Part shown: positions 1 to 57,259 of the stretch, piece after piece
How positions within the stretch are numbered: the stretch's first letter is position 1
How the letters are laid out: each line of letters starts with the position of its first letter
DNA from: Alphaproteobacteria bacterium
GTDB lineage: Bacteria > Pseudomonadota > Alphaproteobacteria > CAAHEQ01 > UBA3637
Reading direction: 5' to 3'
Length of the DNA: 57,259 bases
NCBI GenBank assembly: GCA_017647405.1
Contig: JAGCKR010000061.1
Coordinates: 1-57,259 of the forward strand
Made by a program: the position numbers and the translations under genes
Notes under the pieces: generated by a model
What the model was told of the DNA's origin: nothing
Database searches by the model: none
Seen by the model: only the letters and a program-made list of their open reading frames with translations

Positions 1-435
1 CCCTACAAAAACTTACCAATATTATATATTCCTATACACTATCTCGTCTTTATAGTCATGCACTTGACGCTCGTCTTCTTCGTTTAGAACAACCGTCCGT
101 GCATCTGTTCTTCTCTCTTATTCACACTGTTTTCAACATCTTTTTCGCTTCGGTCTTTGTTAACTTTTTGTTAACCGTTTCCGTCGCGGTAGTTGTGAAT
201 ATATCAAAATAAACCCAACTTGTCAACACCTTTTTTAACTTTTTTTTATCTTTTTTAAAGACTGTTGATTTTAAAGCATTTTTTCTTGTTTTTAATTTCA
301 AACTTCAAAATCTGTTTTATCAAAGGGATAGTCAATTATATATCATAAAAGAAAATAATTTCCAATATTTTTATTATCAGAATATGATTCTTTATATATA
401 TAGTATACAAACAGATAAAATGAAGGATTTTTTTC
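1..435. other. Non-coding left edge
   Basis: No convincing gene lies here. On the minus strand, bases 1-190 form the leader downstream of a strong promoter (198-226), so a transcript runs out of the window to the left. The leader contains an inverted GTTAAC pair separated by five T. A stable RNA operon on that side would fit, but the gene itself is outside the window. Bases 227-435 are AT-rich and should hold the promoter of the Nudix gene; I could not fix its elements. Confidence 0.6.
198..226 (-). promoter_or_regulatory. Strong sigma70-type promoter, reading left
   Basis: On the minus strand TTGACA (221-226) is followed by a 17-base spacer and TATATT (198-203), which is close to the sigma70 consensus. 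It fires away from the Nudix gene and out of the window. Confidence 0.7.
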
Positions 436-954
436 ATGCATCCACTTCAAATTTTTAACTTTTGCCCCAAATGCGGTTCAAAAAACTTTCTCATCAATTC
501 CAATTATTCCAAAAAATGCTTAGATTGTTCCTTTGAATATTTTAAAAATCCCATTATAGGCGTTGCTGTTTTAGTTTACAACGAATCGGGAAAAATCCTT
601 TGTTTACAAAGAGAAAGAAATCCCGGCAAAGGACTTTTAGGCCTTCCCGGCGGATTCGTTGATTTAGGCGAATCGATTGAAGAGGCTGCTATCAGAGAAG
701 TTAAAGAAGAAACAGGGATTGAAATTGAAAACCTAAAACTTGTTGATAACATCCCAAATTCATATATTTATTCTGAAATGGAACAAGCGCCGTTAGACTT
801 TTATTTTACCGCAAATATAACAAAAAATGCGCTTCTCAAAGAACAAAAGGGCGAAACCAGCCATTTACGATTTGTTTCACCTAAAGAAATAAACCCCGAT
901 TCGTTTGCCATGGAATCGACTCGCATTTATTTAAAAAAACATATCTTAAAATAA
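436..954 (+). CDS. Zinc-ribbon Nudix hydrolase
   Basis: Likely hydrolyses a nucleoside diphosphate linked to another group, with Mg2+, in the cytoplasm; NAD(H), ADP-ribose or ADP-sugar are possible but the substrate is not shown. Residues 10-31 carry two CxxC pairs (C10/C13, C28/C31), a small zinc ribbon as in NudC-like proteins. The Nudix box at about 73-95 is complete, with GGFVDLGE followed by REVKEETGI, including the metal-binding glutamates. At 172 aa it has the length of a ribbon plus one Nudix domain and lacks the extra domain of true NADH pyrophosphatases. It stands alone before a terminator. Confidence 0.85.
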
Positions 955-955
955 G

Positions 956-984
956 AAAAAGGTGCTTTAAGAAAAGCACCTTTT
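956..984. terminator. Bidirectional terminator
   Basis: GGTGCTTT and AAAGCACC pair around an AAGA loop, flanked by A and T runs on both sides. It serves the Nudix gene and the convergent DUF2934-like gene. Confidence 0.8.
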
Positions 985-992
985 ATAAGCAA

Positions 993-1208
993 TTATTTTT
1001 TACAAGCGGTTTTCTTTTTACAAGTTTTAGTTGTTGTTTTTTTAGCAGCTGTTTTTGTAGAAGTTTTCTTTTCAGATTTTGGCTCACCAAAAAATTGAAC
1101 ATGCGCTTGCAACCAGAACTCTTCGCCTGATCCATCAGGGCAACCAGCTTTTTCCCATAAGAAATAAGCAGCCTCACGAATCATTTGTTCAGTTACTTGT
1201 TTTGTCAT
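993..1208 (-). CDS. DUF2934-like small protein with Lys/Thr tail
   Basis: A 71-aa protein. Residues about 5-35 (IREAAYFLWEKAGCPDGS, then a WLQAH segment) match the short DUF2934 pattern, a helical domain of unknown function common in alphaproteobacteria. The last 25 residues are a basic Lys/Thr/Ala repeat like histone H1-type tails, which suggests but does not prove nucleic-acid binding. The start at 1208 is chosen over an ATG 12 codons upstream because GGAGA lies 7 bases before it. Confidence 0.75.
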   Translation of the reverse strand: MTKQVTEQMIREAAYFLWEKAGCPDGSGEEFWLQAHVQFFGEPKSEKKTSTKTAAKKTTTKTCKKKTACKK

Positions 1209-1530
1209 TTTTAAGTCTCCACATTTCACATTTATATAATACACATTATTAAATTAGATAATCGAAGGGTTAAAGTCAAGTATTAAAATCACAAACGAAA
1301 TAAGGCTCGATACAAAAAAAATAAAAATCACTCAACATACTCATATTTCAAAAGAAAAATGAAAAACTTTATTTTTCGATCTATCTGATTTATTTTTTAA
1401 ATAAAACCCCACAGATTACTCAGAAATAGTCCTCATATCAAAGAATCATCTTACCCTATTCAACATCGTTCGTTTTTCGCTCACCACCCCTCACAAACGT
1501 TCTTCCCCACCCCAAATTTCGCATAAAAAA
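1209..1530. other. Intergenic, no gene seen
   Basis: AT-rich spacer between the DUF2934-like gene and the tRNA-Arg terminator. It should hold the promoter of the DUF2934-like gene. Neither strand shows an ORF with a ribosome site. Confidence 0.5.
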
Positions 1531-1554
1531 AGCCAGCTTGCGCTGACTTTTTTT
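1531..1554 (-). terminator. tRNA-Arg terminator
   Basis: On the minus strand AGTCAGC and GCTGGCT pair (one G-U) around a GCAA tetraloop, followed by a T run. Confidence 0.75.
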
Positions 1555-1557
1555 AAA

Positions 1558-1634
1558 TGGCGATCCTGGAGCGATTCGAACGCCCGACCCACAGCTTAGA
1601 AGGCTGTTGCTCTATCCAGCTGAGCTACAGGACC
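1558..1634 (-). tRNA. tRNA-Arg(TCT)
   Basis: A 77-nt cloverleaf read on the minus strand. The acceptor stem GGTCCTG pairs with CAGGATC, the anticodon loop CTTCTAA sits between ACAGC and GCTGT, the T-loop is TTCGAAT, and the 3' CCA is encoded. Anticodon TCT reads AGA/AGG. The gene is followed at once by its own terminator. Confidence 0.95.
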
Positions 1635-1701
1635 ATGGTTTATTCTTATACAAAAAATTATTTATCTTGTCAAGAAAAAAGAAGCATTTTTTCTTTTTAT
1701 C

Positions 1702-2433
1702 TTATAAATAATCATCTAAAGCCATTCCAATTCTTAAAATTGCATCAGCCTGATCCGTATACCCCTCTCCATTTTCTTTATGCAACACAAACGGATTTTT
1801 GAGCTCAAATGGTTTTTTCGATCCTAAAAATCCTCTAACAATCACGCGTTTAGCAGGCGTTTTTAAATCTTTTACAAGAGGTATCACCTGAATACCACCC
1901 AATGCCGTTTTTTGAAAAGCAGATAAAATTTCAGGGATCGCATCTGCACGATGAATAAGTGTTAAACTTCCTTTAGCTTTCACATATTTGGCACAAGCAC
2001 GAATCCATTTCTCAATGGATTCCGTTTCATGAAATGCTTTTCTCTGCTCTTCATTATCACGTCCTCGCCCATTTGCATAAAAAGGAGGATTTGTAACAAC
2101 ATGATCAAATTGCAATCCCTTTAACACTTCATTTTTCTTTAAAATATCAGCCAAAAGAAATTCCACAGTTGCATTATTTAATAAATTATTTTCGTTGGCC
2201 AGCATAATCAAATCATCTTGAATATCCACCCCTGTAAGGTTCAAATTTTTCACACGCGCTTGTAAACAAAATGAAACCACTCCACCGGCACAACCCACAT
2301 CTAAAACCGACTGCCCTGATTTTGCTAACACACCGGAAGCAAGTAACACTGAATCAGACGTTGCTCGATATCCAGCAACAGACTGTTTTAATCTAACCTT
2401 TCCACCCAAAAAATTATCTATTGAAACTTTCAT
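1702..2433 (-). CDS. TrmN6-like tRNA/rRNA methyltransferase
   Basis: A 243-aa class I SAM-dependent N6-adenine methyltransferase resembling tRNA1(Val) A37 methylase (TrmN6/YfiC). SAM motif I is VLDVGCAGG at about 43-51, motif II ends in an acidic residue at GVD (68-70), and the catalytic NPPF is at 115-118, typical of methylation of an exocyclic adenine amine. The N-terminal segment with YRATSDSVLLA is characteristic of this family. The start at 2433 has GGAG about 12 bases upstream; the in-frame extension upstream is not protein-like. It is divergent from a small lipoprotein gene. Confidence 0.85.
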   Translation of the reverse strand: MKVSIDNFLGGKVRLKQSVAGYRATSDSVLLASGVLAKSGQSVLDVGCAGGVVSFCLQARVKNLNLTGVDIQDDLIMLANENNLLNNATVEFLLADILKKNEVLKGLQFDHVVTNPPFYANGRGRDNEEQRKAFHETESIEKWIRACAKYVKAKGSLTLIHRADAIPEILSAFQKTALGGIQVIPLVKDLKTPAKRVIVRGFLGSKKPFELKNPFVLHKENGEGYTDQADAILRIGMALDDYL

Positions 2434-2554
2434 AATTTTTAGTATACTCCAATTAGAGATAAAAAACAAGGAGTTCTCGAAAAAAAGGCTTTTTTGTTGA
2501 CTTTTAACTCTTTTTCGGATAGCTTCGCTCAAATCAAATGAATGAGAGGAACTT

Positions 2555-2857
2555 ATGAATAACACACTTTATAAATTATTAGCCCTTGGGTCAGTTTTTA
2601 CATTATCAGCATGCAATCACAATAAACCAAACAATTCTTTACGAGTTACAAACACATACTCTCTTCAATCCTGCGATAAAGAAAACAGAGCTTATTTTGT
2701 TGAAATGCAAAATAAAGAATCTCATTACACGGGATTTATTCAAACCGGAAATGAAGAACGAATTCCAGAAACAGAAAAAAAATTCAAAATTGGTACACAC
2801 ACAACCATTGATATAGCCAGAGCGCATTTTGATGGATTTTTTAATACTTATGAGTAA
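2555..2857 (+). CDS. Small lipoprotein of unknown function
   Basis: A 100-aa protein with a lipoprotein signal: a short charged N-terminus, hydrophobic residues about 7-16 and lipobox LSAC with the modified cysteine at 20. The mature part is hydrophilic and matches no family I know. A GAGGAA ribosome site precedes the ATG. It lies between the divergent methyltransferase and tRNA-Ala. Location is predicted at the cell envelope; no function is assigned. Confidence 0.75.
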   Translation: MNNTLYKLLALGSVFTLSACNHNKPNNSLRVTNTYSLQSCDKENRAYFVEMQNKESHYTGFIQTGNEERIPETEKKFKIGTHTTIDIARAHFDGFFNTYE

Positions 2858-2892
2858 AAAACGAATTTTTTTTAGTTTTTTTAATTTTTTTG

Positions 2893-2921
2893 TTGCAATT
2901 ATAAAAAAAAGAGGGTATAGT
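2893..2921 (+). promoter_or_regulatory. tRNA-Ala promoter
   Basis: TTGCAA (2893-2898), a 17-base spacer and TATAGT (2916-2921), ending 13 bases before the tRNA 5' end. Confidence 0.65.
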
Positions 2922-2934
2922 ATCCTCATCCCTT

Positions 2935-3010
2935 GGGGATATAGCTCAGTTGGTAGAGCGCTGCAATGGCATTGCAGAGGTCAGGAGTTCGACCCTCCTT
3001 ATCTCCACCA
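2935..3010 (+). tRNA. tRNA-Ala(GGC), integration target of the island
   Basis: A 76-nt cloverleaf. The acceptor GGGGATA pairs with TATCTCC (one G-U), the anticodon stem is CTGCA/TGCAG with loop ATGGCAT, the T-loop is TTCGACC, and CCA is encoded. Anticodon GGC reads GCC/GCT. Its last 17 bases and one more recur at 29910-29927, so this is the attachment target of the adjacent integrase. The tRNA remains intact. Confidence 0.96.
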
Positions 3011-3011
3011 A
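2994..3011 (+). repeat. attL, 18-bp direct repeat
   Basis: CCTCCTTATCTCCACCAA, the 3' end of tRNA-Ala plus one base, is identical to 29910-29927. A direct repeat of a tRNA 3' end with an integrase gene inside is the standard sign of tRNA-targeted integration. Confidence 0.9.
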
Positions 3012-3014
3012 TTA

Positions 3015-3047
3015 CCTCTTAAGCTTTTGGCTTTAAGAGGTTTTTTT
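3015..3047 (+). terminator. Island-borne terminator after tRNA-Ala
   Basis: CCTCTTAAGC pairs with GCTTTAAGAGG (one bulge), followed by seven T. It lies just inside attL, so the island supplies the tRNA with a new terminator. The probable original is at 29931. Confidence 0.75.
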
Positions 3048-3153
3048 ATGCTTATTTTTCAGTAATTTCTGCTTTCCGTCACTGTTGCACGTCACTTTGC
3101 CCGATAAAGACATTTAACCCCTACTCTATCTTCAAGACTTTTCTTCATTTTTA

Positions 3154-3202
3154 CCCGAACGGATTTGTAAGATTTTGATGACTTATGCCCGATTGGATTT
3201 TG
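3154..3202. repeat. Arm-type motif pair near attL
   Basis: CCCGAACGGATTTG (3154-3167) and TGCCCGATTGGATTTTG (3186-3202). The second recurs exactly at 29675-29691 near attR, and a related CCCGAATCGGATTCG is at 6641-6655. Candidate integrase arm or excisionase sites; this is an inference from position and repetition. Confidence 0.5.
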
Positions 3203-3254
3203 GGATTTTCCCCGAACTTTAAGACATTGAACGAATTTTTCAAATTTCTGTCCT

Positions 3255-3677
3255 CTAATAGTTCTTTAATAATCGTTTTGTAATAAGAGTGTGTCCTTCT
3301 TCGTAAAGAGCATCAAGTCTTTGATGGTTAGTTTCTGCTTCGCTGAGTTCACTGATTGATTTGATTAAAGAATGTAATGCATCTATGGATGGATGCCTGC
3401 GTTCGGATAATATCATGCCATAATAATACTTGTTTTTGTTTAAAAACTGTTCAGAAAACTCATATTGAGTATTAATATACCCCAAATCCTTTAAGTGATT
3501 AAAGACCTTGATTAAATAATCTGTATCAGGGTGTTGTGGGAGTTCTTCTGTGGGTTCGGTTTGTTCATCTGCTGGTTTAGGTTGCTCTATTGGTTCTTCT
3601 TTTAGACCTTTTTTCTCAATAATTTGAGTTCTTATTTTTGCTAATAATTCATCTAATTTTTGTATAGTTGTATTCAT
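3255..3677 (-). CDS. DUF6626-like HTH-type protein, possible regulator
   Basis: A 140-aa protein. The N-terminal third is a predicted helix followed by a Pro/Glu/Thr linker. Residues about 60-125 (LGYINTQYEFSEQFLNKN, then ILSERRHPSIDAL) resemble the compact helical DUF6626/Cro-like domain found in alphaproteobacterial mobile DNA. It is the first gene inside attL and lies downstream of int on the same strand, a place where excisionases or integrase regulators are often found. The start at 3677 has AAGGA 6 bases upstream; the ATG at 3683 would abut it. Function not proven. Confidence 0.65.
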   Translation of the reverse strand: MNTTIQKLDELLAKIRTQIIEKKGLKEEPIEQPKPADEQTEPTEELPQHPDTDYLIKVFNHLKDLGYINTQYEFSEQFLNKNKYYYGMILSERRHPSIDALHSLIKSISELSEAETNHQRLDALYEEGHTLITKRLLKNY

Positions 3678-3752
3678 GTTCATTCCTTTGGTTATATATG
3701 ATTTATTTATGGAATGAATACAAAAAAACTCTGCTTTCACAGAGTCTTTAGA

Positions 3753-5516
3753 TTAAATAATTGATTTTGGATCTTTGAAATAAAAACTTGTTCGTATCAT
3801 TTTCTTAAACTCCTTTAATTCTTTGGATAATGGATAAGATATTTTAGATAATTCCTCTAACATGACTTTAATGTCTTTTGTTTTACCATACAATCTTTGA
3901 CCTATTCCTCTATCTGCCCAACCACAAAGTGCATTTTGGTATTCAGCAGGAATTCTTTTTTCAACAGCCTTTGTTTCAAATGTATGTCTGAACGAGTGAA
4001 ACACTTTGTCAGGACTGGATAAATTAATGCTATCTAAATAGTGTCCAAACCAGTGTTGAACTGCTGTTCCATATCCATTATGATTAGAGTGGTTAAGACC
4101 AAATAATTTATTTTTTTTAGATCTTCTTTGAAAATCAACATATCTTAAAAATCCTAAATCTATTATAACTGGATGAATGGGAATAATACGTTCTGATGTT
4201 TTGTTTTTAACTGATTTATCCTTTCCTTGTGGATTAATTGAAATACAAGGAATCCCTTTTTTACTGACAATGTCTGTTACATCTAATTGGCAAATTTCAT
4301 TCAACCTACATCCATGATATAAAGCAATTAATGGAACCCAAAATCTAGCTTGTTCTTTTCTCATACAAGGGTTAGCATAGGTTTGGGGATTAAATATTTT
4401 ATGGAGTTCATTGTGTTCAAAAGGAGCTCTTTTTGCTCTTTCAATATTAATTGGATGATCAATGTAATCATTCATGTTGTTTTCAATAATATCTTCTCGA
4501 ACAGCATATCTCATAAAATTTGTAAAAACATTTAGATATCCTTTAATAGTGCCTTTTGCCAAAACTTTGCTTTCTGATTTTGTTAAAATATCTTTTATTT
4601 TTTTCCCACTTGCTACAGCATTATGCCATTGCCTTGGAACTTGATATATTTTCTCACTTAATTTACGGCAATCGTGTTTTGTAACCTCTTCAATATACTC
4701 TCTATCCATAATTAAAAAGCATAATTTAATCCCTAAATACATGGTGTGTAATCTTTGATCTTCTAAACCTTTTAAGTTCTTCTTATACTGTGCATACTTT
4801 TTAAAAAACTTTTCCCAAGATGTTTTGGCCATTGATTTGGTCAGACGTTCTGTGGTCTTCATCTCATCATAACTCTTTAAAAGAGTTTTAACCTTGGGAT
4901 TGCTTGGGTTATAAGGTTTGTCTTGTTTGATGGCATTAATGCTTTTTTCCGCATATCTTTCCAATGCAGAAACATGATTGCCAAAACTTTTGAACCATTC
5001 ATAACCATCTTTTGCTTTGTCTTCTAAACCCAGTTCAATCTCTTTTTCTTTTAACTTGGTATAGGTTGTTCTTAATGTAATATTGGCTTGTGAGTTTTCA
5101 ACCAAACTTCTTAAATAGTCCAATATCATTTGAACCATCAATTCTTTTCTTTGTTCTGTGGGTAGTTTGATGTCTTCAATGGTTTTCTTGCCTTCTACAA
5201 TATTTTCAGCATTTTCTTCCAAAAAGTATTGAATTTGACTAAGTCTTGCCAGCAAGATTTTATCAACATCATTTTCATCTAAAATGACTTTGTTTTCTTT
5301 GTTTAGTTTCATAATGATTTCCTCAAATACATCCAAAAATGTTTGTAAATGAGCAATTTCTGTTCGCCATCTGGCAACGGCAGTCTTGTAATCAGAAGTA
5401 TCTAATGAATAGCCTATCTCTTTACATTTAGCGATTGTCCAATACTTCCTTGGAAGCCCAACCCTAAAATAAAAAGCACGACCTTTGACAATAAGTCCTG
5501 GATATCTTTGAACCAT
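3753..5516 (-). CDS. int: Tyrosine integrase of the island
   Basis: A 587-aa site-specific recombinase expected to cut and rejoin at tRNA-Ala by a 3'-phosphotyrosine link. The N-terminus (about 5-60) resembles the DUF6538-type arm-binding region, a helical core-binding domain covers about 210-350, and the catalytic domain is at about 365-560. Catalytic residues: R404 (HGCRLNEI), H507/R510 (HSFRHTF), W533 in the second His/Trp position, and nucleophile Y543 (RLYGK); K439 is a candidate for the beta-strand lysine. AAGGAGA precedes the ATG by 6 bases. The location near attL and the matching att repeats support the assignment. Confidence 0.93.
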   Translation of the reverse strand: MVQRYPGLIVKGRAFYFRVGLPRKYWTIAKCKEIGYSLDTSDYKTAVARWRTEIAHLQTFLDVFEEIIMKLNKENKVILDENDVDKILLARLSQIQYFLEENAENIVEGKKTIEDIKLPTEQRKELMVQMILDYLRSLVENSQANITLRTTYTKLKEKEIELGLEDKAKDGYEWFKSFGNHVSALERYAEKSINAIKQDKPYNPSNPKVKTLLKSYDEMKTTERLTKSMAKTSWEKFFKKYAQYKKNLKGLEDQRLHTMYLGIKLCFLIMDREYIEEVTKHDCRKLSEKIYQVPRQWHNAVASGKKIKDILTKSESKVLAKGTIKGYLNVFTNFMRYAVREDIIENNMNDYIDHPINIERAKRAPFEHNELHKIFNPQTYANPCMRKEQARFWVPLIALYHGCRLNEICQLDVTDIVSKKGIPCISINPQGKDKSVKNKTSERIIPIHPVIIDLGFLRYVDFQRRSKKNKLFGLNHSNHNGYGTAVQHWFGHYLDSINLSSPDKVFHSFRHTFETKAVEKRIPAEYQNALCGWADRGIGQRLYGKTKDIKVMLEELSKISYPLSKELKEFKKMIRTSFYFKDPKSII

Positions 5517-5601
5517 AAGTAGTCTCCTTATGTCATTAGAATATCGTACTTTTTCTTATCCGTCCGTCAAAATCTGAACAGAAATTGCTTTTTTTTAGTG
5601 T

Positions 5602-5781
5602 TTATTGTACTTCAAGCATTTTACTAATGTGCTTTGAAAGTGTTGAAATATTCCAAGAAGGGTTTTCTGCTTCTTCACTTCCATAATTTTCATTAACCCA
5701 ATTGTATATGATGTCTTGAATTATTTGGGGTGTCATCGAATTTTTTGTGTTTTTTTCTTCTTGACGAATGTTTTTTGTCAC
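5602..5781 (-). CDS. Small hypothetical protein, GTG start
   Basis: A 59-aa ORF starting with GTG at 5781, with AAAGGA 7 bases upstream. The protein is charged at the N-terminus, has a Met-Thr-Pro start-like point at residue 16, and ends in a predicted helix (ISTLSKHISKMLEV). It reads the same way as its neighbours int and 5861-6391. The good ribosome site, amphipathic helices and island context make it probably real. I recognise no family. Confidence 0.55.
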   Translation of the reverse strand: MTKNIRQEEKNTKNSMTPQIIQDIIYNWVNENYGSEEAENPSWNISTLSKHISKMLEVQ

Positions 5782-5860
5782 GATATAATCCTTTCTGTAA
5801 TTTAAGTTTTACATTCGGATAGTCATAAGAGTTGCCGCTCTTATAACTATCCACTTTTTT

Positions 5861-6391
5861 TTAAGCTTTTGGTAAATGTTTTGCAGCTTCTTCTATGGCT
5901 TGTTTTTCTGCAAGAAATTGTGCAGCCTTTTCAAGTTTTTCTTTTTCTCTTTTGTCTTTTTTCTTTTGATTATTTTTCTCCTTATTCTCTTTTTTCCTTT
6001 TAACTTCATTTTCACAGAAGGTTTCAATCTGCGTATCTAAAATCCCTTTTGACACTGCCTCATAGAACTTGGTTAAAAAAGCAATCTTTTGATCCAAAGG
6101 TAATAATTGGCATGAGCATCTGTAAATTCTTTTGCCTCCCAACCGGACTGAAAAAACAGAGAGATTCTTTTTCTCATCCAAGTCAATTAATAACTTGTTC
6201 ATTTGATTACTTTTATCCCAACTGTTGTCTCTGAAATTTTTGATGTTTAAGGTAATCAAATCCAAAATTCGTTGCTTACAACTGCCTTTGGATAATAAGC
6301 CTTCATCCTTTTGAGTTTCTAATCGGGTAATACCAAACGAAGACATAAAATCTTCAATGTTTAAAGTATTAATAGTTGCTGTTTCTACCAT
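5861..6391 (-). CDS. Hypothetical protein with charged coiled-coil tail
   Basis: A 176-aa protein that matches no family I know. Residues about 1-110 form a globular region with a paired-Cys CSC at about 92-94. Residues about 128-165 are almost entirely Lys/Glu/Asn and should be a long charged helix or coiled coil. AAAGGA lies 7 bases before the ATG. It is the distal gene of a minus-strand run leading toward int and might be transcribed with it. No membrane segment or signal peptide is visible. Confidence 0.65.
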   Translation of the reverse strand: MVETATINTLNIEDFMSSFGITRLETQKDEGLLSKGSCKQRILDLITLNIKNFRDNSWDKSNQMNKLLIDLDEKKNLSVFSVRLGGKRIYRCSCQLLPLDQKIAFLTKFYEAVSKGILDTQIETFCENEVKRKKENKEKNNQKKKDKREKEKLEKAAQFLAEKQAIEEAAKHLPKA

Positions 6392-6720
6392 AATTAAATC
6401 CTTTCATTTTAATGTTAAATCCCAAACAAGACCATCTTGCTTGATGATGTTTTTAAAACTACAAAGATTTTATTTCTTGACAAGAGCCTTGTTTAGACAA
6501 AACTCTGTTTTTTGTCCATATGGAAGCAAATGACGACATTTGACGACATTTGACTACAATTTTTTTTGCATTTCATTGTTTGCTTTTGGTTCAATTTTGA
6601 ATAATTTTCCAAATAAATTTATAAAATCATCCAAAATCTACCCGAATCGGATTCGTTTTCATTCCAGTTTTTAATCATAGATGAATAAATACTTTTATAA
6701 TTAACTATAAGGATTAAAAC
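6392..6720. other. Divergent intergenic region
   Basis: Separates the minus-strand integrase-side genes from the plus-strand ankyrin pair and should hold both promoters. It contains a short direct repeat of TGACGACATT (about 6530-6550) and CCCGAATCGGATTCG at 6641-6655, an almost palindromic member of the motif family found at the island ends. AAGGA precedes the 6721 start. No gene seen. Confidence 0.45.
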
Positions 6721-7182
6721 ATGGAATTAGAACCAATTATTATTAATAAAAACTTCTATCCTATCCCAGAGGATTTAGAAACTTTAAAAGAATTAGAAAA
6801 ACTGATGACCTATATCAATCAACCGATTAACAGTAAATTATCCAGTTTGTTGCAGGTCTTATGTGCCACAACAACAAATCCAAAAATGGTTGAATATCTA
6901 TTAAAACAAGGAGCAAATCCATACTATATGGATATCAATGGGAAAACGGCTTATGATTATGCTTTGGAAAATAAGTTCCATTTAAAAGACTGGTTCTTCA
7001 TCTTATTAAACCAATATCAAGGTCATTTTAAAGCAAGGGATGTGTCCGAAAGAAACGAGTTTATCTTTTCTATTATTCAATCTGAAATCATCAAACATGA
7101 AATCTTAAAACTTGAAGCCCAAGAACAATTATTAAAAGATTTAGATGACTTGGAAGCAAAGGAATTACCCTATGATGAATAA
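6721..7182 (+). CDS. Ankyrin-repeat protein 1
   Basis: A 153-aa protein. Residues about 35-80 form ankyrin-type units (VEYLLKQGANPYYMDINGK, then TAYDYALENK). The C-terminal third is helical and rich in Glu/Leu/Lys, possibly a coiled coil. It probably mediates protein binding in the cytoplasm; the partner is unknown. It overlaps the next ankyrin gene by 11 bases, so the two are translationally coupled. A second ankyrin pair lies at 21467-22427 in the same island. Confidence 0.75.
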   Translation: MELEPIIINKNFYPIPEDLETLKELEKLMTYINQPINSKLSSLLQVLCATTTNPKMVEYLLKQGANPYYMDINGKTAYDYALENKFHLKDWFFILLNQYQGHFKARDVSERNEFIFSIIQSEIIKHEILKLEAQEQLLKDLDDLEAKELPYDE

Positions 7183-7447
7183 AAATAACTATTTTATTGA
7201 TGATATTGATGATTTAAAAGAAATATTGTCTGATGTAGATGACATCAATGCCCCTGTTAATAAAAATCTGGCAACCTTATTGCATCTTTGTTGTATTATG
7301 AGTTGTGATACAGCCCCGATTGAATACTTGTTAGAAAAAGGAGCAAATCCTCATATCAAAGACAAGTTTGGCTTAACTGCTTTTGATTATGCCATCCGAA
7401 ACCCCAACCAATGGGCAAGAATTCTAAATTATATTGTATTAAAATAA
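7172..7447 (+). CDS. Ankyrin-repeat protein 2
   Basis: A 91-aa protein with one or two ankyrin units at about 28-75 (LHLCCIM, then IEYLLEKGANPHIKDKFGL and TAFDYAIRN). The start at 7172 is preferred because AAGGA lies about 8 bases upstream inside the previous gene; an adjacent ATG at 7175 is also possible. It is similar to the C-terminal part of ankyrin protein 1 and probably arose by duplication. It ends at a terminator shared with the convergent winged-helix gene. Confidence 0.72.
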   Translation: MMNKNNYFIDDIDDLKEILSDVDDINAPVNKNLATLLHLCCIMSCDTAPIEYLLEKGANPHIKDKFGLTAFDYAIRNPNQWARILNYIVLK

Positions 7448-7473
7448 AAGGACTGAGTTCATCAGTCCTTTTT
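7448..7473. terminator. Bidirectional terminator overlapping a stop codon
   Basis: AAGGACTGA and TCAGTCCTT pair around GTTCA with A and T runs on each side. The minus-strand stop codon (7462-7464) is part of the stem. Confidence 0.75.
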
Positions 7474-8010
7474 CTCATTCTCTTGTATTGCTTTTTCTAA
7501 TTCTTCTTGTGATATCCCATTTTTATAAAATAAGTTCTCTAACTTTGTTGTTCTGTTTTCCAACTTGGTAATTCTTTCTTCTAATTCCTTTACTTTTCTT
7601 GTCAGTTCCTCATTTGTTAAGGTTAAATCTGTTTTCTCTGACACTAATGAATTAACTCTTCCCTCTGTATAGGTTAACTGTTCTTGCAGATATTGGTTTT
7701 CATTAACTGCTGTATCTCTTTCTGATTTTAACACCTTCTTATCTACATTAGTCATATCAAGACACAATCTTTTATATTCCTTACCTGTTAAAGACAAAAC
7801 TCGTCTTCCTTTTTTATCTATTTCCTTATAAAGGTATCCATCCCTTATCAAGTCATTAATAAATGTTTTTGCTGTATTCACTGTCAAACCAATTGCCTCT
7901 GCAATGAACTCATTATTGGCAAAAAAGGCATAGTTATTACGGGTCTTAAAGCATATATACTCTAACATATATCGTTTGGTTATTGACAATTCTGATTTTG
8001 ATTTACTCAT
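7462..8010 (-). CDS. Winged-helix protein with long coiled coil
   Basis: A 182-aa protein. Residues 1-75 look like a winged helix-turn-helix: SITKRYMLEYICF, then NEFIAEAIGLTVNTAKTFIN as the HTH, then YLYKEIDKKGRRVLSLT as the wing. This layout occurs in plasmid and phage replication or partition proteins and in MarR-like regulators. Residues about 95-175 form a Leu-heptad coiled coil for oligomerisation. A short SD (AGGAG) precedes the ATG. Its upstream region (8046-8290) is a set of phased repeats, so it probably binds there, as an autoregulator or as part of an origin (inference). Confidence 0.7.
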   Translation of the reverse strand: MSKSKSELSITKRYMLEYICFKTRNNYAFFANNEFIAEAIGLTVNTAKTFINDLIRDGYLYKEIDKKGRRVLSLTGKEYKRLCLDMTNVDKKVLKSERDTAVNENQYLQEQLTYTEGRVNSLVSEKTDLTLTNEELTRKVKELEERITKLENRTTKLENLFYKNGISQEELEKAIQENEKKD

Positions 8011-8045
8011 CTTAAACTCCTGTTTTATTCATTACAGGGGTATTT

Positions 8046-8290
8046 ATTCGGGTAAATATCCAAATTTTCGTTTGAACAAAAAAATATTCGGGATATTGTT
8101 ATGTTCGGCATTTTAAGCCTTGGAGACTCTTATGTTCAGGACGTTAAAAAATGGAGGCTGTTATGTTCAACCCGAGGACCGATATGTTCTTTGCCGAAGA
8201 TGGTTATTCTCAGTTCGGGAGGCTGTTATGTTCGCCTTATTTCTCTAAACCCCTTGTATTCATTGGTGTTCAGGGGTGTTTTTGTTCGCT
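8046..8290. repeat. Iteron-like array: TATGTTC and TTCGGG motifs
   Basis: TATGTTC occurs at 8100, 8131, 8162, 8183 and 8227, with start-to-start distances of 31, 31, 21 and 44, near whole helical turns. ATTCGGG occurs at 8046 and 8086, TTCGGG again at about 8214, and looser GTTC copies at about 8266 and 8284. The open frame at 8101-8376 mostly translates these repeats and has no ribosome site, so I do not call it a gene. Candidate iterons of an origin, or operators of the winged-helix gene. Confidence 0.5.
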
Positions 8291-8530
8291 ATAATAGTAC
8301 TTATAATAGAAATAAAAAAGGATATATTATAATAAGTCAAAATAAAGACATTAGACCTCTTTTTTCTTTGGATTAAACCAGCAAAGGAATGTAATGGATG
8401 TTAAACTAATAAATCCAACTGCCTGAGGCCATTAGACCAGATCAAATATAAATGGGAAAAGCAACTGCTCGTGGGTAGCAAGTGGTTTTGTGTGGGGTGT
8501 TTGCTTTTGGGGGAAGTTGAACATTACTAC

Positions 8531-8588
8531 CCAGAAAGTTCACAGAAAACCATAAAAAGTTCCCAGAAAAGTTCCCAGAAAACTTTTT
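8531..8588. repeat. Short tandem repeats AGAAAAGTTCCC
   Basis: Four imperfect copies of an AGAAA(A)GTTCCC unit lie between the iteron-like array and the serine recombinase gene, next to a G-rich stretch on the plus strand (about 8470-8520) and its partly complementary CCACCCCCAACAC at about 8620. Together 8011-8652 is a 640-base non-coding region with the look of a cis-acting site. Confidence 0.45.
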
Positions 8589-8652
8589 AAAAGTAAGTAG
8601 AAAAGTAAGGAGAAAACTAACCACCCCCAACACTTTTAAACAAATTCAAGCA

Positions 8653-9255
8653 TTACTCTTCACTTTCCAACTTCTTTAAGAACCTATACAAGGTTAGTTT
8701 ATCCACTCCAAGCAATCTGGCAATTTGTGCTTTGGGAAGACCTTTTGCCATGAGGTCTTTGACCCTTTTAGTGTTCTTGGACAATTTAAGGGATTTACTC
8801 TTTGCCCCAAAAGGTCTGCCTAAATGCTTTCCTTGGGATTTGAGTTTGTCCAAAGACATCTTAGTCCTTTCTGAAATCAGTTGCCTTTCAATCTCTGCTG
8901 ACAATCCAAAAGCAAAGGCTAACACTTTGGAAGCAATGTCTGAACCTAGTTTATAATGCTCCTTTAAAGTCCATATCTGACAATTCTGAGCCAAGCAATG
9001 TTGCAAAATACCCATAACCTCTAAAAGACTTCTGCCCAACCTTGAAATCTCTGTGGAAATTAAAATATCTCCATCTTTTAACTCTGCTAATAAACTGCCT
9101 AACTTCCTTTTATTTAAAGGTTTTCTGGAAGAAATTGTTTCTTCTACCCATCTGTCAATTTGAATATTATGTGATGCAGCATATCTGTTGATTTCAAACT
9201 TTTGATTTGAGGTAGATTGTTGGTCTGTTGAGACTCTGATATATCCATAAATCAT
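8653..9255 (-). CDS. Serine recombinase, Mpi-type DNA invertase/resolvase
   Basis: A 200-aa small serine recombinase. The catalytic domain occupies about 1-135, with nucleophile S9 in YIRVSTDQQS and arginines in SRLGRS and ERQLISERTK. The DNA-binding region at about 140-195 includes the Hin-type HTH (AKGLPKAQIARLLGVDKLTLYRFLKK is split here: KAQIARLLGVDKLTLYRF). The length and N-terminus match the master-invertase Mpi group. It could resolve dimers of the excised island or invert a segment. An inverted repeat at 9452-9491 is a candidate site. GGAG precedes the ATG. Confidence 0.9.
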   Translation of the reverse strand: MIYGYIRVSTDQQSTSNQKFEINRYAASHNIQIDRWVEETISSRKPLNKRKLGSLLAELKDGDILISTEISRLGRSLLEVMGILQHCLAQNCQIWTLKEHYKLGSDIASKVLAFAFGLSAEIERQLISERTKMSLDKLKSQGKHLGRPFGAKSKSLKLSKNTKRVKDLMAKGLPKAQIARLLGVDKLTLYRFLKKLESEE

Positions 9256-9451
9256 TGAAACTCCTTTTATTTCTATTTATGGAAATTCAAAGATTTTGGT
9301 GTGAAAAAGAGATGACTTTTAAGGAACAATTAAAATCAACTGTTTTTTTATGAATTTAAGTATTATTTAAAACAACTTAAAAGAGGTCTATATTTCCTTA
9401 TATAGCAGGAAATTCAAGGGTTTTAAGGGATTTATATATGTCAATAAGTCC

Positions 9452-9491
9452 TATCATAAAGGGCAAGGTTCATAATTGTTGGTTTATGATA
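9452..9491. promoter_or_regulatory. 9-bp dyad, possible recombinase or regulator site
   Basis: TATCATAAA (9452-9460) and its exact reverse complement TTTATGATA (9483-9491) are 31 bases apart start to start, three helical turns. It lies between the serine recombinase and the 9538 gene. It could be a res/inversion subsite or an operator. Confidence 0.45.
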
Positions 9492-9537
9492 CACTTACCC
9501 ATCACAGAAAAGGAAGACCTTTAACCAAAGGCTTAAA

Positions 9538-10095
9538 ATGGGTATCTTTAGAAAGAAAACTTCAAAAAAAATTAGTTACATAATTGATGTGGAAAATTCA
9601 AACGATTCAGTTGTTTTTAAAAACATTAAATTTAAAATTATGCCTGTATATGGTGAACAATTTGAATATAAAGGAATTTTCAATAGAAAGAGTTTAAAAC
9701 ATATTTCCCATGCTGGTTTTTATATACACATTTGCAACAATTCATTGAAAAATATTGAAATCAATTGGAATAAAACCCTTTACTTTGAAAATGGGTTTAT
9801 TAAAAACAACTTTGCACTTCCAAACATTTCACATACCCAAAAGAATGAACCTATTAAAAATCAAATAATTCCTTCATTAACAAAGTTTCATACCTTACTC
9901 TACCCTTGGGATTGCAGAGATATTGATGGAAATATGTTATCTATGCCTTTTGGTGATAATGGTGTTTTTCTTTGTGTAAAACATGAAGAAAAAGAAGAAT
10001 TTATTAAACTTTGTGTTCGTATTAATGAATTTGTTGAACAATCTATTTCAAATGATAATCCCAAGTCATCTGAGGTGGATTTAAAAGTTGATTAA
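9538..10095 (+). CDS. Hypothetical protein
   Basis: A 185-aa soluble protein, probably beta-rich from its alternating pattern. Lys-rich N-terminus (FRKKTSKK), no signal peptide or membrane helix. No family recognised. AAAGGC lies 6 bases before the ATG. It sits between the serine recombinase and the type I restriction operon and is separated from the latter by about 250 bases that include the operon promoter, so it is probably a separate unit. Base use is as AT-rich as the rest of the island. Confidence 0.6.
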   Translation: MGIFRKKTSKKISYIIDVENSNDSVVFKNIKFKIMPVYGEQFEYKGIFNRKSLKHISHAGFYIHICNNSLKNIEINWNKTLYFENGFIKNNFALPNISHTQKNEPIKNQIIPSLTKFHTLLYPWDCRDIDGNMLSMPFGDNGVFLCVKHEEKEEFIKLCVRINEFVEQSISNDNPKSSEVDLKVD

Positions 10096-10309
10096 ACCGT
10101 ATATTCACAACATAAATCTATTTCAGAGAATAAAAGCATCTCAGAGATAAAGAAAAACAAACAGATTATAAAGCTGACAAAGATTTGGGATGAGTGAGTG
10201 AAAATTTTAATTTTCATTTGATTTGTATTACCAATTAAGTTAAAATAGATACCATAAAATATTTTTTCTTTTATTTTATTAACAATATTTAAATATTGTA
10301 AAAAATTGC

Positions 10310-10338
10310 TTGACAAGCCAACAAAAGTCTGGTACCCT
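10310..10338 (+). promoter_or_regulatory. Promoter of the type I restriction operon
   Basis: TTGACA (10310-10315), a 17-base spacer and TACCCT (10333-10338), preceded by TGG as an extended -10. Predicted initiation falls at about 10345, next to the ATG at 10346, so the first mRNA may be leaderless. Confidence 0.5.
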
Positions 10339-10345
10339 TTGAGGT

Positions 10346-10903
10346 ATGATAAAAACAAAAGATATAGCAGATATACGTTTAGGATATGCATTCCGTGGAA
10401 AAATTGAAGATTCTCCACAAGGAACTGTTCGTGTTATCCAACCTAAAGATGTCTCGTTGTTTGATGTGGATACATTAACACGTATATCTATTGAAGATAT
10501 AAAGACTTCTGGATTTTTGAAAAAAGATGATGTTTTAGTAACAAATCGAGGCTCTGTTAAAGCGTTTGTTTTTAAAGGTGGGGATAAGATTATCGCCTCT
10601 CACGGCTTTTTTATTCTTACAATTAAAGATAAAAGTATTTTGCCAGACTTTGTTGAACTTTATATCAATTCTTCTTCTGGTCAGCAATCGATTAAGAAGG
10701 TATTGGAAGCAATGACTATTCCTGCATTAACAAGGGGATTGCTTGAAAATATAGAAATACCTCGTTTGGATCTAAAAACACAGAAAAAGTTAATCTCTAT
10801 CTGGCAATTGCAACAAAAAGAGATTGCATTAACCAATCAACTTATTGAACTAAAAGAAAAAAGATTTAACCAAATATTAAAAGGAGCTTTAAAAAATGGC
10901 TAA
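10346..10903 (+). CDS. Half-size type I specificity protein (single TRD)
   Basis: A 185-aa protein with one target-recognition domain (about 1-135) and one conserved helical region (about 140-185, ending in a Leu/Lys helix), about half a normal HsdS. The opening IADIRLGYAFRGK and the ASHGFFILTI segment are typical of S-subunit recognition domains. It overlaps hsdM by 8 bases. Half-S proteins can work as dimers, as in AhdI-type systems, so it might give a palindromic target, or form mixed complexes with the full HsdS at 14267. No normal ribosome site precedes the start. Confidence 0.8.
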   Translation: MIKTKDIADIRLGYAFRGKIEDSPQGTVRVIQPKDVSLFDVDTLTRISIEDIKTSGFLKKDDVLVTNRGSVKAFVFKGGDKIIASHGFFILTIKDKSILPDFVELYINSSSGQQSIKKVLEAMTIPALTRGLLENIEIPRLDLKTQKKLISIWQLQQKEIALTNQLIELKEKRFNQILKGALKNG

Positions 10904-12398
10904 AATTACACAAGATGATTTAAATAAATTGTTATGGGAAGCAGCAAACTCATCCAGAGGAACTGTTGATAGCAGCATTTTTAAAGATTATGCCTTGGTT
11001 TTCTTGTTTTATAAGTACATGAGTGATATTCATAAGTTGGAAGTTCAAAAACTAACTGAACGTTTTGGTGATGATAAAGAACGAATTGCCATGAGACTTT
11101 CAAATGCTCGTTTTATTATGCCAGAAGGAGCAAGTTTTTATGACATCTATAACCAACAATCAGCTGATAATATTGGTGAATTAATTAACATTGCTTTACA
11201 TAAAATTGAAGATGCCAACGAAGCTCATCTAAAAGGTATTTTTACAGTTGATTTTAACTCTCAATCTGTTTTGGGTCAAACGGACCAACGCAATAAAATG
11301 ATTCGCAACTTAATTAATGATTTTAATAAAGTTGATTTAACAGATGTTGGAGATGACATTCTCGGTAATGCCTATATGTATTTGATTGAAAAGTTTGGTT
11401 CCGACGCAGGTAAGAAAGGTGGAGAATTTTTCACGCCTCGTGTCTTGGCTAGATTATTGGCAAAACTTGCAGCTCCTAAACCTGGTGATAGAATTTGTGA
11501 CCCTGCCTGCGGGTCGTCAGGTCTCTTGTTGATGGCTGGTGAAGAAATTGATAAACAAGGCTCACAAAACTATGCCTTATATGGTCAAGAAAAAACAGGA
11601 ACAACCTACAATCTTGCACGTATGAATATGTTCTTGCATGGAAAAGATTCTGCACGCATTGAATGGGGCGATACATTAAACAACCCATTATTAAGAGAAG
11701 ATAACGGTTTGATGAAATTTGATGTTGTTGTAGCCAATCCACCTTTTTCGCTTGATAAATGGGGTGAAAAGCATTTAGAAAATGACCCATACAATCGTTT
11801 TTTCAGAGGAATGCCTCCAGCAAGCAAAGGAGATTATGCTTTTATCTCGCATATGATTGAAACCGCCAAAGCCAAAGAAGGCCGAGTGGCTGTTTTTGTT
11901 CCTCATGGTGTTTTGTTCCGTGGTTCATCAGAAGGCAGAATTAGAGAAGCTTTGATTAGAGAAAACATTCTTGATGCTGTTATTGGCTTACCAGCGGGAT
12001 TATTTCAAACAACAGGTATTCCTGTAGCAATTTTGATTTTTGATAGAACACGTGAAGAGGGTGGTATTAATGAAAACAAAAAAGATATTTTGTTTATTGA
12101 TGCCAGTAAAGAGTTCGTTCCGGGTAAAAATCAAAACACTCTTTCCGATGATCATATCAATAAAATCGTTGATACCTATCAAAACCGTCGAGAAATTGAA
12201 AAATATTCTCATGTTGCAGACATTAAAGAAATTGAAGAAAATGACTTTAACCTTAACATTCCTCGCTATGTAGACACTTTTGAGGAAGAGGAAGAAGTTG
12301 ATTTGAGCAAGGTTAAAGCCGATATAGCCACTTTGGAATTGGAACTTCAAGACGTCCAAGAAAAAATGCGCTCTTATCTGGAAGAGTTGGGAGTGTAA
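10896..12398 (+). CDS. hsdM: Type I restriction-modification methyltransferase subunit
   Basis: A 500-aa N6-adenine methyltransferase. The N-terminal helical HsdM_N domain is at about 5-130, SAM motif I DPACGSSG at 202-209 and catalytic NPPF at 281-284, with GGEFFTPR at 175-182 just ahead as usual for the family. The C-terminal 50 residues are Glu-rich and probably coiled, to contact HsdS. It pairs with HsdS to modify DNA and adds HsdR for restriction. AAGGAG lies in the end of the half-S gene. Confidence 0.97.
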   Translation: MAKITQDDLNKLLWEAANSSRGTVDSSIFKDYALVFLFYKYMSDIHKLEVQKLTERFGDDKERIAMRLSNARFIMPEGASFYDIYNQQSADNIGELINIALHKIEDANEAHLKGIFTVDFNSQSVLGQTDQRNKMIRNLINDFNKVDLTDVGDDILGNAYMYLIEKFGSDAGKKGGEFFTPRVLARLLAKLAAPKPGDRICDPACGSSGLLLMAGEEIDKQGSQNYALYGQEKTGTTYNLARMNMFLHGKDSARIEWGDTLNNPLLREDNGLMKFDVVVANPPFSLDKWGEKHLENDPYNRFFRGMPPASKGDYAFISHMIETAKAKEGRVAVFVPHGVLFRGSSEGRIREALIRENILDAVIGLPAGLFQTTGIPVAILIFDRTREEGGINENKKDILFIDASKEFVPGKNQNTLSDDHINKIVDTYQNRREIEKYSHVADIKEIEENDFNLNIPRYVDTFEEEEEVDLSKVKADIATLELELQDVQEKMRSYLEELGV

Positions 12399-12461
12399 AT
12401 GGTTGAAGAAACAATATGTGCATTTTTTGCACAAGTTCAAATCAGACAAAAGGACTAAGAT

Positions 12462-13298
12462 ATGAATAGCAATTTAACAACAGATGTTTTTGATAAAATT
12501 AGATATTACGATGATAATAATGTCGAATATTGGTCAGCAAGGGAATTGTATAGTATTTTAGAATACAAAGATTGGAGAAACTTTGAAAATGTTGTAAGCA
12601 AAGCAAAAGAAGCTTGTAAAAACAGTGACCATGCTATTGTTGACCATTTCGTTGATGTCACCAAAATGGTCAAATTAGGATCTGGTTCTGAACGAGAAAT
12701 AGAAGATGTATTACTTTCAAGATACGCATGTTACTTAATCATTCAAAATGCTGATCCCTCTAAACCAATCATTGCACAAGCTCAAACATATTTTGCTATT
12801 CAAACTCGCAAGCAAGAAATTCAAGAAGAAGCTGATATTTTAGAGGATTTGAATGAAAACCAAAGACGCCTTTATTTAAGAAGAGAGTTATCTGAACATA
12901 ACAAACAGCTTGTGGAAACAGCTAAAAATGCAGGTGTGGAAACCCAATTAGACTATGCTATTTTTCAAAATTATGGATACAAGGGGTTGTATAATGGTAT
13001 GTCAGCTCAAGATATTCACCATCACAAGGGATTAAAGAAAAATGAAAAGATACTGGATCACATGGGTAGCACAGAATTAGCAGCCAATCTTTTCCGAGCG
13101 ACCCAAACCGAAGAAAAAATTAAACGAGAAAATATACATGGTAAATTTAATGCCAATAAAGCGCATTACGAAGTTGGCAGAAAAGTAAGACAAACAATTC
13201 AGGAACTTGGTGGAACAATGCCTGAGGATTTACCAGCTGCACCAAGCATAAAATCCATCGAAAGAGAAGAAAAAAAGAAATTGGAGAAGAAAGGGTAA
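12462..13298 (+). CDS. dinD: DinD-like DNA-damage-inducible protein
   Basis: A 278-aa protein matching the DinD family across its length. A Bro/KilA-like N-terminal segment has YWSARELYSILEYKDWRNF (about 23-41), followed by VLLSRYACYLIIQNADPSKP, and a Lys/Glu tail. E. coli DinD restrains RecA filaments. Genes of this family often travel in type I restriction loci, where the role is unknown. AAAGGA is 7 bases before the ATG. It sits between hsdM and the unknown 13303 gene in one run of same-strand genes. No LexA box was seen in the 63-base gap upstream. Confidence 0.85.
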   Translation: MNSNLTTDVFDKIRYYDDNNVEYWSARELYSILEYKDWRNFENVVSKAKEACKNSDHAIVDHFVDVTKMVKLGSGSEREIEDVLLSRYACYLIIQNADPSKPIIAQAQTYFAIQTRKQEIQEEADILEDLNENQRRLYLRRELSEHNKQLVETAKNAGVETQLDYAIFQNYGYKGLYNGMSAQDIHHHKGLKKNEKILDHMGSTELAANLFRATQTEEKIKRENIHGKFNANKAHYEVGRKVRQTIQELGGTMPEDLPAAPSIKSIEREEKKKLEKKG

Positions 13299-13302
13299 GA
13301 AG

Positions 13303-14277
13303 ATGCGTTTAGGTGAATTAAAAAAAATATTAGATGAAGTGGTTGATAGTAATAATAAAATAGTTATCACTTCAAGCTCATTATATAATGGACAATTGTA
13401 TATTATTCAAGAGTATTCAAAACTGATTAAAGCTTTAAGTGTTATTTCTGAACAAAGCTGGATAGATTTTTCGTCAGAAATAGTTGAAGAGTTAAACTCT
13501 AAATTTTTACAAAACACGATAGAAATACAGATAAACCCAAGTGATTACAATTCATTAACTCAATTTGTTAATAAGATTAATGCTAAATTGCCACTTTTTT
13601 ATGGTATTTTGGATACTATTGTTGAAAAGCAAGATGAGCAGATTATAAACATTAAATTACCTACTAAAGAAGATTTTTCATTAGATGAACTTTCTGATAT
13701 TAATAAAAGACTATCTAAGATTTTTTCGACTATTAACATAGATGGGACGGCGACGTTTTCAGGATTTGACAAAGGTAGTAGTTGGTATGAAATATTAATT
13801 GGCGGAGCTTTAACTTATAAATTTTTTATTTCCGCATTAAAAATAGCACAAGAATTTTTTAAGGCTGAAAAAAATTATTATGAGGCAGGAGAAGCAAAAA
13901 TACATTATCAAGCAGCTCTTTTACAATTACAAAAAGAGCAAAATAAAATAGATGAAGAAGCAATAAAAGATTATGCAAAACATGTAATTAGTGTTCGAAT
14001 AGAAAATTCGATCAAAGAGGTTGTCAAAGAATTACCCTCAAATGGGCATACTGAAAATGAAGTTATTGCCAAAATGTCAAAGACCGTTGAAGCAATAACA
14101 ACAGAAATGAACAATGGCTTAGAATTTCATCTTTCATTAAATCCCCCTGAATATGCTGAAGAAGATGGAACAAAAATATCGATTGATTATGAAGTTATTC
14201 GCCAAATACAAAAAGAGCATGCTCAACCCAAAGCTCTAACAAATGAAACAACTGAAGGGGAAGATAATGCAGAATAA
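13303..14277 (+). CDS. Unknown protein inside the type I operon
   Basis: A 324-aa protein of no family I recognise. The first 150 residues look globular alpha/beta. Residues about 150-175 (GFDKGSSWYEILIGGALTY) include a short hydrophobic helix, too short and polar to be a sure membrane anchor. A long Lys/Glu helix follows at about 175-235, and the C-terminal region is acidic. It starts 4 bases after dinD and overlaps hsdS by 11 bases, so it is firmly part of the operon. It may be an accessory or backup effector, but nothing in the sequence proves that. Confidence 0.75.
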   Translation: MRLGELKKILDEVVDSNNKIVITSSSLYNGQLYIIQEYSKLIKALSVISEQSWIDFSSEIVEELNSKFLQNTIEIQINPSDYNSLTQFVNKINAKLPLFYGILDTIVEKQDEQIINIKLPTKEDFSLDELSDINKRLSKIFSTINIDGTATFSGFDKGSSWYEILIGGALTYKFFISALKIAQEFFKAEKNYYEAGEAKIHYQAALLQLQKEQNKIDEEAIKDYAKHVISVRIENSIKEVVKELPSNGHTENEVIAKMSKTVEAITTEMNNGLEFHLSLNPPEYAEEDGTKISIDYEVIRQIQKEHAQPKALTNETTEGEDNAE

Positions 14278-15409
14278 TCAAAAAATACCTGAGGGGTGGA
14301 GTGTTAAGAAAATTTCTGATTTAGGAAATGTTGTATCAGGAGGAACACCTGATACAAATAATTCTGAATATTGGGATGGTGATATCTTATGGGTTACACC
14401 CTCAGAGGTATCATCTTTATCAAATCGTTTTATTTCAAATACTGAAAGAAAAATTACAGAAAAAGGTTTAAAAGAAAGCTCTGCCAAATTACTTCCAATC
14501 AATTCATTGATAATTTGTACTCGTGCGACTATAGGTGATTGTTGTATCAATAACGTGCCTATGTGTACAAATCAAGGTTTTAAAAATGTTATAGTTAAAA
14601 ATAATAATGTAGATTTTTTATATTATTTAATTACAAAAAACAAAAACGAATTAATTCGTAAGGCTTGTGGAAGCACTTTCCTTGAAATTTCTAAAAAAGA
14701 TATAGATAATTTAAAATTCGCTATTCCACCCTTATTAGAACAGGAGAAGATTGCGGGGATTTTGGGGACTTGGGATGAGGCGATTGAAAAGTTATCATCT
14801 TTGATAGAGCAAAAGAAACTCCTTAAAAAAGGTCTGATGCAAAGACTTATTTACAATAGAAATGACATAAAATTATATAGGGTAGCTGATTTATTTGAAC
14901 TAGGTCGTGGCCGTGTAATATCCAAAGAAGAAATTGAAAAAAACAGAGGAGAATATCCCGTATATTCTTCTCAAACATCTAACAATGGAGTTTTAGGTTG
15001 CATTAACACCTATGACTTTCAAGGAGAATACATTACTTGGACTACAGACGGAGCAAATGCCGGAGAAGTGTTTTATAGAAATGGAAAATTTAATTGTACA
15101 AATGTATGCGGCACAGCAAAACTTAAAAAAGATTCTAAAGTAAATTTATACTATGCTATGAGTTTTTTGAATCACGTGAGTAAAAAGTATGTTTCTTATG
15201 TTGGAAACCCTAAGTTAATGAATGGAGTTTTTGCCACTATTCCATTGGAGTTACCAACATTAGAAATACAGAATAAAATCGCCAATATTTTATCAACTGC
15301 TGATGAAGAAATTGATCTTTTGAATAAAAAATTAGAAGCCTTAAAGGAACAAAAGAAAGGCTTAATGCAACAACTCTTAACTGGCCAAACTCGCGTGAAA
15401 GTGAATTAA
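14267..15409 (+). CDS. hsdS: Type I specificity subunit, full length
   Basis: A 380-aa HsdS with two target-recognition domains, each followed by a conserved helical spacer. TRD1 is at about 5-155 (IPEGWSVKKISDLGNVVSGG), spacer 1 at about 155-200 (LLEQEKIAGILGTWDEAIEK), TRD2 at about 205-335 and spacer 2 at about 335-375 (IANILSTADEEIDLL, ending in GLMQQLLTGQTRVK). It sets the DNA target of both methylation and cleavage. The start at 14267 has GGGG 6 bases upstream and lies inside the end of the previous gene; an ATG 8 codons upstream has no such site. Confidence 0.95.
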   Translation: MQNNQKIPEGWSVKKISDLGNVVSGGTPDTNNSEYWDGDILWVTPSEVSSLSNRFISNTERKITEKGLKESSAKLLPINSLIICTRATIGDCCINNVPMCTNQGFKNVIVKNNNVDFLYYLITKNKNELIRKACGSTFLEISKKDIDNLKFAIPPLLEQEKIAGILGTWDEAIEKLSSLIEQKKLLKKGLMQRLIYNRNDIKLYRVADLFELGRGRVISKEEIEKNRGEYPVYSSQTSNNGVLGCINTYDFQGEYITWTTDGANAGEVFYRNGKFNCTNVCGTAKLKKDSKVNLYYAMSFLNHVSKKYVSYVGNPKLMNGVFATIPLELPTLEIQNKIANILSTADEEIDLLNKKLEALKEQKKGLMQQLLTGQTRVKVN

Positions 15410-15419
15410 GGAGGAAGAT

Positions 15420-16271
15420 ATGGCAAAAAAATTAATACCTATGGCTATTTGTTACGATTTTGATGGAACTTTATCCCCTTGCAATATGCAAGACTACGAT
15501 TTCATGAAACACATAAAAAAAACACCCAAACAATTTTGGACTGAATCAAATAAGTTTGCAAAAGAAAAACAGGCAGATCAAATAACAGCATACATGTATC
15601 ATATGCTTAAGACTGCTAAAGATAATAATACTTCTTTTACTAAACAGGCACTTAATAAATATGGAAAAGATATCGAACTTTTTAATGGCGTGGACACCTG
15701 GTTTGATAGAATCAATAAATATGCTGAATCTAAAGGGATTAAACTTAAACACTATATCATTTCTTCTGGGTTACTAGAAATGTTAGAAGGAACCAAGATA
15801 AAAAAGTATTTTGAGAAGATCTACGCTTCGTCGTTTATCTATGACAATAATGACGTAGCCTCATGGCCAGCTATAGTTATTAATTACACAAGTAAAACAC
15901 AATTTTTATTTCGTATTAACAAAGGTTGTGAAGATATAACTGATAATAGTAAAATCAATGAATATGTACCTCCGGAAAAGCGTCCTATGCCATTCACAAA
16001 TATGATTTATATCGGTGATGGCGATACAGATATTCCGTGTATGAAAATGGTTAAAAGAGAGGGGGGACATTCTATTGCTGTTTATAATACCAAGAAAAGA
16101 GGAAAAAAAGAAAAGGCATTAAAACTTATAAAAGATGGACGTGTTAACGCTGTTTTAGCTGCGGATTATTCTGATAATAAAGATATTGATAAGTATGTAA
16201 AATCAATCATTGACAATCTTGCCACCTATTATGCAACAAAGGAATTTGAAAAGGTTAAAGGTAACAAATGA
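15420..16271 (+). CDS. HAD-family phosphatase in the restriction operon
   Basis: A 283-aa haloacid dehalogenase-type hydrolase. Motif I is DFDGTL at about 14-19 (nucleophile and acid aspartates), motif II is IISSG at about 116-120, and motif IV is GDGDTDIPC at about 199-207. The cap between motif I and II is helical. The substrate is unknown. HAD proteins of this type are found in many type I loci, where a role in end processing or nucleotide signalling has been guessed. GGAGG lies 5 bases before the ATG. It overlaps the next gene by 4 bases (ATGA). Confidence 0.88.
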   Translation: MAKKLIPMAICYDFDGTLSPCNMQDYDFMKHIKKTPKQFWTESNKFAKEKQADQITAYMYHMLKTAKDNNTSFTKQALNKYGKDIELFNGVDTWFDRINKYAESKGIKLKHYIISSGLLEMLEGTKIKKYFEKIYASSFIYDNNDVASWPAIVINYTSKTQFLFRINKGCEDITDNSKINEYVPPEKRPMPFTNMIYIGDGDTDIPCMKMVKREGGHSIAVYNTKKRGKKEKALKLIKDGRVNAVLAADYSDNKDIDKYVKSIIDNLATYYATKEFEKVKGNK

Positions 16272-17110
16272 ATAAGTGTTGTTTAAATTGTGCTTTTTGT
16301 ATGCGTTGTATCGATAAAACAAGTTATGATATGTTAGCATTAAAGTCTACAAATGATGATATTACTACAATTTTAACTAATGAAGAAAGAAAACAAGCTT
16401 TTGCTGGAAATTTTGAATTTATAGGAAAAGAAATTCGAATACAAAAGGAATGGGAAGTACAGTATGAACAATTACTAGATAATATGAAAAAAGGGATGTA
16501 CAATAAACGATTAGGAGGAGATCGTGTTTTAGAATTATTAGCACAAGATAGTATGGCTATTAATAAGTATTCTCTTTCTTCTGTATTTGGTATGTCCCCT
16601 CATCCTGATGCGCCTAATGATGATTATCTGGAGTGTTGGCATGAGCAATGGGAACATTTTGATGAAAATGAAGATTTGAAAACGTTGTCTATAAAAAGTT
16701 GTCCTTTCTTCTATTCATATGAAAAGAAAGGTAAGAAATCTTTTGAATGCTGTGAAAAAGAACGCTTAGCTGAATTAGAATATTCCAGATACAAAACAAC
16801 AAACTGGTTGGTCATTGCTGGAATAATAGTTTCGATTATTGCAATTATCGCTTCTATTATCATTTATCAACTACAAAAAACAGATACCATTCATACACTA
16901 TCATTTGTTCAAAAAGGATTGGAAAATATTCAAAAACAAGAAACGGAAATAAAAAATACGATTTCTGAACAATTGGGCAATCAAAATAATCTAATTGATA
17001 ACAAAATAAACCAATTAAAAAAAGAACAAGATATTTTATCTGTAGAAATTCAAAAAGAAATTGAAAGTATTTCCAATAAAATAGATATGTCTAAGAATGA
17101 AACGGAGTAA
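16268..17110 (+). CDS. Cys-cluster, single-TM, coiled-coil protein
   Basis: A 280-aa protein of no known family. The N-terminus has CCLNCAFCMRC (residues 4-14), a likely metal site, and further cysteines are at about 148 and 160 (KSCPFF; FECCEK). One membrane helix is at about 178-199 (WLVIAGIIVSIIAIIASIII). The C-terminal 75 residues form a Gln/Glu/Ile coiled coil. The topology may place a cytoplasmic Cys domain and an outer coiled coil on either side of the membrane. It is wedged between the HAD gene and hsdR with overlaps on both sides, so it is expressed with the restriction enzyme. Confidence 0.78.
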   Translation: MNKCCLNCAFCMRCIDKTSYDMLALKSTNDDITTILTNEERKQAFAGNFEFIGKEIRIQKEWEVQYEQLLDNMKKGMYNKRLGGDRVLELLAQDSMAINKYSLSSVFGMSPHPDAPNDDYLECWHEQWEHFDENEDLKTLSIKSCPFFYSYEKKGKKSFECCEKERLAELEYSRYKTTNWLVIAGIIVSIIAIIASIIIYQLQKTDTIHTLSFVQKGLENIQKQETEIKNTISEQLGNQNNLIDNKINQLKKEQDILSVEIQKEIESISNKIDMSKNETE

Positions 17111-17114
17111 CACC

Positions 17115-20100
17115 ATGATGACACAACAACACATTCTTCCTGATTTTGATGAAGCTAGCAGTTCACAAATCCCTGCGATTTTGCAGTTGATTAACTTGGG
17201 GTATACCTATATTCCAAGATATACGGTTGGTGAACATAGAAGTAGCAAAAGCCATTATATTTTAACAGATATTGCTTTTGAGGCTATCAGAAAGATTAAC
17301 GATGCACAAATCTCGGACAAAAGTATTAAAGAGGTCATTGATGATTTGGAAAAGGTTAAAATGGATGATGGAGTTATTGTTGCCTCTCAAAACATTTTTT
17401 CAAATTTATTAGGTGGTGTTAGTGTTACTGAAATTATTGGTGGGAAAAGAACATCTCCACAACTTAAATTTATTGATTGGGAAAATCCACTGAATAACAC
17501 CTTTCATGTGGTTCCTGAGTTTGAAATCAGCGAAGAACATGACAGAAGACCGGATATTGTTTTGTTTGTAAATGGGATTCCTTTGGCGGTTATTGAGAAC
17601 AAGAAAAACTCTGTTCCTGTTGATGAAGCTGTTCGTCAAATGATCAGAAATCAAGAAGGAAATCAAACTCCAAAGTTCTTTTTATATCCCCAATTATTGA
17701 TTGCTACAAATGGAAAGAGTGTTAAATATGGCACAATGTTAACACCTCAAGAGTTTTATGCCGTTTGGAAAGAAAAGGATGCTGATGAAAAATATGAAGC
17801 CAATGTTTTAAAATCAATCAATACACTTGTTTCTGAAAAGATTATGAAACAAATATCATCAGATTTGGCCAGATACCAATATCAACAAGAAGAAAAACAA
17901 AACACAACAGAACAAGACAGAACAATTTATAGCCTTTTAAAACCCGAAAGATTGTTGGATTTAGTTCGTAATTTTACTCTTTACGATAATGGGAAGAAAA
18001 AAGTAACCCGTTATCAGCAATACTTTGCCGTTAAAAAGATTTTAAACCGTATTAACACAATGGATGAGAATGGAAAACGTCAAGGCGGTCTTGTTTGGCA
18101 TACACAAGGTTCTGGCAAATCCTTAACAATGGTTATGTTGGTTAAAAATCTGATTGAAAAGATACAAAACCCTCGTGTTATTGTTGTAACAGACAGAACG
18201 GATTTGGATGCTCAAATTAGAGATACATTTAAGGCTTGTAATATCAAAGTTGGTGTTCAACAAGCAACATCTTCAAGCGACCTAATAAAACGCATTAAAA
18301 CAAAGACAACTGATGTTATTACAACTTTGGTGCACAAATTTGAAAAAGAAAAGAAATTCAAAGATGAAGATAACAATATCTTTATTTTAATTGATGAAGC
18401 CCACAGAACACAAGGTGGTGATGCAAATGGGCAGATGAATTTAATCTTGCCAAATGCTTGTCAAATTGCTTTCACTGGTACACCGTTGATGAAAAAGCAA
18501 AAATCAGAACAAAAGTTCGGTGGCATCATTGATGCTTATACTATTTCAGAAGCCGAAGAAGATGGTGCTATTTTGCCTTTGATTTATCAAGGAAGATTTG
18601 TGGAACAAACAGTTAATTCTATTGTTGATAAGTTTTATGACCGAGTTGCCCAAAATTTAACTGATGATCAAAAAAAGGACTTTGAAAAGAAATGTGTTTC
18701 AAAATCATTACTAGAAGAAACCTCTCAACGTGTTGAAATGATTGCCTTAGATGTGCATGAGCACTTTATGAACAATTTTAAAAACACAGGATTGAAAGGA
18801 CAATTAGTGGCACCGAGTAAACATGCTGCTGTTTTGTTTAAAAATGCTTTGGATATGTTGGGGGGTATTCATTCAGAGGTTGTTATTTCAGACACAACAT
18901 TTGATGAAGGTGATGAAGATAAATTGCCAGAATATAAAGCAACAGTAAGCAAATTTATTGCTGAAGAAAAAAGAAGATACGGCTCTTTGGAAAAAAGAGA
19001 AACAATGATTATCAATGACTATAAGAAAAACCCAGAAGGCTGTGAACTTTTGATCGTTGTAGATAAACTTTTAACAGGATTTGATGCTCCTTGTGATACG
19101 GTTTTATACCTTGCAAAGCAGTTAAAAGATCATAACTTATTGCAAGCTGTTGCCCGTGTTAATCGTGTTTATAATGGCGAAACAGGAAAACAAACAAAAG
19201 TTTGTGGTTTAATCGTTGATTATTCAAAAAATGCTAAAAATTTAAAAGATGCTTTGAAATTATTTTCACATTATGACCCTGATGATATTGAAAGAGCTTT
19301 GTTAAATACAGATGAACAAATCAAATGCTTGGAAAATATCTATCAAAAGCTTCATTCAACATTTAATGACATCAAAGACATCCATAATACAGATGCTTAT
19401 ATTCAAGCATTGGAAGAAAATGAAGAAAAGAGAGAAGAATTCTATGAAGATGTTAATAAATTTATTAGAACATTTTCAAGTTGTTGCTACCTCTATGATT
19501 TTTATGATAAATTTGATAAAGATAAATTAAGTAGATATCAAAAGGATTTAAAACGCTTTGTTGAAATAAAAAAGACAGCTCAACTCTATATGGCCGAAAC
19601 AGTTGATTTTTCAAAATACAAAGATCAATTACACAAATTATTGGATAAGTATGTTACAGCTGAAAATGTTGAAGTTTTATCAAAAGAAATTAGCCTTTCA
19701 AACATGGCTGAATTTAACCAATATATTGAAGATGAAAAGAATGGTTTATCTCAAAAATCAAAAGCAGCAGCTATTGCAGCCCAAACAAGTAAGGTTATTA
19801 GTGAAAGATACCATCAAGATGAGGTGTTCTATAAAAAGTTTTCCGATAGAATTAAGGCCTTATTAGAAGAATTAAAAACTGCTAGAAAAGAGGATATTTC
19901 TGCTCTTTATCAAGAGATAAAAGATATTCAAGAACAAGTGGAACATTATGAAGATAATGATATTCCTGAAGAAATTAGAACATTAAAAGTTTATCATCCT
20001 TTTTATCGAAATATCAAAGCATTAATTCCTGATATAGATATTGATGAGGAAACCTTTATAGGTATTGTTTGTAACATTGTAGATATCATTAAAAGAAATA

Positions 20101-20264
20101 AAATTGTTGATTTTGAATACAATATTGATATTAGAAGAAAAATCCTTATTTTAGTGGAAGATTATCTGTTTGATGATGTTGATGTTAAGTTGACAGGTAA
20201 TCAAATTCAAGTTATTGCAGAAAAATGTTGGGATTTGGCAATAGAAAATAAGGATATCCTGTAA
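17115..20264 (+). CDS. hsdR: Type I restriction endonuclease, motor subunit
   Basis: A 1049-aa protein that cuts DNA after ATP-driven translocation when the target is unmethylated. The N-terminal PD-(D/E)xK nuclease is at about 140-170 (RRPDIVLFV, then AVIENKK). The SF2 motor follows, with Walker A TQGSGKS at about 330-336, DEAH at about 427-430, the FTGTP motif and the VARVNRVY motif. The C-terminal helical region binds M/S. The start at 17115 is chosen because GGAG is 9 bases upstream; the ATG at 17097 has none. The previous gene ends at 17110. Confidence 0.96.
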   Translation: MMTQQHILPDFDEASSSQIPAILQLINLGYTYIPRYTVGEHRSSKSHYILTDIAFEAIRKINDAQISDKSIKEVIDDLEKVKMDDGVIVASQNIFSNLLGGVSVTEIIGGKRTSPQLKFIDWENPLNNTFHVVPEFEISEEHDRRPDIVLFVNGIPLAVIENKKNSVPVDEAVRQMIRNQEGNQTPKFFLYPQLLIATNGKSVKYGTMLTPQEFYAVWKEKDADEKYEANVLKSINTLVSEKIMKQISSDLARYQYQQEEKQNTTEQDRTIYSLLKPERLLDLVRNFTLYDNGKKKVTRYQQYFAVKKILNRINTMDENGKRQGGLVWHTQGSGKSLTMVMLVKNLIEKIQNPRVIVVTDRTDLDAQIRDTFKACNIKVGVQQATSSSDLIKRIKTKTTDVITTLVHKFEKEKKFKDEDNNIFILIDEAHRTQGGDANGQMNLILPNACQIAFTGTPLMKKQKSEQKFGGIIDAYTISEAEEDGAILPLIYQGRFVEQTVNSIVDKFYDRVAQNLTDDQKKDFEKKCVSKSLLEETSQRVEMIALDVHEHFMNNFKNTGLKGQLVAPSKHAAVLFKNALDMLGGIHSEVVISDTTFDEGDEDKLPEYKATVSKFIAEEKRRYGSLEKRETMIINDYKKNPEGCELLIVVDKLLTGFDAPCDTVLYLAKQLKDHNLLQAVARVNRVYNGETGKQTKVCGLIVDYSKNAKNLKDALKLFSHYDPDDIERALLNTDEQIKCLENIYQKLHSTFNDIKDIHNTDAYIQALEENEEKREEFYEDVNKFIRTFSSCCYLYDFYDKFDKDKLSRYQKDLKRFVEIKKTAQLYMAETVDFSKYKDQLHKLLDKYVTAENVEVLSKEISLSNMAEFNQYIEDEKNGLSQKSKAAAIAAQTSKVISERYHQDEVFYKKFSDRIKALLEELKTARKEDISALYQEIKDIQEQVEHYEDNDIPEEIRTLKVYHPFYRNIKALIPDIDIDEETFIGIVCNIVDIIKRNKIVDFEYNIDIRRKILILVEDYLFDDVDVKLTGNQIQVIAEKCWDLAIENKDIL

Positions 20265-20265
20265 G

Positions 20266-20961
20266 ATGCAATATAACTCTGAAAAAATAGGTCTTGTTAA
20301 TATCTTTCAAGAAAAACGAAAGAGTCTTTCTATTAGAGTTTTCCCAAATTCTGATGTGGTTGTTAAAGCACCCACAGAAGCAACCCAAGATGAAATAACT
20401 TCATTTATTGGTCGCAAACAAAGATGGATAAAAAAACAACTAGATTATTTTAAACAATTCACAGAGCCAAAAGAAAAAGAAGCCATTTCTGGCGTTAGTC
20501 TGCTTTATTTAGGACGACAATATCAATTAATTATTCAAAAATCATATTTAAAAAATGTTGTTAAAGTTGAAAAAAATAAGATAGTTATTTATTCGTCAGA
20601 TCCAAACAATAAAGAAGAACTAAAAAAAGATTTAGATAAATGGTTTTTGGCAAGGGCTGAAAAAGTTTTTAATGAAAGATTGAAGGTTTGTGTTCAAACA
20701 TTTCCCAATCTGGAAATTCCTCAACTTAAGATAAGAAAATTAAAAAAAAGATGGGGAAGTTATTTAACTCAACATCAAATTATTTTAAATCCAATGTTAA
20801 TTCAGGCATCTAAATCTGGTATTGACTATATTATCACACATGAACTATGCCATTTTTATCAAAAAGAACATAATGAACAATTTTTTAAGATGTTAGAACT
20901 TCGTATTCCTCAATGGAAACAGATCGATTCAAAAATGGAAACACTATTACTTGGTAAATAA
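20266..20961 (+). CDS. YgjP/M48-type metallopeptidase
   Basis: A 231-aa protein of the DUF45 (YgjP, UtpA-like) group of zinc peptidases. HELCHFYQKEHNEQF at about 187-201 gives HExCH and the third ligand region, and the upstream KRWGSYLTQHQI strand is typical. It begins one base after the hsdR stop, so it is the last gene of the restriction operon. The same gene is found next to hsdR in many bacteria. A role in cutting restriction subunits or stress targets is possible but unproven. Confidence 0.88.
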   Translation: MQYNSEKIGLVNIFQEKRKSLSIRVFPNSDVVVKAPTEATQDEITSFIGRKQRWIKKQLDYFKQFTEPKEKEAISGVSLLYLGRQYQLIIQKSYLKNVVKVEKNKIVIYSSDPNNKEELKKDLDKWFLARAEKVFNERLKVCVQTFPNLEIPQLKIRKLKKRWGSYLTQHQIILNPMLIQASKSGIDYIITHELCHFYQKEHNEQFFKMLELRIPQWKQIDSKMETLLLGK

Positions 20962-21011
20962 AATACCTTTCAACCTATCTAAAAATAATTCAATAAATCT
21001 TCATTTTTTTT

Positions 21012-21041
21012 GCGGACGAAGGGAAAAAAGTACGACAGGAT
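21012..21041 (+). promoter_or_regulatory. 30-bp leader element, copy 1
   Basis: Starts GCGGAC and ends AAAAAGTACGACAGGAT, 44 bases before the 21086 start. It aligns without gaps with 23757-23786, upstream of another island gene. The last 17 bases are identical. It may be a shared promoter or operator. Confidence 0.55.
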
Positions 21042-21085
21042 AGTTATCAGATAACAAAATGATACTATTCTGAAAGGATTTTTAA

Positions 21086-21466
21086 ATGTCTGCAACTACT
21101 CAAAATTCCGTTATTAAATCAACTGAATTGGAAAACATAATGTCCTATTGTTATGGGACGGAGAACTATTACAAAAACAACCTCTATACATTCAACTACA
21201 CTGATGGCATCAAGACTTTCTGTGAAAAGGCTGATGCTTATTGGCTATTAGATATTATTGAAAGTGTTTGCAGAACCCATAAAGAAATTCACAATGATTT
21301 TATTCTCATTGAACTATCAGTTAATAAAGACAATCAAGCAACCATTACCTTTGAAGATGCTAAGAAAACCTTTTACAAACAACAAATCTCTTTCACCGAT
21401 TGCCCAGAAGGAACTTGGAGATTTTATTTTGACAACAATGTTTTCTTTTGGAATGGAGAGTATTAA
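21086..21466 (+). CDS. DUF6876-like protein
   Basis: A 126-aa protein. YTDGIKTFCEKADAYWLLDI (about 38-57), the charged centre with TFEDAKK and the C-terminal TDCPEGTWRFYF then VFFWNGEY fit the DUF6876 pattern of plasmid and island genes. Its function is unknown. AAAGGA lies 8 bases before the ATG. It directly precedes an ankyrin gene, its stop and the next ATG being adjacent. The 30-bp element at 21012 lies upstream. Confidence 0.75.
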   Translation: MSATTQNSVIKSTELENIMSYCYGTENYYKNNLYTFNYTDGIKTFCEKADAYWLLDIIESVCRTHKEIHNDFILIELSVNKDNQATITFEDAKKTFYKQQISFTDCPEGTWRFYFDNNVFFWNGEY

Positions 21467-21922
21467 ATGAATGAACTATTAAAAGCATTGATTGAAAGTG
21501 ATTTAAACAAAGCAAGAGAGTTAATTAAGGCTGGGGCTAACCTCAATGAACCATATAATAAGAATGGCTGGACACCTTTCTTATGGGTGGTGAAGGAGTT
21601 TTATGAAGAAGAAGTTATTGAAGAATTCATTCAACTAGGTGGAGATATCAATCAATGCACCAATGAAAACCAATCACCCATGATGATTGCTGCCACACAT
21701 AGGAGTTCTCCCGAAGTTATCAACTTATTGGCAAGATATGGTGCTGATGCCAACAAACAGGATAGTTATGGTTTTACTCCATTGATGAGAATTTTAAAAC
21801 ACCCCCAACTTTCCATGAGAAAATCGGTTGTAAAAGCATTGATAGACATGGGATGTGATTTAACAGATCTTAAAAACATTCAAGGTCAAACAGCAATAGA
21901 TATGATGTTAGAAAGGATTTGA
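21467..21922 (+). CDS. Ankyrin-repeat protein 3
   Basis: A 151-aa protein made of about four ankyrin units. ARELIKAGANLNEPYNKNGW, then FIQLGGDINQCTNENQSPMM, then LLARYGADANKQDSYGFTPL, then LIDMGCDLTDLKNIQGQTAI. It is a near-parallel paralogue of 21972-22427, with the same length and the same ending (MLERI / MFERI). Probably a cytoplasmic binding protein. Starts on the base after the DUF6876-like gene. Confidence 0.88.
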   Translation: MNELLKALIESDLNKARELIKAGANLNEPYNKNGWTPFLWVVKEFYEEEVIEEFIQLGGDINQCTNENQSPMMIAATHRSSPEVINLLARYGADANKQDSYGFTPLMRILKHPQLSMRKSVVKALIDMGCDLTDLKNIQGQTAIDMMLERI

Positions 21923-21971
21923 TTACGGTTTTAAATCAATAAATACATACACACATGTATAAGGAACAAAA

Positions 21972-22427
21972 ATGGATAAGTTAGTCATTCGTGTCGCAGA
22001 ACAAAATTTAACCAAAATAAAAGAACTCATCAATCAAGGATATGATTTAAATAAACCTTATAACGAGCATGGTTGGACACCATTTACCTTGGCAGTTGCT
22101 CAAAAGTTTCAAGTGTCTTTTATAAATGAATTGATTAAACTGGGTGGTGATATCAATCAACCAATCAAAGATGGCAGGACACCACTTATGCTATCTTGTT
22201 TATCCAGAAAATACCCCAATGTTTTAAAACTACTTATTCAATATGGAGCAGATGTGAATGCTCAGGACAAGAATGGATATACTGCTTTGATGCAGATTTT
22301 AAGACTCAATAACCTCTCTGAGAAAAAAGCATTTATCAAAACTTTGATAGATAATGGAGCAGATTTAACAACCATAAAGAACATTTATGGTAAAACGGCT
22401 CTGGATATTATGTTTGAAAGGATTTAG
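21972..22427 (+). CDS. Ankyrin-repeat protein 4
   Basis: A 151-aa paralogue of the previous gene with four ankyrin units (IKELINQGYDLNKPYNEHGW, FINELIKLGGDINQPIKDGR, LIQYGADVNAQDKNGYTALM, TLIDNGADLTTIKNIYGKTA). AAGGAAC precedes the ATG. Tandem duplication explains the pair. It is convergent with the beta-helix/HTH gene, whose stop is only 14 bases away. Confidence 0.88.
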   Translation: MDKLVIRVAEQNLTKIKELINQGYDLNKPYNEHGWTPFTLAVAQKFQVSFINELIKLGGDINQPIKDGRTPLMLSCLSRKYPNVLKLLIQYGADVNAQDKNGYTALMQILRLNNLSEKKAFIKTLIDNGADLTTIKNIYGKTALDIMFERI

Positions 22428-22441
22428 TTTGATTCCATTAT

Positions 22442-23548
22442 TTAATCTTTCTTCCAATGCTTTTTTCTTAATTCTTTTAACAAATTCCAGTCTTGTTCCA
22501 GATATGCCTTTAATGCATCCAAAGGATATACAATATCTCGTCCTTCTCCTTTGAATGGTAAAGATTCCTTTGTAATTTGCATTTGATCATTTTTTCGTTT
22601 TTCTTGTAGTGTTCTCACAGATTTTCCCAAAAAGCGAGCAGCTTGCTTTGGATTTAACCAACCTTTTTGAAGGGCATCTTGATATTCTCGTTCTTCTGTG
22701 TCATCAATATTTTGACCAATATTAAGACCTAAATTAGCAATTTCTTTTTCACATCCACTTTTTTCTAATGCTTTTGCCAGTTCCTTTTGTGTATCTAAAA
22801 TCTGTTGTGTCCCTGGATGAGCAAAAGCAATGTTTTCAAAAATACATTGTTTATTAAATGAAATTCCTTTCATGTCTAATATGTTAAAAAATGAGATACC
22901 TGTCAATTTTACAAGACCTAATAAATTTGCATTTCTTGCTTCAAATCTTCCTAAAAATAAAGTGTCTCGTATAACAAACTTTGAAGAAGTTTCTATGTAA
23001 GCCTTGTTCAAATTAACAATACTATTTTTGCCAAATATGCTTTCTTCAATATAAAACATATTTGAGATTGAGGTGTTTTCTAAATCAAATCGTTCTTTAA
23101 AATTACATTTATTAAAAATAATATCTTTTGAAATTTTTGATTTTAAAGATAGTTCTTTTCTAAACAAACAATTCCTAAAACATAAATCAATAGAAATTGG
23201 TTCTTCTATTATTAGTGGGGTAATAAATTGGCAATCTATAAAAAATATTCCTTCTATCGATAACCTTTTATGAACGGATTGTTTATTATTTGCAAATAAT
23301 TTTTTTAATAAGGAAATATTCTTGATACTAAAAGATAATCGCTCAAAAATCAAAATCCAACCTTGATATCCTCCGGCAATCCTAAGTCCAAAACAAATTT
23401 GTTTGGATGGTAAAGGTCTTGCAGTCATTAAACAATCATATAACTGCGTTTCTGTTATTTCTAATGGTTCATAAATTGTTTGTTTCCCATAAAGACAAAT
23501 ATCTTTGTCATAAACAGATTTAAAATAACTGACTTCATTTTCATACAT
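22442..23548 (-). CDS. Pentapeptide-like beta-helix fused to a C-terminal HTH
   Basis: A 368-aa protein. Residues about 85-235 carry irregular pentapeptide-like steps with repeated F/L-x-N/D-C-x-F (FRNCLF, FNKCNF, ARNANL), predicting a right-handed beta-helix. Residues about 290-345 have the MerR/excisionase-type HTH (LNPKQAARFLGKSVRTLQEK, then a wing and YPLDALKAYLEQ). The combination is unusual: a DNA-binding head with a DNA-like or binding rod. The start at 23548 has GAGG 6 bases upstream. Two perfect dyads in its promoter region may be its operators. Confidence 0.72.
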   Translation of the reverse strand: MYENEVSYFKSVYDKDICLYGKQTIYEPLEITETQLYDCLMTARPLPSKQICFGLRIAGGYQGWILIFERLSFSIKNISLLKKLFANNKQSVHKRLSIEGIFFIDCQFITPLIIEEPISIDLCFRNCLFRKELSLKSKISKDIIFNKCNFKERFDLENTSISNMFYIEESIFGKNSIVNLNKAYIETSSKFVIRDTLFLGRFEARNANLLGLVKLTGISFFNILDMKGISFNKQCIFENIAFAHPGTQQILDTQKELAKALEKSGCEKEIANLGLNIGQNIDDTEEREYQDALQKGWLNPKQAARFLGKSVRTLQEKRKNDQMQITKESLPFKGEGRDIVYPLDALKAYLEQDWNLLKELRKKHWKKD

Positions 23549-23610
23549 GGGACACCTCTTTTTTGAATGCATCATACCACAAATTGTCCCAAAAGTCCAG
23601 ATGATTCAAA

Positions 23611-23744
23611 AATGTTAAAAAACATACATTTTTTAACATTATGTCTGAACATATTGATTTTATTAATGTTTTAAAGAGAGTTATTTTAGCATAACATCCA
23701 AAATGTTAAAGTTTGTTAAGTATCATTACTTTTTTTAACATTTT
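23611..23744. promoter_or_regulatory. Two perfect AATGTTAAA dyads
   Basis: AATGTTAAAA (23611-23620) is mirrored by TTTTAACATT (23631-23640), 10-base spacer. AAAATGTTAAA (23700-23710) is mirrored by TTTAACATTTT (23734-23744), 23-base spacer. A looser AATGTTTTAAA lies between. They sit between two divergent genes. Confidence 0.65.
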
Positions 23745-23756
23745 ATACATTTTTTA

Positions 23757-23786
23757 GCGGACAAGACCGAAAAAGTACGACAGGAT
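23757..23786 (+). promoter_or_regulatory. 30-bp leader element, copy 2
   Basis: Matches 21012-21041 without gaps, with the same GCGGAC start and AAAAAGTACGACAGGAT end, 33 bases before the 23820 start. Confidence 0.55.
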
Positions 23787-23819
23787 GTATTTAGATGATA
23801 AAATTTAAAAGGAGTTTAC

Positions 23820-24401
23820 ATGATTAACCAAACTTATATTGATGATAAAAAAGTAAAAGACATTTTGACTTACATTTCTGGAATGAGACATGCTGAACAA
23901 ATCCGAATGATGTTCCTTTGTTCCTTAAATGGAATGAGAAGCATCAACTTTTGTTATCTGCAAATTAAAGATGTCTATAATCCAGACGAAAGTATTAAAG
24001 ATGTTATTTGTCTCGATGAGAATAAGAATAAAGGCAAATTTGGGGAAAACTATTATTTAAATAGTCAAATGAAGAAAGAATTTAGGGAATATCTGAAGTT
24101 CTTAAAGTCCAAAGATAATGAATTAAATCCTGATGATTACCTTTTTAAATCTCAAAAGTTAGGCAAACCTTATAATAGAGTTTCTATCAGTAGGTTGTTC
24201 TCTAATATCTATAAAAAGTTCAATATCCATGGTGCAAGTCATTTTGGCAGACACTTGTTCGTGTCTAAGTTGGTTAATAGTGGTGTTAATATCTGTTTGG
24301 TCCAAAAACTTGCTAACCATAGAAATATCAGCACAACTCAAAGATACTTCAACTATAATCCCCAAATGCTTTCAAAAGCTGTGGAGAATATCAAGGTATA
24401 A
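23820..24401 (+). CDS. Catalytic-domain-only tyrosine recombinase
   Basis: A 193-aa protein that is only the catalytic domain of the tyrosine recombinase family. R40 (LNGMRSIN), H141 and R144 (HFGRHLF), H167 (LANHRNIS) and nucleophile Y176 (QRYFNYN) are all present. There is no arm- or core-binding domain. AAAGGAG precedes the ATG by 7 bases. Its partner or target is unknown; single-domain enzymes of this kind can act as inversion or accessory recombinases. It lies beyond the 30-bp element. Confidence 0.88.
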   Translation: MINQTYIDDKKVKDILTYISGMRHAEQIRMMFLCSLNGMRSINFCYLQIKDVYNPDESIKDVICLDENKNKGKFGENYYLNSQMKKEFREYLKFLKSKDNELNPDDYLFKSQKLGKPYNRVSISRLFSNIYKKFNIHGASHFGRHLFVSKLVNSGVNICLVQKLANHRNISTTQRYFNYNPQMLSKAVENIKV

Positions 24402-24408
24402 TAATAAA

Positions 24409-24705
24409 CTAAAAAACAGAAACAAGATCTTCTTTTATTAATTCATAAAAAGAAGGATCAATTTTGTTATAATCAGTAAAATTAACAATATAAGGTAAAG
24501 ATGAAGCATCAAATATTTGTTTGATTTCAGACATCAAAACAAGTGGCATTTCTTTATCGCCTTTTATTAAAATATCCAAATCTGAAACAGGAGAATGAGA
24601 TCCCTTAACCCTAGAACCATAATAGTAGAAAGTATAACCTTCTATGTAAGGCTTTAAAAGCCTTCTAATCAGATCTTCCTGTGCAGACAAAACACCTTTT
24701 ATCAT
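24409..24705 (-). CDS. mntA: MNT nucleotidyltransferase, type VII antitoxin
   Basis: A 98-aa minimal nucleotidyltransferase. GSx10DxD is complete: G30-S31, then D42 and D44 in SDLDILIKG. In type VII systems this enzyme adds AMP groups to the HEPN toxin to silence it. The gene follows the HEPN gene with a one-base gap, in the usual HEPN-then-MNT order. The region after DxD is short but the family is small. Confidence 0.9.
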   Translation of the reverse strand: MIKGVLSAQEDLIRRLLKPYIEGYTFYYYGSRVKGSHSPVSDLDILIKGDKEMPLVLMSEIKQIFDASSLPYIVNFTDYNKIDPSFYELIKEDLVSVF

Positions 24706-24706
24706 C

Positions 24707-25126
24707 TTACTCTGTTTCCAATGCTTTTTCTAACGAGGCAATCAAATATTCAACATCAACAATAAAACCAGGAATTGTTTCTAACAATTCTCTTGCCTTT
24801 TCTGGGTTATACTCATGTGATGTATCGTTTCTATGGGCATAATAATTTTTCCAGTTTTCCCAATTTGGAATCATTCCGTATCCAGCCATAAAACGAAAGA
24901 TATTATTGATTGTCAATTCTACATCAGATTTGCCATATTCTAATTTTAAATATCTTTTCATCATTTTCCATGATGTTTCTGTCGTATATTCATATCTTTG
25001 AATACATGAATCAGCAACAATGTTTTTCATTGTATTATCTAAATCAGATTGATAAATCCCCCAACATTCTTTTAAAGTGGCAAGAGCATTTTTTAATCCA
25101 TCTATCTGCAAATCTTTTTTATTCAT
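24707..25126 (-). CDS. hepT: HEPN toxin of an HEPN-MNT pair
   Basis: A 139-aa HI0074-like protein. The catalytic RX4HXY motif is RNDTSHEY at about 112-119, next to a Trp/Asn-rich helix, and the remaining helices are typical of the four-helix HEPN fold. HEPN toxins cleave RNA, often tRNA or mRNA. The start at 25126 has GAGAGG upstream, and the ORF upstream has no such site. It is the first gene of the pair and probably under their common promoter. Confidence 0.9.
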   Translation of the reverse strand: MNKKDLQIDGLKNALATLKECWGIYQSDLDNTMKNIVADSCIQRYEYTTETSWKMMKRYLKLEYGKSDVELTINNIFRFMAGYGMIPNWENWKNYYAHRNDTSHEYNPEKARELLETIPGFIVDVEYLIASLEKALETE

Positions 25127-25177
25127 TAAACACCTCTCTTTTCTTTTAAAATAACACAACAAAAATTAAAACTCAAC

Positions 25178-25720
25178 TTAATTTTCATTGAATTTTTTCC
25201 AAAAATTAGTTGAAACTCTGTTTATCTCTTTATCTAATTCATCAGTATTTGATGAACTATTCATTATTATAAATTCCAAACAAGATATGAAATCCGTAAT
25301 TATTCGTAACACTCTTTCTAAATCATTCGTATTAGGTAAATCAATGGGGTATATATCAAAGCTATGAACTAAATTATCGCGACAAATTTTCAAAGTATTT
25401 CTATCATTTGAATCCTTAAAATTATCCCATTGACGCTTAACATTTTCAATTTCATTTAAACATTTTTCCCTACATCTTTCTGCAAATTCATGTTTTATTG
25501 TTTCATTACAGTCAATTAAAACCAAACATCCTTTTGCTTCATAATCTGACATAGAATGTCTTTCCTTATTATAATCACTATCGTAATGTCTTTTTGCAAA
25601 AAAATCTTTATTCTCATAAATGGTATTAATTAAAAAGTCTAAATTACATTTTTTACCATTCTTATTGGGTTCTAAAATTTTTCGTATATTTACAATACAA
25701 TTCAAATACAAACCGTTCAA
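25178..25720 (-). pseudogene. AbiU2/HEPN-like gene, damaged at the 5' end
   Basis: A 180-aa open frame with a helical, AbiU2-like sequence. CRDNLVHSFDIY near residue 118 holds an RX4H motif (R-DNLV-H), the HEPN hallmark. The frame has no ATG: it opens after an in-frame TAA at 25739-25741 and its first usable codon is TTG. The first residues (LNGLYLNCIVNIRKIL) look like the middle of a domain. A short frame upstream on the same strand (MNAWKKEEVQLIMKK then stop) may be the lost N-terminus. I read it as a broken gene, though a TTG start cannot be excluded. Confidence 0.6.
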
Positions 25721-25834
25721 ACAAGTTTGAAAAAAGTTTTATAAATTACAAGGTTCTAGCACTATTTTTTCATAATTAACTGGACTTCCTCTTTTTTCCA
25801 AGCATTCATCGTGTTATAACAAAAGGAGTTAATT

Positions 25835-26005
25835 ATGACAATTACTTGGTATCACGAAACAAAAGAAGCCCCTGATTTTGATGCAAGAATAGCAATATGT
25901 GACAAAGATGGCACTTGGGCATATATGAGCGAGATTGAAGCCTTAGAAGAAGAAAATCAACTGCTAAAAGCTGAAATTCAAAAACTGAAAGGGTCAATCA
26001 AATGA
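25835..26005 (+). CDS. Small acidic coiled-coil protein
   Basis: A 56-aa gene. AAAAGGAG lies 5-6 bases before the ATG. The first half is mixed (WYHETKEAPDFDARIAI) and residues about 34-52 form a Leu/Glu/Lys helix. The stop overlaps the next ATG (ATGA), so it is coupled to 26002-26316. No family recognised. Confidence 0.68.
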   Translation: MTITWYHETKEAPDFDARIAICDKDGTWAYMSEIEALEEENQLLKAEIQKLKGSIK

Positions 26006-26316
26006 AAACACTAAAAGTTTATATGGTGCAAAAACCTTCGGATTTTGAGGAAGTAAAAAACTTATGCAAAAAATATGCACATGAGGCCAAAGAAATCTTA
26101 ATTGAAGAAACAATCAATCTACCACCAACTTGGTATGAGGAGTTTTGCCAATGCCCATTGGATAACTACATTTTCTTATCCGGTAAAGACGTTTATGATG
26201 ATACAGGACACCGCAAAATAGTTGCTATAAAAAGCCAGGACAAGCCAACGCTTTATGTCGATCCATCCGGTTCAAGCTATTGCCGATACATGGGGGTGGA
26301 AAATGAAGACTTATAA
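26002..26316 (+). CDS. Hypothetical protein, phage/island type
   Basis: A 104-aa protein with no confident family. The central INLPPTWYEEFCQCPLDNY and the C-terminal YVDPSGSSYCRYMG resemble short proteins of phages and islands, some filed as DUF6329-like, though the match is weak. It overlaps the 25835 gene by 4 bases and runs 6 bases into the convergent OLD gene. No signal peptide or membrane segment. Confidence 0.62.
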   Translation: MKTLKVYMVQKPSDFEEVKNLCKKYAHEAKEILIEETINLPPTWYEEFCQCPLDNYIFLSGKDVYDDTGHRKIVAIKSQDKPTLYVDPSGSSYCRYMGVENEDL

Positions 26317-27948
26317 AGATAACCAACTAACAGCTGCTTGTATTTTTGATGGAATATCTAAACTTTCATCTAGTGCCATTTGGCACGCTTTGATTGGTTT
26401 AGTGCCTTGAATGTTACTACATATTTCATTATATTTTTGTTCACCAAATGTTTTTCGTAACTCACCTTCATAATCTTTATCAAGAGCAATTATTTTAGTA
26501 ATTTCATCGGCTAATGCATTAAGTTGATTATTATATGCATCTTCATCTTCTTTATTGAAATCCGAAGTATCCACATCATAAAAAGCAACAGTTTTAATAT
26601 TTAATGTTTTGGCAATCTGCACAAATTTATACAAATTCCTTTTTCCTCTGGCGTTGATAATTGATACATCTGCTGCATTTAAGTTAAACTTTAATCTGTT
26701 AGCATAAACAGGTAATGACAAGCGTTCTGTATCGCCTTCAACAATAATAACTGCTTTTGAAAAGAAAAATTCACGGGTCTCTGTATCAAAATCTTTTAAT
26801 ATCTTTAATTCTTCTTTTTGTTGCCATAGCTTATTAACAATCTCTAGCCATTTTCCAGAACGAATATTCTGTACTTTTGTTTCTGAATTTTCCTTAATTA
26901 AACGAATTATTTGATAAAAATTTGGCAATGCTACAAAATAAGGAGAATGAGTAGTATATATTAGTTGATTACTCTGAGATATTTTTTCAAATGTTTCATA
27001 AAGATATTTTTGTTTTTGTGGATGTAGAAAACATTCTGGTTCTTCAATTAAAATGATAGCCCCCTGTTTTTTCATCTTTTCATATGTCTGCATAATGCTA
27101 AGAACAATAGCATTTTGTATTCCTTGTCCCAATTCTGTAGCACTTATTTCAAAATCATTCTCTTTAAATATGATGTCAAGATTGTTGAAAAAGGTAATTG
27201 GTGAAAATGCGGAAAAACAAACGTCTACATTTGTATCTTCTTTATTAATTCCGAGTTGAGTTTTAGTATTATTTTTTATTGATTGTTCTATTTCTTTAAA
27301 TTGTCCAGTAGATAAAAAATTTAGCAATTTATGTATTAAATCTTCATATTCTTTCTTTTTAACAGCATTACTTTCAATTTCCTTACATACGTCTTGCAGC
27401 ATTATTCTTAAAAATGAATATTGAGAGGAAGGTAATTGCCCTTCAATCATTCGTGGTATTCCCATGTAAATTATGTTAATTTCATCTTTTAATTCTTGAG
27501 GAATGGATAACATTGCTTCAAATGTTGGAGCTTTTCCCAATTCAACTTTTGTTTTAATTTTATCTATAATCTTTTGGTTTTCATCTAAACATTTTTGTTC
27601 TAAATGATATTGTCCCTTTGTTTCTCCTATTTTATATGGTTTATATTCAAATTGAAACCCATATATATTAGTTTCTGGCGACTTTTTATATTTTTTATAT
27701 TTCAAAGGCTCATTAAATATAATTTTGATAACGATATTTTCTCCTTCTTGTCGTTTGTGTATATCATCAATGGAAAACGAATTGGCAGATAACCATTTGC
27801 TACCTAAACATCTTTTTATTATTTCTAATAAATTACTTTTTCCAACATTATTTGAACCTAAAATAGCATTCATATTACTATTAAAAATAAATCTTTCCTC
27901 TTTAATAGACTTAAAATTTTTTATGTATACTTCTTTTATTGTTGTCAT
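26311..27948 (-). CDS. OLD-family ATPase/TOPRIM nuclease
   Basis: A 545-aa protein. The ABC-type ATPase part has Walker A GSNNVGKS at about 31-38 and signature/Walker B region near IILIEEPECFLHP. The C-terminal TOPRIM nuclease has VEGDTE and AFYDVDTSDF with its acidic residues. Class I OLD proteins and GajA work in phage defence by nicking or cutting DNA. The start at 27948 uses GAAGG upstream. It follows a membrane protein and a Bro-N gene on the same strand. No UvrD-like GajB lies next to it, so it is not Gabija as described. Confidence 0.88.
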   Translation of the reverse strand: MTTIKEVYIKNFKSIKEERFIFNSNMNAILGSNNVGKSNLLEIIKRCLGSKWLSANSFSIDDIHKRQEGENIVIKIIFNEPLKYKKYKKSPETNIYGFQFEYKPYKIGETKGQYHLEQKCLDENQKIIDKIKTKVELGKAPTFEAMLSIPQELKDEINIIYMGIPRMIEGQLPSSQYSFLRIMLQDVCKEIESNAVKKKEYEDLIHKLLNFLSTGQFKEIEQSIKNNTKTQLGINKEDTNVDVCFSAFSPITFFNNLDIIFKENDFEISATELGQGIQNAIVLSIMQTYEKMKKQGAIILIEEPECFLHPQKQKYLYETFEKISQSNQLIYTTHSPYFVALPNFYQIIRLIKENSETKVQNIRSGKWLEIVNKLWQQKEELKILKDFDTETREFFFSKAVIIVEGDTERLSLPVYANRLKFNLNAADVSIINARGKRNLYKFVQIAKTLNIKTVAFYDVDTSDFNKEDEDAYNNQLNALADEITKIIALDKDYEGELRKTFGEQKYNEICSNIQGTKPIKACQMALDESLDIPSKIQAAVSWLSL

Positions 27949-27976
27949 TATTTGAGCCTTCATATTTTTTTAAGTT

Positions 27977-28702
27977 TTAGTCTCGTTCTATTGCCTTGTA
28001 TAAAATTTTATTATCACATTCTGATGTTGCTTTTTTGTAAAAATCTTCATTATCAAAATCTATTTTAATTAATTTTAAATTATCAATTTTACTTTCTAAA
28101 GCTTTTGTTTCATCAATGAATTCTTTTCCTAATTTTAATCCAAAATCAATTTTGGTATTTAAGTCATATAAATCTTTTCGAGATGATTCTACAAAAGAAA
28201 CAATTCTTGCATATTTAATTTCATTGCTTTCACAGTTTGATATGTCATTAACTATATTATTTCTATGCTTTATAGCTCTATCAATTTGATAGTTTAAGTT
28301 TTTTATTTTTATTAAATTTTGCAAATAGTTATCATCTTTAGAAAGACATTGAGAGTATTTTGTTATATCAATTTCTTTCAGTAAATCGTTAAAAAACAAA
28401 GCATCAAAGAAACCATCTTTTTCTAATTTTATCGCATCTAATGTGTCGTTATTAATTTGCAATGACATCTTTGTTGTATATCGATGAGTTGATAATAAAT
28501 CAACAATATTAATTCCTACAAGATTTAATAGCAAATTAAGGTTATCTCTTAATTCTCTTAATTCTTTTTGTTTCTCCGAACGACTTGCACCAAACCACCA
28601 AGTAAAAAAAGCAATGGCAACCGGTATCAATATTGCACCAGCTGCGGGAAGCCAAATATCTTTAAACCAATCATAAGTGGAGTATTGTACTGCATCTTTC
28701 AT
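27977..28702 (-). CDS. Membrane-anchored helical protein of the OLD operon
   Basis: A 241-aa protein of no known family. A single N-terminal membrane helix spans about 16-37 (WLPAAGAILIPVAIAFFTWW), then the rest is long charged helices (LRDNLNLLLNLVGINIV; many K/E/N). It starts on the base after the Bro-N stop codon, and its stop lies 28 bases before the OLD start. This suggests co-translation and a role at the membrane with the OLD protein. The mechanism is unknown. Confidence 0.72.
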   Translation of the reverse strand: MKDAVQYSTYDWFKDIWLPAAGAILIPVAIAFFTWWFGASRSEKQKELRELRDNLNLLLNLVGINIVDLLSTHRYTTKMSLQINNDTLDAIKLEKDGFFDALFFNDLLKEIDITKYSQCLSKDDNYLQNLIKIKNLNYQIDRAIKHRNNIVNDISNCESNEIKYARIVSFVESSRKDLYDLNTKIDFGLKLGKEFIDETKALESKIDNLKLIKIDFDNEDFYKKATSECDNKILYKAIERD

Positions 28703-29542
28703 TTATTCATCCATCTTTTCTTCAATTTGTCCTTGCAAGTGTTTAGCATTTAAAGATGTTATAACTTTCTTTCCCGTCTTTGTTTCTAACTCTTTCCTAG
28801 CCTTTCTTGCTACATCACCACCCGCACGAGCAACCTTTTTATTCTCTTCTAAGCCTTTAGGATTTTGAGTTTTTGATATTTCCGTCGCTGAAACTTCTGC
28901 CAACATATTTAGCACTAACTCCATATTTGTCATATTATCTCTCAGATTTTCCTTTTTGAGGCCTTTGAGTTTTTTGTACTCTCTTGTTCTCATGCCAGAC
29001 CAAGAACGAGTAAGTTCATCAGTTAAAATAGCATATTCCTTACCTTTTTGAATGCCACCTCTATCCCATTCATCCGTTAAACCTTTTCGAATTTCAATAG
29101 ATTTCAAACGTTGGTTAATCCAACTTTCAGAATATCCTTTTTTTAAATAAGTCTCTAATGCTCGATTGATGGTTATTTCAGGATCTTCTATTTCATCTAT
29201 ACGTTCCCTACCAATTTGTGCTAACCAAAGTTTAAAAGGTTCTGCCTTGGGGCTTGGAATACTTTGAATGAGCCGAAAAACTTGTTCCACATCAGCTACA
29301 TCTGTAAGATACATTTTACCATCTGCAGCTTTCATTTTCAGTTGACTACAATTTGTAGTCAACTCACTTCCTTCTGATTTTAATCTTGCTTTTAGTACAC
29401 TCCAATATTTTCTTGGATTTGGACTTTGAGTAAGTATTGCAAGAATATCAACAATAGAAAAATACCATTTTTCTTGGTTTTCATCCCACTGAGTGCGAAT
29501 TTTATGATTTTCAAATAACTTTACGGCTGTTTCTGTATTCAT
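28703..29542 (-). CDS. Bro-N domain protein
   Basis: A 279-aa protein. The Bro-N domain at about 5-110 shows WYFSIVDILAILTQSPNPRKYW and MYLTDVADVEQVFRLIQSI, and the helical tail includes a run of basic residues and RAGGDVARKARKEL. Bro-N proteins are DNA-binding or antirepressor-like and are common in phages and islands. The start at 29542 has AAAGGA 8 bases upstream; an upstream ATG has none. First gene of the three-gene unit that ends with the OLD nuclease. Confidence 0.85.
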   Translation of the reverse strand: MNTETAVKLFENHKIRTQWDENQEKWYFSIVDILAILTQSPNPRKYWSVLKARLKSEGSELTTNCSQLKMKAADGKMYLTDVADVEQVFRLIQSIPSPKAEPFKLWLAQIGRERIDEIEDPEITINRALETYLKKGYSESWINQRLKSIEIRKGLTDEWDRGGIQKGKEYAILTDELTRSWSGMRTREYKKLKGLKKENLRDNMTNMELVLNMLAEVSATEISKTQNPKGLEENKKVARAGGDVARKARKELETKTGKKVITSLNAKHLQGQIEEKMDE

Positions 29543-29909
29543 CTTTACGTTCCTTTTTTCTTTTAAAATTAACACAAAACAACCAAAATAACAAGGAGAA
29601 AAGACCTGTTTTGTATGTTAAAATATCACAATCTTGAGATTTTAATTTTTTGAGGAATCTAACACCAAGACACCTGCCCGATTGGATTTTGAGGAGGGTA
29701 AATACATCTGGATAATTGGGAAGAAAATAAAAATGAGATAACAAGACAGTTATGGGAAAGCATCAACCATACTGAAACCCGTAAGAATATTGAACTTTTA
29801 AGGTTTTTAAAGACCTCTGTGACGTGTTCCCGTCACTAAAAATTTAGGGGCAAAAATCGTCAGAAAAAATCAAATTTTATTAATAATTTCAAAGAGTTAA
29901 CCTTATCCG
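29543..29909. other. Right-end non-coding region of the island
   Basis: Holds the Bro-N promoter region and, nearer attR, a second TGCCCGATTGGATTTTG. A short open frame without ATG at about 29702-29839 reads IHLDNWEENKNEITRQLW and may be the tail of a lost gene. No complete gene seen. Confidence 0.45.
29675..29691 (+). repeat. Arm-type motif near attR
   Basis: TGCCCGATTGGATTTTG, identical to 3186-3202, in the same orientation, 220 bases inside attR. Confidence 0.55.
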
Positions 29910-29927
29910 CCTCCTTATCTCCACCAA
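29910..29927 (+). repeat. attR, 18-bp direct repeat
   Basis: CCTCCTTATCTCCACCAA, identical to 2994-3011. The bases before it do not form a tRNA, as expected for the right end of an element that integrated in the tRNA 3' end. Confidence 0.9.
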
Positions 29928-29930
29928 AAA

Positions 29931-29962
29931 ACCCTCTTAATCCTAAGAGGGTTTATTTTTTT
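29931..29962 (+). terminator. Original tRNA-Ala terminator, displaced
   Basis: ACCCTCTTA and TAAGAGGGT pair around ATCC, then a T-rich run. It follows attR by three bases, where the tRNA-Ala terminator should have been before integration. It may also end transcription from 29967 on the minus strand. Confidence 0.7.
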
Positions 29963-29966
29963 AAAT

Positions 29967-30419
29967 CTATTTGTTTTTAATTTTTATTTTTTTATCAATT
30001 AAAGAAACGATTTCTTCCTCATCTTCCTTTTTCAAAACACCATAAAGCGGAATTGGAAATGGGCCAAATTCCTCATTATTTTTTTGAAGATAGGAATAGT
30101 TATATTTTATATTCTTTTTAGGAATCAATGACAGAATTTTTTTATCCTTACCACACAAACGAACTTCTTTTATTTCAGCTCCTTTGATATCTTTAAAATA
30201 AAGAGGTTCAGATCTATCAATTTTCACATAATCATCCGTTATTTCAACAGCTAAATGTTTCACAAGCGTTTTATATCCCCATACCGCACCGGTTAAGAAA
30301 AATAAAGTTAAAATTAACGGAGAACATAATTTTGTATATAAAATAAAAACAAGTTCTGCAACCCAACAAAGCAAACAAACATCAATTTTTTTAAACGGAT
30401 AATAAAATATCTTTTGCAT
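29967..30419 (-). CDS. Membrane protein with PH-like tail
   Basis: A 150-aa protein. Two membrane helices are predicted at about 13-30 and 33-50, followed by a beta-rich region (VEITDDYVKIDRSEPLYFKD) reminiscent of bacterial PH-like domains. No family is certain. It is the first chromosomal gene right of attR and runs as the last of a minus-strand unit with the flavin reductase-like gene, which lies 17 bases upstream. Confidence 0.6.
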   Translation of the reverse strand: MQKIFYYPFKKIDVCLLCWVAELVFILYTKLCSPLILTLFFLTGAVWGYKTLVKHLAVEITDDYVKIDRSEPLYFKDIKGAEIKEVRLCGKDKKILSLIPKKNIKYNYSYLQKNNEEFGPFPIPLYGVLKKEDEEEIVSLIDKKIKIKNK

Positions 30420-30436
30420 AAAACCTCCTTCTATTC

Positions 30437-31003
30437 TTACCGTCTTTTAATTTGCAAACCATCATGAAATGCTTGACCGACAACAGAAGCAACTTCTCTG
30501 TAAACATGTTCAGAGCTATCATAGCAAATCAAATGTAATTTAGATAAATCAACATTCCCCTTTTCATTCAAAACTGTTTCATCAGCTAAAACATTTTTAA
30601 CCCTACCAGTTAAACGATAATCCCCTTCATCATCGGCCAGTTCAATTACTTCACATTCAATTGTTACAGGATATTCTTGAATAACAGGTGCATCCACAAA
30701 TTCGGATTTAACCGCATGAAATCCGGCCTTTTCGATTTTATTCACATTTGCACCCGTTTCAATTCCAAAATAATCAGATTCAATCACCGTTTCTTTTGTT
30801 GCAAATGAGACGGTGAAAGCTTTTTTAATTTTCAAATTTTCGGTCGTTTTATGGTTTCCAAGAGAAATTGTTATCGCATCTCCATCGCATTGCATACCCC
30901 AAGCCGCATTCATGGCATTCGGCACACCATTTTCATCATAAGTTGCAATAATCAACACGGGCATGGGAGCCATTATTAAACTTTTTGAGATATTTTTTTT
31001 CAT
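30437..31003 (-). CDS. Flavin reductase-like / flavoredoxin protein
   Basis: A 188-aa protein of the FMN-binding flavin reductase-like (flavoredoxin) family. The start MAPMPVLIIATYDENG, NAMNAAWGMQ and the ISLGNHKTTENLK segment bind FMN in relatives, and ASVVGQAFHDG closes the C-terminus. Probably cytoplasmic with an unknown electron acceptor. AGGAGG precedes the ATG. Confidence 0.88.
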   Translation of the reverse strand: MKKNISKSLIMAPMPVLIIATYDENGVPNAMNAAWGMQCDGDAITISLGNHKTTENLKIKKAFTVSFATKETVIESDYFGIETGANVNKIEKAGFHAVKSEFVDAPVIQEYPVTIECEVIELADDEGDYRLTGRVKNVLADETVLNEKGNVDLSKLHLICYDSSEHVYREVASVVGQAFHDGLQIKRR

Positions 31004-31072
31004 AGTCCCTCCTTTAATAATTTTTTTATAGCAAAATTTATTCTCTCGCGCAAGAGATAATAAAGTAACAAC

Positions 31073-31099
31073 AAAAAAAGGCCGGATAAACCGACCTTT
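31073..31099 (-). terminator. Terminator of the 31118 gene
   Basis: On the minus strand AAAGGTCGG pairs with CCGGCCTTT (one G-U) around TTTAT, then a T run. Confidence 0.7.
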
Positions 31100-31117
31100 C
31101 CTAAAAAAATTTTTTAA

Positions 31118-31381
31118 TTAACGAGTTCTTGATCTTTCTTCTTCAAGAGCCATAATTCTTTCACGTTGCGCAGCAATAAAACGGGCAAGCTCTTGTGGAT
31201 TTTTTTGAATTTGATCTTCATTAAAAGCTTTTTGTCTTTCAGCCATTTGTTTTTGAATAGCTTCATTATGTTTTTCAGACCATGATTGTTCTTTTTTAGG
31301 TTGAGCACTTTCATTTTCAGCTCCCAAAACAAACGGAGACAAAACAGCAACCGCACACATTCCAAGCATTGTTTTTTTCAT
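31118..31381 (-). CDS. Small secreted Gln/Glu-rich protein
   Basis: An 87-aa protein with a signal peptide (KKTMLGMCAVAVLSPFVLGA, cleavage near 20) and a mature part rich in Glu, Gln, Lys and Arg that should be helical. Probably periplasmic. No family recognised. The start at 31381 has AAGGA 7 bases upstream; the longer frame has none. Its own terminator follows. Confidence 0.7.
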   Translation of the reverse strand: MKKTMLGMCAVAVLSPFVLGAENESAQPKKEQSWSEKHNEAIQKQMAERQKAFNEDQIQKNPQELARFIAAQRERIMALEEERSRTR

Positions 31382-31526
31382 TTTTCGTTCCTTTCTTTTT
31401 TTAAATTTTGCGTATTTTATAGAATACAGCACAAAATGTCAAGCAAAAACATTTTAATATTATATAAAAATATTGACATAAATTCAAAAACATGGTAAAA
31501 TGCGTCTCATTCAATCGGAGGAACAA

Positions 31527-32309
31527 ATGCAAGAAACAAAAATCACCCCTATGTTGCCACACTATTATCCCAAAGAAAACCTGATTTTTGGGGCAACAAG
31601 TTCATATTATTATGTCTTTTCAGCAAAATTAGATGATATGTTCTTTTACAAATCAAAGGTCAACAAAGAATCCGCAAAAGTACCAATGACAAATGATGAA
31701 ATTCGTCATCTTTTAAATATTGTTATGACCGAAATTGATGATTCTTTTAAACCAATGGTTCGCATGATTCAGTTTAAATTTGAAACAGAATATAGCAAAA
31801 GAAAACCCGCTCAAGCCATTGAAACATTGCAAACAAAAAAAGTTTTCGTATCTGCCCATAATAATGATAAAGAAATGCAACGAAAATTACGCCAAAGGGA
31901 AAAAGAATTAAATAAATATGCTTCAATTCATCCGATTATTTTAAAAGACGCGAAAGAAAATGAAATAGGTATTTGCGCCAAAGTCAACAATGAATACTAT
32001 TATATTGCAACAGAAAAAGGCAAAGAAGGTTTTTGGAAATTATCACTCACAAAAAGCAACCCAATAACAATTGAAGAAACTGGCATTTTATTGGAATATC
32101 TATCAAATGCCGAAAACACATTAAAATTTGCCGAAAACATGGCCCCACTTTATGGCGAATTCCTAAAAAAAGGAAAACCGAATTTATCTTCTTGGCAACA
32201 AGAAGTTTTGTTTAGCAAAGTTAGACTTGAACTTGCCAAAGCACTCCCCAGATTTAATCAAAAACAAAGATTGCTCTGCTATAAAAACACTCAAAACACA
32301 AGAGCATAA
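31527..32309 (+). CDS. Hypothetical protein
   Basis: A 260-aa soluble protein with no family I recognise. Lys/Glu-rich, mixed alpha/beta, with two separated aromatic patches (SSYYYVFSAKLDD near the N-terminus; NNEYYYIATEKGKEG in the middle). The start at 31527 has GGAGG 5 bases upstream. It stands alone, divergent from the secreted protein and closed by a strong terminator. Confidence 0.65.
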   Translation: MQETKITPMLPHYYPKENLIFGATSSYYYVFSAKLDDMFFYKSKVNKESAKVPMTNDEIRHLLNIVMTEIDDSFKPMVRMIQFKFETEYSKRKPAQAIETLQTKKVFVSAHNNDKEMQRKLRQREKELNKYASIHPIILKDAKENEIGICAKVNNEYYYIATEKGKEGFWKLSLTKSNPITIEETGILLEYLSNAENTLKFAENMAPLYGEFLKKGKPNLSSWQQEVLFSKVRLELAKALPRFNQKQRLLCYKNTQNTRA

Positions 32310-32311
32310 TT

Positions 32312-32341
32312 AAAAAAACGAGTCAAAAGACTCGTTTTTTT
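32312..32341. terminator. Bidirectional terminator
   Basis: AAACGAGTC and GACTCGTTT pair around AAAA with A and T runs either side; it separates the 31527 gene from the convergent GT6 gene. Confidence 0.85.
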
Positions 32342-32379
32342 GTTTTACTTTTGTAGACTTAAAATCTTTTTCACTTTTC

Positions 32380-33465
32380 TTATTTTTTTTCATTGACCCC
32401 TCTTAAAAATTTATGTCCGCCATGACGGCCTTTATTAATAATTAGCATTTTTGTATGAGGGTATAATTCATCCAATCCCCAACCGTGAGAATCTTCCGGA
32501 ATAGCATATTCAGGAAAGAGGATCAAAGGATACCCACCCTGTTCATAAATTTCCTTTAAAATATAAGAATTTAACATAGACTCATCATGCCAAGCTGGCA
32601 TTTGATTATTTTTCATATCAATGTCAGACCATTCACGACAAGTTTTAATAAGCTTTAAAAATCCTTCTGCAGTTCCCCCATTAAATCCACCCATAAAATA
32701 ATGAACACCTTGACCGTTTGGGATATATGCTTTAGATTTTGGATTTCGATCATAAGGGAAATGATTGTTTTTAGCCGACCAATATCCCGGATGAAGAGTT
32801 ACCATAACACCCTGCTCTTTTGTCGGAAAAATTTCTTCATGAATTTCTTTTGTGGGCAACATTGTGCCATTTAAGAAATAAACATAATCAAATTTTTTTA
32901 ACTCATTTTCAATTCCTTCAAAGAAATGAAATCTTTTAAAGGTTACATACGGCCACGGCAATTGATCTTGGTGAATTTTCACCACATTTTCAGGAACCTT
33001 TAAGTCATCATGATCCGTAAACAAAAAATATGTCTTTTTGTGACGTGGTAAAAAGTATTTTTCCGTTTGCTTATAAAAATTCTCCCAAAACACTATATAT
33101 TTTCCGGTTGCGATATAAAGAACGGCAACGGTTTTAGGGGTTGTATATTTCACTTTGGATTCTTGAACCAGTCTATATGTTGACAAATCCTTATCATATA
33201 AATATTGTTTATATCCATCAATAGAGGCAACGGAAACTGTTTTATCCGTTTTCCGAAGAACAGGCATTTTTAAATAAGTTTCAGCTACATTTAATTGAGG
33301 AACCCAAATATCCGTTTTTTTATCCCAAATATATGATTTAAGCTTTCCTTTTTCAAGGAGATAAATCGGTTCATAAGGCGAAACAAGCAACCATTGCAAA
33401 CAAATAATAACAGCTAAAAACGGCAAAAAAATAACCGCTGAATAAAAGAAAAAACCCTTTTTCAT
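32380..33465 (-). CDS. GT6-family glycosyltransferase, membrane-anchored
   Basis: A 361-aa retaining galactosyl- or N-acetylgalactosaminyltransferase of family GT6, the family of the vertebrate ABO enzymes. A membrane helix is at about 8-28, then a module of about 80 residues, then the catalytic domain from about 110. Landmarks: FTD (149-151), FLNGT (197-201) in the DxD position, HPGYW (225-229), AYIPNGQGVHYFMGGFNGG (split: GVHYFMGGFNGG, 253-264) and WHDES (292-296) with the catalytic Glu. The first Asp of DxD is Asn, as in metal-independent bacterial members. Most bacterial GT6 proteins lack a membrane anchor. It shares its whole layout with 39289-41211. Confidence 0.86.
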   Translation of the reverse strand: MKKGFFFYSAVIFLPFLAVIICLQWLLVSPYEPIYLLEKGKLKSYIWDKKTDIWVPQLNVAETYLKMPVLRKTDKTVSVASIDGYKQYLYDKDLSTYRLVQESKVKYTTPKTVAVLYIATGKYIVFWENFYKQTEKYFLPRHKKTYFLFTDHDDLKVPENVVKIHQDQLPWPYVTFKRFHFFEGIENELKKFDYVYFLNGTMLPTKEIHEEIFPTKEQGVMVTLHPGYWSAKNNHFPYDRNPKSKAYIPNGQGVHYFMGGFNGGTAEGFLKLIKTCREWSDIDMKNNQMPAWHDESMLNSYILKEIYEQGGYPLILFPEYAIPEDSHGWGLDELYPHTKMLIINKGRHGGHKFLRGVNEKK

Positions 33466-33609
33466 CTGTCACCCCTAAATGTATATTCCCCCATGAAATT
33501 TATTATTAATATGTCTTTTTGTCAATTTAAAAAAAACAACATCTGTTTTTTATAGAATTTTTTATTTTACTATGTTATCCTTATAGGTAAAAGAAAGGTG
33601 TAAAAAAAA

Positions 33610-34050
33610 ATGAAATACGTTGATTTATATACAGATGGCGCCTGTTCAGGGAATCCGGGTCCCGGGGGGTGGGGTGCTCTTCTTGTTTATGGAGAAATCC
33701 AAAAAACTTTTTCAGGCGGAGCAAAAGAAACAACAAATAACCAAATGGAATTAACTGCCGTCATCAAAGGTCTTAAAAAACTTAAAACAAGTTGCCACGT
33801 TCATATTTACACAGATAGTAAATATGTTTTAGAAGGTGCAACCAAATGGTTGTCAGGATGGAAAAAAAACAATTGGAAAAAAGCTGATAAAAAACCCGTT
33901 TTAAACCAAGAACTTTGGCAAGAACTTGACACCGAACTTCAAAAACATGAAATTGAATGGACATGGGTTAAAGGCCATGCCGGACATGAACAAAATGAAC
34001 TTGTTGATCAACTTGCTTGTGAACAACGGGATATCTTTACAGAAAAATAA
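33610..34050 (+). CDS. rnhA: Ribonuclease HI
   Basis: A 146-aa enzyme that cuts the RNA strand of RNA-DNA hybrids. The active-site residues D9 (LYTDGAC), E47 (NQMEL), D69 (YTDS) and D133 (LVDQLA) are all present, with the basic W/K-rich handle at about 80-95 and H123 near the C-terminus. AAAGGTG precedes the ATG. It is convergent with the DsbD-like gene. Confidence 0.96.
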
Positions 34051-34055
34051 CCCAT

Positions 34056-35819
34056 CTATTCTTGATAAAGAGCAGGTAAAATAATTTTTTCTTGCGGTGT
34101 TACTTTTTGAAAGAATGAATACCACTCTTCAATTGAAATAAAATGATGCATCCGTTCAAAATAAGCCTGTTCACTGCCCCAAAGAAGCCCTTGACTTATC
34201 AGTGGAAGCTTATTTTTTCTTAAAAAGTTTTTAACCCGTTCATCATTTATATTGAGTGACAAAATCCGAACATCATTATTTTTATAATCCGTCATATGAT
34301 TTAAATAATAAGAAAAACTCCATTTATTTAGTAAACAAGATAAGCATACATCATCTTCTACCGATACATATACGACTTGATTATTCTTTTTTAACGTTTC
34401 AATATCATCCGGCAATGATTTTGAATATGAATTATTTCCAAAAAAAGCAATTAATAACCATCCTAAAAGAATCATTTGAGGCAAACGAATAAGAACTGTA
34501 TACTGTTTTAATTTTCTAAGCTCAGAAAATAATATCGGTAATCGTTTACAAAGCATAAACGGTAACATTCCCAAAATAAATAAAATGAAGAAAAGGCCAA
34601 ACAACCATATGCCACCTTCTTCTGAAAACATTAAAATAAGATTAGTCAGATAGGGTTTCGGAAACAAAAGAAAAACAATGATCCCCATTTGTAACGTATA
34701 TTTCGGATAATAAACAAGCCAAAGAAGAATCCCCAGCATTATCCAAACAAAAACACCCCTAAGTTCCATTAAGTTGATTAAATTTGGATAAAGATAAAAA
34801 GAAAATGCCACAAACAGGAATAAAATCCCAAAAAGAATTTGTATTTTTTTCACTTTTTCTAAAAGAGCATTTTTTTCATCCGGCAGTGATAAAAACAAAT
34901 AAAACAAGGGAGAAAGAAAAAATAACAATATCCCTGCGCCAAAAACATCCAGCCAATTTATATTTTCACCTAAAAAAACATATGGATTTTGAGCGGGCGA
35001 AACTTCAATTTCAAATATTCCCAATGAAGAAATTAATGTTAAAGGAATTGCATCAGATGTCAGATTGATATCCGTTTTAATCAATAATGAAGCTTGGTTA
35101 TCTTTAAAATCCTTCTTAACAATTTCAAAATTTCCCAACTTTTGTGTTTGAAGATTCAAAAAAGAAACATCTTTTTTAAATGTTACAAATAACTGTAAAT
35201 AATTATTTTCTAAAATATTTAATTGAGCACCAACTTCTTCTTTCTTTGGTTTTTTAATCATTAACTGAAATTGGCGAAGCATTTTAGTGCAAACATCTGT
35301 CGGATAAAGTGAATCATTTCGAATCGAAAGAGATAAATCCAAAAATTCTTCTTTACACAAATCCTTTAAACACGCTTTAACAGGGAATTTTTTATTCACA
35401 GCAAGTTCTTGCGTTCCCTCTTTCAAATGATATATCAACGAAAAATAAGCCTTATTTTCATATCCGGAAAACCATTTTTCATCTAGACTTGAAACAGGAT
35501 ATAAAATTTTCTCTTCAAGAACATTATCCAGTTGGGAATAAGGTATTAATGGTTTTTCTAACTTCCAATCTTTTTGAAGTAACGCTTCAACCATTAAAAA
35601 TAAAATATTGTCTTTTGGAATTCCACCACTGCATGAAATTAATCGAAAACGACCAAATTCAGTTTTTTGATAGTCCCCTAAACCTTTTCGACCGGTAAAA
35701 ATTCCACGTTCAGCAAAAATATTTTCATCAACAAAAATATCCGTTTGCGCCTGAACAGTGGGGGCAAAAGAAAAGAAAATCTGAAATAAAAAGAAAAAAA
35801 AGATTAAAAAATACCTCAT
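34056..35819 (-). CDS. DsbD-like membrane protein with thioredoxin-like end
   Basis: A 587-aa envelope protein. A signal peptide covers about 1-25 and a beta-rich periplasmic region about 25-280. About eight membrane helices lie at about 290-465. The C-terminal thioredoxin-like domain has a CxxC (DDVCLSCLLNKW). This is the layout of the DsbD/ScsB electron-transfer family, which moves reducing power across the inner membrane. It departs from the family in that the Cys pair usual in the membrane domain is not visible. The start at 35819 is the first ATG; the longer frame opens with a TTG and has no site. Confidence 0.72.
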   Translation of the reverse strand: MRYFLIFFFFLFQIFFSFAPTVQAQTDIFVDENIFAERGIFTGRKGLGDYQKTEFGRFRLISCSGGIPKDNILFLMVEALLQKDWKLEKPLIPYSQLDNVLEEKILYPVSSLDEKWFSGYENKAYFSLIYHLKEGTQELAVNKKFPVKACLKDLCKEEFLDLSLSIRNDSLYPTDVCTKMLRQFQLMIKKPKKEEVGAQLNILENNYLQLFVTFKKDVSFLNLQTQKLGNFEIVKKDFKDNQASLLIKTDINLTSDAIPLTLISSLGIFEIEVSPAQNPYVFLGENINWLDVFGAGILLFFLSPLFYLFLSLPDEKNALLEKVKKIQILFGILFLFVAFSFYLYPNLINLMELRGVFVWIMLGILLWLVYYPKYTLQMGIIVFLLFPKPYLTNLILMFSEEGGIWLFGLFFILFILGMLPFMLCKRLPILFSELRKLKQYTVLIRLPQMILLGWLLIAFFGNNSYSKSLPDDIETLKKNNQVVYVSVEDDVCLSCLLNKWSFSYYLNHMTDYKNNDVRILSLNINDERVKNFLRKNKLPLISQGLLWGSEQAYFERMHHFISIEEWYSFFQKVTPQEKIILPALYQE

Positions 35820-35909
35820 AAAAAGCACTATAACAAAAAAAAACTTGATTGTCTTTAAAAAAATGTGTAAATTATAAAGGATTTTTACTAACAATTAATG
35901 GAGGCTCGT

Positions 35910-36452
35910 ATTAAACCGAATATGTCAAACGCTCAACACGATGATAAGAATAATCCAAGAATCAATGAGCAAATTACAAATCCACAAGTTCGATTAATTT
36001 TATCCACCGGAGAAAATATCGGAATTATATCAACAAAAGAAGCTCTTAAAAAAGCAGAAGAAGCCGGTTTGGATTTAATTGAGATTGCACCAAACGATTC
36101 TTGCCCAGTTTGCAAAATTTTAGATTTCGGCAAATATAAATACGAGATGCAAAAAAGAAAGGCCGATGCCCGTAAAAAACAAAAAACGGTTGAAGTTAAA
36201 GAAATTAAATTTACTTCTAATATCGGTGAAAATGACTATTTGGTCAAAATGCGTGCAGCCAAACGCTTTTTGGAAAGTGGTAATAAAGTGAAATTCACGC
36301 TTCGTTTCCGTGGTCGCGAAATGTCTTATATTGACCTTGGAACAGAAGTTTTAAAAAGAGCTATTTCTGATTTGGAAGGGGTCGGAAAAGTTGAATCCGA
36401 ACCTAAATTAGAAGGACGTCAAATGGGTATGATGATGGCTCCAAATAAATAA
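35910..36452 (+). CDS. infC: Translation initiation factor IF-3, AUU start
   Basis: A 180-aa IF-3 that binds the 30S subunit and checks start codons. The N-domain is at about 15-75 (PRINEQITNPQVRLI), the linker at about 75-95 (KYEMQKRKADARKKQKTVEV is split: KADARKKQKTVEV), and the C-domain ends with GRQMGMMMAP. The start is taken as ATT at 35910 because GGAGG (35900-35904) is 5 bases upstream, as in the self-regulated infC of E. coli. The ATG at 35898 would overlap the SD, and the ATG at 35922 has none. Confidence 0.9.
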   Translation: MKPNMSNAQHDDKNNPRINEQITNPQVRLILSTGENIGIISTKEALKKAEEAGLDLIEIAPNDSCPVCKILDFGKYKYEMQKRKADARKKQKTVEVKEIKFTSNIGENDYLVKMRAAKRFLESGNKVKFTLRFRGREMSYIDLGTEVLKRAISDLEGVGKVESEPKLEGRQMGMMMAPNK

Positions 36453-36477
36453 TTAGTTATAACACAGTTTACTTTTA

Positions 36478-36504
36478 GGGCTCATATCTATATGAGCCCT
36501 TTTT
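36478..36504 (+). terminator. infC terminator
   Basis: GGGCTCATA and TATGAGCCC pair around TCTA, followed by a T run. The usual rpmI-rplT genes do not follow infC here. Confidence 0.88.
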
Positions 36505-36562
36505 AATATATTGACTTTTATACTCTTTTTTGATATACTCTTTCTTGAAAAAGGGCAAAAAT

Positions 36563-37183
36563 ATGGGATTTTTGATTAAAGGCCTTGTAAAAATGAAACC
36601 CAAACATTATTATGACCAAAAATATAGTTATACTTATCCCGTTTTCAGATGGGATGGTTTTTGGGTTTTTTGTACTTTGCCCGTCAAAGATTTGGTAAAA
36701 ATATATGAAAAAGAAATAGGGTCAAAGCCAATCTCTTTTTTTGATTGTGGTTGCGCAACTGGTGAACTTTTAAGACAGGCCGAATCTATGAATATGCGTG
36801 TTCAAGGGATTGATATAAAAAAATACCCATCTCTTTTTAAACCTCCTCATCCAAATATCGAAATTGTTTCTATTTTAAATTATAAAAAATCAATTAATTA
36901 TGACATCGTTTTTTTAAATGGAACACTCACGTATTTAAATGAAAAGGAAGTTGACACTGCCCTTCAAAAATTTAAAAATGCCAAATTGGTTATCGCTATT
37001 CATAATACGATTGAAGATGATGAAAAAGCCGGTGGCACTGAATATCGTGATCCAAAGCCGAACAAACCGCGACTCATTAAACGCCAAAATTGGTGGGTTC
37101 AAAAATTTAAAGAAAATGGGTTTAATGCAAGATATGATTCAAAAACTGATTGCTTTTTAGCAACGCCAAAAATAAAAGAATAA
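36563..37183 (+). CDS. Class I SAM-dependent methyltransferase
   Basis: A 206-aa protein with a Rossmann methyltransferase core: motif I FFDCGCATGELL at about 60-71, motif II acidic at GIDI, and motif IV region FLNGTLTYL. The rest does not fix the substrate. The start at 36563 is the best-supported ATG, with AGGG upstream; others are possible. It lies alone between infC and a decayed gene. Confidence 0.75.
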   Translation: MGFLIKGLVKMKPKHYYDQKYSYTYPVFRWDGFWVFCTLPVKDLVKIYEKEIGSKPISFFDCGCATGELLRQAESMNMRVQGIDIKKYPSLFKPPHPNIEIVSILNYKKSINYDIVFLNGTLTYLNEKEVDTALQKFKNAKLVIAIHNTIEDDEKAGGTEYRDPKPNKPRLIKRQNWWVQKFKENGFNARYDSKTDCFLATPKIKE

Positions 37184-37215
37184 ATTAATAATAAATTTTG
37201 TGCTCTCTAAAAATA

Positions 37216-37663
37216 TCAAAAAATAATTTTAAAGCGGATGGTTTCTTTATCAAAGAAGGTGTTTTTATCTCTTGATTTATCAATTTTTTTATCAAAATTA
37301 CCTTTTTGAATTTCATCAAACAGCTGACTGGCATAACCTAAAACAAACAAAGCTTCCTTCGTTTGAATTGGCATATATGGCGTTATATTCTGCTTCACAA
37401 AATGAGCTATTTCAGGTTGTGTATTCACCTTATTTTGAATAATGGATTCCTTTAATTCATCTTTAAACTGAATTTTTGAAACGTCTCTTTCATCAGCAGG
37501 CATCATGGGATATTCCCCAAAAGAAAAATTTATATTCGGTTGAAGAGCACCCTTTTGATCCTCTAAATATTTTTTTCAAATCAACTTACGCTAAAAAAGA
37601 CCTATTTAATCTAGCCCCTAAAATACCAGCTGTATCTGTGGCAACAAATTGAATAGCACCCTA
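37216..37663 (-). pseudogene. Decayed gene with an internal stop
   Basis: The readable frame of 96 codons (from 37506) continues upstream without an ATG through VDLKKYLEDQKGALQPN to an in-frame TAA at 37585-37587, and beyond that stop the same frame again reads protein-like (GAIQFVATDTAGILG, then ARLNRSFLA) to TAG at 37661. This is what a gene broken by a nonsense mutation looks like. The parent family is not recognised. Confidence 0.6.
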
Positions 37664-37674
37664 GACTCATTCCC

Positions 37675-39180
37675 TTATTTCCGTTTAAGCAGTTGACTCA
37701 ATGATGACATATCCGGCATTCCACCTTTCCCCATCATTTTTTCAAGTTCTGCCATATCGGGTGCCCCATTTTTTCCCATCATAGATTGAAGCGCATTCAT
37801 ATCCGGCATCGAATGACCACCCATCATTCCTTTTAAAGCAGACATACCACCCATTTTTTTAAGCATTCCCATCATCCCAAACGGATTCATTTTTTTCATT
37901 TTTTTCATAACGCTTGCCATTTGTTCATATTGTTTGAGCAAGCGATTAACATCACTCACACTGACCCCTGCCCCATTGGCAATTCTGATTTTACGGGAAG
38001 CCTTCAAAAGGTCGGGATTTTTGCGTTCCTTCTCTGTCATGGAAAGAATAATGGCTTGTTGGCGCAAAATCATTTTATTATCTATGCCGGCAGCTTCAAT
38101 TTTATCTTGCATTTTACTCAATCCGGGGATCATTTTCATCACGCCTTTAATATCACCCATATTGGAAATTTGGCGCATTTGAGAAAGCATATCATTCAAA
38201 TCAAAACGACCACTCATCATCCGCTCAGCCGTATTCATTGCTTCTTCCTGATTGATTTTTTCCATCGCCGTTTCAACCAATCCGACAACATCGCCCATCC
38301 CCAAAATCCGTTCGGCAATTCGATTGGCATCAAAAACTTCCAAAGCATCGGCTTTTTCACCAACACCCAGATATTGAATAGGAACACCCGTAATTTCGCG
38401 CATAGAAAGGGCAGCCCCACCTCTGGCATCCCCATCGATTCTTGTTAAAACAAGACCGGTAATACCGATTTTTTCATTAAACTCTTTAGCAACCGTAACA
38501 GCATCTTGCCCCATCAAAGAATCAACAACTAAAAGCGTTTCTTTTGGACTTGATAAATCTCTTATTTTTTGAACCTCTTGCATCATTTTATCATCAATAT
38601 GCAAACGACCAGCTGTATCCAAAATTAACACATCATAAAGCTCTTCTTTTACTGTTTTCAACGCCCTTTTTGTAATTTCAATCGGATTTTCATGTTTTAT
38701 AATCGGTAAAACAGATAAATCATTTTTTTCGCCCAATTCAGATAATTGTTCTTGCGCAGCTGGACGATAAGTATCCAAACTGGCAAGCAAAACTTTTTTA
38801 CCCTCTTTTTTTAACCTTCGCGCTAATTTAGCAGAGGATGTTGTTTTTCCTGAACCTTGAAGTCCAACCATTAAAACAACATTTTGTTGATATTGAATAA
38901 GATTAAGTGGCGCAGAAACACCCAACAAATTCACCAACTCATCATGCACAATTTTAACAACCATTTGAGACGGCGAAATTGATTTAACAATTTGTTCCCC
39001 AATAGCTTTTTCTTTTACTTTTTGAATAAAAGTTTTAACAACCGGCAAAGCAACATCTGCCTCTAAAAGCGCAATCTTAATCTCACGCATTGTTTCATCA
39101 ACGGCAGACTCAGTTAAAATGCCGCGTTTAGTTAATTTATCAAATGCCTTTGTTAATCTATCTGCCAAACCTTGAAACAT
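37675..39180 (-). CDS. ffh: Signal recognition particle protein Ffh
   Basis: A 501-aa SRP GTPase that targets nascent membrane proteins with the 4.5S RNA seen at 51387. The N domain is at about 1-85; the G domain has GLQGSGKTT at about 104-112, DTYRPAA at about 136-142 and DTAGRLHID at about 188. The M domain begins at about 300. The last 75 residues are very Met-rich with repeated PDMxxLxxMMGK steps. The start at 39180 has AGGA 6 bases upstream. Confidence 0.97.
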   Translation of the reverse strand: MFQGLADRLTKAFDKLTKRGILTESAVDETMREIKIALLEADVALPVVKTFIQKVKEKAIGEQIVKSISPSQMVVKIVHDELVNLLGVSAPLNLIQYQQNVVLMVGLQGSGKTTSSAKLARRLKKEGKKVLLASLDTYRPAAQEQLSELGEKNDLSVLPIIKHENPIEITKRALKTVKEELYDVLILDTAGRLHIDDKMMQEVQKIRDLSSPKETLLVVDSLMGQDAVTVAKEFNEKIGITGLVLTRIDGDARGGAALSMREITGVPIQYLGVGEKADALEVFDANRIAERILGMGDVVGLVETAMEKINQEEAMNTAERMMSGRFDLNDMLSQMRQISNMGDIKGVMKMIPGLSKMQDKIEAAGIDNKMILRQQAIILSMTEKERKNPDLLKASRKIRIANGAGVSVSDVNRLLKQYEQMASVMKKMKKMNPFGMMGMLKKMGGMSALKGMMGGHSMPDMNALQSMMGKNGAPDMAELEKMMGKGGMPDMSSLSQLLKRK

Positions 39181-39288
39181 TGTAATTCCTTTCATTTTTT
39201 ATTGTTTGATTATAGTTCAAAGCAATAAAAAAGTCAAAGATTCTCTATTTAATTTCAGGTTTTTTATCAGACATGTAATTGCAAAATA

Positions 39289-41211
39289 TCATTTTAAACT
39301 TTTTTCTTTTATCTTTGTTTTTAAAATCATCTTTTTAAAAGGCTCAAATTCATTAGCATAATTACATTCGACATTCGGATAAATATATTCCGGCGTTAAA
39401 ATTAAAGGATTATTTTCTGATTTTAATTTTTCAATCAAATATTTATTTACATAACTTTCATCTTTCCAGATGGGGATTATCCTTTGTTTTAAATCCTCAT
39501 CAATCCATTCTTTTATTGTTTTTGTCAAATTTAAAAATGCTTCTTTTGTTCCACCTAAAAAAACATTTTGCACATAAAAACTTCCGCTTCCCAATGGGGT
39601 ATATGCTTTTGAAAACTGATTTTGTTCAAAAGGCAACATATTTATATCCCATCGATAATGCCATGGATGCATCGCATAAACCATTTCTTGTTGAGGTGTC
39701 GGCAAAACCTCTTCTCCAACAGGCTCAATAGCCGTTAAATTTATATCCAAAAAATAAACGTAATCAAAATCATCCAATTCTTGTTTTATCTCATCAATTA
39801 AATGAAATTTTCTTAAGGACGTATATTGTTTTTTCAAATTAATTTTTTTAACAAACTTATTGTCTACTTTTAACTGTTTTTTATCCGTAAAGAGAAAATA
39901 TCTTTTTTCGTGATCGGCCAGAAAATTTTTCTCAACAGAGTTATAAAAACTATTCCATTCAGAAGCCTCTGCTCCAACGCCAAACGTTATAATGGCGATT
40001 TTCTTTTTTGTTTGAGCCATCATTTTAGAAACAGTCAACGGCTCATATTCGTTTGATAAGTATGGGATTCGATGATAAAGAGTTGATCTTTTTTTTGAAG
40101 GAATTAACAAAGTATTTCTCGTTCGACGAGCAACCTTAATATTTTCTGTTTTCCCAATCAACGTGTTTGTTTTTTCATCATAATCAAAACTTTTTTGCTC
40201 TCCGTCAATATGCAGTATTATCTTATTTTCTTCGATTTTTTTAGGCGTTGAAACAAAACAAGTATAAGTCGGATACACCTGTTCAAACATTAAAATCAAG
40301 GGCTCAACAAATTCATGCATTTTAAAACTAAGATATTTATTTAAGTAACTTTCGCTTTCCCGTTCAGGCGAAATATTTACTCTTAAATCCACATTCACCC
40401 ATTCTGTAATAACATTCATCAGATCAAAAAATGCTGTCTTTGTTCCCCCAACAAAATATTTACTAATATAAAATTTTCTGTCTTTTGGTACAATATAGCT
40501 ACTTGATCTGGCATTATTTTCATATGGAAATTTTCCTTCTTCCCAAGTATAATAACAAGGATGCAAAAGCGTTACAATGCCTTGTTTATCATCCGGAAAA
40601 ATTTCTTCACCAATAACATCGCTCGGCACAAGAGAAGTATCTATAAAATAGATATAATCATATGATTTTAAAAAATTTTTAACTTTTTCAAAAACATGAA
40701 ATTTTTTAAGATTATACGATTCTTCTTTTCTATCATAATGAGCAAAATTTAACACATTGTCTTTTTTATCTAACTGGTGATTATCGGTAAAAACAAAATA
40801 TGTCTTTTCATGATTCGTTAAAAAATTTTTTTCTGATGCTTTATAAAAATTTTCCCACTTTTTAGTATCTGCACCCATTGAAAAAGTTAAAATGGCAACT
40901 TTTTTCTTGTCTCCATGCAACATATTTGATTTTGTTAACACTTCATACTCATCATCAACAAAATGTATTCTATGATAAACAAATAAAGACTCATCATTTT
41001 TTATTGAAAAAGAATGGTCCGTCTTTTTTAACACATTATATTTAATATCTTCTCCTTTTAATACTTTTGTTTTGGGATTATAGTGAAACAACTCTGGCCA
41101 ACCACGCATATCAACATAAAATTCTTTTGTTTCAACAACAGGGAAAAACACATAAAACATTCCCCCAACAAAAACAAAAATAAAAAGAATAAGAAATAAT
41201 AATTTTTTCAT
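39289..41211 (-). CDS. Tandem double-GT6 glycosyltransferase
   Basis: A 640-aa protein with two copies of a 300-residue unit. After an N-terminal membrane helix (about 4-23), each unit has an 80-residue module and a GT6 domain: KKKVAILTF at 102 and KKKIAIITF at 402, FTD at 141 and 441, the DxD position at IDTSL (190-194) and LDINL (488-492), and the ESESYLNKY / KDESYVNKY catalytic region at 285 and 583. The first copy has lost the usual WHD before the catalytic Glu. No known GT6 enzyme I recall is double. It is probably involved in surface sugar assembly, next to kdsB. Confidence 0.78.
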   Translation of the reverse strand: MKKLLFLILFIFVFVGGMFYVFFPVVETKEFYVDMRGWPELFHYNPKTKVLKGEDIKYNVLKKTDHSFSIKNDESLFVYHRIHFVDDEYEVLTKSNMLHGDKKKVAILTFSMGADTKKWENFYKASEKNFLTNHEKTYFVFTDNHQLDKKDNVLNFAHYDRKEESYNLKKFHVFEKVKNFLKSYDYIYFIDTSLVPSDVIGEEIFPDDKQGIVTLLHPCYYTWEEGKFPYENNARSSSYIVPKDRKFYISKYFVGGTKTAFFDLMNVITEWVNVDLRVNISPERESESYLNKYLSFKMHEFVEPLILMFEQVYPTYTCFVSTPKKIEENKIILHIDGEQKSFDYDEKTNTLIGKTENIKVARRTRNTLLIPSKKRSTLYHRIPYLSNEYEPLTVSKMMAQTKKKIAIITFGVGAEASEWNSFYNSVEKNFLADHEKRYFLFTDKKQLKVDNKFVKKINLKKQYTSLRKFHLIDEIKQELDDFDYVYFLDINLTAIEPVGEEVLPTPQQEMVYAMHPWHYRWDINMLPFEQNQFSKAYTPLGSGSFYVQNVFLGGTKEAFLNLTKTIKEWIDEDLKQRIIPIWKDESYVNKYLIEKLKSENNPLILTPEYIYPNVECNYANEFEPFKKMILKTKIKEKSLK

Positions 41212-41271
41212 AATTAACCCAATATAAAATGATAATTCATTTTACTAATACTTTAAAAAAAAAGAAAAGTC

Positions 41272-41299
41272 AAAAAAAAGAGAGGTTTCCCTCCCTTTT
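41272..41299 (-). terminator. kdsB-operon terminator
   Basis: On the minus strand GGGAGG pairs with CCTCTC around a GAAA loop, followed by a long T run. Confidence 0.72.
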
Positions 41300-41303
41300 A
41301 AAT

Positions 41304-42077
41304 TTAAAACAAGAATTTTTGAGCTTCTTCAAGTTCTTCCGGCGTATTAATATCTGCAGGAGCATCCTCAATTAACTTTACACTATCAACTAATAATGCA
41401 TAAATGCTCATTCCGTTTTCCAAAGCACGCAACTGCTCCAATTTTTCAATATTTTCAAGAACACCAACCGGATAGGAAATAATTTCCTGCAATGCTTTTG
41501 CCCGATAAACATAAATTCCAATATGCCAATAAGCAAAATTATAATCTTCAACATTATCACGATTAAAAGGAACAGGTGAACGTGAAAAATAAAGAGCACG
41601 CCCAAAATTTTCACCCTCTCTTAACCCCATTGCAATTTTAACATGAGATGGATCCTGAATATCTTTTTCATCCGTTATTTTCATTCCAACAGTCACAATA
41701 TCTGCCCCTGTTTTTTCCATAACCTCAACTAATTTCAAATTCAATGCCGGATCAACATTGATTCCATCACCTTGAAAGGAAATGGCAATATCATATTTTG
41801 AGCCATCCGGATCAATTTCTTTTAATGCTGCTGCAATACGATCCGTTCCACTTGGTAATGAAGGATCTGTTAAAATAGCTTTGGCACCAAATGTTTTTGC
41901 AACATCAATAATTTCTTGATCACCAGCAGCAATATAAACATCTTCTTCAGGATGAACTTTGACCGCATGCTCATAAACATGTTGAATTAATGTTTTTCCA
42001 TTAATAACGGCCAACGGTTTATTCGGCAACCTTGTCGATTTTAAACGAGTTGGGATTAAAACAGCTACTCTTGACAT
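41304..42077 (-). CDS. kdsB: CMP-Kdo synthetase
   Basis: A 257-aa cytidylyltransferase that joins CMP to Kdo for lipopolysaccharide. The CTP-binding start IPTRLKSTRLPNKPL (about 8-22), the SGTDRIA motif, and the FQGDGINVDP motif at about 100-109, all fit KdsB. It overlaps the HIT gene by 13 bases and is the last gene of ppa-HAD-HIT-kdsB. Confidence 0.95.
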   Translation of the reverse strand: MSRVAVLIPTRLKSTRLPNKPLAVINGKTLIQHVYEHAVKVHPEEDVYIAAGDQEIIDVAKTFGAKAILTDPSLPSGTDRIAAALKEIDPDGSKYDIAISFQGDGINVDPALNLKLVEVMEKTGADIVTVGMKITDEKDIQDPSHVKIAMGLREGENFGRALYFSRSPVPFNRDNVEDYNFAYWHIGIYVYRAKALQEIISYPVGVLENIEKLEQLRALENGMSIYALLVDSVKLIEDAPADINTPEELEEAQKFLF

Positions 42078-42472
42078 GCTTCAAACTCCTTTTTAATACG
42101 ATTAATTACTTCTTCTTTTGCATTTCCCATGTATGGCTTGCCAGGTTGATTCCAAACCGTTCCCGGCCAATATGGATCCGTATCATATCTACAAATAACA
42201 TGAACATGCAACTGAGGTGTCAAATTACCAATCATTGCCACATTTGTTTGAGTCGGATGAAATAATTTGGTCATCACCTTTTCAGCTAACTCAATCTCTT
42301 TCATTAAGGTTAAACGTTCTTCTGTTGTTAAATCCAACATATTACGAACATTTTCTTTTCTTGGGACCAAAAAAATCCACGGACAAAGAACATTATCTTC
42401 AAATAAAACTGTTGAAAACCCTAAATCACAAACATAAGATTTTTTTTGAAGCGAGGGATGAAGCTCGAACAT
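42065..42472 (-). CDS. HIT-family protein
   Basis: A 135-aa histidine-triad-like nucleotide hydrolase or transferase. The core motif is QLHVHVICRYDTDPYWPG with two of the three histidines (H-x-H-x-I), the form common in alphaproteobacterial members of the family. AGGAGT precedes the ATG inside the previous gene. It overlaps the HAD gene by 47 bases and kdsB by 13. Confidence 0.88.
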   Translation of the reverse strand: MFELHPSLQKKSYVCDLGFSTVLFEDNVLCPWIFLVPRKENVRNMLDLTTEERLTLMKEIELAEKVMTKLFHPTQTNVAMIGNLTPQLHVHVICRYDTDPYWPGTVWNQPGKPYMGNAKEEVINRIKKEFEACQE

Positions 42473-43385
42473 GATTACTCCTAATTTTTAAATTAAATGA
42501 AAGATGCGAAAATTGCTCCGTTATATATGTTGGTTGAACATTATTTTTTTCATAAAGAGCATCTAACTTACCACCTTGTGATAAAATATCTCCGGTAATA
42601 CCGGTTTTGGTTACCAACAGTGTTTTAAGACCAGCTCTATGACCTCCTAAAACATCTGTTTCAACCGTATCTCCAACCATAATTGTTTTATCCTTTTGAG
42701 CCCCTGTTTTTTCAACAGCATAGTCAAAAATATATCCATATGGTTTTCCAAACCAACAAACTTTTCCGCCCATTTCTTCGGCATAACGCCCCAAAGAACC
42801 CTGCACCAAAACTTGTTTACCTTTGCTCATAAACGTTAAATCAGGATTGGCACAAACAATGGGAATTCCTCTTTTGATAACCGGATTTAAAAGACCAGCA
42901 TATTCCTTAAAAATACGCTCTCCTTCTTCTGGCACAACCGCTCCAAATCCACTTAAATAAACACAATCGGCCTCTTCAAGACGATCCGTCTGATGAGAAA
43001 CAACCTTTTCAAACATTAATTTATTTTCTGTTCCAAGAACAAAATATTTGTAATCTTTTTTTCCGGTTATTTCCTCTAAAAAACCTTGATTCAAAACATG
43101 ACAAAATGCTTCGCCCGATGTTATCACGTCATCATAATGACAACCCGCAATTAACCCTTTTTTTGCCTGACTTGCAATAAATGGTTCACGCAAAACCGTT
43201 GCATTTGAAAGAAGAACAATCTGTTTTCCAGACTCTTTAAGCGATTTTAAAAAATCAAGAGTTCCATCATAAAATGCGCCTCCATCCCAAAGAAGGCCAA
43301 ACATATCCAAAAAATAAGTATCCACATCCACTATTTCAGAAACAGATGAAATCTTTTGGGGTTTTATATCATTATTTTTCAACAT
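42426..43385 (-). CDS. TIGR01459-type HAD class IIA phosphatase
   Basis: A 319-aa HAD hydrolase of the group found mainly in alphaproteobacteria. The nucleophile region is [12 protein letters not shown] at about 30-41, motif II is LLSNAT, and [15 protein letters not shown] near 243-257 is the fourth motif. The substrate is unknown. Its last 15 codons run inside the HIT gene in another frame. It overlaps the ppa stop by 14 bases. Confidence 0.9.
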
Positions 43386-43923
43386 ACCCCGTTAATCCCT
43401 TTTTGCACAAATGATAGTTGTCTTTGGCTTCGCGGATTAAACGGCGCGCTTCGGCCGGACCCTGCAAATTTTCAATTTTAACTTCTTTTTGTTCCAAAAT
43501 TTTATAGTCTTCAAAAAACCGTTGTAAAACCTTCAACAAATGCGGCGGTAATTGATCAATATGAGCATAACAATTATATTCTTGATCATCCACATTAATT
43601 GCAATAATTTTATCATCAGCTTCACCACCGTCAATCATCTTCATGACGCCAATCGGGCGGGCTCTCATAATGCAAAGAGGCGTTACCGGAAACTGACTTA
43701 ACACTAAAATATCCAACGGGTCATTATCATCACCATATGTTTTAGGAATAAAACCATAATTAGCAGGATAATGAACAGCGCTATATAAAATACGGTCAAC
43801 TTTTAATAAACCGCTTTTTTTATCTAACTCATATTTAATTTGTGATCCTTTCGGCACCTCAATAATTGCCGGAATAATATCCGGAAAATCGGGGTAATGT
43901 TCAACTTCGTGCCATGGATGCAT
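43372..43923 (-). CDS. ppa: Inorganic pyrophosphatase
   Basis: A 183-aa family I pyrophosphatase. [29 protein letters not shown] with the metal-binding aspartates, and GEADDKIIA are in place. AAAGGA lies 7 bases before the ATG. It heads the ppa-HAD-HIT-kdsB unit. Confidence 0.96.
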
Positions 43924-44086
43924 ATTTTATCCTTTCAATATTTTTAAAGCCCAAACGGCTAAATTTAATGTGTTATAGTTTACCATTTGTGGATATTTTG
44001 TCAAGGTCAAAAAAAAGTCTTTTTATTTTTCTTTTTTCATGGTATCAATAAATCATTATGTTAAACTTACAACAAGGAGATAAAAA

Positions 44087-44653
44087 ATGACTATTTTACT
44101 TGGGATCGTTATTGTATTGGTTGTCCTCGGATTATATACAATCGGTGTTTATAACTCATTAATTTCAGCCAGAATGCAAACTAAAGAAGCTTGGAGCACG
44201 ATTGAAACCCAGCTTAAACGCCGCTATGATTTAATTCCAAACTTGGTAGAAACAGTTAAATCATATGCCAAACATGAATCTAAAACTCTTGAAAATGTTA
44301 TCAATGCCAGAAATATGGCGATGAGCGTTAAAGATTCCTCCGTTCAAAAAGAGCAATATGAAAATATGCTTACAGGTACATTAAAATCTTTATTTGCTTT
44401 ATCAGAAAACTATCCTGACTTAAAAGCCAATCAAAACTTTATGCAAATGCAACAAGATTTAAAAGATACTGAAGATAAAATTCAAGCCACACGTCAATTT
44501 TATAACACAACTGTTATGGGATATAATACTTCCATTGCTCTTTTCCCAAAAAACATTATTGCCAAATGGTTTAAATTTGTTCCAGAACGTTTCTTTGAAT
44601 TAGAAGAAGGTGAAAAAGAAGCTGTTCACCAAGCGCCAAAAGTTCAATTTTAA
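44087..44653 (+). CDS. lemA: LemA family protein
   Basis: A 188-aa membrane protein. One N-terminal helix (about 3-22) and the LemA core with AWSTIETQLKRRYDLIPNLV, NARNMA and the four-helix bundle to about 160. AAGGAG lies 7 bases before the ATG. LemA and HtpX-like proteases are often adjacent, as here; the LemA role is poorly known but linked to the membrane stress protease. Confidence 0.93.
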   Translation: MTILLGIVIVLVVLGLYTIGVYNSLISARMQTKEAWSTIETQLKRRYDLIPNLVETVKSYAKHESKTLENVINARNMAMSVKDSSVQKEQYENMLTGTLKSLFALSENYPDLKANQNFMQMQQDLKDTEDKIQATRQFYNTTVMGYNTSIALFPKNIIAKWFKFVPERFFELEEGEKEAVHQAPKVQF

Positions 44654-44663
44654 AGGATATTAA

Positions 44664-45626
44664 ATGAGAAAAACCGTTTACGATCACATCCGTTCAAATA
44701 ATCAAAGAACTGCTTTTTTGGTTGCGATGTTTCCAATTTCATTGTTAGCAACGTTCTTTGTTGTTTTGTATGCTTTGCTGTATGTGAATGCAGCCTCTCC
44801 AATGGAAGAAGCATTTGTATTAGACACAACGCTTTACTATATGAAACATTTTGCATGGATTGTGATTGTAACGGGGCTTGCCTGGATGGGAATTTCATGG
44901 CTATTCGGCGATAAAATGATGCTGGGATTTGCTGGTGCGGAAGAACTTAAAAAAAACAAAAAAGAAAATAAAGCAATTTATAATCTTGTTGAAAATACGG
45001 CTTTGGCTGCCGGACTTCCCTGCCCAAAAGTTTTTGTTATTGATGACGAATCTTTAAATGCCTTTGCAACCGGACGAGATCCAAAATCTGCCTCAGTTGC
45101 GCTAACAACTGGCATTATTCAAAAACTAGAACCATTAGAGTTACAAGGCGTTATTGCTCATGAAATGGCTCATATCGGCAATAGAGATATTCGACTAAAT
45201 ATGTTGCTCATTTCCGGAGTTAGTATTTTTGGATTCTTGGCTGAAATTTTATTTAGAGCCGGTGCAGCTTCTTCTCATGGCGAAAACAAAAGCCCTTTAC
45301 CTATTGTTTTATTCGCAACTGGAATTACTTTTTTTATTTTCAATTTATTGATCGCTCCACTTCTTCAAATGGCTGTTTCAAGAACAAGAGAGTATGCAGC
45401 AGATGCAACCGGCGCACTGATTACCCGCCATCCGGAAGCTCTGGCGAATGCTTTAAGCAAAATAACAAAAGATGCGCGTGTTGAAGCGTTAGATAGCTCG
45501 AAAAAAATGGCCATTGCCTGCATTCATACGCCTCTTTCAGCCGAAGCTGTTTCTCTTTTTTCAACACATCCACCCGTTGAAGAAAGAATTAAACGACTCA
45601 AACAAATGGCTGGAACAGGACTCTAA
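44664..45626 (+). CDS. htpX: HtpX-like membrane metalloprotease
   Basis: A 320-aa M48 peptidase. Membrane helices lie at about 17-40 and 65-85, zinc motif IAHEMAHIGNRDIR at about 166, further helices at about 180-235 and the third ligand region REYAADATGA at about 247. It probably degrades misfolded membrane proteins. AAAGGA precedes the ATG. Head of lemA-htpX-paralogue-deaminase. Confidence 0.93.
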   Translation: MRKTVYDHIRSNNQRTAFLVAMFPISLLATFFVVLYALLYVNAASPMEEAFVLDTTLYYMKHFAWIVIVTGLAWMGISWLFGDKMMLGFAGAEELKKNKKENKAIYNLVENTALAAGLPCPKVFVIDDESLNAFATGRDPKSASVALTTGIIQKLEPLELQGVIAHEMAHIGNRDIRLNMLLISGVSIFGFLAEILFRAGAASSHGENKSPLPIVLFATGITFFIFNLLIAPLLQMAVSRTREYAADATGALITRHPEALANALSKITKDARVEALDSSKKMAIACIHTPLSAEAVSLFSTHPPVEERIKRLKQMAGTGL

Positions 45627-45629
45627 TCC

Positions 45630-46637
45630 ATGAAAAAATTGCAATACGTTCCCTTGGGGTTCTTTTTAAAAACACTTATTTGCATCCTTTTATTTTTACT
45701 TTGCTTATCCGTGTTTTTATATGGAGTTGTATGGACCACGGTTTTAATTATTTGCCTACCTCGTTATATCTGGACAGATATTGGTATAGTGCAATATAAA
45801 TCCTATATCATTCTTTTAATCCCAACTCTTTTATGGGGGTTATGGTGGGCAATTTATGTTATCAAACATCAAAATAAAATTGTCCTCAATAAAACAAAAG
45901 CAATCCATCTGCCAGAAGAAAATCATAAAGAAATTTACCAAAAAATTTCTCTTATCACAAGGGCATTTAATATTCCGATGCCGAAAATATATCAAGTGGA
46001 TGATACCGGCGTTAATTCACTGATGATATCCGATAAAGAGGGGGAATCGGCTCTTATTTTTTCAAGTCGACTCATCGCCAACAACAATATTAAAGATATT
46101 ATCAATATGGCAACATTTCATTTATCTGAAGTAAAAAGCCATTCCAATATGTATCACACATATATTATTGCCCTCACCTCTTGTTTTTCACTTTGGTTTG
46201 AGCTGATTGTTTCCAGATTTTTTAAAACTAAAGAATTACCCTTTCATCTGGAAGTATTGCGCCCGTTTTTATATCCCATTCGTTTTGTTTTATTACCCCT
46301 CATTGCAATTTTAAGTATCTTTGCCTTATATGATCGTTTAATTGCGCCGATTTTATCTTTCTTTTTAAGTACTAATAACGCATTTAAACAAGATAAAAAA
46401 GCCTTAATGTTGCTTCAAACTCCTTCAAGCTATATTGAAACACTTTATAAAGTTCAAGATAATCCCAGAGTATCCGCATTTGAAAATGGGGCTACGTTTA
46501 TTTCTTGTTTTCAAGATCCAACTGATCATTTAACATTTTTAAAATTGATTGATACGCATCCAAATATTGAAAACAGGATTCAAAAAATTAAAAAAGAATT
46601 TAAAGTTTATTTTATCTATGAAAAGGAGGAAAAATGA
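45630..46637 (+). CDS. HtpX paralogue that has lost its zinc motif
   Basis: A 335-aa protein that aligns with the previous one (NIPMPKIYQVDDTGVNSLM, then the membrane helices and a C-terminal HPNIENRIQKIK match) but has TFHLSEVKSHSNM where HEMAHIGNRDI should be. The HExxH ligands and catalytic Glu are gone, so it is an inactive pseudo-protease, perhaps a regulator or chaperone of HtpX. It starts 3 bases after htpX and overlaps the deaminase by 4. Confidence 0.82.
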   Translation: MKKLQYVPLGFFLKTLICILLFLLCLSVFLYGVVWTTVLIICLPRYIWTDIGIVQYKSYIILLIPTLLWGLWWAIYVIKHQNKIVLNKTKAIHLPEENHKEIYQKISLITRAFNIPMPKIYQVDDTGVNSLMISDKEGESALIFSSRLIANNNIKDIINMATFHLSEVKSHSNMYHTYIIALTSCFSLWFELIVSRFFKTKELPFHLEVLRPFLYPIRFVLLPLIAILSIFALYDRLIAPILSFFLSTNNAFKQDKKALMLLQTPSSYIETLYKVQDNPRVSAFENGATFISCFQDPTDHLTFLKLIDTHPNIENRIQKIKKEFKVYFIYEKEEK

Positions 46638-47140
46638 GCGAAGAAACAACTCAACCAATCCTTGAAGAAAATCATCGCCCCAGTTGGGATGAGTACTTCA
46701 TGGATGTGATGCATGCTTTATCAAAAAGAGCCACATGCAACCGTGGAAAAACTGCTTGTCTATTGGTTAAAGATAACCATATTTTAGCTTCCGGTTATGT
46801 TGGTTCCCCTCCGGGATTACCACATTGCGATGAAGTGGGGCATTTGATGAAAAAAGTTGTGAATGAAGATGGGTCTATTTCAGAACATTGCGTTCGCACC
46901 ATTCATGCCGAACAAAATGCCATCTGTCAAGCTGCCAAACGAGGCATTTCTATCGAAGGCGCAACATTATATTGTAAATTAGCACCTTGCAGAACATGCG
47001 CCATGTTGCTTATTTCTTGTGGTATCAAACGCATTGTTGCGGAATATAAATATCATAAAGGCGCCGAATCAGAAGAAATGTTTAAGGCTGTTGGCATTGA
47101 AATCAAATATATTAATGATGAAGTTTTGAAATATAAATAA
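46634..47140 (+). CDS. Deoxycytidylate deaminase-like protein
   Basis: A 168-aa zinc-dependent deaminase. HAEQNAI (about 96-102) supplies the His and catalytic Glu, and APCRTCAMLLISCG (about 118-131) supplies the two zinc cysteines. The N-terminus (SWDEYFMDVMHALSKRATC) and the ASGYVGSPPGLPHCDEVGH loop fit dCMP deaminase, which makes dUMP for dTMP. GGAGG is upstream and the gene is coupled to the one before. Confidence 0.93.
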   Translation: MSEETTQPILEENHRPSWDEYFMDVMHALSKRATCNRGKTACLLVKDNHILASGYVGSPPGLPHCDEVGHLMKKVVNEDGSISEHCVRTIHAEQNAICQAAKRGISIEGATLYCKLAPCRTCAMLLISCGIKRIVAEYKYHKGAESEEMFKAVGIEIKYINDEVLKYK

Positions 47141-47157
47141 CACGCTAAATATAAAAA

Positions 47158-47188
47158 AAACTCCGCCAAATAATTGACGGAGTTTTTT
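47158..47188. terminator. Bidirectional terminator
   Basis: AAACTCCG and CGGAGTTT flank an inner partly paired CCAAATAATTGA; A and T runs lie on both sides. Confidence 0.85.
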
Positions 47189-47992
47189 TTATTTTTTATA
47201 AACCGGTATTTTAAAAACTTTAATTAAAGTCTCTCCTTTTTTCGTAATCTTTTTTTGATAAATAAGCGATAATAACTTTGAAAGTTTTTTCAAAAGAATC
47301 ACCTTTTTCTTGGCTTTTTGATTACCAATTAATTCTTCAAAACAACTTGAAATATAATGATTCTTAGCCTCTTTATATTTTTCTTGCAGATAGGCATATT
47401 GCTGATAAAACCGATCTTGCACATTACCAAATGAATAATGTTGACACTTAAAATTCAATATTTTTGAAGAAACCGCAAAATTTTCACGTGCATTAATGCA
47501 AAAATCTTCAACATATAAATCCCAAGTTAATTTTTCATCAAAACGCAAGTGATGCTTTTGAACAAGTGAAGAATGAACAATCAAACATTGACAATCAAAT
47601 GTGCCAACGTCTGTTAATGATGGACAATAATTACCAACAATCATAAGACCCGAACCATCCCGATGCGAATTTTCAATTTGTCCAAGAGCTCGTTTTGTTA
47701 CTCCATTCCAGTTAAAAGCCGTTCCGATTGGGCCATATAATGAATTTTTATCTGCTTCCTGCAACAAAAGAGAGAAATCCTCTTTCAATTCCCAATCTTC
47801 ATGGCAAAAAACAAACCAATCCTCTTTTGAATAATCATAAGAATCCAAAAAAGAATTATATCTTTTGGGAATGGTTATATTTTCTTTATTGTTATCAAAT
47901 GCGATAAATGTTGCCTCTTTGGGGTAAAACTTATTCTCTTTTACCAACCGATGATACATTTCAAAATCACGCACAACAGATATTATTTGCAT
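47189..47992 (-). CDS. GT2-like glycosyltransferase
   Basis: A 267-aa protein related to family 2-type transferases. The start MQIISVVRDFEMYHRLVKEN, WFVFCHEDWELKEDF with acidic residues, and YVEDFCINARENF in the second half fit the group. The substrate is unknown, likely a surface sugar. The ATG has only a weak ribosome site. A terminator lies immediately downstream. Confidence 0.7.
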   Translation of the reverse strand: MQIISVVRDFEMYHRLVKENKFYPKEATFIAFDNNKENITIPKRYNSFLDSYDYSKEDWFVFCHEDWELKEDFSLLLQEADKNSLYGPIGTAFNWNGVTKRALGQIENSHRDGSGLMIVGNYCPSLTDVGTFDCQCLIVHSSLVQKHHLRFDEKLTWDLYVEDFCINARENFAVSSKILNFKCQHYSFGNVQDRFYQQYAYLQEKYKEAKNHYISSCFEELIGNQKAKKKVILLKKLSKLLSLIYQKKITKKGETLIKVFKIPVYKK

Positions 47993-48231
47993 ATTTTTTT
48001 CACCTTTTTAATTTCCACTATTTGCAAATATCTTATCTCATTTATCACAATTCATCAAGGGATTTATCAAATCTTATTTTTAAGTTGAGAAAAATAAACA
48101 CCCCCAACAATTAAACGGGTTATATTGCCAAAATTAAAACAAAAAACCAAAAGGAGTAAGAAAAAACAGAACCTAACATTAAGGTTTTTATTTTTTGTTA
48201 AAAACGAAATAAAATAAGCAGAATGTCTCGT

Positions 48232-48378
48232 CTAAATTTCACCAGATGGAATCCTTTTTGTTACAGCACTACCAGTCCCAACAGCACTGTTATTACCAAT
48301 AGTTACATTAGGCATGATAATGCTTTTACATCCAATAAAACAGTTATTGCCTATATGAATTAGGATAAATAATGGGAT
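48232..48378 (-). pseudogene. Acetyltransferase (hexapeptide) remnant
   Basis: About 40 codons of left-handed beta-helix read IHIGNNCFIGCKSIIMPNVT and then IGNNSAVGTGSAVTKRIPSG before a stop, the C-terminal end of a hexapeptide acyltransferase. The frame upstream runs into the terminator at 48468-48500 and has no natural start. Only the tail survives. The 240 bases toward 47993 hold nothing recognisable. Confidence 0.6.
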
Positions 48379-48467
48379 GAAAATTTTTATCTTCTCTGGC
48401 ATAAGAAATCTAACAACCCTTAGATTTTCAACATTAACTTCCTTAAATAACTTATTAAGAATAAAGC

Positions 48468-48500
48468 AAAAATGCGCGTAAAATCTCATACGCATTTTTT
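48468..48500 (-). terminator. Terminator of the cytidylyltransferase
   Basis: On the minus strand AAAATGCGT pairs with the AT-rich ACGCGCATTTT segment (small mismatch), then T residues. Confidence 0.6.
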
Positions 48501-48516
48501 ATATCAGATTTCCGAG

Positions 48517-48933
48517 TTATTTTTTTAAACTTGCCCGAATTGATGTTGTTGAACGAACCGGTAAAAGATCTTTCGGAATACGATTGCTCACAACATATTT
48601 AATACCTAAACTTTCAACAAACTCTTTTTTTTCTAAACTATCTCCATCTGAATTTACAAAAAAAATATCGGGTTTAATTTCCTTAATTTCCTGTTCAAAA
48701 TCCAATTTTCCAGATCCTTTTGCAATAAAGGCATAATGAACATATTTTAATGAAGAAACCATATAAAGACGTTCATCTTCATTATATAATGTTGCACGAT
48801 TTTTCAAACTTTCAACTGTTTTATCCGAACCAATTGAAACATATAAATCGCCATATTGAGAGGCCTCTTCAAAAAAACGAATATGACCACTGTGTAATAC
48901 ATCAAAACATCCAGATACAAAAACTTTTACCAT
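48517..48933 (-). CDS. Cytidylyltransferase-like nucleotidyltransferase
   Basis: A 138-aa enzyme of the TagD/RfaE2-type fold. GCFDVLHSGHIRFFEEA at about 8-24 has the HxGH nucleotide motif, YVSIGSDKTVESLKNR is the following step, and the SSIRASLKK end with RSTTS is typical. It joins a nucleotide to a sugar-phosphate or polyol-phosphate for a surface polymer. It is the last of the argS-lipoprotein-pilin run on this strand. Confidence 0.9.
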   Translation of the reverse strand: MVKVFVSGCFDVLHSGHIRFFEEASQYGDLYVSIGSDKTVESLKNRATLYNEDERLYMVSSLKYVHYAFIAKGSGKLDFEQEIKEIKPDIFFVNSDGDSLEKKEFVESLGIKYVVSNRIPKDLLPVRSTTSIRASLKK

Positions 48934-48967
48934 ATCACCCTTCTATCAAATATCAATTTGAATATAA

Positions 48968-49369
48968 TTAGAATTGAATTTGCAATATATGATAAGTCAT
49001 ACCTTTTCCAACATCAGTTTCCGTCACCTGCGTAATCTGGTATGGATATGTTGTTTTTATAGCATTAACAACACCATTTGTAATTTCATATGGATCATGA
49101 TAAATAATAACAATTTTATCAGCAATTTTAACATCCATTCGCCCGACGCCTTTAGGAACCTCCATCCGTTCATATTCTGTTGTTGTATTGAGCCCTTTGG
49201 TTCTGGAAATATTAAAAATATTAATCGCCACTTTCATCACTTCATTTGCTTTTTGCCGGTTTTTCATAAAATCAAATCCAACAATCCCAAGTAATGATAA
49301 CACAATAAAAATAACCAAAACGGCTAACATTTCTACCATTGTCCGACCTGATTCATTTTTTTTTCTCAT
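48968..49369 (-). CDS. Type IV prepilin-like protein 1
   Basis: A 133-aa protein with a class III prepilin signal: MRKKNESGRTMVEMLAVLVI, cleavage after the Gly at 8 and Glu at +5 region (VEML), then the long hydrophobic helix to about 32. The mature globular part is beta-rich with no cysteines. Probably part of a type II/IV pilus-like apparatus. GGGGGA precedes the ATG. Not matched with a pilin operon in the window. Confidence 0.82.
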   Translation of the reverse strand: MRKKNESGRTMVEMLAVLVIFIVLSLLGIVGFDFMKNRQKANEVMKVAINIFNISRTKGLNTTTEYERMEVPKGVGRMDVKIADKIVIIYHDPYEITNGVVNAIKTTYPYQITQVTETDVGKGMTYHILQIQF

Positions 49370-49382
49370 TATCTCCCCCTTT

Positions 49383-49511
49383 TTAATTATCTGTTACAAT
49401 ATATCGATGTGGATAAAATGCATCTTCCGGCGGAGTCGGTTTTGACACACGACCACACCCCGCAAGCAGTAAAACACCTACAAAAAGAAAACACCATAAA
49501 ATGTTTTTCAT
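49383..49511 (-). CDS. Small lipoprotein, LptM-like
   Basis: A 42-aa protein. The signal (KNILWCFLFVGVLLLAGCG) has lipobox LAGC, so the cysteine at 19 is lipidated. The mature tail GRVSKPTPPEDAFYPHRY is Pro-rich like the small LptM/YifL lipoproteins that help LptD assembly. GGGGGA is upstream, and the next gene starts 14 bases later. Confidence 0.75.
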   Translation of the reverse strand: MKNILWCFLFVGVLLLAGCGRVSKPTPPEDAFYPHRYIVTDN

Positions 49512-49528
49512 ATTTTCCCCCTTTTTTA

Positions 49529-51292
49529 TTACATTTTATCAGGTACTTTTAATCCCAAAACATATGCCATTTTAAGCGCAACAGATAAAGCATATTTTGT
49601 AAGAGCTAAACGTGATTTTTTCTCTGCTTCAGAAGCATCCTTAATCGGACAATCATGATAGAAAAGATTAAAATCCTGTGCTAACTTAAATAAATAATCA
49701 CAAATAACATGCGGTGCATTATTATCATAAGCTGTTTGAACACTATCCGGCATCGCATACAAACGCAATAACAAAGAACGTTCAGCCGGCATTGTGATGA
49801 CAGGAATATCCTCTTTTTTCAACTCTATGGTTTCACCTGATTTTTCAAGTAATGATTTCATACGCACCATCGCATATAACAAATATGGACCTGTTTTGCC
49901 TTCCGTACTTGTTAACTTATCTTCATCAAAGATATAGTTTTTCATTCTTTCGTTCATTAAATCGGCAAATTTTAAAGCAGACACACCTACAATCCGAGAA
50001 ATTTCATCTTTTTCAGCATCCGTCAAATCTCGTCCCATTTCTCCGCTGTTCATTTTATCCAAGGCTGCATTTGTTGCCATATCAATCAACATTCGCAACG
50101 TCATAACCCCGCCATCCCGCGTTTTAAATGGTTTATTGTCTTTACCATTAATTGTTCCAAAACCTAAATGTTTTACAGTTGTTTTTTTCAGTAATCCAAT
50201 TTTTTCAGCAACATTAAAAACCTGCTCAAAATGAAGAGATTGTCGCGAATCAACAACATATAAGATTTCATCGGCATTAAATTCTTCCACACGTTCTTCA
50301 ATGGTGGCCAAATCTGTTGCAGCATACATCACCGCCCCTTCCGAATTAATCATAATCATCGGAGGCAATTCATTTCCACTTTTAGAAACACCAGCATCAA
50401 TAATTTCAGCGCCATTATCTTTATACATAACAGCATTTAATCTTAACCGTTCAACCATTTTTAAAAGGCGGTCATGAACATCTTTTTCTCCACGCCATAA
50501 CTCAAACGACACACCAAGCTCATCATACATTTTTTTGATATCAGAAACTGATAAACAAACAAAGCCGTTTAATAATGCTAAAAGACCTTTTTCTTTATTT
50601 TGTAAACGACGGGTAAAATCTTTTGCCTTTAATAAATATTCAGGATTTTCTTTTGATTTTTTAGAAGCAATCGGATACATCACTTCCAAATCCTTCCCGG
50701 TAAATGGTGTTTCAGAAGGATACTCACCTTCATAAGTTGGATCAAAATAAACCAAATCTGGATGACGTTCAGAAAGTTCAGCCATTAAAAGGCCCATCGG
50801 CAATCCCCAATCACCTAAATGAACATCACCAATCACTTCATCTCCGGCAAAAGCATGCAATCTTTTCAAGGATTCCCCTATAATTGCCGGACGCAAATGT
50901 CCAACATGCAATGCTTTTGCAACATTGGGGCCACCATAATCCAAAACAACTTTTTTAGGAGGTGTTAAACGTTCATATCCAGATTTTTCCTGAGATAAAA
51001 TATCATAAGCTATTTCAGAGAGTGCATTATTTGAAATTGTCATATTAATAAAACCGGGACCATCAACCGTTACTTTTTCAAAAAAAGCATCTTCTTTTAA
51101 ATGAGAGACAATGCTTTCAGCCACAACTCTTGGATTTGTTTTTAATTGTTTTGCAAGTGGCAAAGCCCCATTTGACTGATAATCACTGATATCAGGCCTG
51201 TCTGACAAACGCACTAACAACTGAGCATTCGGGTATCCAGCCTTTTCAAATGCCGATTGAACTTTTTGATTAATGATTTGATTTAAATTCAT
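49529..51292 (-). CDS. argS: Arginyl-tRNA synthetase
   Basis: A 587-aa class I synthetase that charges tRNA-Arg. ALHVGHLRPAIIGES at about 130-145 is the HIGH motif, GGPNVAKALHVG comes just before it, and the C-terminal anticodon-binding domain has DALT-type features with LLRLYAMPDSV. The catalytic KMSKS-like motif is reduced, as usual in ArgS. It leads the argS-lipoprotein-pilin-cytidylyltransferase run. Confidence 0.97.
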   Translation of the reverse strand: MNLNQIINQKVQSAFEKAGYPNAQLLVRLSDRPDISDYQSNGALPLAKQLKTNPRVVAESIVSHLKEDAFFEKVTVDGPGFINMTISNNALSEIAYDILSQEKSGYERLTPPKKVVLDYGGPNVAKALHVGHLRPAIIGESLKRLHAFAGDEVIGDVHLGDWGLPMGLLMAELSERHPDLVYFDPTYEGEYPSETPFTGKDLEVMYPIASKKSKENPEYLLKAKDFTRRLQNKEKGLLALLNGFVCLSVSDIKKMYDELGVSFELWRGEKDVHDRLLKMVERLRLNAVMYKDNGAEIIDAGVSKSGNELPPMIMINSEGAVMYAATDLATIEERVEEFNADEILYVVDSRQSLHFEQVFNVAEKIGLLKKTTVKHLGFGTINGKDNKPFKTRDGGVMTLRMLIDMATNAALDKMNSGEMGRDLTDAEKDEISRIVGVSALKFADLMNERMKNYIFDEDKLTSTEGKTGPYLLYAMVRMKSLLEKSGETIELKKEDIPVITMPAERSLLLRLYAMPDSVQTAYDNNAPHVICDYLFKLAQDFNLFYHDCPIKDASEAEKKSRLALTKYALSVALKMAYVLGLKVPDKM

Positions 51293-51386
51293 TTTCTATC
51301 CTTAAAAAAAAACATAATTAATTTAAGGCAATTATATAAAATTTTTTCAAAAAGCGCAAGTTTTAAAAAGGAAGAAACAAAAAAAA

Positions 51387-51473
51387 GAAGGCAGATGACC
51401 CGCCAAACAAAAGTGGGATGCTTTCTTCCGAACCTGACCCGCTGTTTTTATTTGAAACGCCCATCCGCCTTCC
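51387..51473 (-). ncRNA. ffs: Signal recognition particle RNA (small, 4.5S-type)
   Basis: Read on the minus strand, GAAGGCGGATG at the 5' end pairs with CATCTGCCTTC at the 3' end (11 pairs, one G-U), and the middle has GGGTCAGGTTCGGAAGAAAG, the conserved SRP domain with its GGAA tetraloop and the CAGG/AAGCA asymmetric loop. A T run follows as terminator. About 87 nt. It partners Ffh at 37675. Confidence 0.9.
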
Positions 51474-51606
51474 AAGATTAAATATATCATTTTTTCTTAA
51501 AATCCGCAACAAAAAATAATGCACACAAATTAATTTTTGAAAACAGATTGTTTTTTATAAAAAAATATATTATAAATAGATTAAAATTAACCATCGGGAG
51601 ATAAAA

Positions 51607-52083
51607 ATGCGTAATGAAAACGGCCGCTCATTAATTGAAATTATTGGAATATTAGCAATCATTGGAATTTTATCCATCGGTGGAATTGTAGGGTATAAAA
51701 TTGCCGTTTATAGATATCAAGCCTCTCAATTAATTGATATAAACAACAAATACGCATTTCTTCTTTTTGAACAGTGTCGTTCAATTTATGATCGTCATCA
51801 AACATCTCTTGCATCAATTGAAAACTGCACAAAAAATACGCCCGGAATTCCAACTTTTGAAAAGGCTGGAATTGGTCAAATGCCATATTTCATCCCTAAC
51901 AAATCTATTGATTTTAGAGGCATTACTTTTGATGAGTCAACAAAAAAATATATCATCAATACGCGCATTCAACTTTCATCAAAAGAGCATTGTTTAGCTA
52001 TTAAATATATCAAAAACATAAAAAATGGATGTAGAGAAAGTGTTGCGCCATTTAATCTTGTATTGCAAACAACAGAAAACTAG
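51607..52083 (+). CDS. Type IV prepilin-like protein 2
   Basis: A 158-aa protein with a class III signal (NENGRSLIEIIGILAIIGIL; Gly-Arg cleavage and Glu at the +5 region) and a hydrophobic helix to about 28. The mature part carries several cysteines (about 57, 73, 127, 138) that may form disulfides. Similar to protein 1 only in the start. CGGGAG precedes the ATG. It follows the SRP RNA gene on the other strand. Confidence 0.82.
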   Translation: MRNENGRSLIEIIGILAIIGILSIGGIVGYKIAVYRYQASQLIDINNKYAFLLFEQCRSIYDRHQTSLASIENCTKNTPGIPTFEKAGIGQMPYFIPNKSIDFRGITFDESTKKYIINTRIQLSSKEHCLAIKYIKNIKNGCRESVAPFNLVLQTTEN

Positions 52084-52631
52084 ATTAAAACCAACGGATA
52101 TGTTTCCTCAACGGTATAATATTTTCCCTCTCCGTTTTCACGCGATCTGCTGGCAAACAAAGAAAAAGAATCCACCAAAAATTCTTTAGAATGGAATAAA
52201 TTATTCAGTGCAATATATTTAAAAACCTCATCAATACTTGTTCCCCGCAACCGAGCCAAACTAACATGGGGAACAAATTTAAATCTATCCGCATCACCGG
52301 CACCGGCTTTTTTCACGGCCAAATCTATTTTTTGTTGCAACTCGGCAATGATTCTTGGTTCTGTTACACCAGTCCACACATGATGAGGCATATTTTTTGT
52401 TGCAAAATAATGAATTTCTTTAAATGCCATATAAAATGCCGGAAATCTGATATATCTCAATTCTTTTAAAACATCCTCAGCAACAGGCTCTTCAACATTT
52501 CCCACAAATCTCAAATTAAGGGTTAATTTATCCTTCGGATGCCAATCCGCACCAGGCAATCCCCCTCTTAACGCATATAGTTCATCTTTAACATCTTCCG
52601 GTAAATCTAAACCAACGAATAGACGAATCAT
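52080..52631 (-). CDS. thpR: ThpR-like RNA 2',3'-cyclic phosphodiesterase, altered
   Basis: A 183-aa protein of the 2H family, which opens 2',3'-cyclic phosphates or joins 2'-5' ends. The second motif HVSLARL is present (about 140-146). The first, normally HLTL before RFVG, is TLNLRFVG here, so its catalytic His and Thr are Thr and Asn. The activity may be lost or changed. AAAGGAG lies 7 bases before the ATG. It ends 4 bases inside the 3' end of the prepilin 2 gene, convergent with it. Confidence 0.82.
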   Translation of the reverse strand: MIRLFVGLDLPEDVKDELYALRGGLPGADWHPKDKLTLNLRFVGNVEEPVAEDVLKELRYIRFPAFYMAFKEIHYFATKNMPHHVWTGVTEPRIIAELQQKIDLAVKKAGAGDADRFKFVPHVSLARLRGTSIDEVFKYIALNNLFHSKEFLVDSFSLFASRSRENGEGKYYTVEETYPLVLI

Positions 52632-52697
52632 AAAAAAACTCCTTTGCAAAATTATTTATTTCAGTGTATAATAAAAAAAAACAAAAAGGAAGTGAAA

Positions 52698-53234
52698 ATG
52701 ACAAAATTAAATGTAATAGAAGTACCAAATCCTATTTTATATCAAAAAGCTGAAGAAGTAAAAGAAGTCACCGCAGAAATTAAAACGCTTTTAAGCGATA
52801 TGCTTGAAACAATGTATAAAACAAATGGTGTTGGTTTAGCCGGTAATCAAGTTGGCGTTTTAAAACGGTTAGTGGTAATTGATTGTGCCCCCAAAGATGC
52901 TGAACCGGATCCAATTAAAATGGTTAATCCAAAAATCACATTTAAATCCGAGGAAATGGTCTGTCATAATGAAGGTTGTTTATCCATCCCTCGGGAATAT
53001 GCCGACGTCATCCGTCACGAAACGGTGACCGTTGAATATCTTGATGAAAACGGCGTTAAACAAAAAAGAACGGCTGATGGTCTTTTGGCCATTGCCATTC
53101 AACATGAGCTTGATCACTTAGAAGGAATTTTGTTTATTGATCATTTATCTCCTTTAAAAAGAAAAATGCTCTTGAAACATTTAGAAAAAAGACGTAAAAG
53201 ACAAGCTCTTGAATCTCAATTATCTGAAGAATAA
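52698..53234 (+). CDS. def: Peptide deformylase
   Basis: A 178-aa metalloenzyme that removes formyl groups from new proteins. GVGLAGNQVG (about 45-54), EGCLSIP (about 92-98) and QHELDHLEG (about 134-142) are its three motifs, with the zinc/iron Cys and His residues in place. AAGGAAG precedes the ATG at 52698. First gene of def-fmt-truA, the alphaproteobacterial order. Confidence 0.97.
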   Translation: MTKLNVIEVPNPILYQKAEEVKEVTAEIKTLLSDMLETMYKTNGVGLAGNQVGVLKRLVVIDCAPKDAEPDPIKMVNPKITFKSEEMVCHNEGCLSIPREYADVIRHETVTVEYLDENGVKQKRTADGLLAIAIQHELDHLEGILFIDHLSPLKRKMLLKHLEKRRKRQALESQLSEE

Positions 53235-53251
53235 TTTTTGAAAGGACATTT

Positions 53252-54163
53252 ATGAAAGTTGTTTTTATGGGAACGCCCGAGTTCTCCGTGCCTGTATTGG
53301 AATCGCTTGTAAAACACCATGAAGTCATCGCTGTTTACACTCAACCGGCAAGACCCGCCGGCAGAGGAAACAAATTAATCCCCTCTCCCGTTCAACAAAA
53401 AGCTGAAAGTTTTGGTATTCCGGTTTTCACCCCCATATCCCTTCGCAAAGGAACGGCCAGTGACGAATTCGCCGCTTTAAATGCCGATATTGCCGTTGTT
53501 TGTGCCTATGGGCTCATTTTACCTAAAAAAGTTTTAGAAGCCCCTAAAAAAGGATGTATCAACATCCATGCCTCACTTTTACCTAGATGGCGTGGAGCGG
53601 CACCTATTCAACGTGCCATTGAGGCAGGTGACAAAGAAACCGGCATCACAATTATGCAGATGGATGAAGGTCTTGATACAGGTGATATGCTTTTAAAAGG
53701 TATCGTTGAAATCACCCCTGAAACAACAGCATCAACTCTCCATGACGCTCTTTCTCAAAAAGGTGCCGAATTAATTATTCAAGCACTTGAAGAAAATCCA
53801 ACACCACAAAAACAACCGGAAGAAGGCGTCACATATGCAGAAAAAATCCAAAAATCAGAAGCATATATAGACTGGTTTATGGATGCAGAAAAAATCAAAA
53901 ACAAAATTATGGCTTTCAATCCTTATCCGGCTGCTCATTTTATTTATCGAGGAGAAAGAATAAAGGTTTTTAATGCCGTTGTTGAAAAAACAACCTCAAA
54001 AGCACCAGTCGGCGAAGTTTTAGATTCAAATTTATTAATTGCCTGTCGTGGCGGAACAGCATTAAGATTAACGGAACTTCAACGCGAAGGAAAAAAGAAA
54101 ATGTCTGCTGAAGACTTTTTAAAAGGTTTTGAACTTAAAAAAGGAAAAAACATTGCGGTATAA
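53252..54163 (+). CDS. fmt: Methionyl-tRNA formyltransferase
   Basis: A 303-aa enzyme that formylates initiator Met-tRNA. HASLLPRWRGAAPIQRAI (about 110-127) has the catalytic His/Asp region, and MQMDEGLDTGDML follows; the C-terminal anticodon-side domain is at about 205-300. It overlaps truA by 11 bases. Confidence 0.97.
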   Translation: MKVVFMGTPEFSVPVLESLVKHHEVIAVYTQPARPAGRGNKLIPSPVQQKAESFGIPVFTPISLRKGTASDEFAALNADIAVVCAYGLILPKKVLEAPKKGCINIHASLLPRWRGAAPIQRAIEAGDKETGITIMQMDEGLDTGDMLLKGIVEITPETTASTLHDALSQKGAELIIQALEENPTPQKQPEEGVTYAEKIQKSEAYIDWFMDAEKIKNKIMAFNPYPAAHFIYRGERIKVFNAVVEKTTSKAPVGEVLDSNLLIACRGGTALRLTELQREGKKKMSAEDFLKGFELKKGKNIAV

Positions 54164-54887
54164 ACTACTCATCGAATATGACGGAACAAATTTTGTTGGA
54201 TGGCAAAGGCAAAAATCAGGCCTTGCCGTCCAAGAAGTTCTTGAAAATGCTCTTAAAACGGCTTTAAGAGAAGACATTACTCTGTTTGGCTCAGGCAGAA
54301 CGGATACAGGGGTGCATGCGTTAGGACAAGTTGCCCATTTCGAAACAAATCAAAATCTTAATCTCTTCAAAATAAGAGAATCATTAAATGCGCTTGTTCG
54401 ACCCCACTTAATTTCAGTTCATGAAGTTCAACAAGTGACTGATGATTTTCATGCGCGTTTTAGCGCCAAAGAACGCTCTTATGTCTATCAAATATTAAAC
54501 ACCCCCTTTCCCCCGGCACTTCTTAAAAATAAAGCCTGGTGGGTGCATACGCCCTTAGATATAAAATTAATGCAAGAAGCTGCCAATTTACTAATCGGCA
54601 AACATGATTTTTCAACATTTAGAGCTTCTGAATGTCAAGCAAAATCTCCCATAAAAACTATCAATTCCATTCAATTTGAAAAAAGCGATCATTTAATTAA
54701 AATGCATATCAAAGCAAAATCTTTTTTACACCATCAGGTTCGAAACATTATCGGGTCGCTCGTGTTGGTTGGTCAAAAAAAATGGACTGTTGAAGATTTT
54801 GAAAAGGCTTTTAAAGGAAAAGACCGTCGTCTTGGCGGACCAACAGCGCCACCGGAAGGACTTTATTTCGTTTCAGTCGAATATTGA
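54153..54887 (+). CDS. truA: tRNA pseudouridine synthase A
   Basis: A 244-aa enzyme for pseudouridines 38-40 of tRNA. SGRTDTGVHA (about 48-57) holds the catalytic Asp, and FLHHQVRNIIGSLV the C-terminal motif. The start is taken as TTG at 54153, with AAGGA 7 bases upstream and the typical LRYKLLIEYDG opening. A TTG 8 codons upstream has no site. Last of def-fmt-truA. Confidence 0.93.
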   Translation: MRYKLLIEYDGTNFVGWQRQKSGLAVQEVLENALKTALREDITLFGSGRTDTGVHALGQVAHFETNQNLNLFKIRESLNALVRPHLISVHEVQQVTDDFHARFSAKERSYVYQILNTPFPPALLKNKAWWVHTPLDIKLMQEAANLLIGKHDFSTFRASECQAKSPIKTINSIQFEKSDHLIKMHIKAKSFLHHQVRNIIGSLVLVGQKKWTVEDFEKAFKGKDRRLGGPTAPPEGLYFVSVEY

Positions 54888-54952
54888 TTTTTTCTTTTAA
54901 AATCTGATAAATTATATTGATTTTAAGAGATAATCTTCATATATTAAAAATT

Positions 54953-55933
54953 ATGAATATATTTATCTGGCCTTTATCTTTTTTGTTTTTACTACTGCCA
55001 CCGGCGGTTTATTTTTTGTCACCTAAAAAAGAAAAAAACAAAAATTTTCAATCACTTAAAATTCCTTTTTTTGACCAGATAAAAACATTAAAAAATCAAT
55101 CAACACAGCCTAAATCACGCAAAAAAATCAGCCTATTTTTTTTAATTCTGGCATGGATTTTCTTTGTGTTAGCATCAGCCCGACCTGTTTGGTTTATAAA
55201 TCATAAAACCCTACCCTTTGAAACAAGAAACATCATTTTATCATTAGATGTTTCCGGTTCAATGAAAGAAATGGATTTTGTTGTTAAGGGGGAAACAGTA
55301 GACAGATTAACCGCTGTTAAACAGGTTGTGGATAACTTTTTAACAAAAAGAGAAGAAGATAATATCGCGCTCGTTCTCTTTGCCGATGAAGCCTATACAT
55401 ATGCCCCCCTTTCTTACGATAAAAAAACATTAAAATCACTTCTCAAAGAAATTAATCATGGCATTGCCGGAAATATGACCGCTATGGGTGATGGGCTTGC
55501 ACTTGCTGTTCAAAATGCTATCAAAGTTCCGGCTGACAGTCAAATTGTTATTCTTCTTTCCGACGGAGAAGCCTCCCCCAGTCTGGTAGGTTTAAATGAA
55601 GCCATTAAACTTGCAAAGGAAAATAATGTAAAAGTTTATACAATCGGCATTGGCAATCCGCAAAATTATCAAGAAGTTTTTGGCATGAAAGTTCCTTTAC
55701 CATCCACATTGGATGAACAAACACTTCAAATTATCGCAAAAGAAACAGGAGGAGAATATTTCTTAGCCGAAAATACAGATACACTTAAAAAGATTTATCA
55801 AAAAATTGATTTGCTTGAAAAAAATAAGTCTCTGGATAAACATGTAAAACCTAAAAAAGAGCTCTTTTTTATTCCTTTATGTATCGGCATGATCTTTTTG
55901 TTTCTTTCTTTTTTAAAACGGAGGTCTGAATGA
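54953..55933 (+). CDS. BatA-like VWA membrane protein
   Basis: A 326-aa membrane protein of the aerotolerance BatA group. Membrane helices at about 5-22 and 60-80, then a VWA domain with the complete MIDAS motif DVSGSM at about 100-105, MTAMGDGLALAV with the threonine, and LSDGEAS. A last helix at about 300-320. The start at 54953 is the best ATG but the ribosome site is weak. It overlaps the next gene by 4 bases. Confidence 0.88.
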   Translation: MNIFIWPLSFLFLLLPPAVYFLSPKKEKNKNFQSLKIPFFDQIKTLKNQSTQPKSRKKISLFFLILAWIFFVLASARPVWFINHKTLPFETRNIILSLDVSGSMKEMDFVVKGETVDRLTAVKQVVDNFLTKREEDNIALVLFADEAYTYAPLSYDKKTLKSLLKEINHGIAGNMTAMGDGLALAVQNAIKVPADSQIVILLSDGEASPSLVGLNEAIKLAKENNVKVYTIGIGNPQNYQEVFGMKVPLPSTLDEQTLQIIAKETGGEYFLAENTDTLKKIYQKIDLLEKNKSLDKHVKPKKELFFIPLCIGMIFLFLSFLKRRSE

Positions 55934-57259
55934 TTTTTTTAAGACCATGGTTTTTTCTTTTTCTCTTAGCCCTTATTCCTCTTTACTATTTAACACTTAA
56001 AAAGGAAAAATATTCTTCATGGAAAAAATATATCAAAAAGGATTTTATCCCCTTTTTACTCACAGACGGGAAAGAAAAAAAAGTTAAAAAAAATTCTTTT
56101 ATCAAAATTGCTTTGCTGTGGACACTTTTAACACTTGCTTTAACAGGCCCTTCTTTTCAAAAAATACCAACAACAAGTTCAAAACCTTTTGAAGGAACCG
56201 TTTTAATTGCCGATTTAAACAGTTTAAATCAAAACACTCTTATGCAACTAAAAATTAAACTAACGCAAGCCATAAATTTATTACCTGATGAAAAAATCGG
56301 CTTAGTTTTATTTGATAAAAAAGGATATACAGCTCTTCCTCTTTCTGATGACAGAGAAATTTTAAAGGAATTAATTGCCGTTTTAAAACCGGATGTTTTA
56401 CCTCTTGAAGGTCAAAATTTTGCTGAAGCATTCAATGAAGCTGATAAATTATTTCAAAATACCGGATTAAAAACAGGTCGAATTTTATTATTTACCGGCG
56501 GAGTACCAAAAGAGATAACGGCGTTCAATAACATTAATACACACGCCTATAAAGTTGGCGTTCTTGGACTTGGCAATTCATCCCAACCACTTCCTGTTCT
56601 AGATAAAAACAATGCCTTTAAACGCGATAAAAACAATAATGTATTATTAGTTGCTCCTGATAAAGAAGTTTTATCAAAATTGGGCCTTTATATAGAGCAA
56701 ACACCAAACGATGCTGATATTAAAAAACTTATTAATCAAACAAAATCATTATCAATCAATCCACAAAGCCCTCTTTTGCCCGATAATTTTTTAAAAATAG
56801 ATGAATATCAAGATTTGGGAATTTATGTTCTTATTGTTTTGATGCCATTTATCGCCTTGTTTTTCAGAAAAGGGCTCCTTTTTGCATTCATCATTTTCAT
56901 ATTTTCAACACCCTCACAGGCTGATTTTTGGCAACGCGAAGATCAAAAGCTTTACCAAACAAATCAAAAGGGAATCCAAGAATATAAAGAAAAAAAATAT
57001 TTAGATGCTTTGGCACGATTCCAAAAAGATAAATCGGCAAATGGTCTTTACAATCAAGGAAATGCAAAAGCGCATTTAGGCAATATTCAAGAGGCTATTA
57101 ACCTTTATTCAGAAGCGCTTCAAAAAAATCCACAACATCAAGAAGCGGCTTTTAATAAAGCTTATCTTGAAAACTTAATGAACCAGGAAAAAGAAAATCA
57201 ACAGGCTCAAAATAATCAAGAAAATAATCAAAATCAAGAGCAAGAAAATAATCAAGAAA
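55930..57259 (+). CDS. BatB-like VWA protein with TPR tail, cut by the window
   Basis: At least 443 aa and open at the right edge. Membrane helices at about 6-24 and 57-75, a VWA-type domain at about 90-270 (IGLVLFDKKGYTALPL, RILLFTGG), another helix near 300, then a tetratricopeptide region (YNQGNAKAHLGNIQEAINLY) and a Gln/Asn-rich tail. The MIDAS motif has degraded to DLNSL. The order VWA-helix-TPR makes it a BatB-BatC-like fusion. GGAGG precedes the ATG. Confidence 0.85.
   Translation, partial: MIFLRPWFFLFLLALIPLYYLTLKKEKYSSWKKYIKKDFIPFLLTDGKEKKVKKNSFIKIALLWTLLTLALTGPSFQKIPTTSSKPFEGTVLIADLNSLNQNTLMQLKIKLTQAINLLPDEKIGLVLFDKKGYTALPLSDDREILKELIAVLKPDVLPLEGQNFAEAFNEADKLFQNTGLKTGRILLFTGGVPKEITAFNNINTHAYKVGVLGLGNSSQPLPVLDKNNAFKRDKNNNVLLVAPDKEVLSKLGLYIEQTPNDADIKKLINQTKSLSINPQSPLLPDNFLKIDEYQDLGIYVLIVLMPFIALFFRKGLLFAFIIFIFSTPSQADFWQREDQKLYQTNQKGIQEYKEKKYLDALARFQKDKSANGLYNQGNAKAHLGNIQEAINLYSEALQKNPQHQEAAFNKAYLENLMNQEKENQQAQNNQENNQNQEQENNQE

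Follow-up and report, generated by a model that had tools for sequence, protein, structure and literature searches.

The gene under study lies at positions 39289 to 41211, on the minus strand of the window (the whole stretch of 57,259 nucleotides that was analysed). It comes from a gut alphaproteobacterium and encodes a protein of 640 amino acids. The protein begins with MKKLLFLILFIFVFVGGMFYV, a signal or anchor segment whose N-flank is positive and whose C-flank is not. The hydrophobic part covers residues 2-22 (41146..41208; this and the other features of the gene are all on the minus strand), with a mean hydropathy of 2.75. It is followed by beta module A (residues 29-96; 40924..41127) and GT6 domain A (residues 104-316; 40264..40902), then by beta module B (residues 330-396; 40024..40224) and GT6 domain B (residues 404-632; 39316..40002). 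A terminator-like hairpin, recognized as a consensus match only, is located between kdsB and the tandem gene (41274..41299, minus strand). Its position suggests a separate transcription of the tandem gene.

The earlier note on this DNA had described two GT6 units fused in one 640-residue protein, with the strand left unstated. The fusion itself is borne out. Pfam Glyco_transf_6 (PF03414) matches the protein twice, with 7.1e-41 for the whole protein (140.4 bits against a cut-off of 25). In the genome search, the separate domains reach 1.7e-26 and 9.6e-17, each above the cut-off. Compared with one another, the halves share 39% identity over 293 amino acids (E=4e-72), a similarity well above what chance would give. 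The repeat had been given as exact at 300 residues. This is right for KKKVAILTF/KKKIAIITF (102/402) and YFVFTD/YFLFTD (138/438), and the offset stays at 300 from the module into the early part of the GT6 domain. At YLNKY/YVNKY (289/587) the offset is 298, because copy B lacks two residues. The gene near 33 kb, correctly read before as a third module and GT6 unit in the window, encodes 361 amino acids (32380..33465, minus strand). Each half of the tandem is 35-36% identical to it. In the genome as a whole, three genes carry a total of four GT6 domains, the fourth domain being at C60:149318.

The AlphaFold2 model of the protein (pLDDT 84.5, pTM 0.57) presents a helix at residues 2-22, then a beta module and a GT-A fold, twice. 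The low pTM means that the mutual arrangement of the halves is not fixed by the model. A structural search with half B matched BoGT6a (4ayj) with Z 31.3 and an rmsd of 1.4 Å over 222 residues, at 33-34% identity (Foldseek E 7.6e-22). Half A shows in the model the same GT-A order of elements. So, the tandem protein is a GT6 by descent and fold.

The beta modules are supported by the model (seven strands in module A) and by their alignment with other modules; that of the 33-kb unit, modelled alone, folded with confidence (pLDDT 88.5). No Pfam family matched them above the cut-off, and the best structural match (Z 5.3), to single propeller-blade-like pieces, is not convincing. Just ahead of GT6 in Akkermansia proteins of 790 amino acids (L048, L051, L052, and L054), and in the GT6 proteins of L001 and L017 from the family of the window, there is a short module marked by the motif LKWDxWGxExF. 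It also ends a GT2 protein in L037. The modules of the window may be a diverged form of it.

A sister species, the sheep-rectum alphaproteobacterium MAG RGIG6438 (G004; JAFXIF010000005.1), carries an ortholog, 51% identical from end to end (over 641 amino acids) and encoded by one intact ORF. There too, the tandem gene adjoins ffh, and the stretch from this point to the single-unit gene is conserved. The single-unit paralog lies 6 to 7 kb from the tandem in both species. A frame error, or the same protein annotated elsewhere as two genes, had been named as grounds for doubting the fusion; the other species shows one frame. Neighbouring GT6 copies do occur in the genus, and an assembly or frame artefact, or two genes wrongly joined, could be suspected for this reason. 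The case is G002, where ffh is immediately followed downstream by two neighbouring but separate GT6 genes (L035:7496-10219, minus strand). However, they are ordinary-clade single units and not halves of the tandem protein. The tandem in the sister genome has its ffh neighbour conserved, the frames hold no stops, and the model is confident across both halves. The chance of such an artefact is negligible. In the genus, GT6 genes seem to have settled near ffh repeatedly. Two adjacent separate GT6 genes are likewise found on a viral contig (L170:2983-4421, plus strand).

Among the 43 genomes of the family (which is the whole order as sampled), 17 have GT6 above the cut-off, and the fusion is present in two, the window species and G004. 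G002 and other members of the genus have single GT6 units and no tandem. In G002, G007, and G009, kdsB is directly beside ffh without the tandem between them, which makes a derived insertion of the tandem probable at this place. Across the wider class sample, a GT6 match came from the genome of the window alone. Apart from the G004 record, none of 79 named loci (best 80 of 201 matches) had two GT6 domains in one frame, nor did any of 80 viral loci (best 80 of 301 viral matches); given these numbers, rarer tandem cases could be missed. No place in the phage and plasmid records covered 80% of the tandem query. The literature searched, where subscription journals were thinly covered, reports no tandem GT6.

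In the tree of GT6 units, copy A groups with copy A (100/94) and copy B with copy B (100/98). It means that duplication and fusion are older than the split of the two species. A phage-derived origin was judged unlikely, with the best phage matches at about 26-31% identity to the tandem compared with about 34-42% for the singles of the genus. Among the viral GT6 proteins of our set, DXD-type motifs are frequent, and fusions to about 310 amino acids of other sequence occur. The trees also suggest an origin shared by the tandem and a degenerate GT6 domain of G019. In view of the very long branch of this domain (2.28 to 3.38), we do not claim the relationship.

We estimated the divergence of the tandem gene between the window species (G000) and G004. 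The values were dN 0.39 and dS 0.96, with dN/dS of about 0.41. The comparison genes are slower, with dN of 0.07 for ffh and 0.056 for the 33-kb unit. Between the two species, the tandem is 51% identical, ffh 90%, and the 33-kb unit 91%. By copy, the identity is 58% for B and 50% for A. A 612-aa ORF of the window without a Pfam match (34056-35894, minus strand) diverges at nearly the rate of the tandem (57% identity, dN 0.34), among conserved neighbours. The tandem gene diverges rapidly, yet it is under purifying selection and its frame is intact in both species. This fast divergence, together with the loss of conserved residues described below, is what could be expected of a gene in decay without a current function. 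Nevertheless, frames of about 640 codons have stayed open at a dS of about 1, dN/dS is below 1, and the residues of the core and of the sugar side are selectively retained. We consider decay very unlikely.

To describe the donor pocket, we aligned the four tandem units (two species, two copies each) with BoGT6a and 85 other GT6 domains. The residues of BoGT6a that contact UDP-GalNAc, as well as its acceptor contacts, were taken from PMC3961637. The earlier note had pointed out that the DxD positions differ, with DTS, DIN, and NGT. These triplets are correct for copy A (site YFIDTS; 40633..40650), copy B (site YFLDIN; 39739..39756), and the 33-kb unit, respectively. The yardstick was wrong, since bacterial GT6 normally have NXN and not DXD (PMC3961637). 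The first Asn of this motif is present in 85/85 other GT6 domains and is replaced by Asp in all four tandem units. The sites in G004 read D-M-E (A) and D-A-N (B). The tandem units therefore lack the NXN motif of the metal-independent bacterial subgroup. They lack the DXD motif of the metal-dependent GT6 as well, the closest being D-M-E of G004 copy A.

Further changes are shared by the four units. T10, Y13, W66, and H190 are lost in every one of them, likewise F16, P67, G156, and N159, the 66-70 region bordering an indel in the wider GT6 alignment. R73K and N95D are also present in all four. Copies A and B both lack the C-terminal diphosphate cap (GG..LR). Of the 11 conserved donor contacts, the window protein retains one in copy A and four in copy B, and G004 three in each; the median in other GT6 domains is 11. 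So, most of the UDP-GalNAc contacts of a catalytically competent GT6 are not found in the tandem copies. The columns lost in all four units are 6/11 for the donor and 5/29 for other conserved positions (Fisher p=0.04). Those retained in at least three units are 2/11 and 20/29 (p=0.006). The structural core is largely retained. Likewise, the equivalents of D180, H122, S193, N196, Y198, and the catalytic Glu192 are present in 4/4 units.

In copy B, the catalytic motif is KDESYVNKY (39439..39465), with E585 as the equivalent of BoGT6a E192. Its W-K-D-E and the equivalents of His122, Lys73, and Asp95 are conserved between the species. In copy A, W189-H190-D191 have become R-E-S. The weakened acid region that had been noticed in the first copy is thus real (RESE compared with W(H/K)DE), and the catalytic Glu itself is retained. 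The Asn-to-Asp change and the loss of most nucleotide-side contacts, common to both halves, had been overlooked. These shared losses make neither half resemble an ordinary GT6 enzyme.

The orthologs allow the constraint on each side of the pocket to be compared, from one ortholog pair per copy and with a sorting of nucleotide- and sugar-side residues that is partly a matter of judgement. In copy B, the nucleotide side is conserved at 0/6 positions and the sugar/catalytic side at 9/10. It means that the nucleotide side drifts while the sugar side is held. Copy A conserves 1/6 and 5/10. In the 33-kb paralog, the conservation with its G004 ortholog is complete (6/6 and 10/10). The suggestion that the halves may have different jobs fits this difference between 9/10 in B and 5/10 in A.

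These results can be read in another way. The protein could have remained a glycosyltransferase in which one or both active sites now take a different donor, be it another nucleotide sugar or, outside the cytoplasm, a sugar linked to a lipid, with copy B catalytic and copy A helping to position the acceptor. The catalytic residues kept in all units, W-x-D-E in copy B with its H122, and the low dN/dS are as in an enzyme, and they count against a loss of transfer. Moreover, N95D and R73K are conservative and invariant in the tandem class, and they could mark a new donor and not a lost pocket. On the other hand, nucleotide-side contacts that differ between the copy B orthologs are ill-suited to a fixed nucleotide donor, and the diphosphate cap is absent in both copies. 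A transferase with a changed donor is fairly unlikely.

A hydrophobic N-terminal segment before GT6 is present in 23 of 27 distinct frames of the family of the window, and it is nearly absent from other bacterial GT6 proteins. According to the positive-inside rule, the GT6 domains of the tandem would face outward. Single-copy paralogs with complete UDP-sugar sites carry a similar segment, so export alone does not imply the absence of a nucleotide sugar. If these enzymes did face outward, their intact donor sites would be a contradiction.

Our preferred reading, to which we give a probability of about one half, is that the tandem is an anchored, probably extracytoplasmic pseudo-transferase derived from GT6. 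It would bind or process glycans without UDP-sugar. A module and GT6 unit of the genus would have changed its donor pocket and then undergone a head-to-tail duplication and fusion, before the window species and its sister separated. The first copy would have lost its C-terminal cap, and the second would have been left without an N-terminal anchor. The product would be held by a membrane anchor and would combine a pair of small beta modules with two copies of the GT-A (GT6) fold. Canonical GT6 use of UDP-Gal or UDP-GalNAc is unlikely for either half. With its sugar/acceptor-side and catalytic residues kept, copy B would most likely be a lectin-like or nucleotide-independent glycan-processing domain, and copy A a more degenerate partner or scaffold. 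What is shown here is the fusion and its conservation, the lost residues, the pattern of constraint, and the purifying selection; export, the binding of glycans, and the loss of transfer from UDP-sugar are inferred. A lectin-like role is our first choice over a nucleotide-independent transglycosidase or hydrolase. A narrower version has the anchored protein bind or re-process host-like glycans, with copy B being either a lectin or a retaining transglycosidase in which the catalytic Glu of GT6 is still in use. This version is tentative, at less than even odds.

A non-catalytic role of a different kind would be to regulate, stabilise, or anchor an active GT6 in a complex, such as the 33-kb single unit. 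Partners of the pseudo-transferase kind are known, as in Cosmc with C1GalT1. The single-unit paralog, close to the tandem in both species, has intact donor contacts and is highly conserved. However, G002 and other members of the genus have single units without any tandem. A regulatory partner is an unlikely explanation, and the glycan-binding or glycan-processing pseudo-transferase remains our preferred one.

Other fusions of GT6 were noticed, among them those of L028 and L126 in the same bacterial family. GT11 (alpha-1,2-fucosyltransferase type) is joined to GT6 in L028:580-2262 (plus strand; same contig as L057), L033, L092, and L036:6939-8713 (minus strand). Such a chain unites the conversion of Gal to H antigen with that of H antigen to A/B antigen. 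Both a roe-deer-caecum MAG (561 aa) and a Gastranaerophilales MAG carry the fusion intact, and an apparent frameshift splits the copy of G003, from the genus of the window. In G019, a protein of 874 amino acids (L126:3580-6204, minus strand) has GT10, GT11, and a degenerate GT6, with Y13 changed to D, the HDE motif lost, and Asp at the NXN position. It is possibly a Lewis-type synthase with a pseudo-GT6 tail. Ankyrin-repeat proteins are encoded in the window (21972-22427, plus strand) and upstream of the third GT6 gene (L037:249-2842, plus strand), a hint that the bacteria live in close contact with eukaryotic hosts.

The A, B, alpha-Gal, and Forssman-type antigens are products of GT6 enzymes, which have been studied in detail in vertebrates and Bacteroides. 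Other families offer examples of chains with two transferase domains, or of pseudo-transferases. If our reading is true, a fused pair in which the sugar side of the pocket persists without the nucleotide side is a natural experiment that separates sugar recognition from catalysis in the GT6 fold. It would also suggest a route from host-mimicking enzymes to glycan-recognition proteins in gut bacteria. The GT11-GT6 and GT10-GT11-GT6 fusions make this little-known alphaproteobacterial family a site to study blood-group and Lewis-type mimicry.

Among known systems, BoGT6a from Bacteroides ovatus (PDB 4AYJ, 4CJ8, and 4CJC; PMC3961637) shares with the tandem units the family, the fold, the position of the catalytic Glu192, and H122, D180, N196, and Y198. 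It is a single domain with NXN and without an anchor, whereas the tandem units have Asp at N95 and lack T10, Y13, W66, H190, and the C-terminal cap. The single-copy proteins of the genus, such as that at 32380-33465, have the same layout of anchor, beta module, and GT6, and they are among the closest sequence relatives of the tandem. They differ in being one unit, in keeping the donor contacts, and in diverging far more slowly. The vertebrate GT6 (ABO GTA/GTB and alpha3GT) resemble the tandem in the GT-A fold and the type II layout, with an N-terminal anchor. Nevertheless, they are single units with a metal-dependent DXD, and half B is only about 21% identical to GTA/GTB. The fusions of L028 and L126 also join GT6 to another transferase domain, but the partners are fucosyltransferases and not a second GT6. 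The GT6 domain of L126 is degenerate too, with the same Asp at the N95 position. Finally, KfoC and PmHS have two GT-A domains in one chain, but they belong to the GT2 family, and both of their domains are active with complete donor sites.
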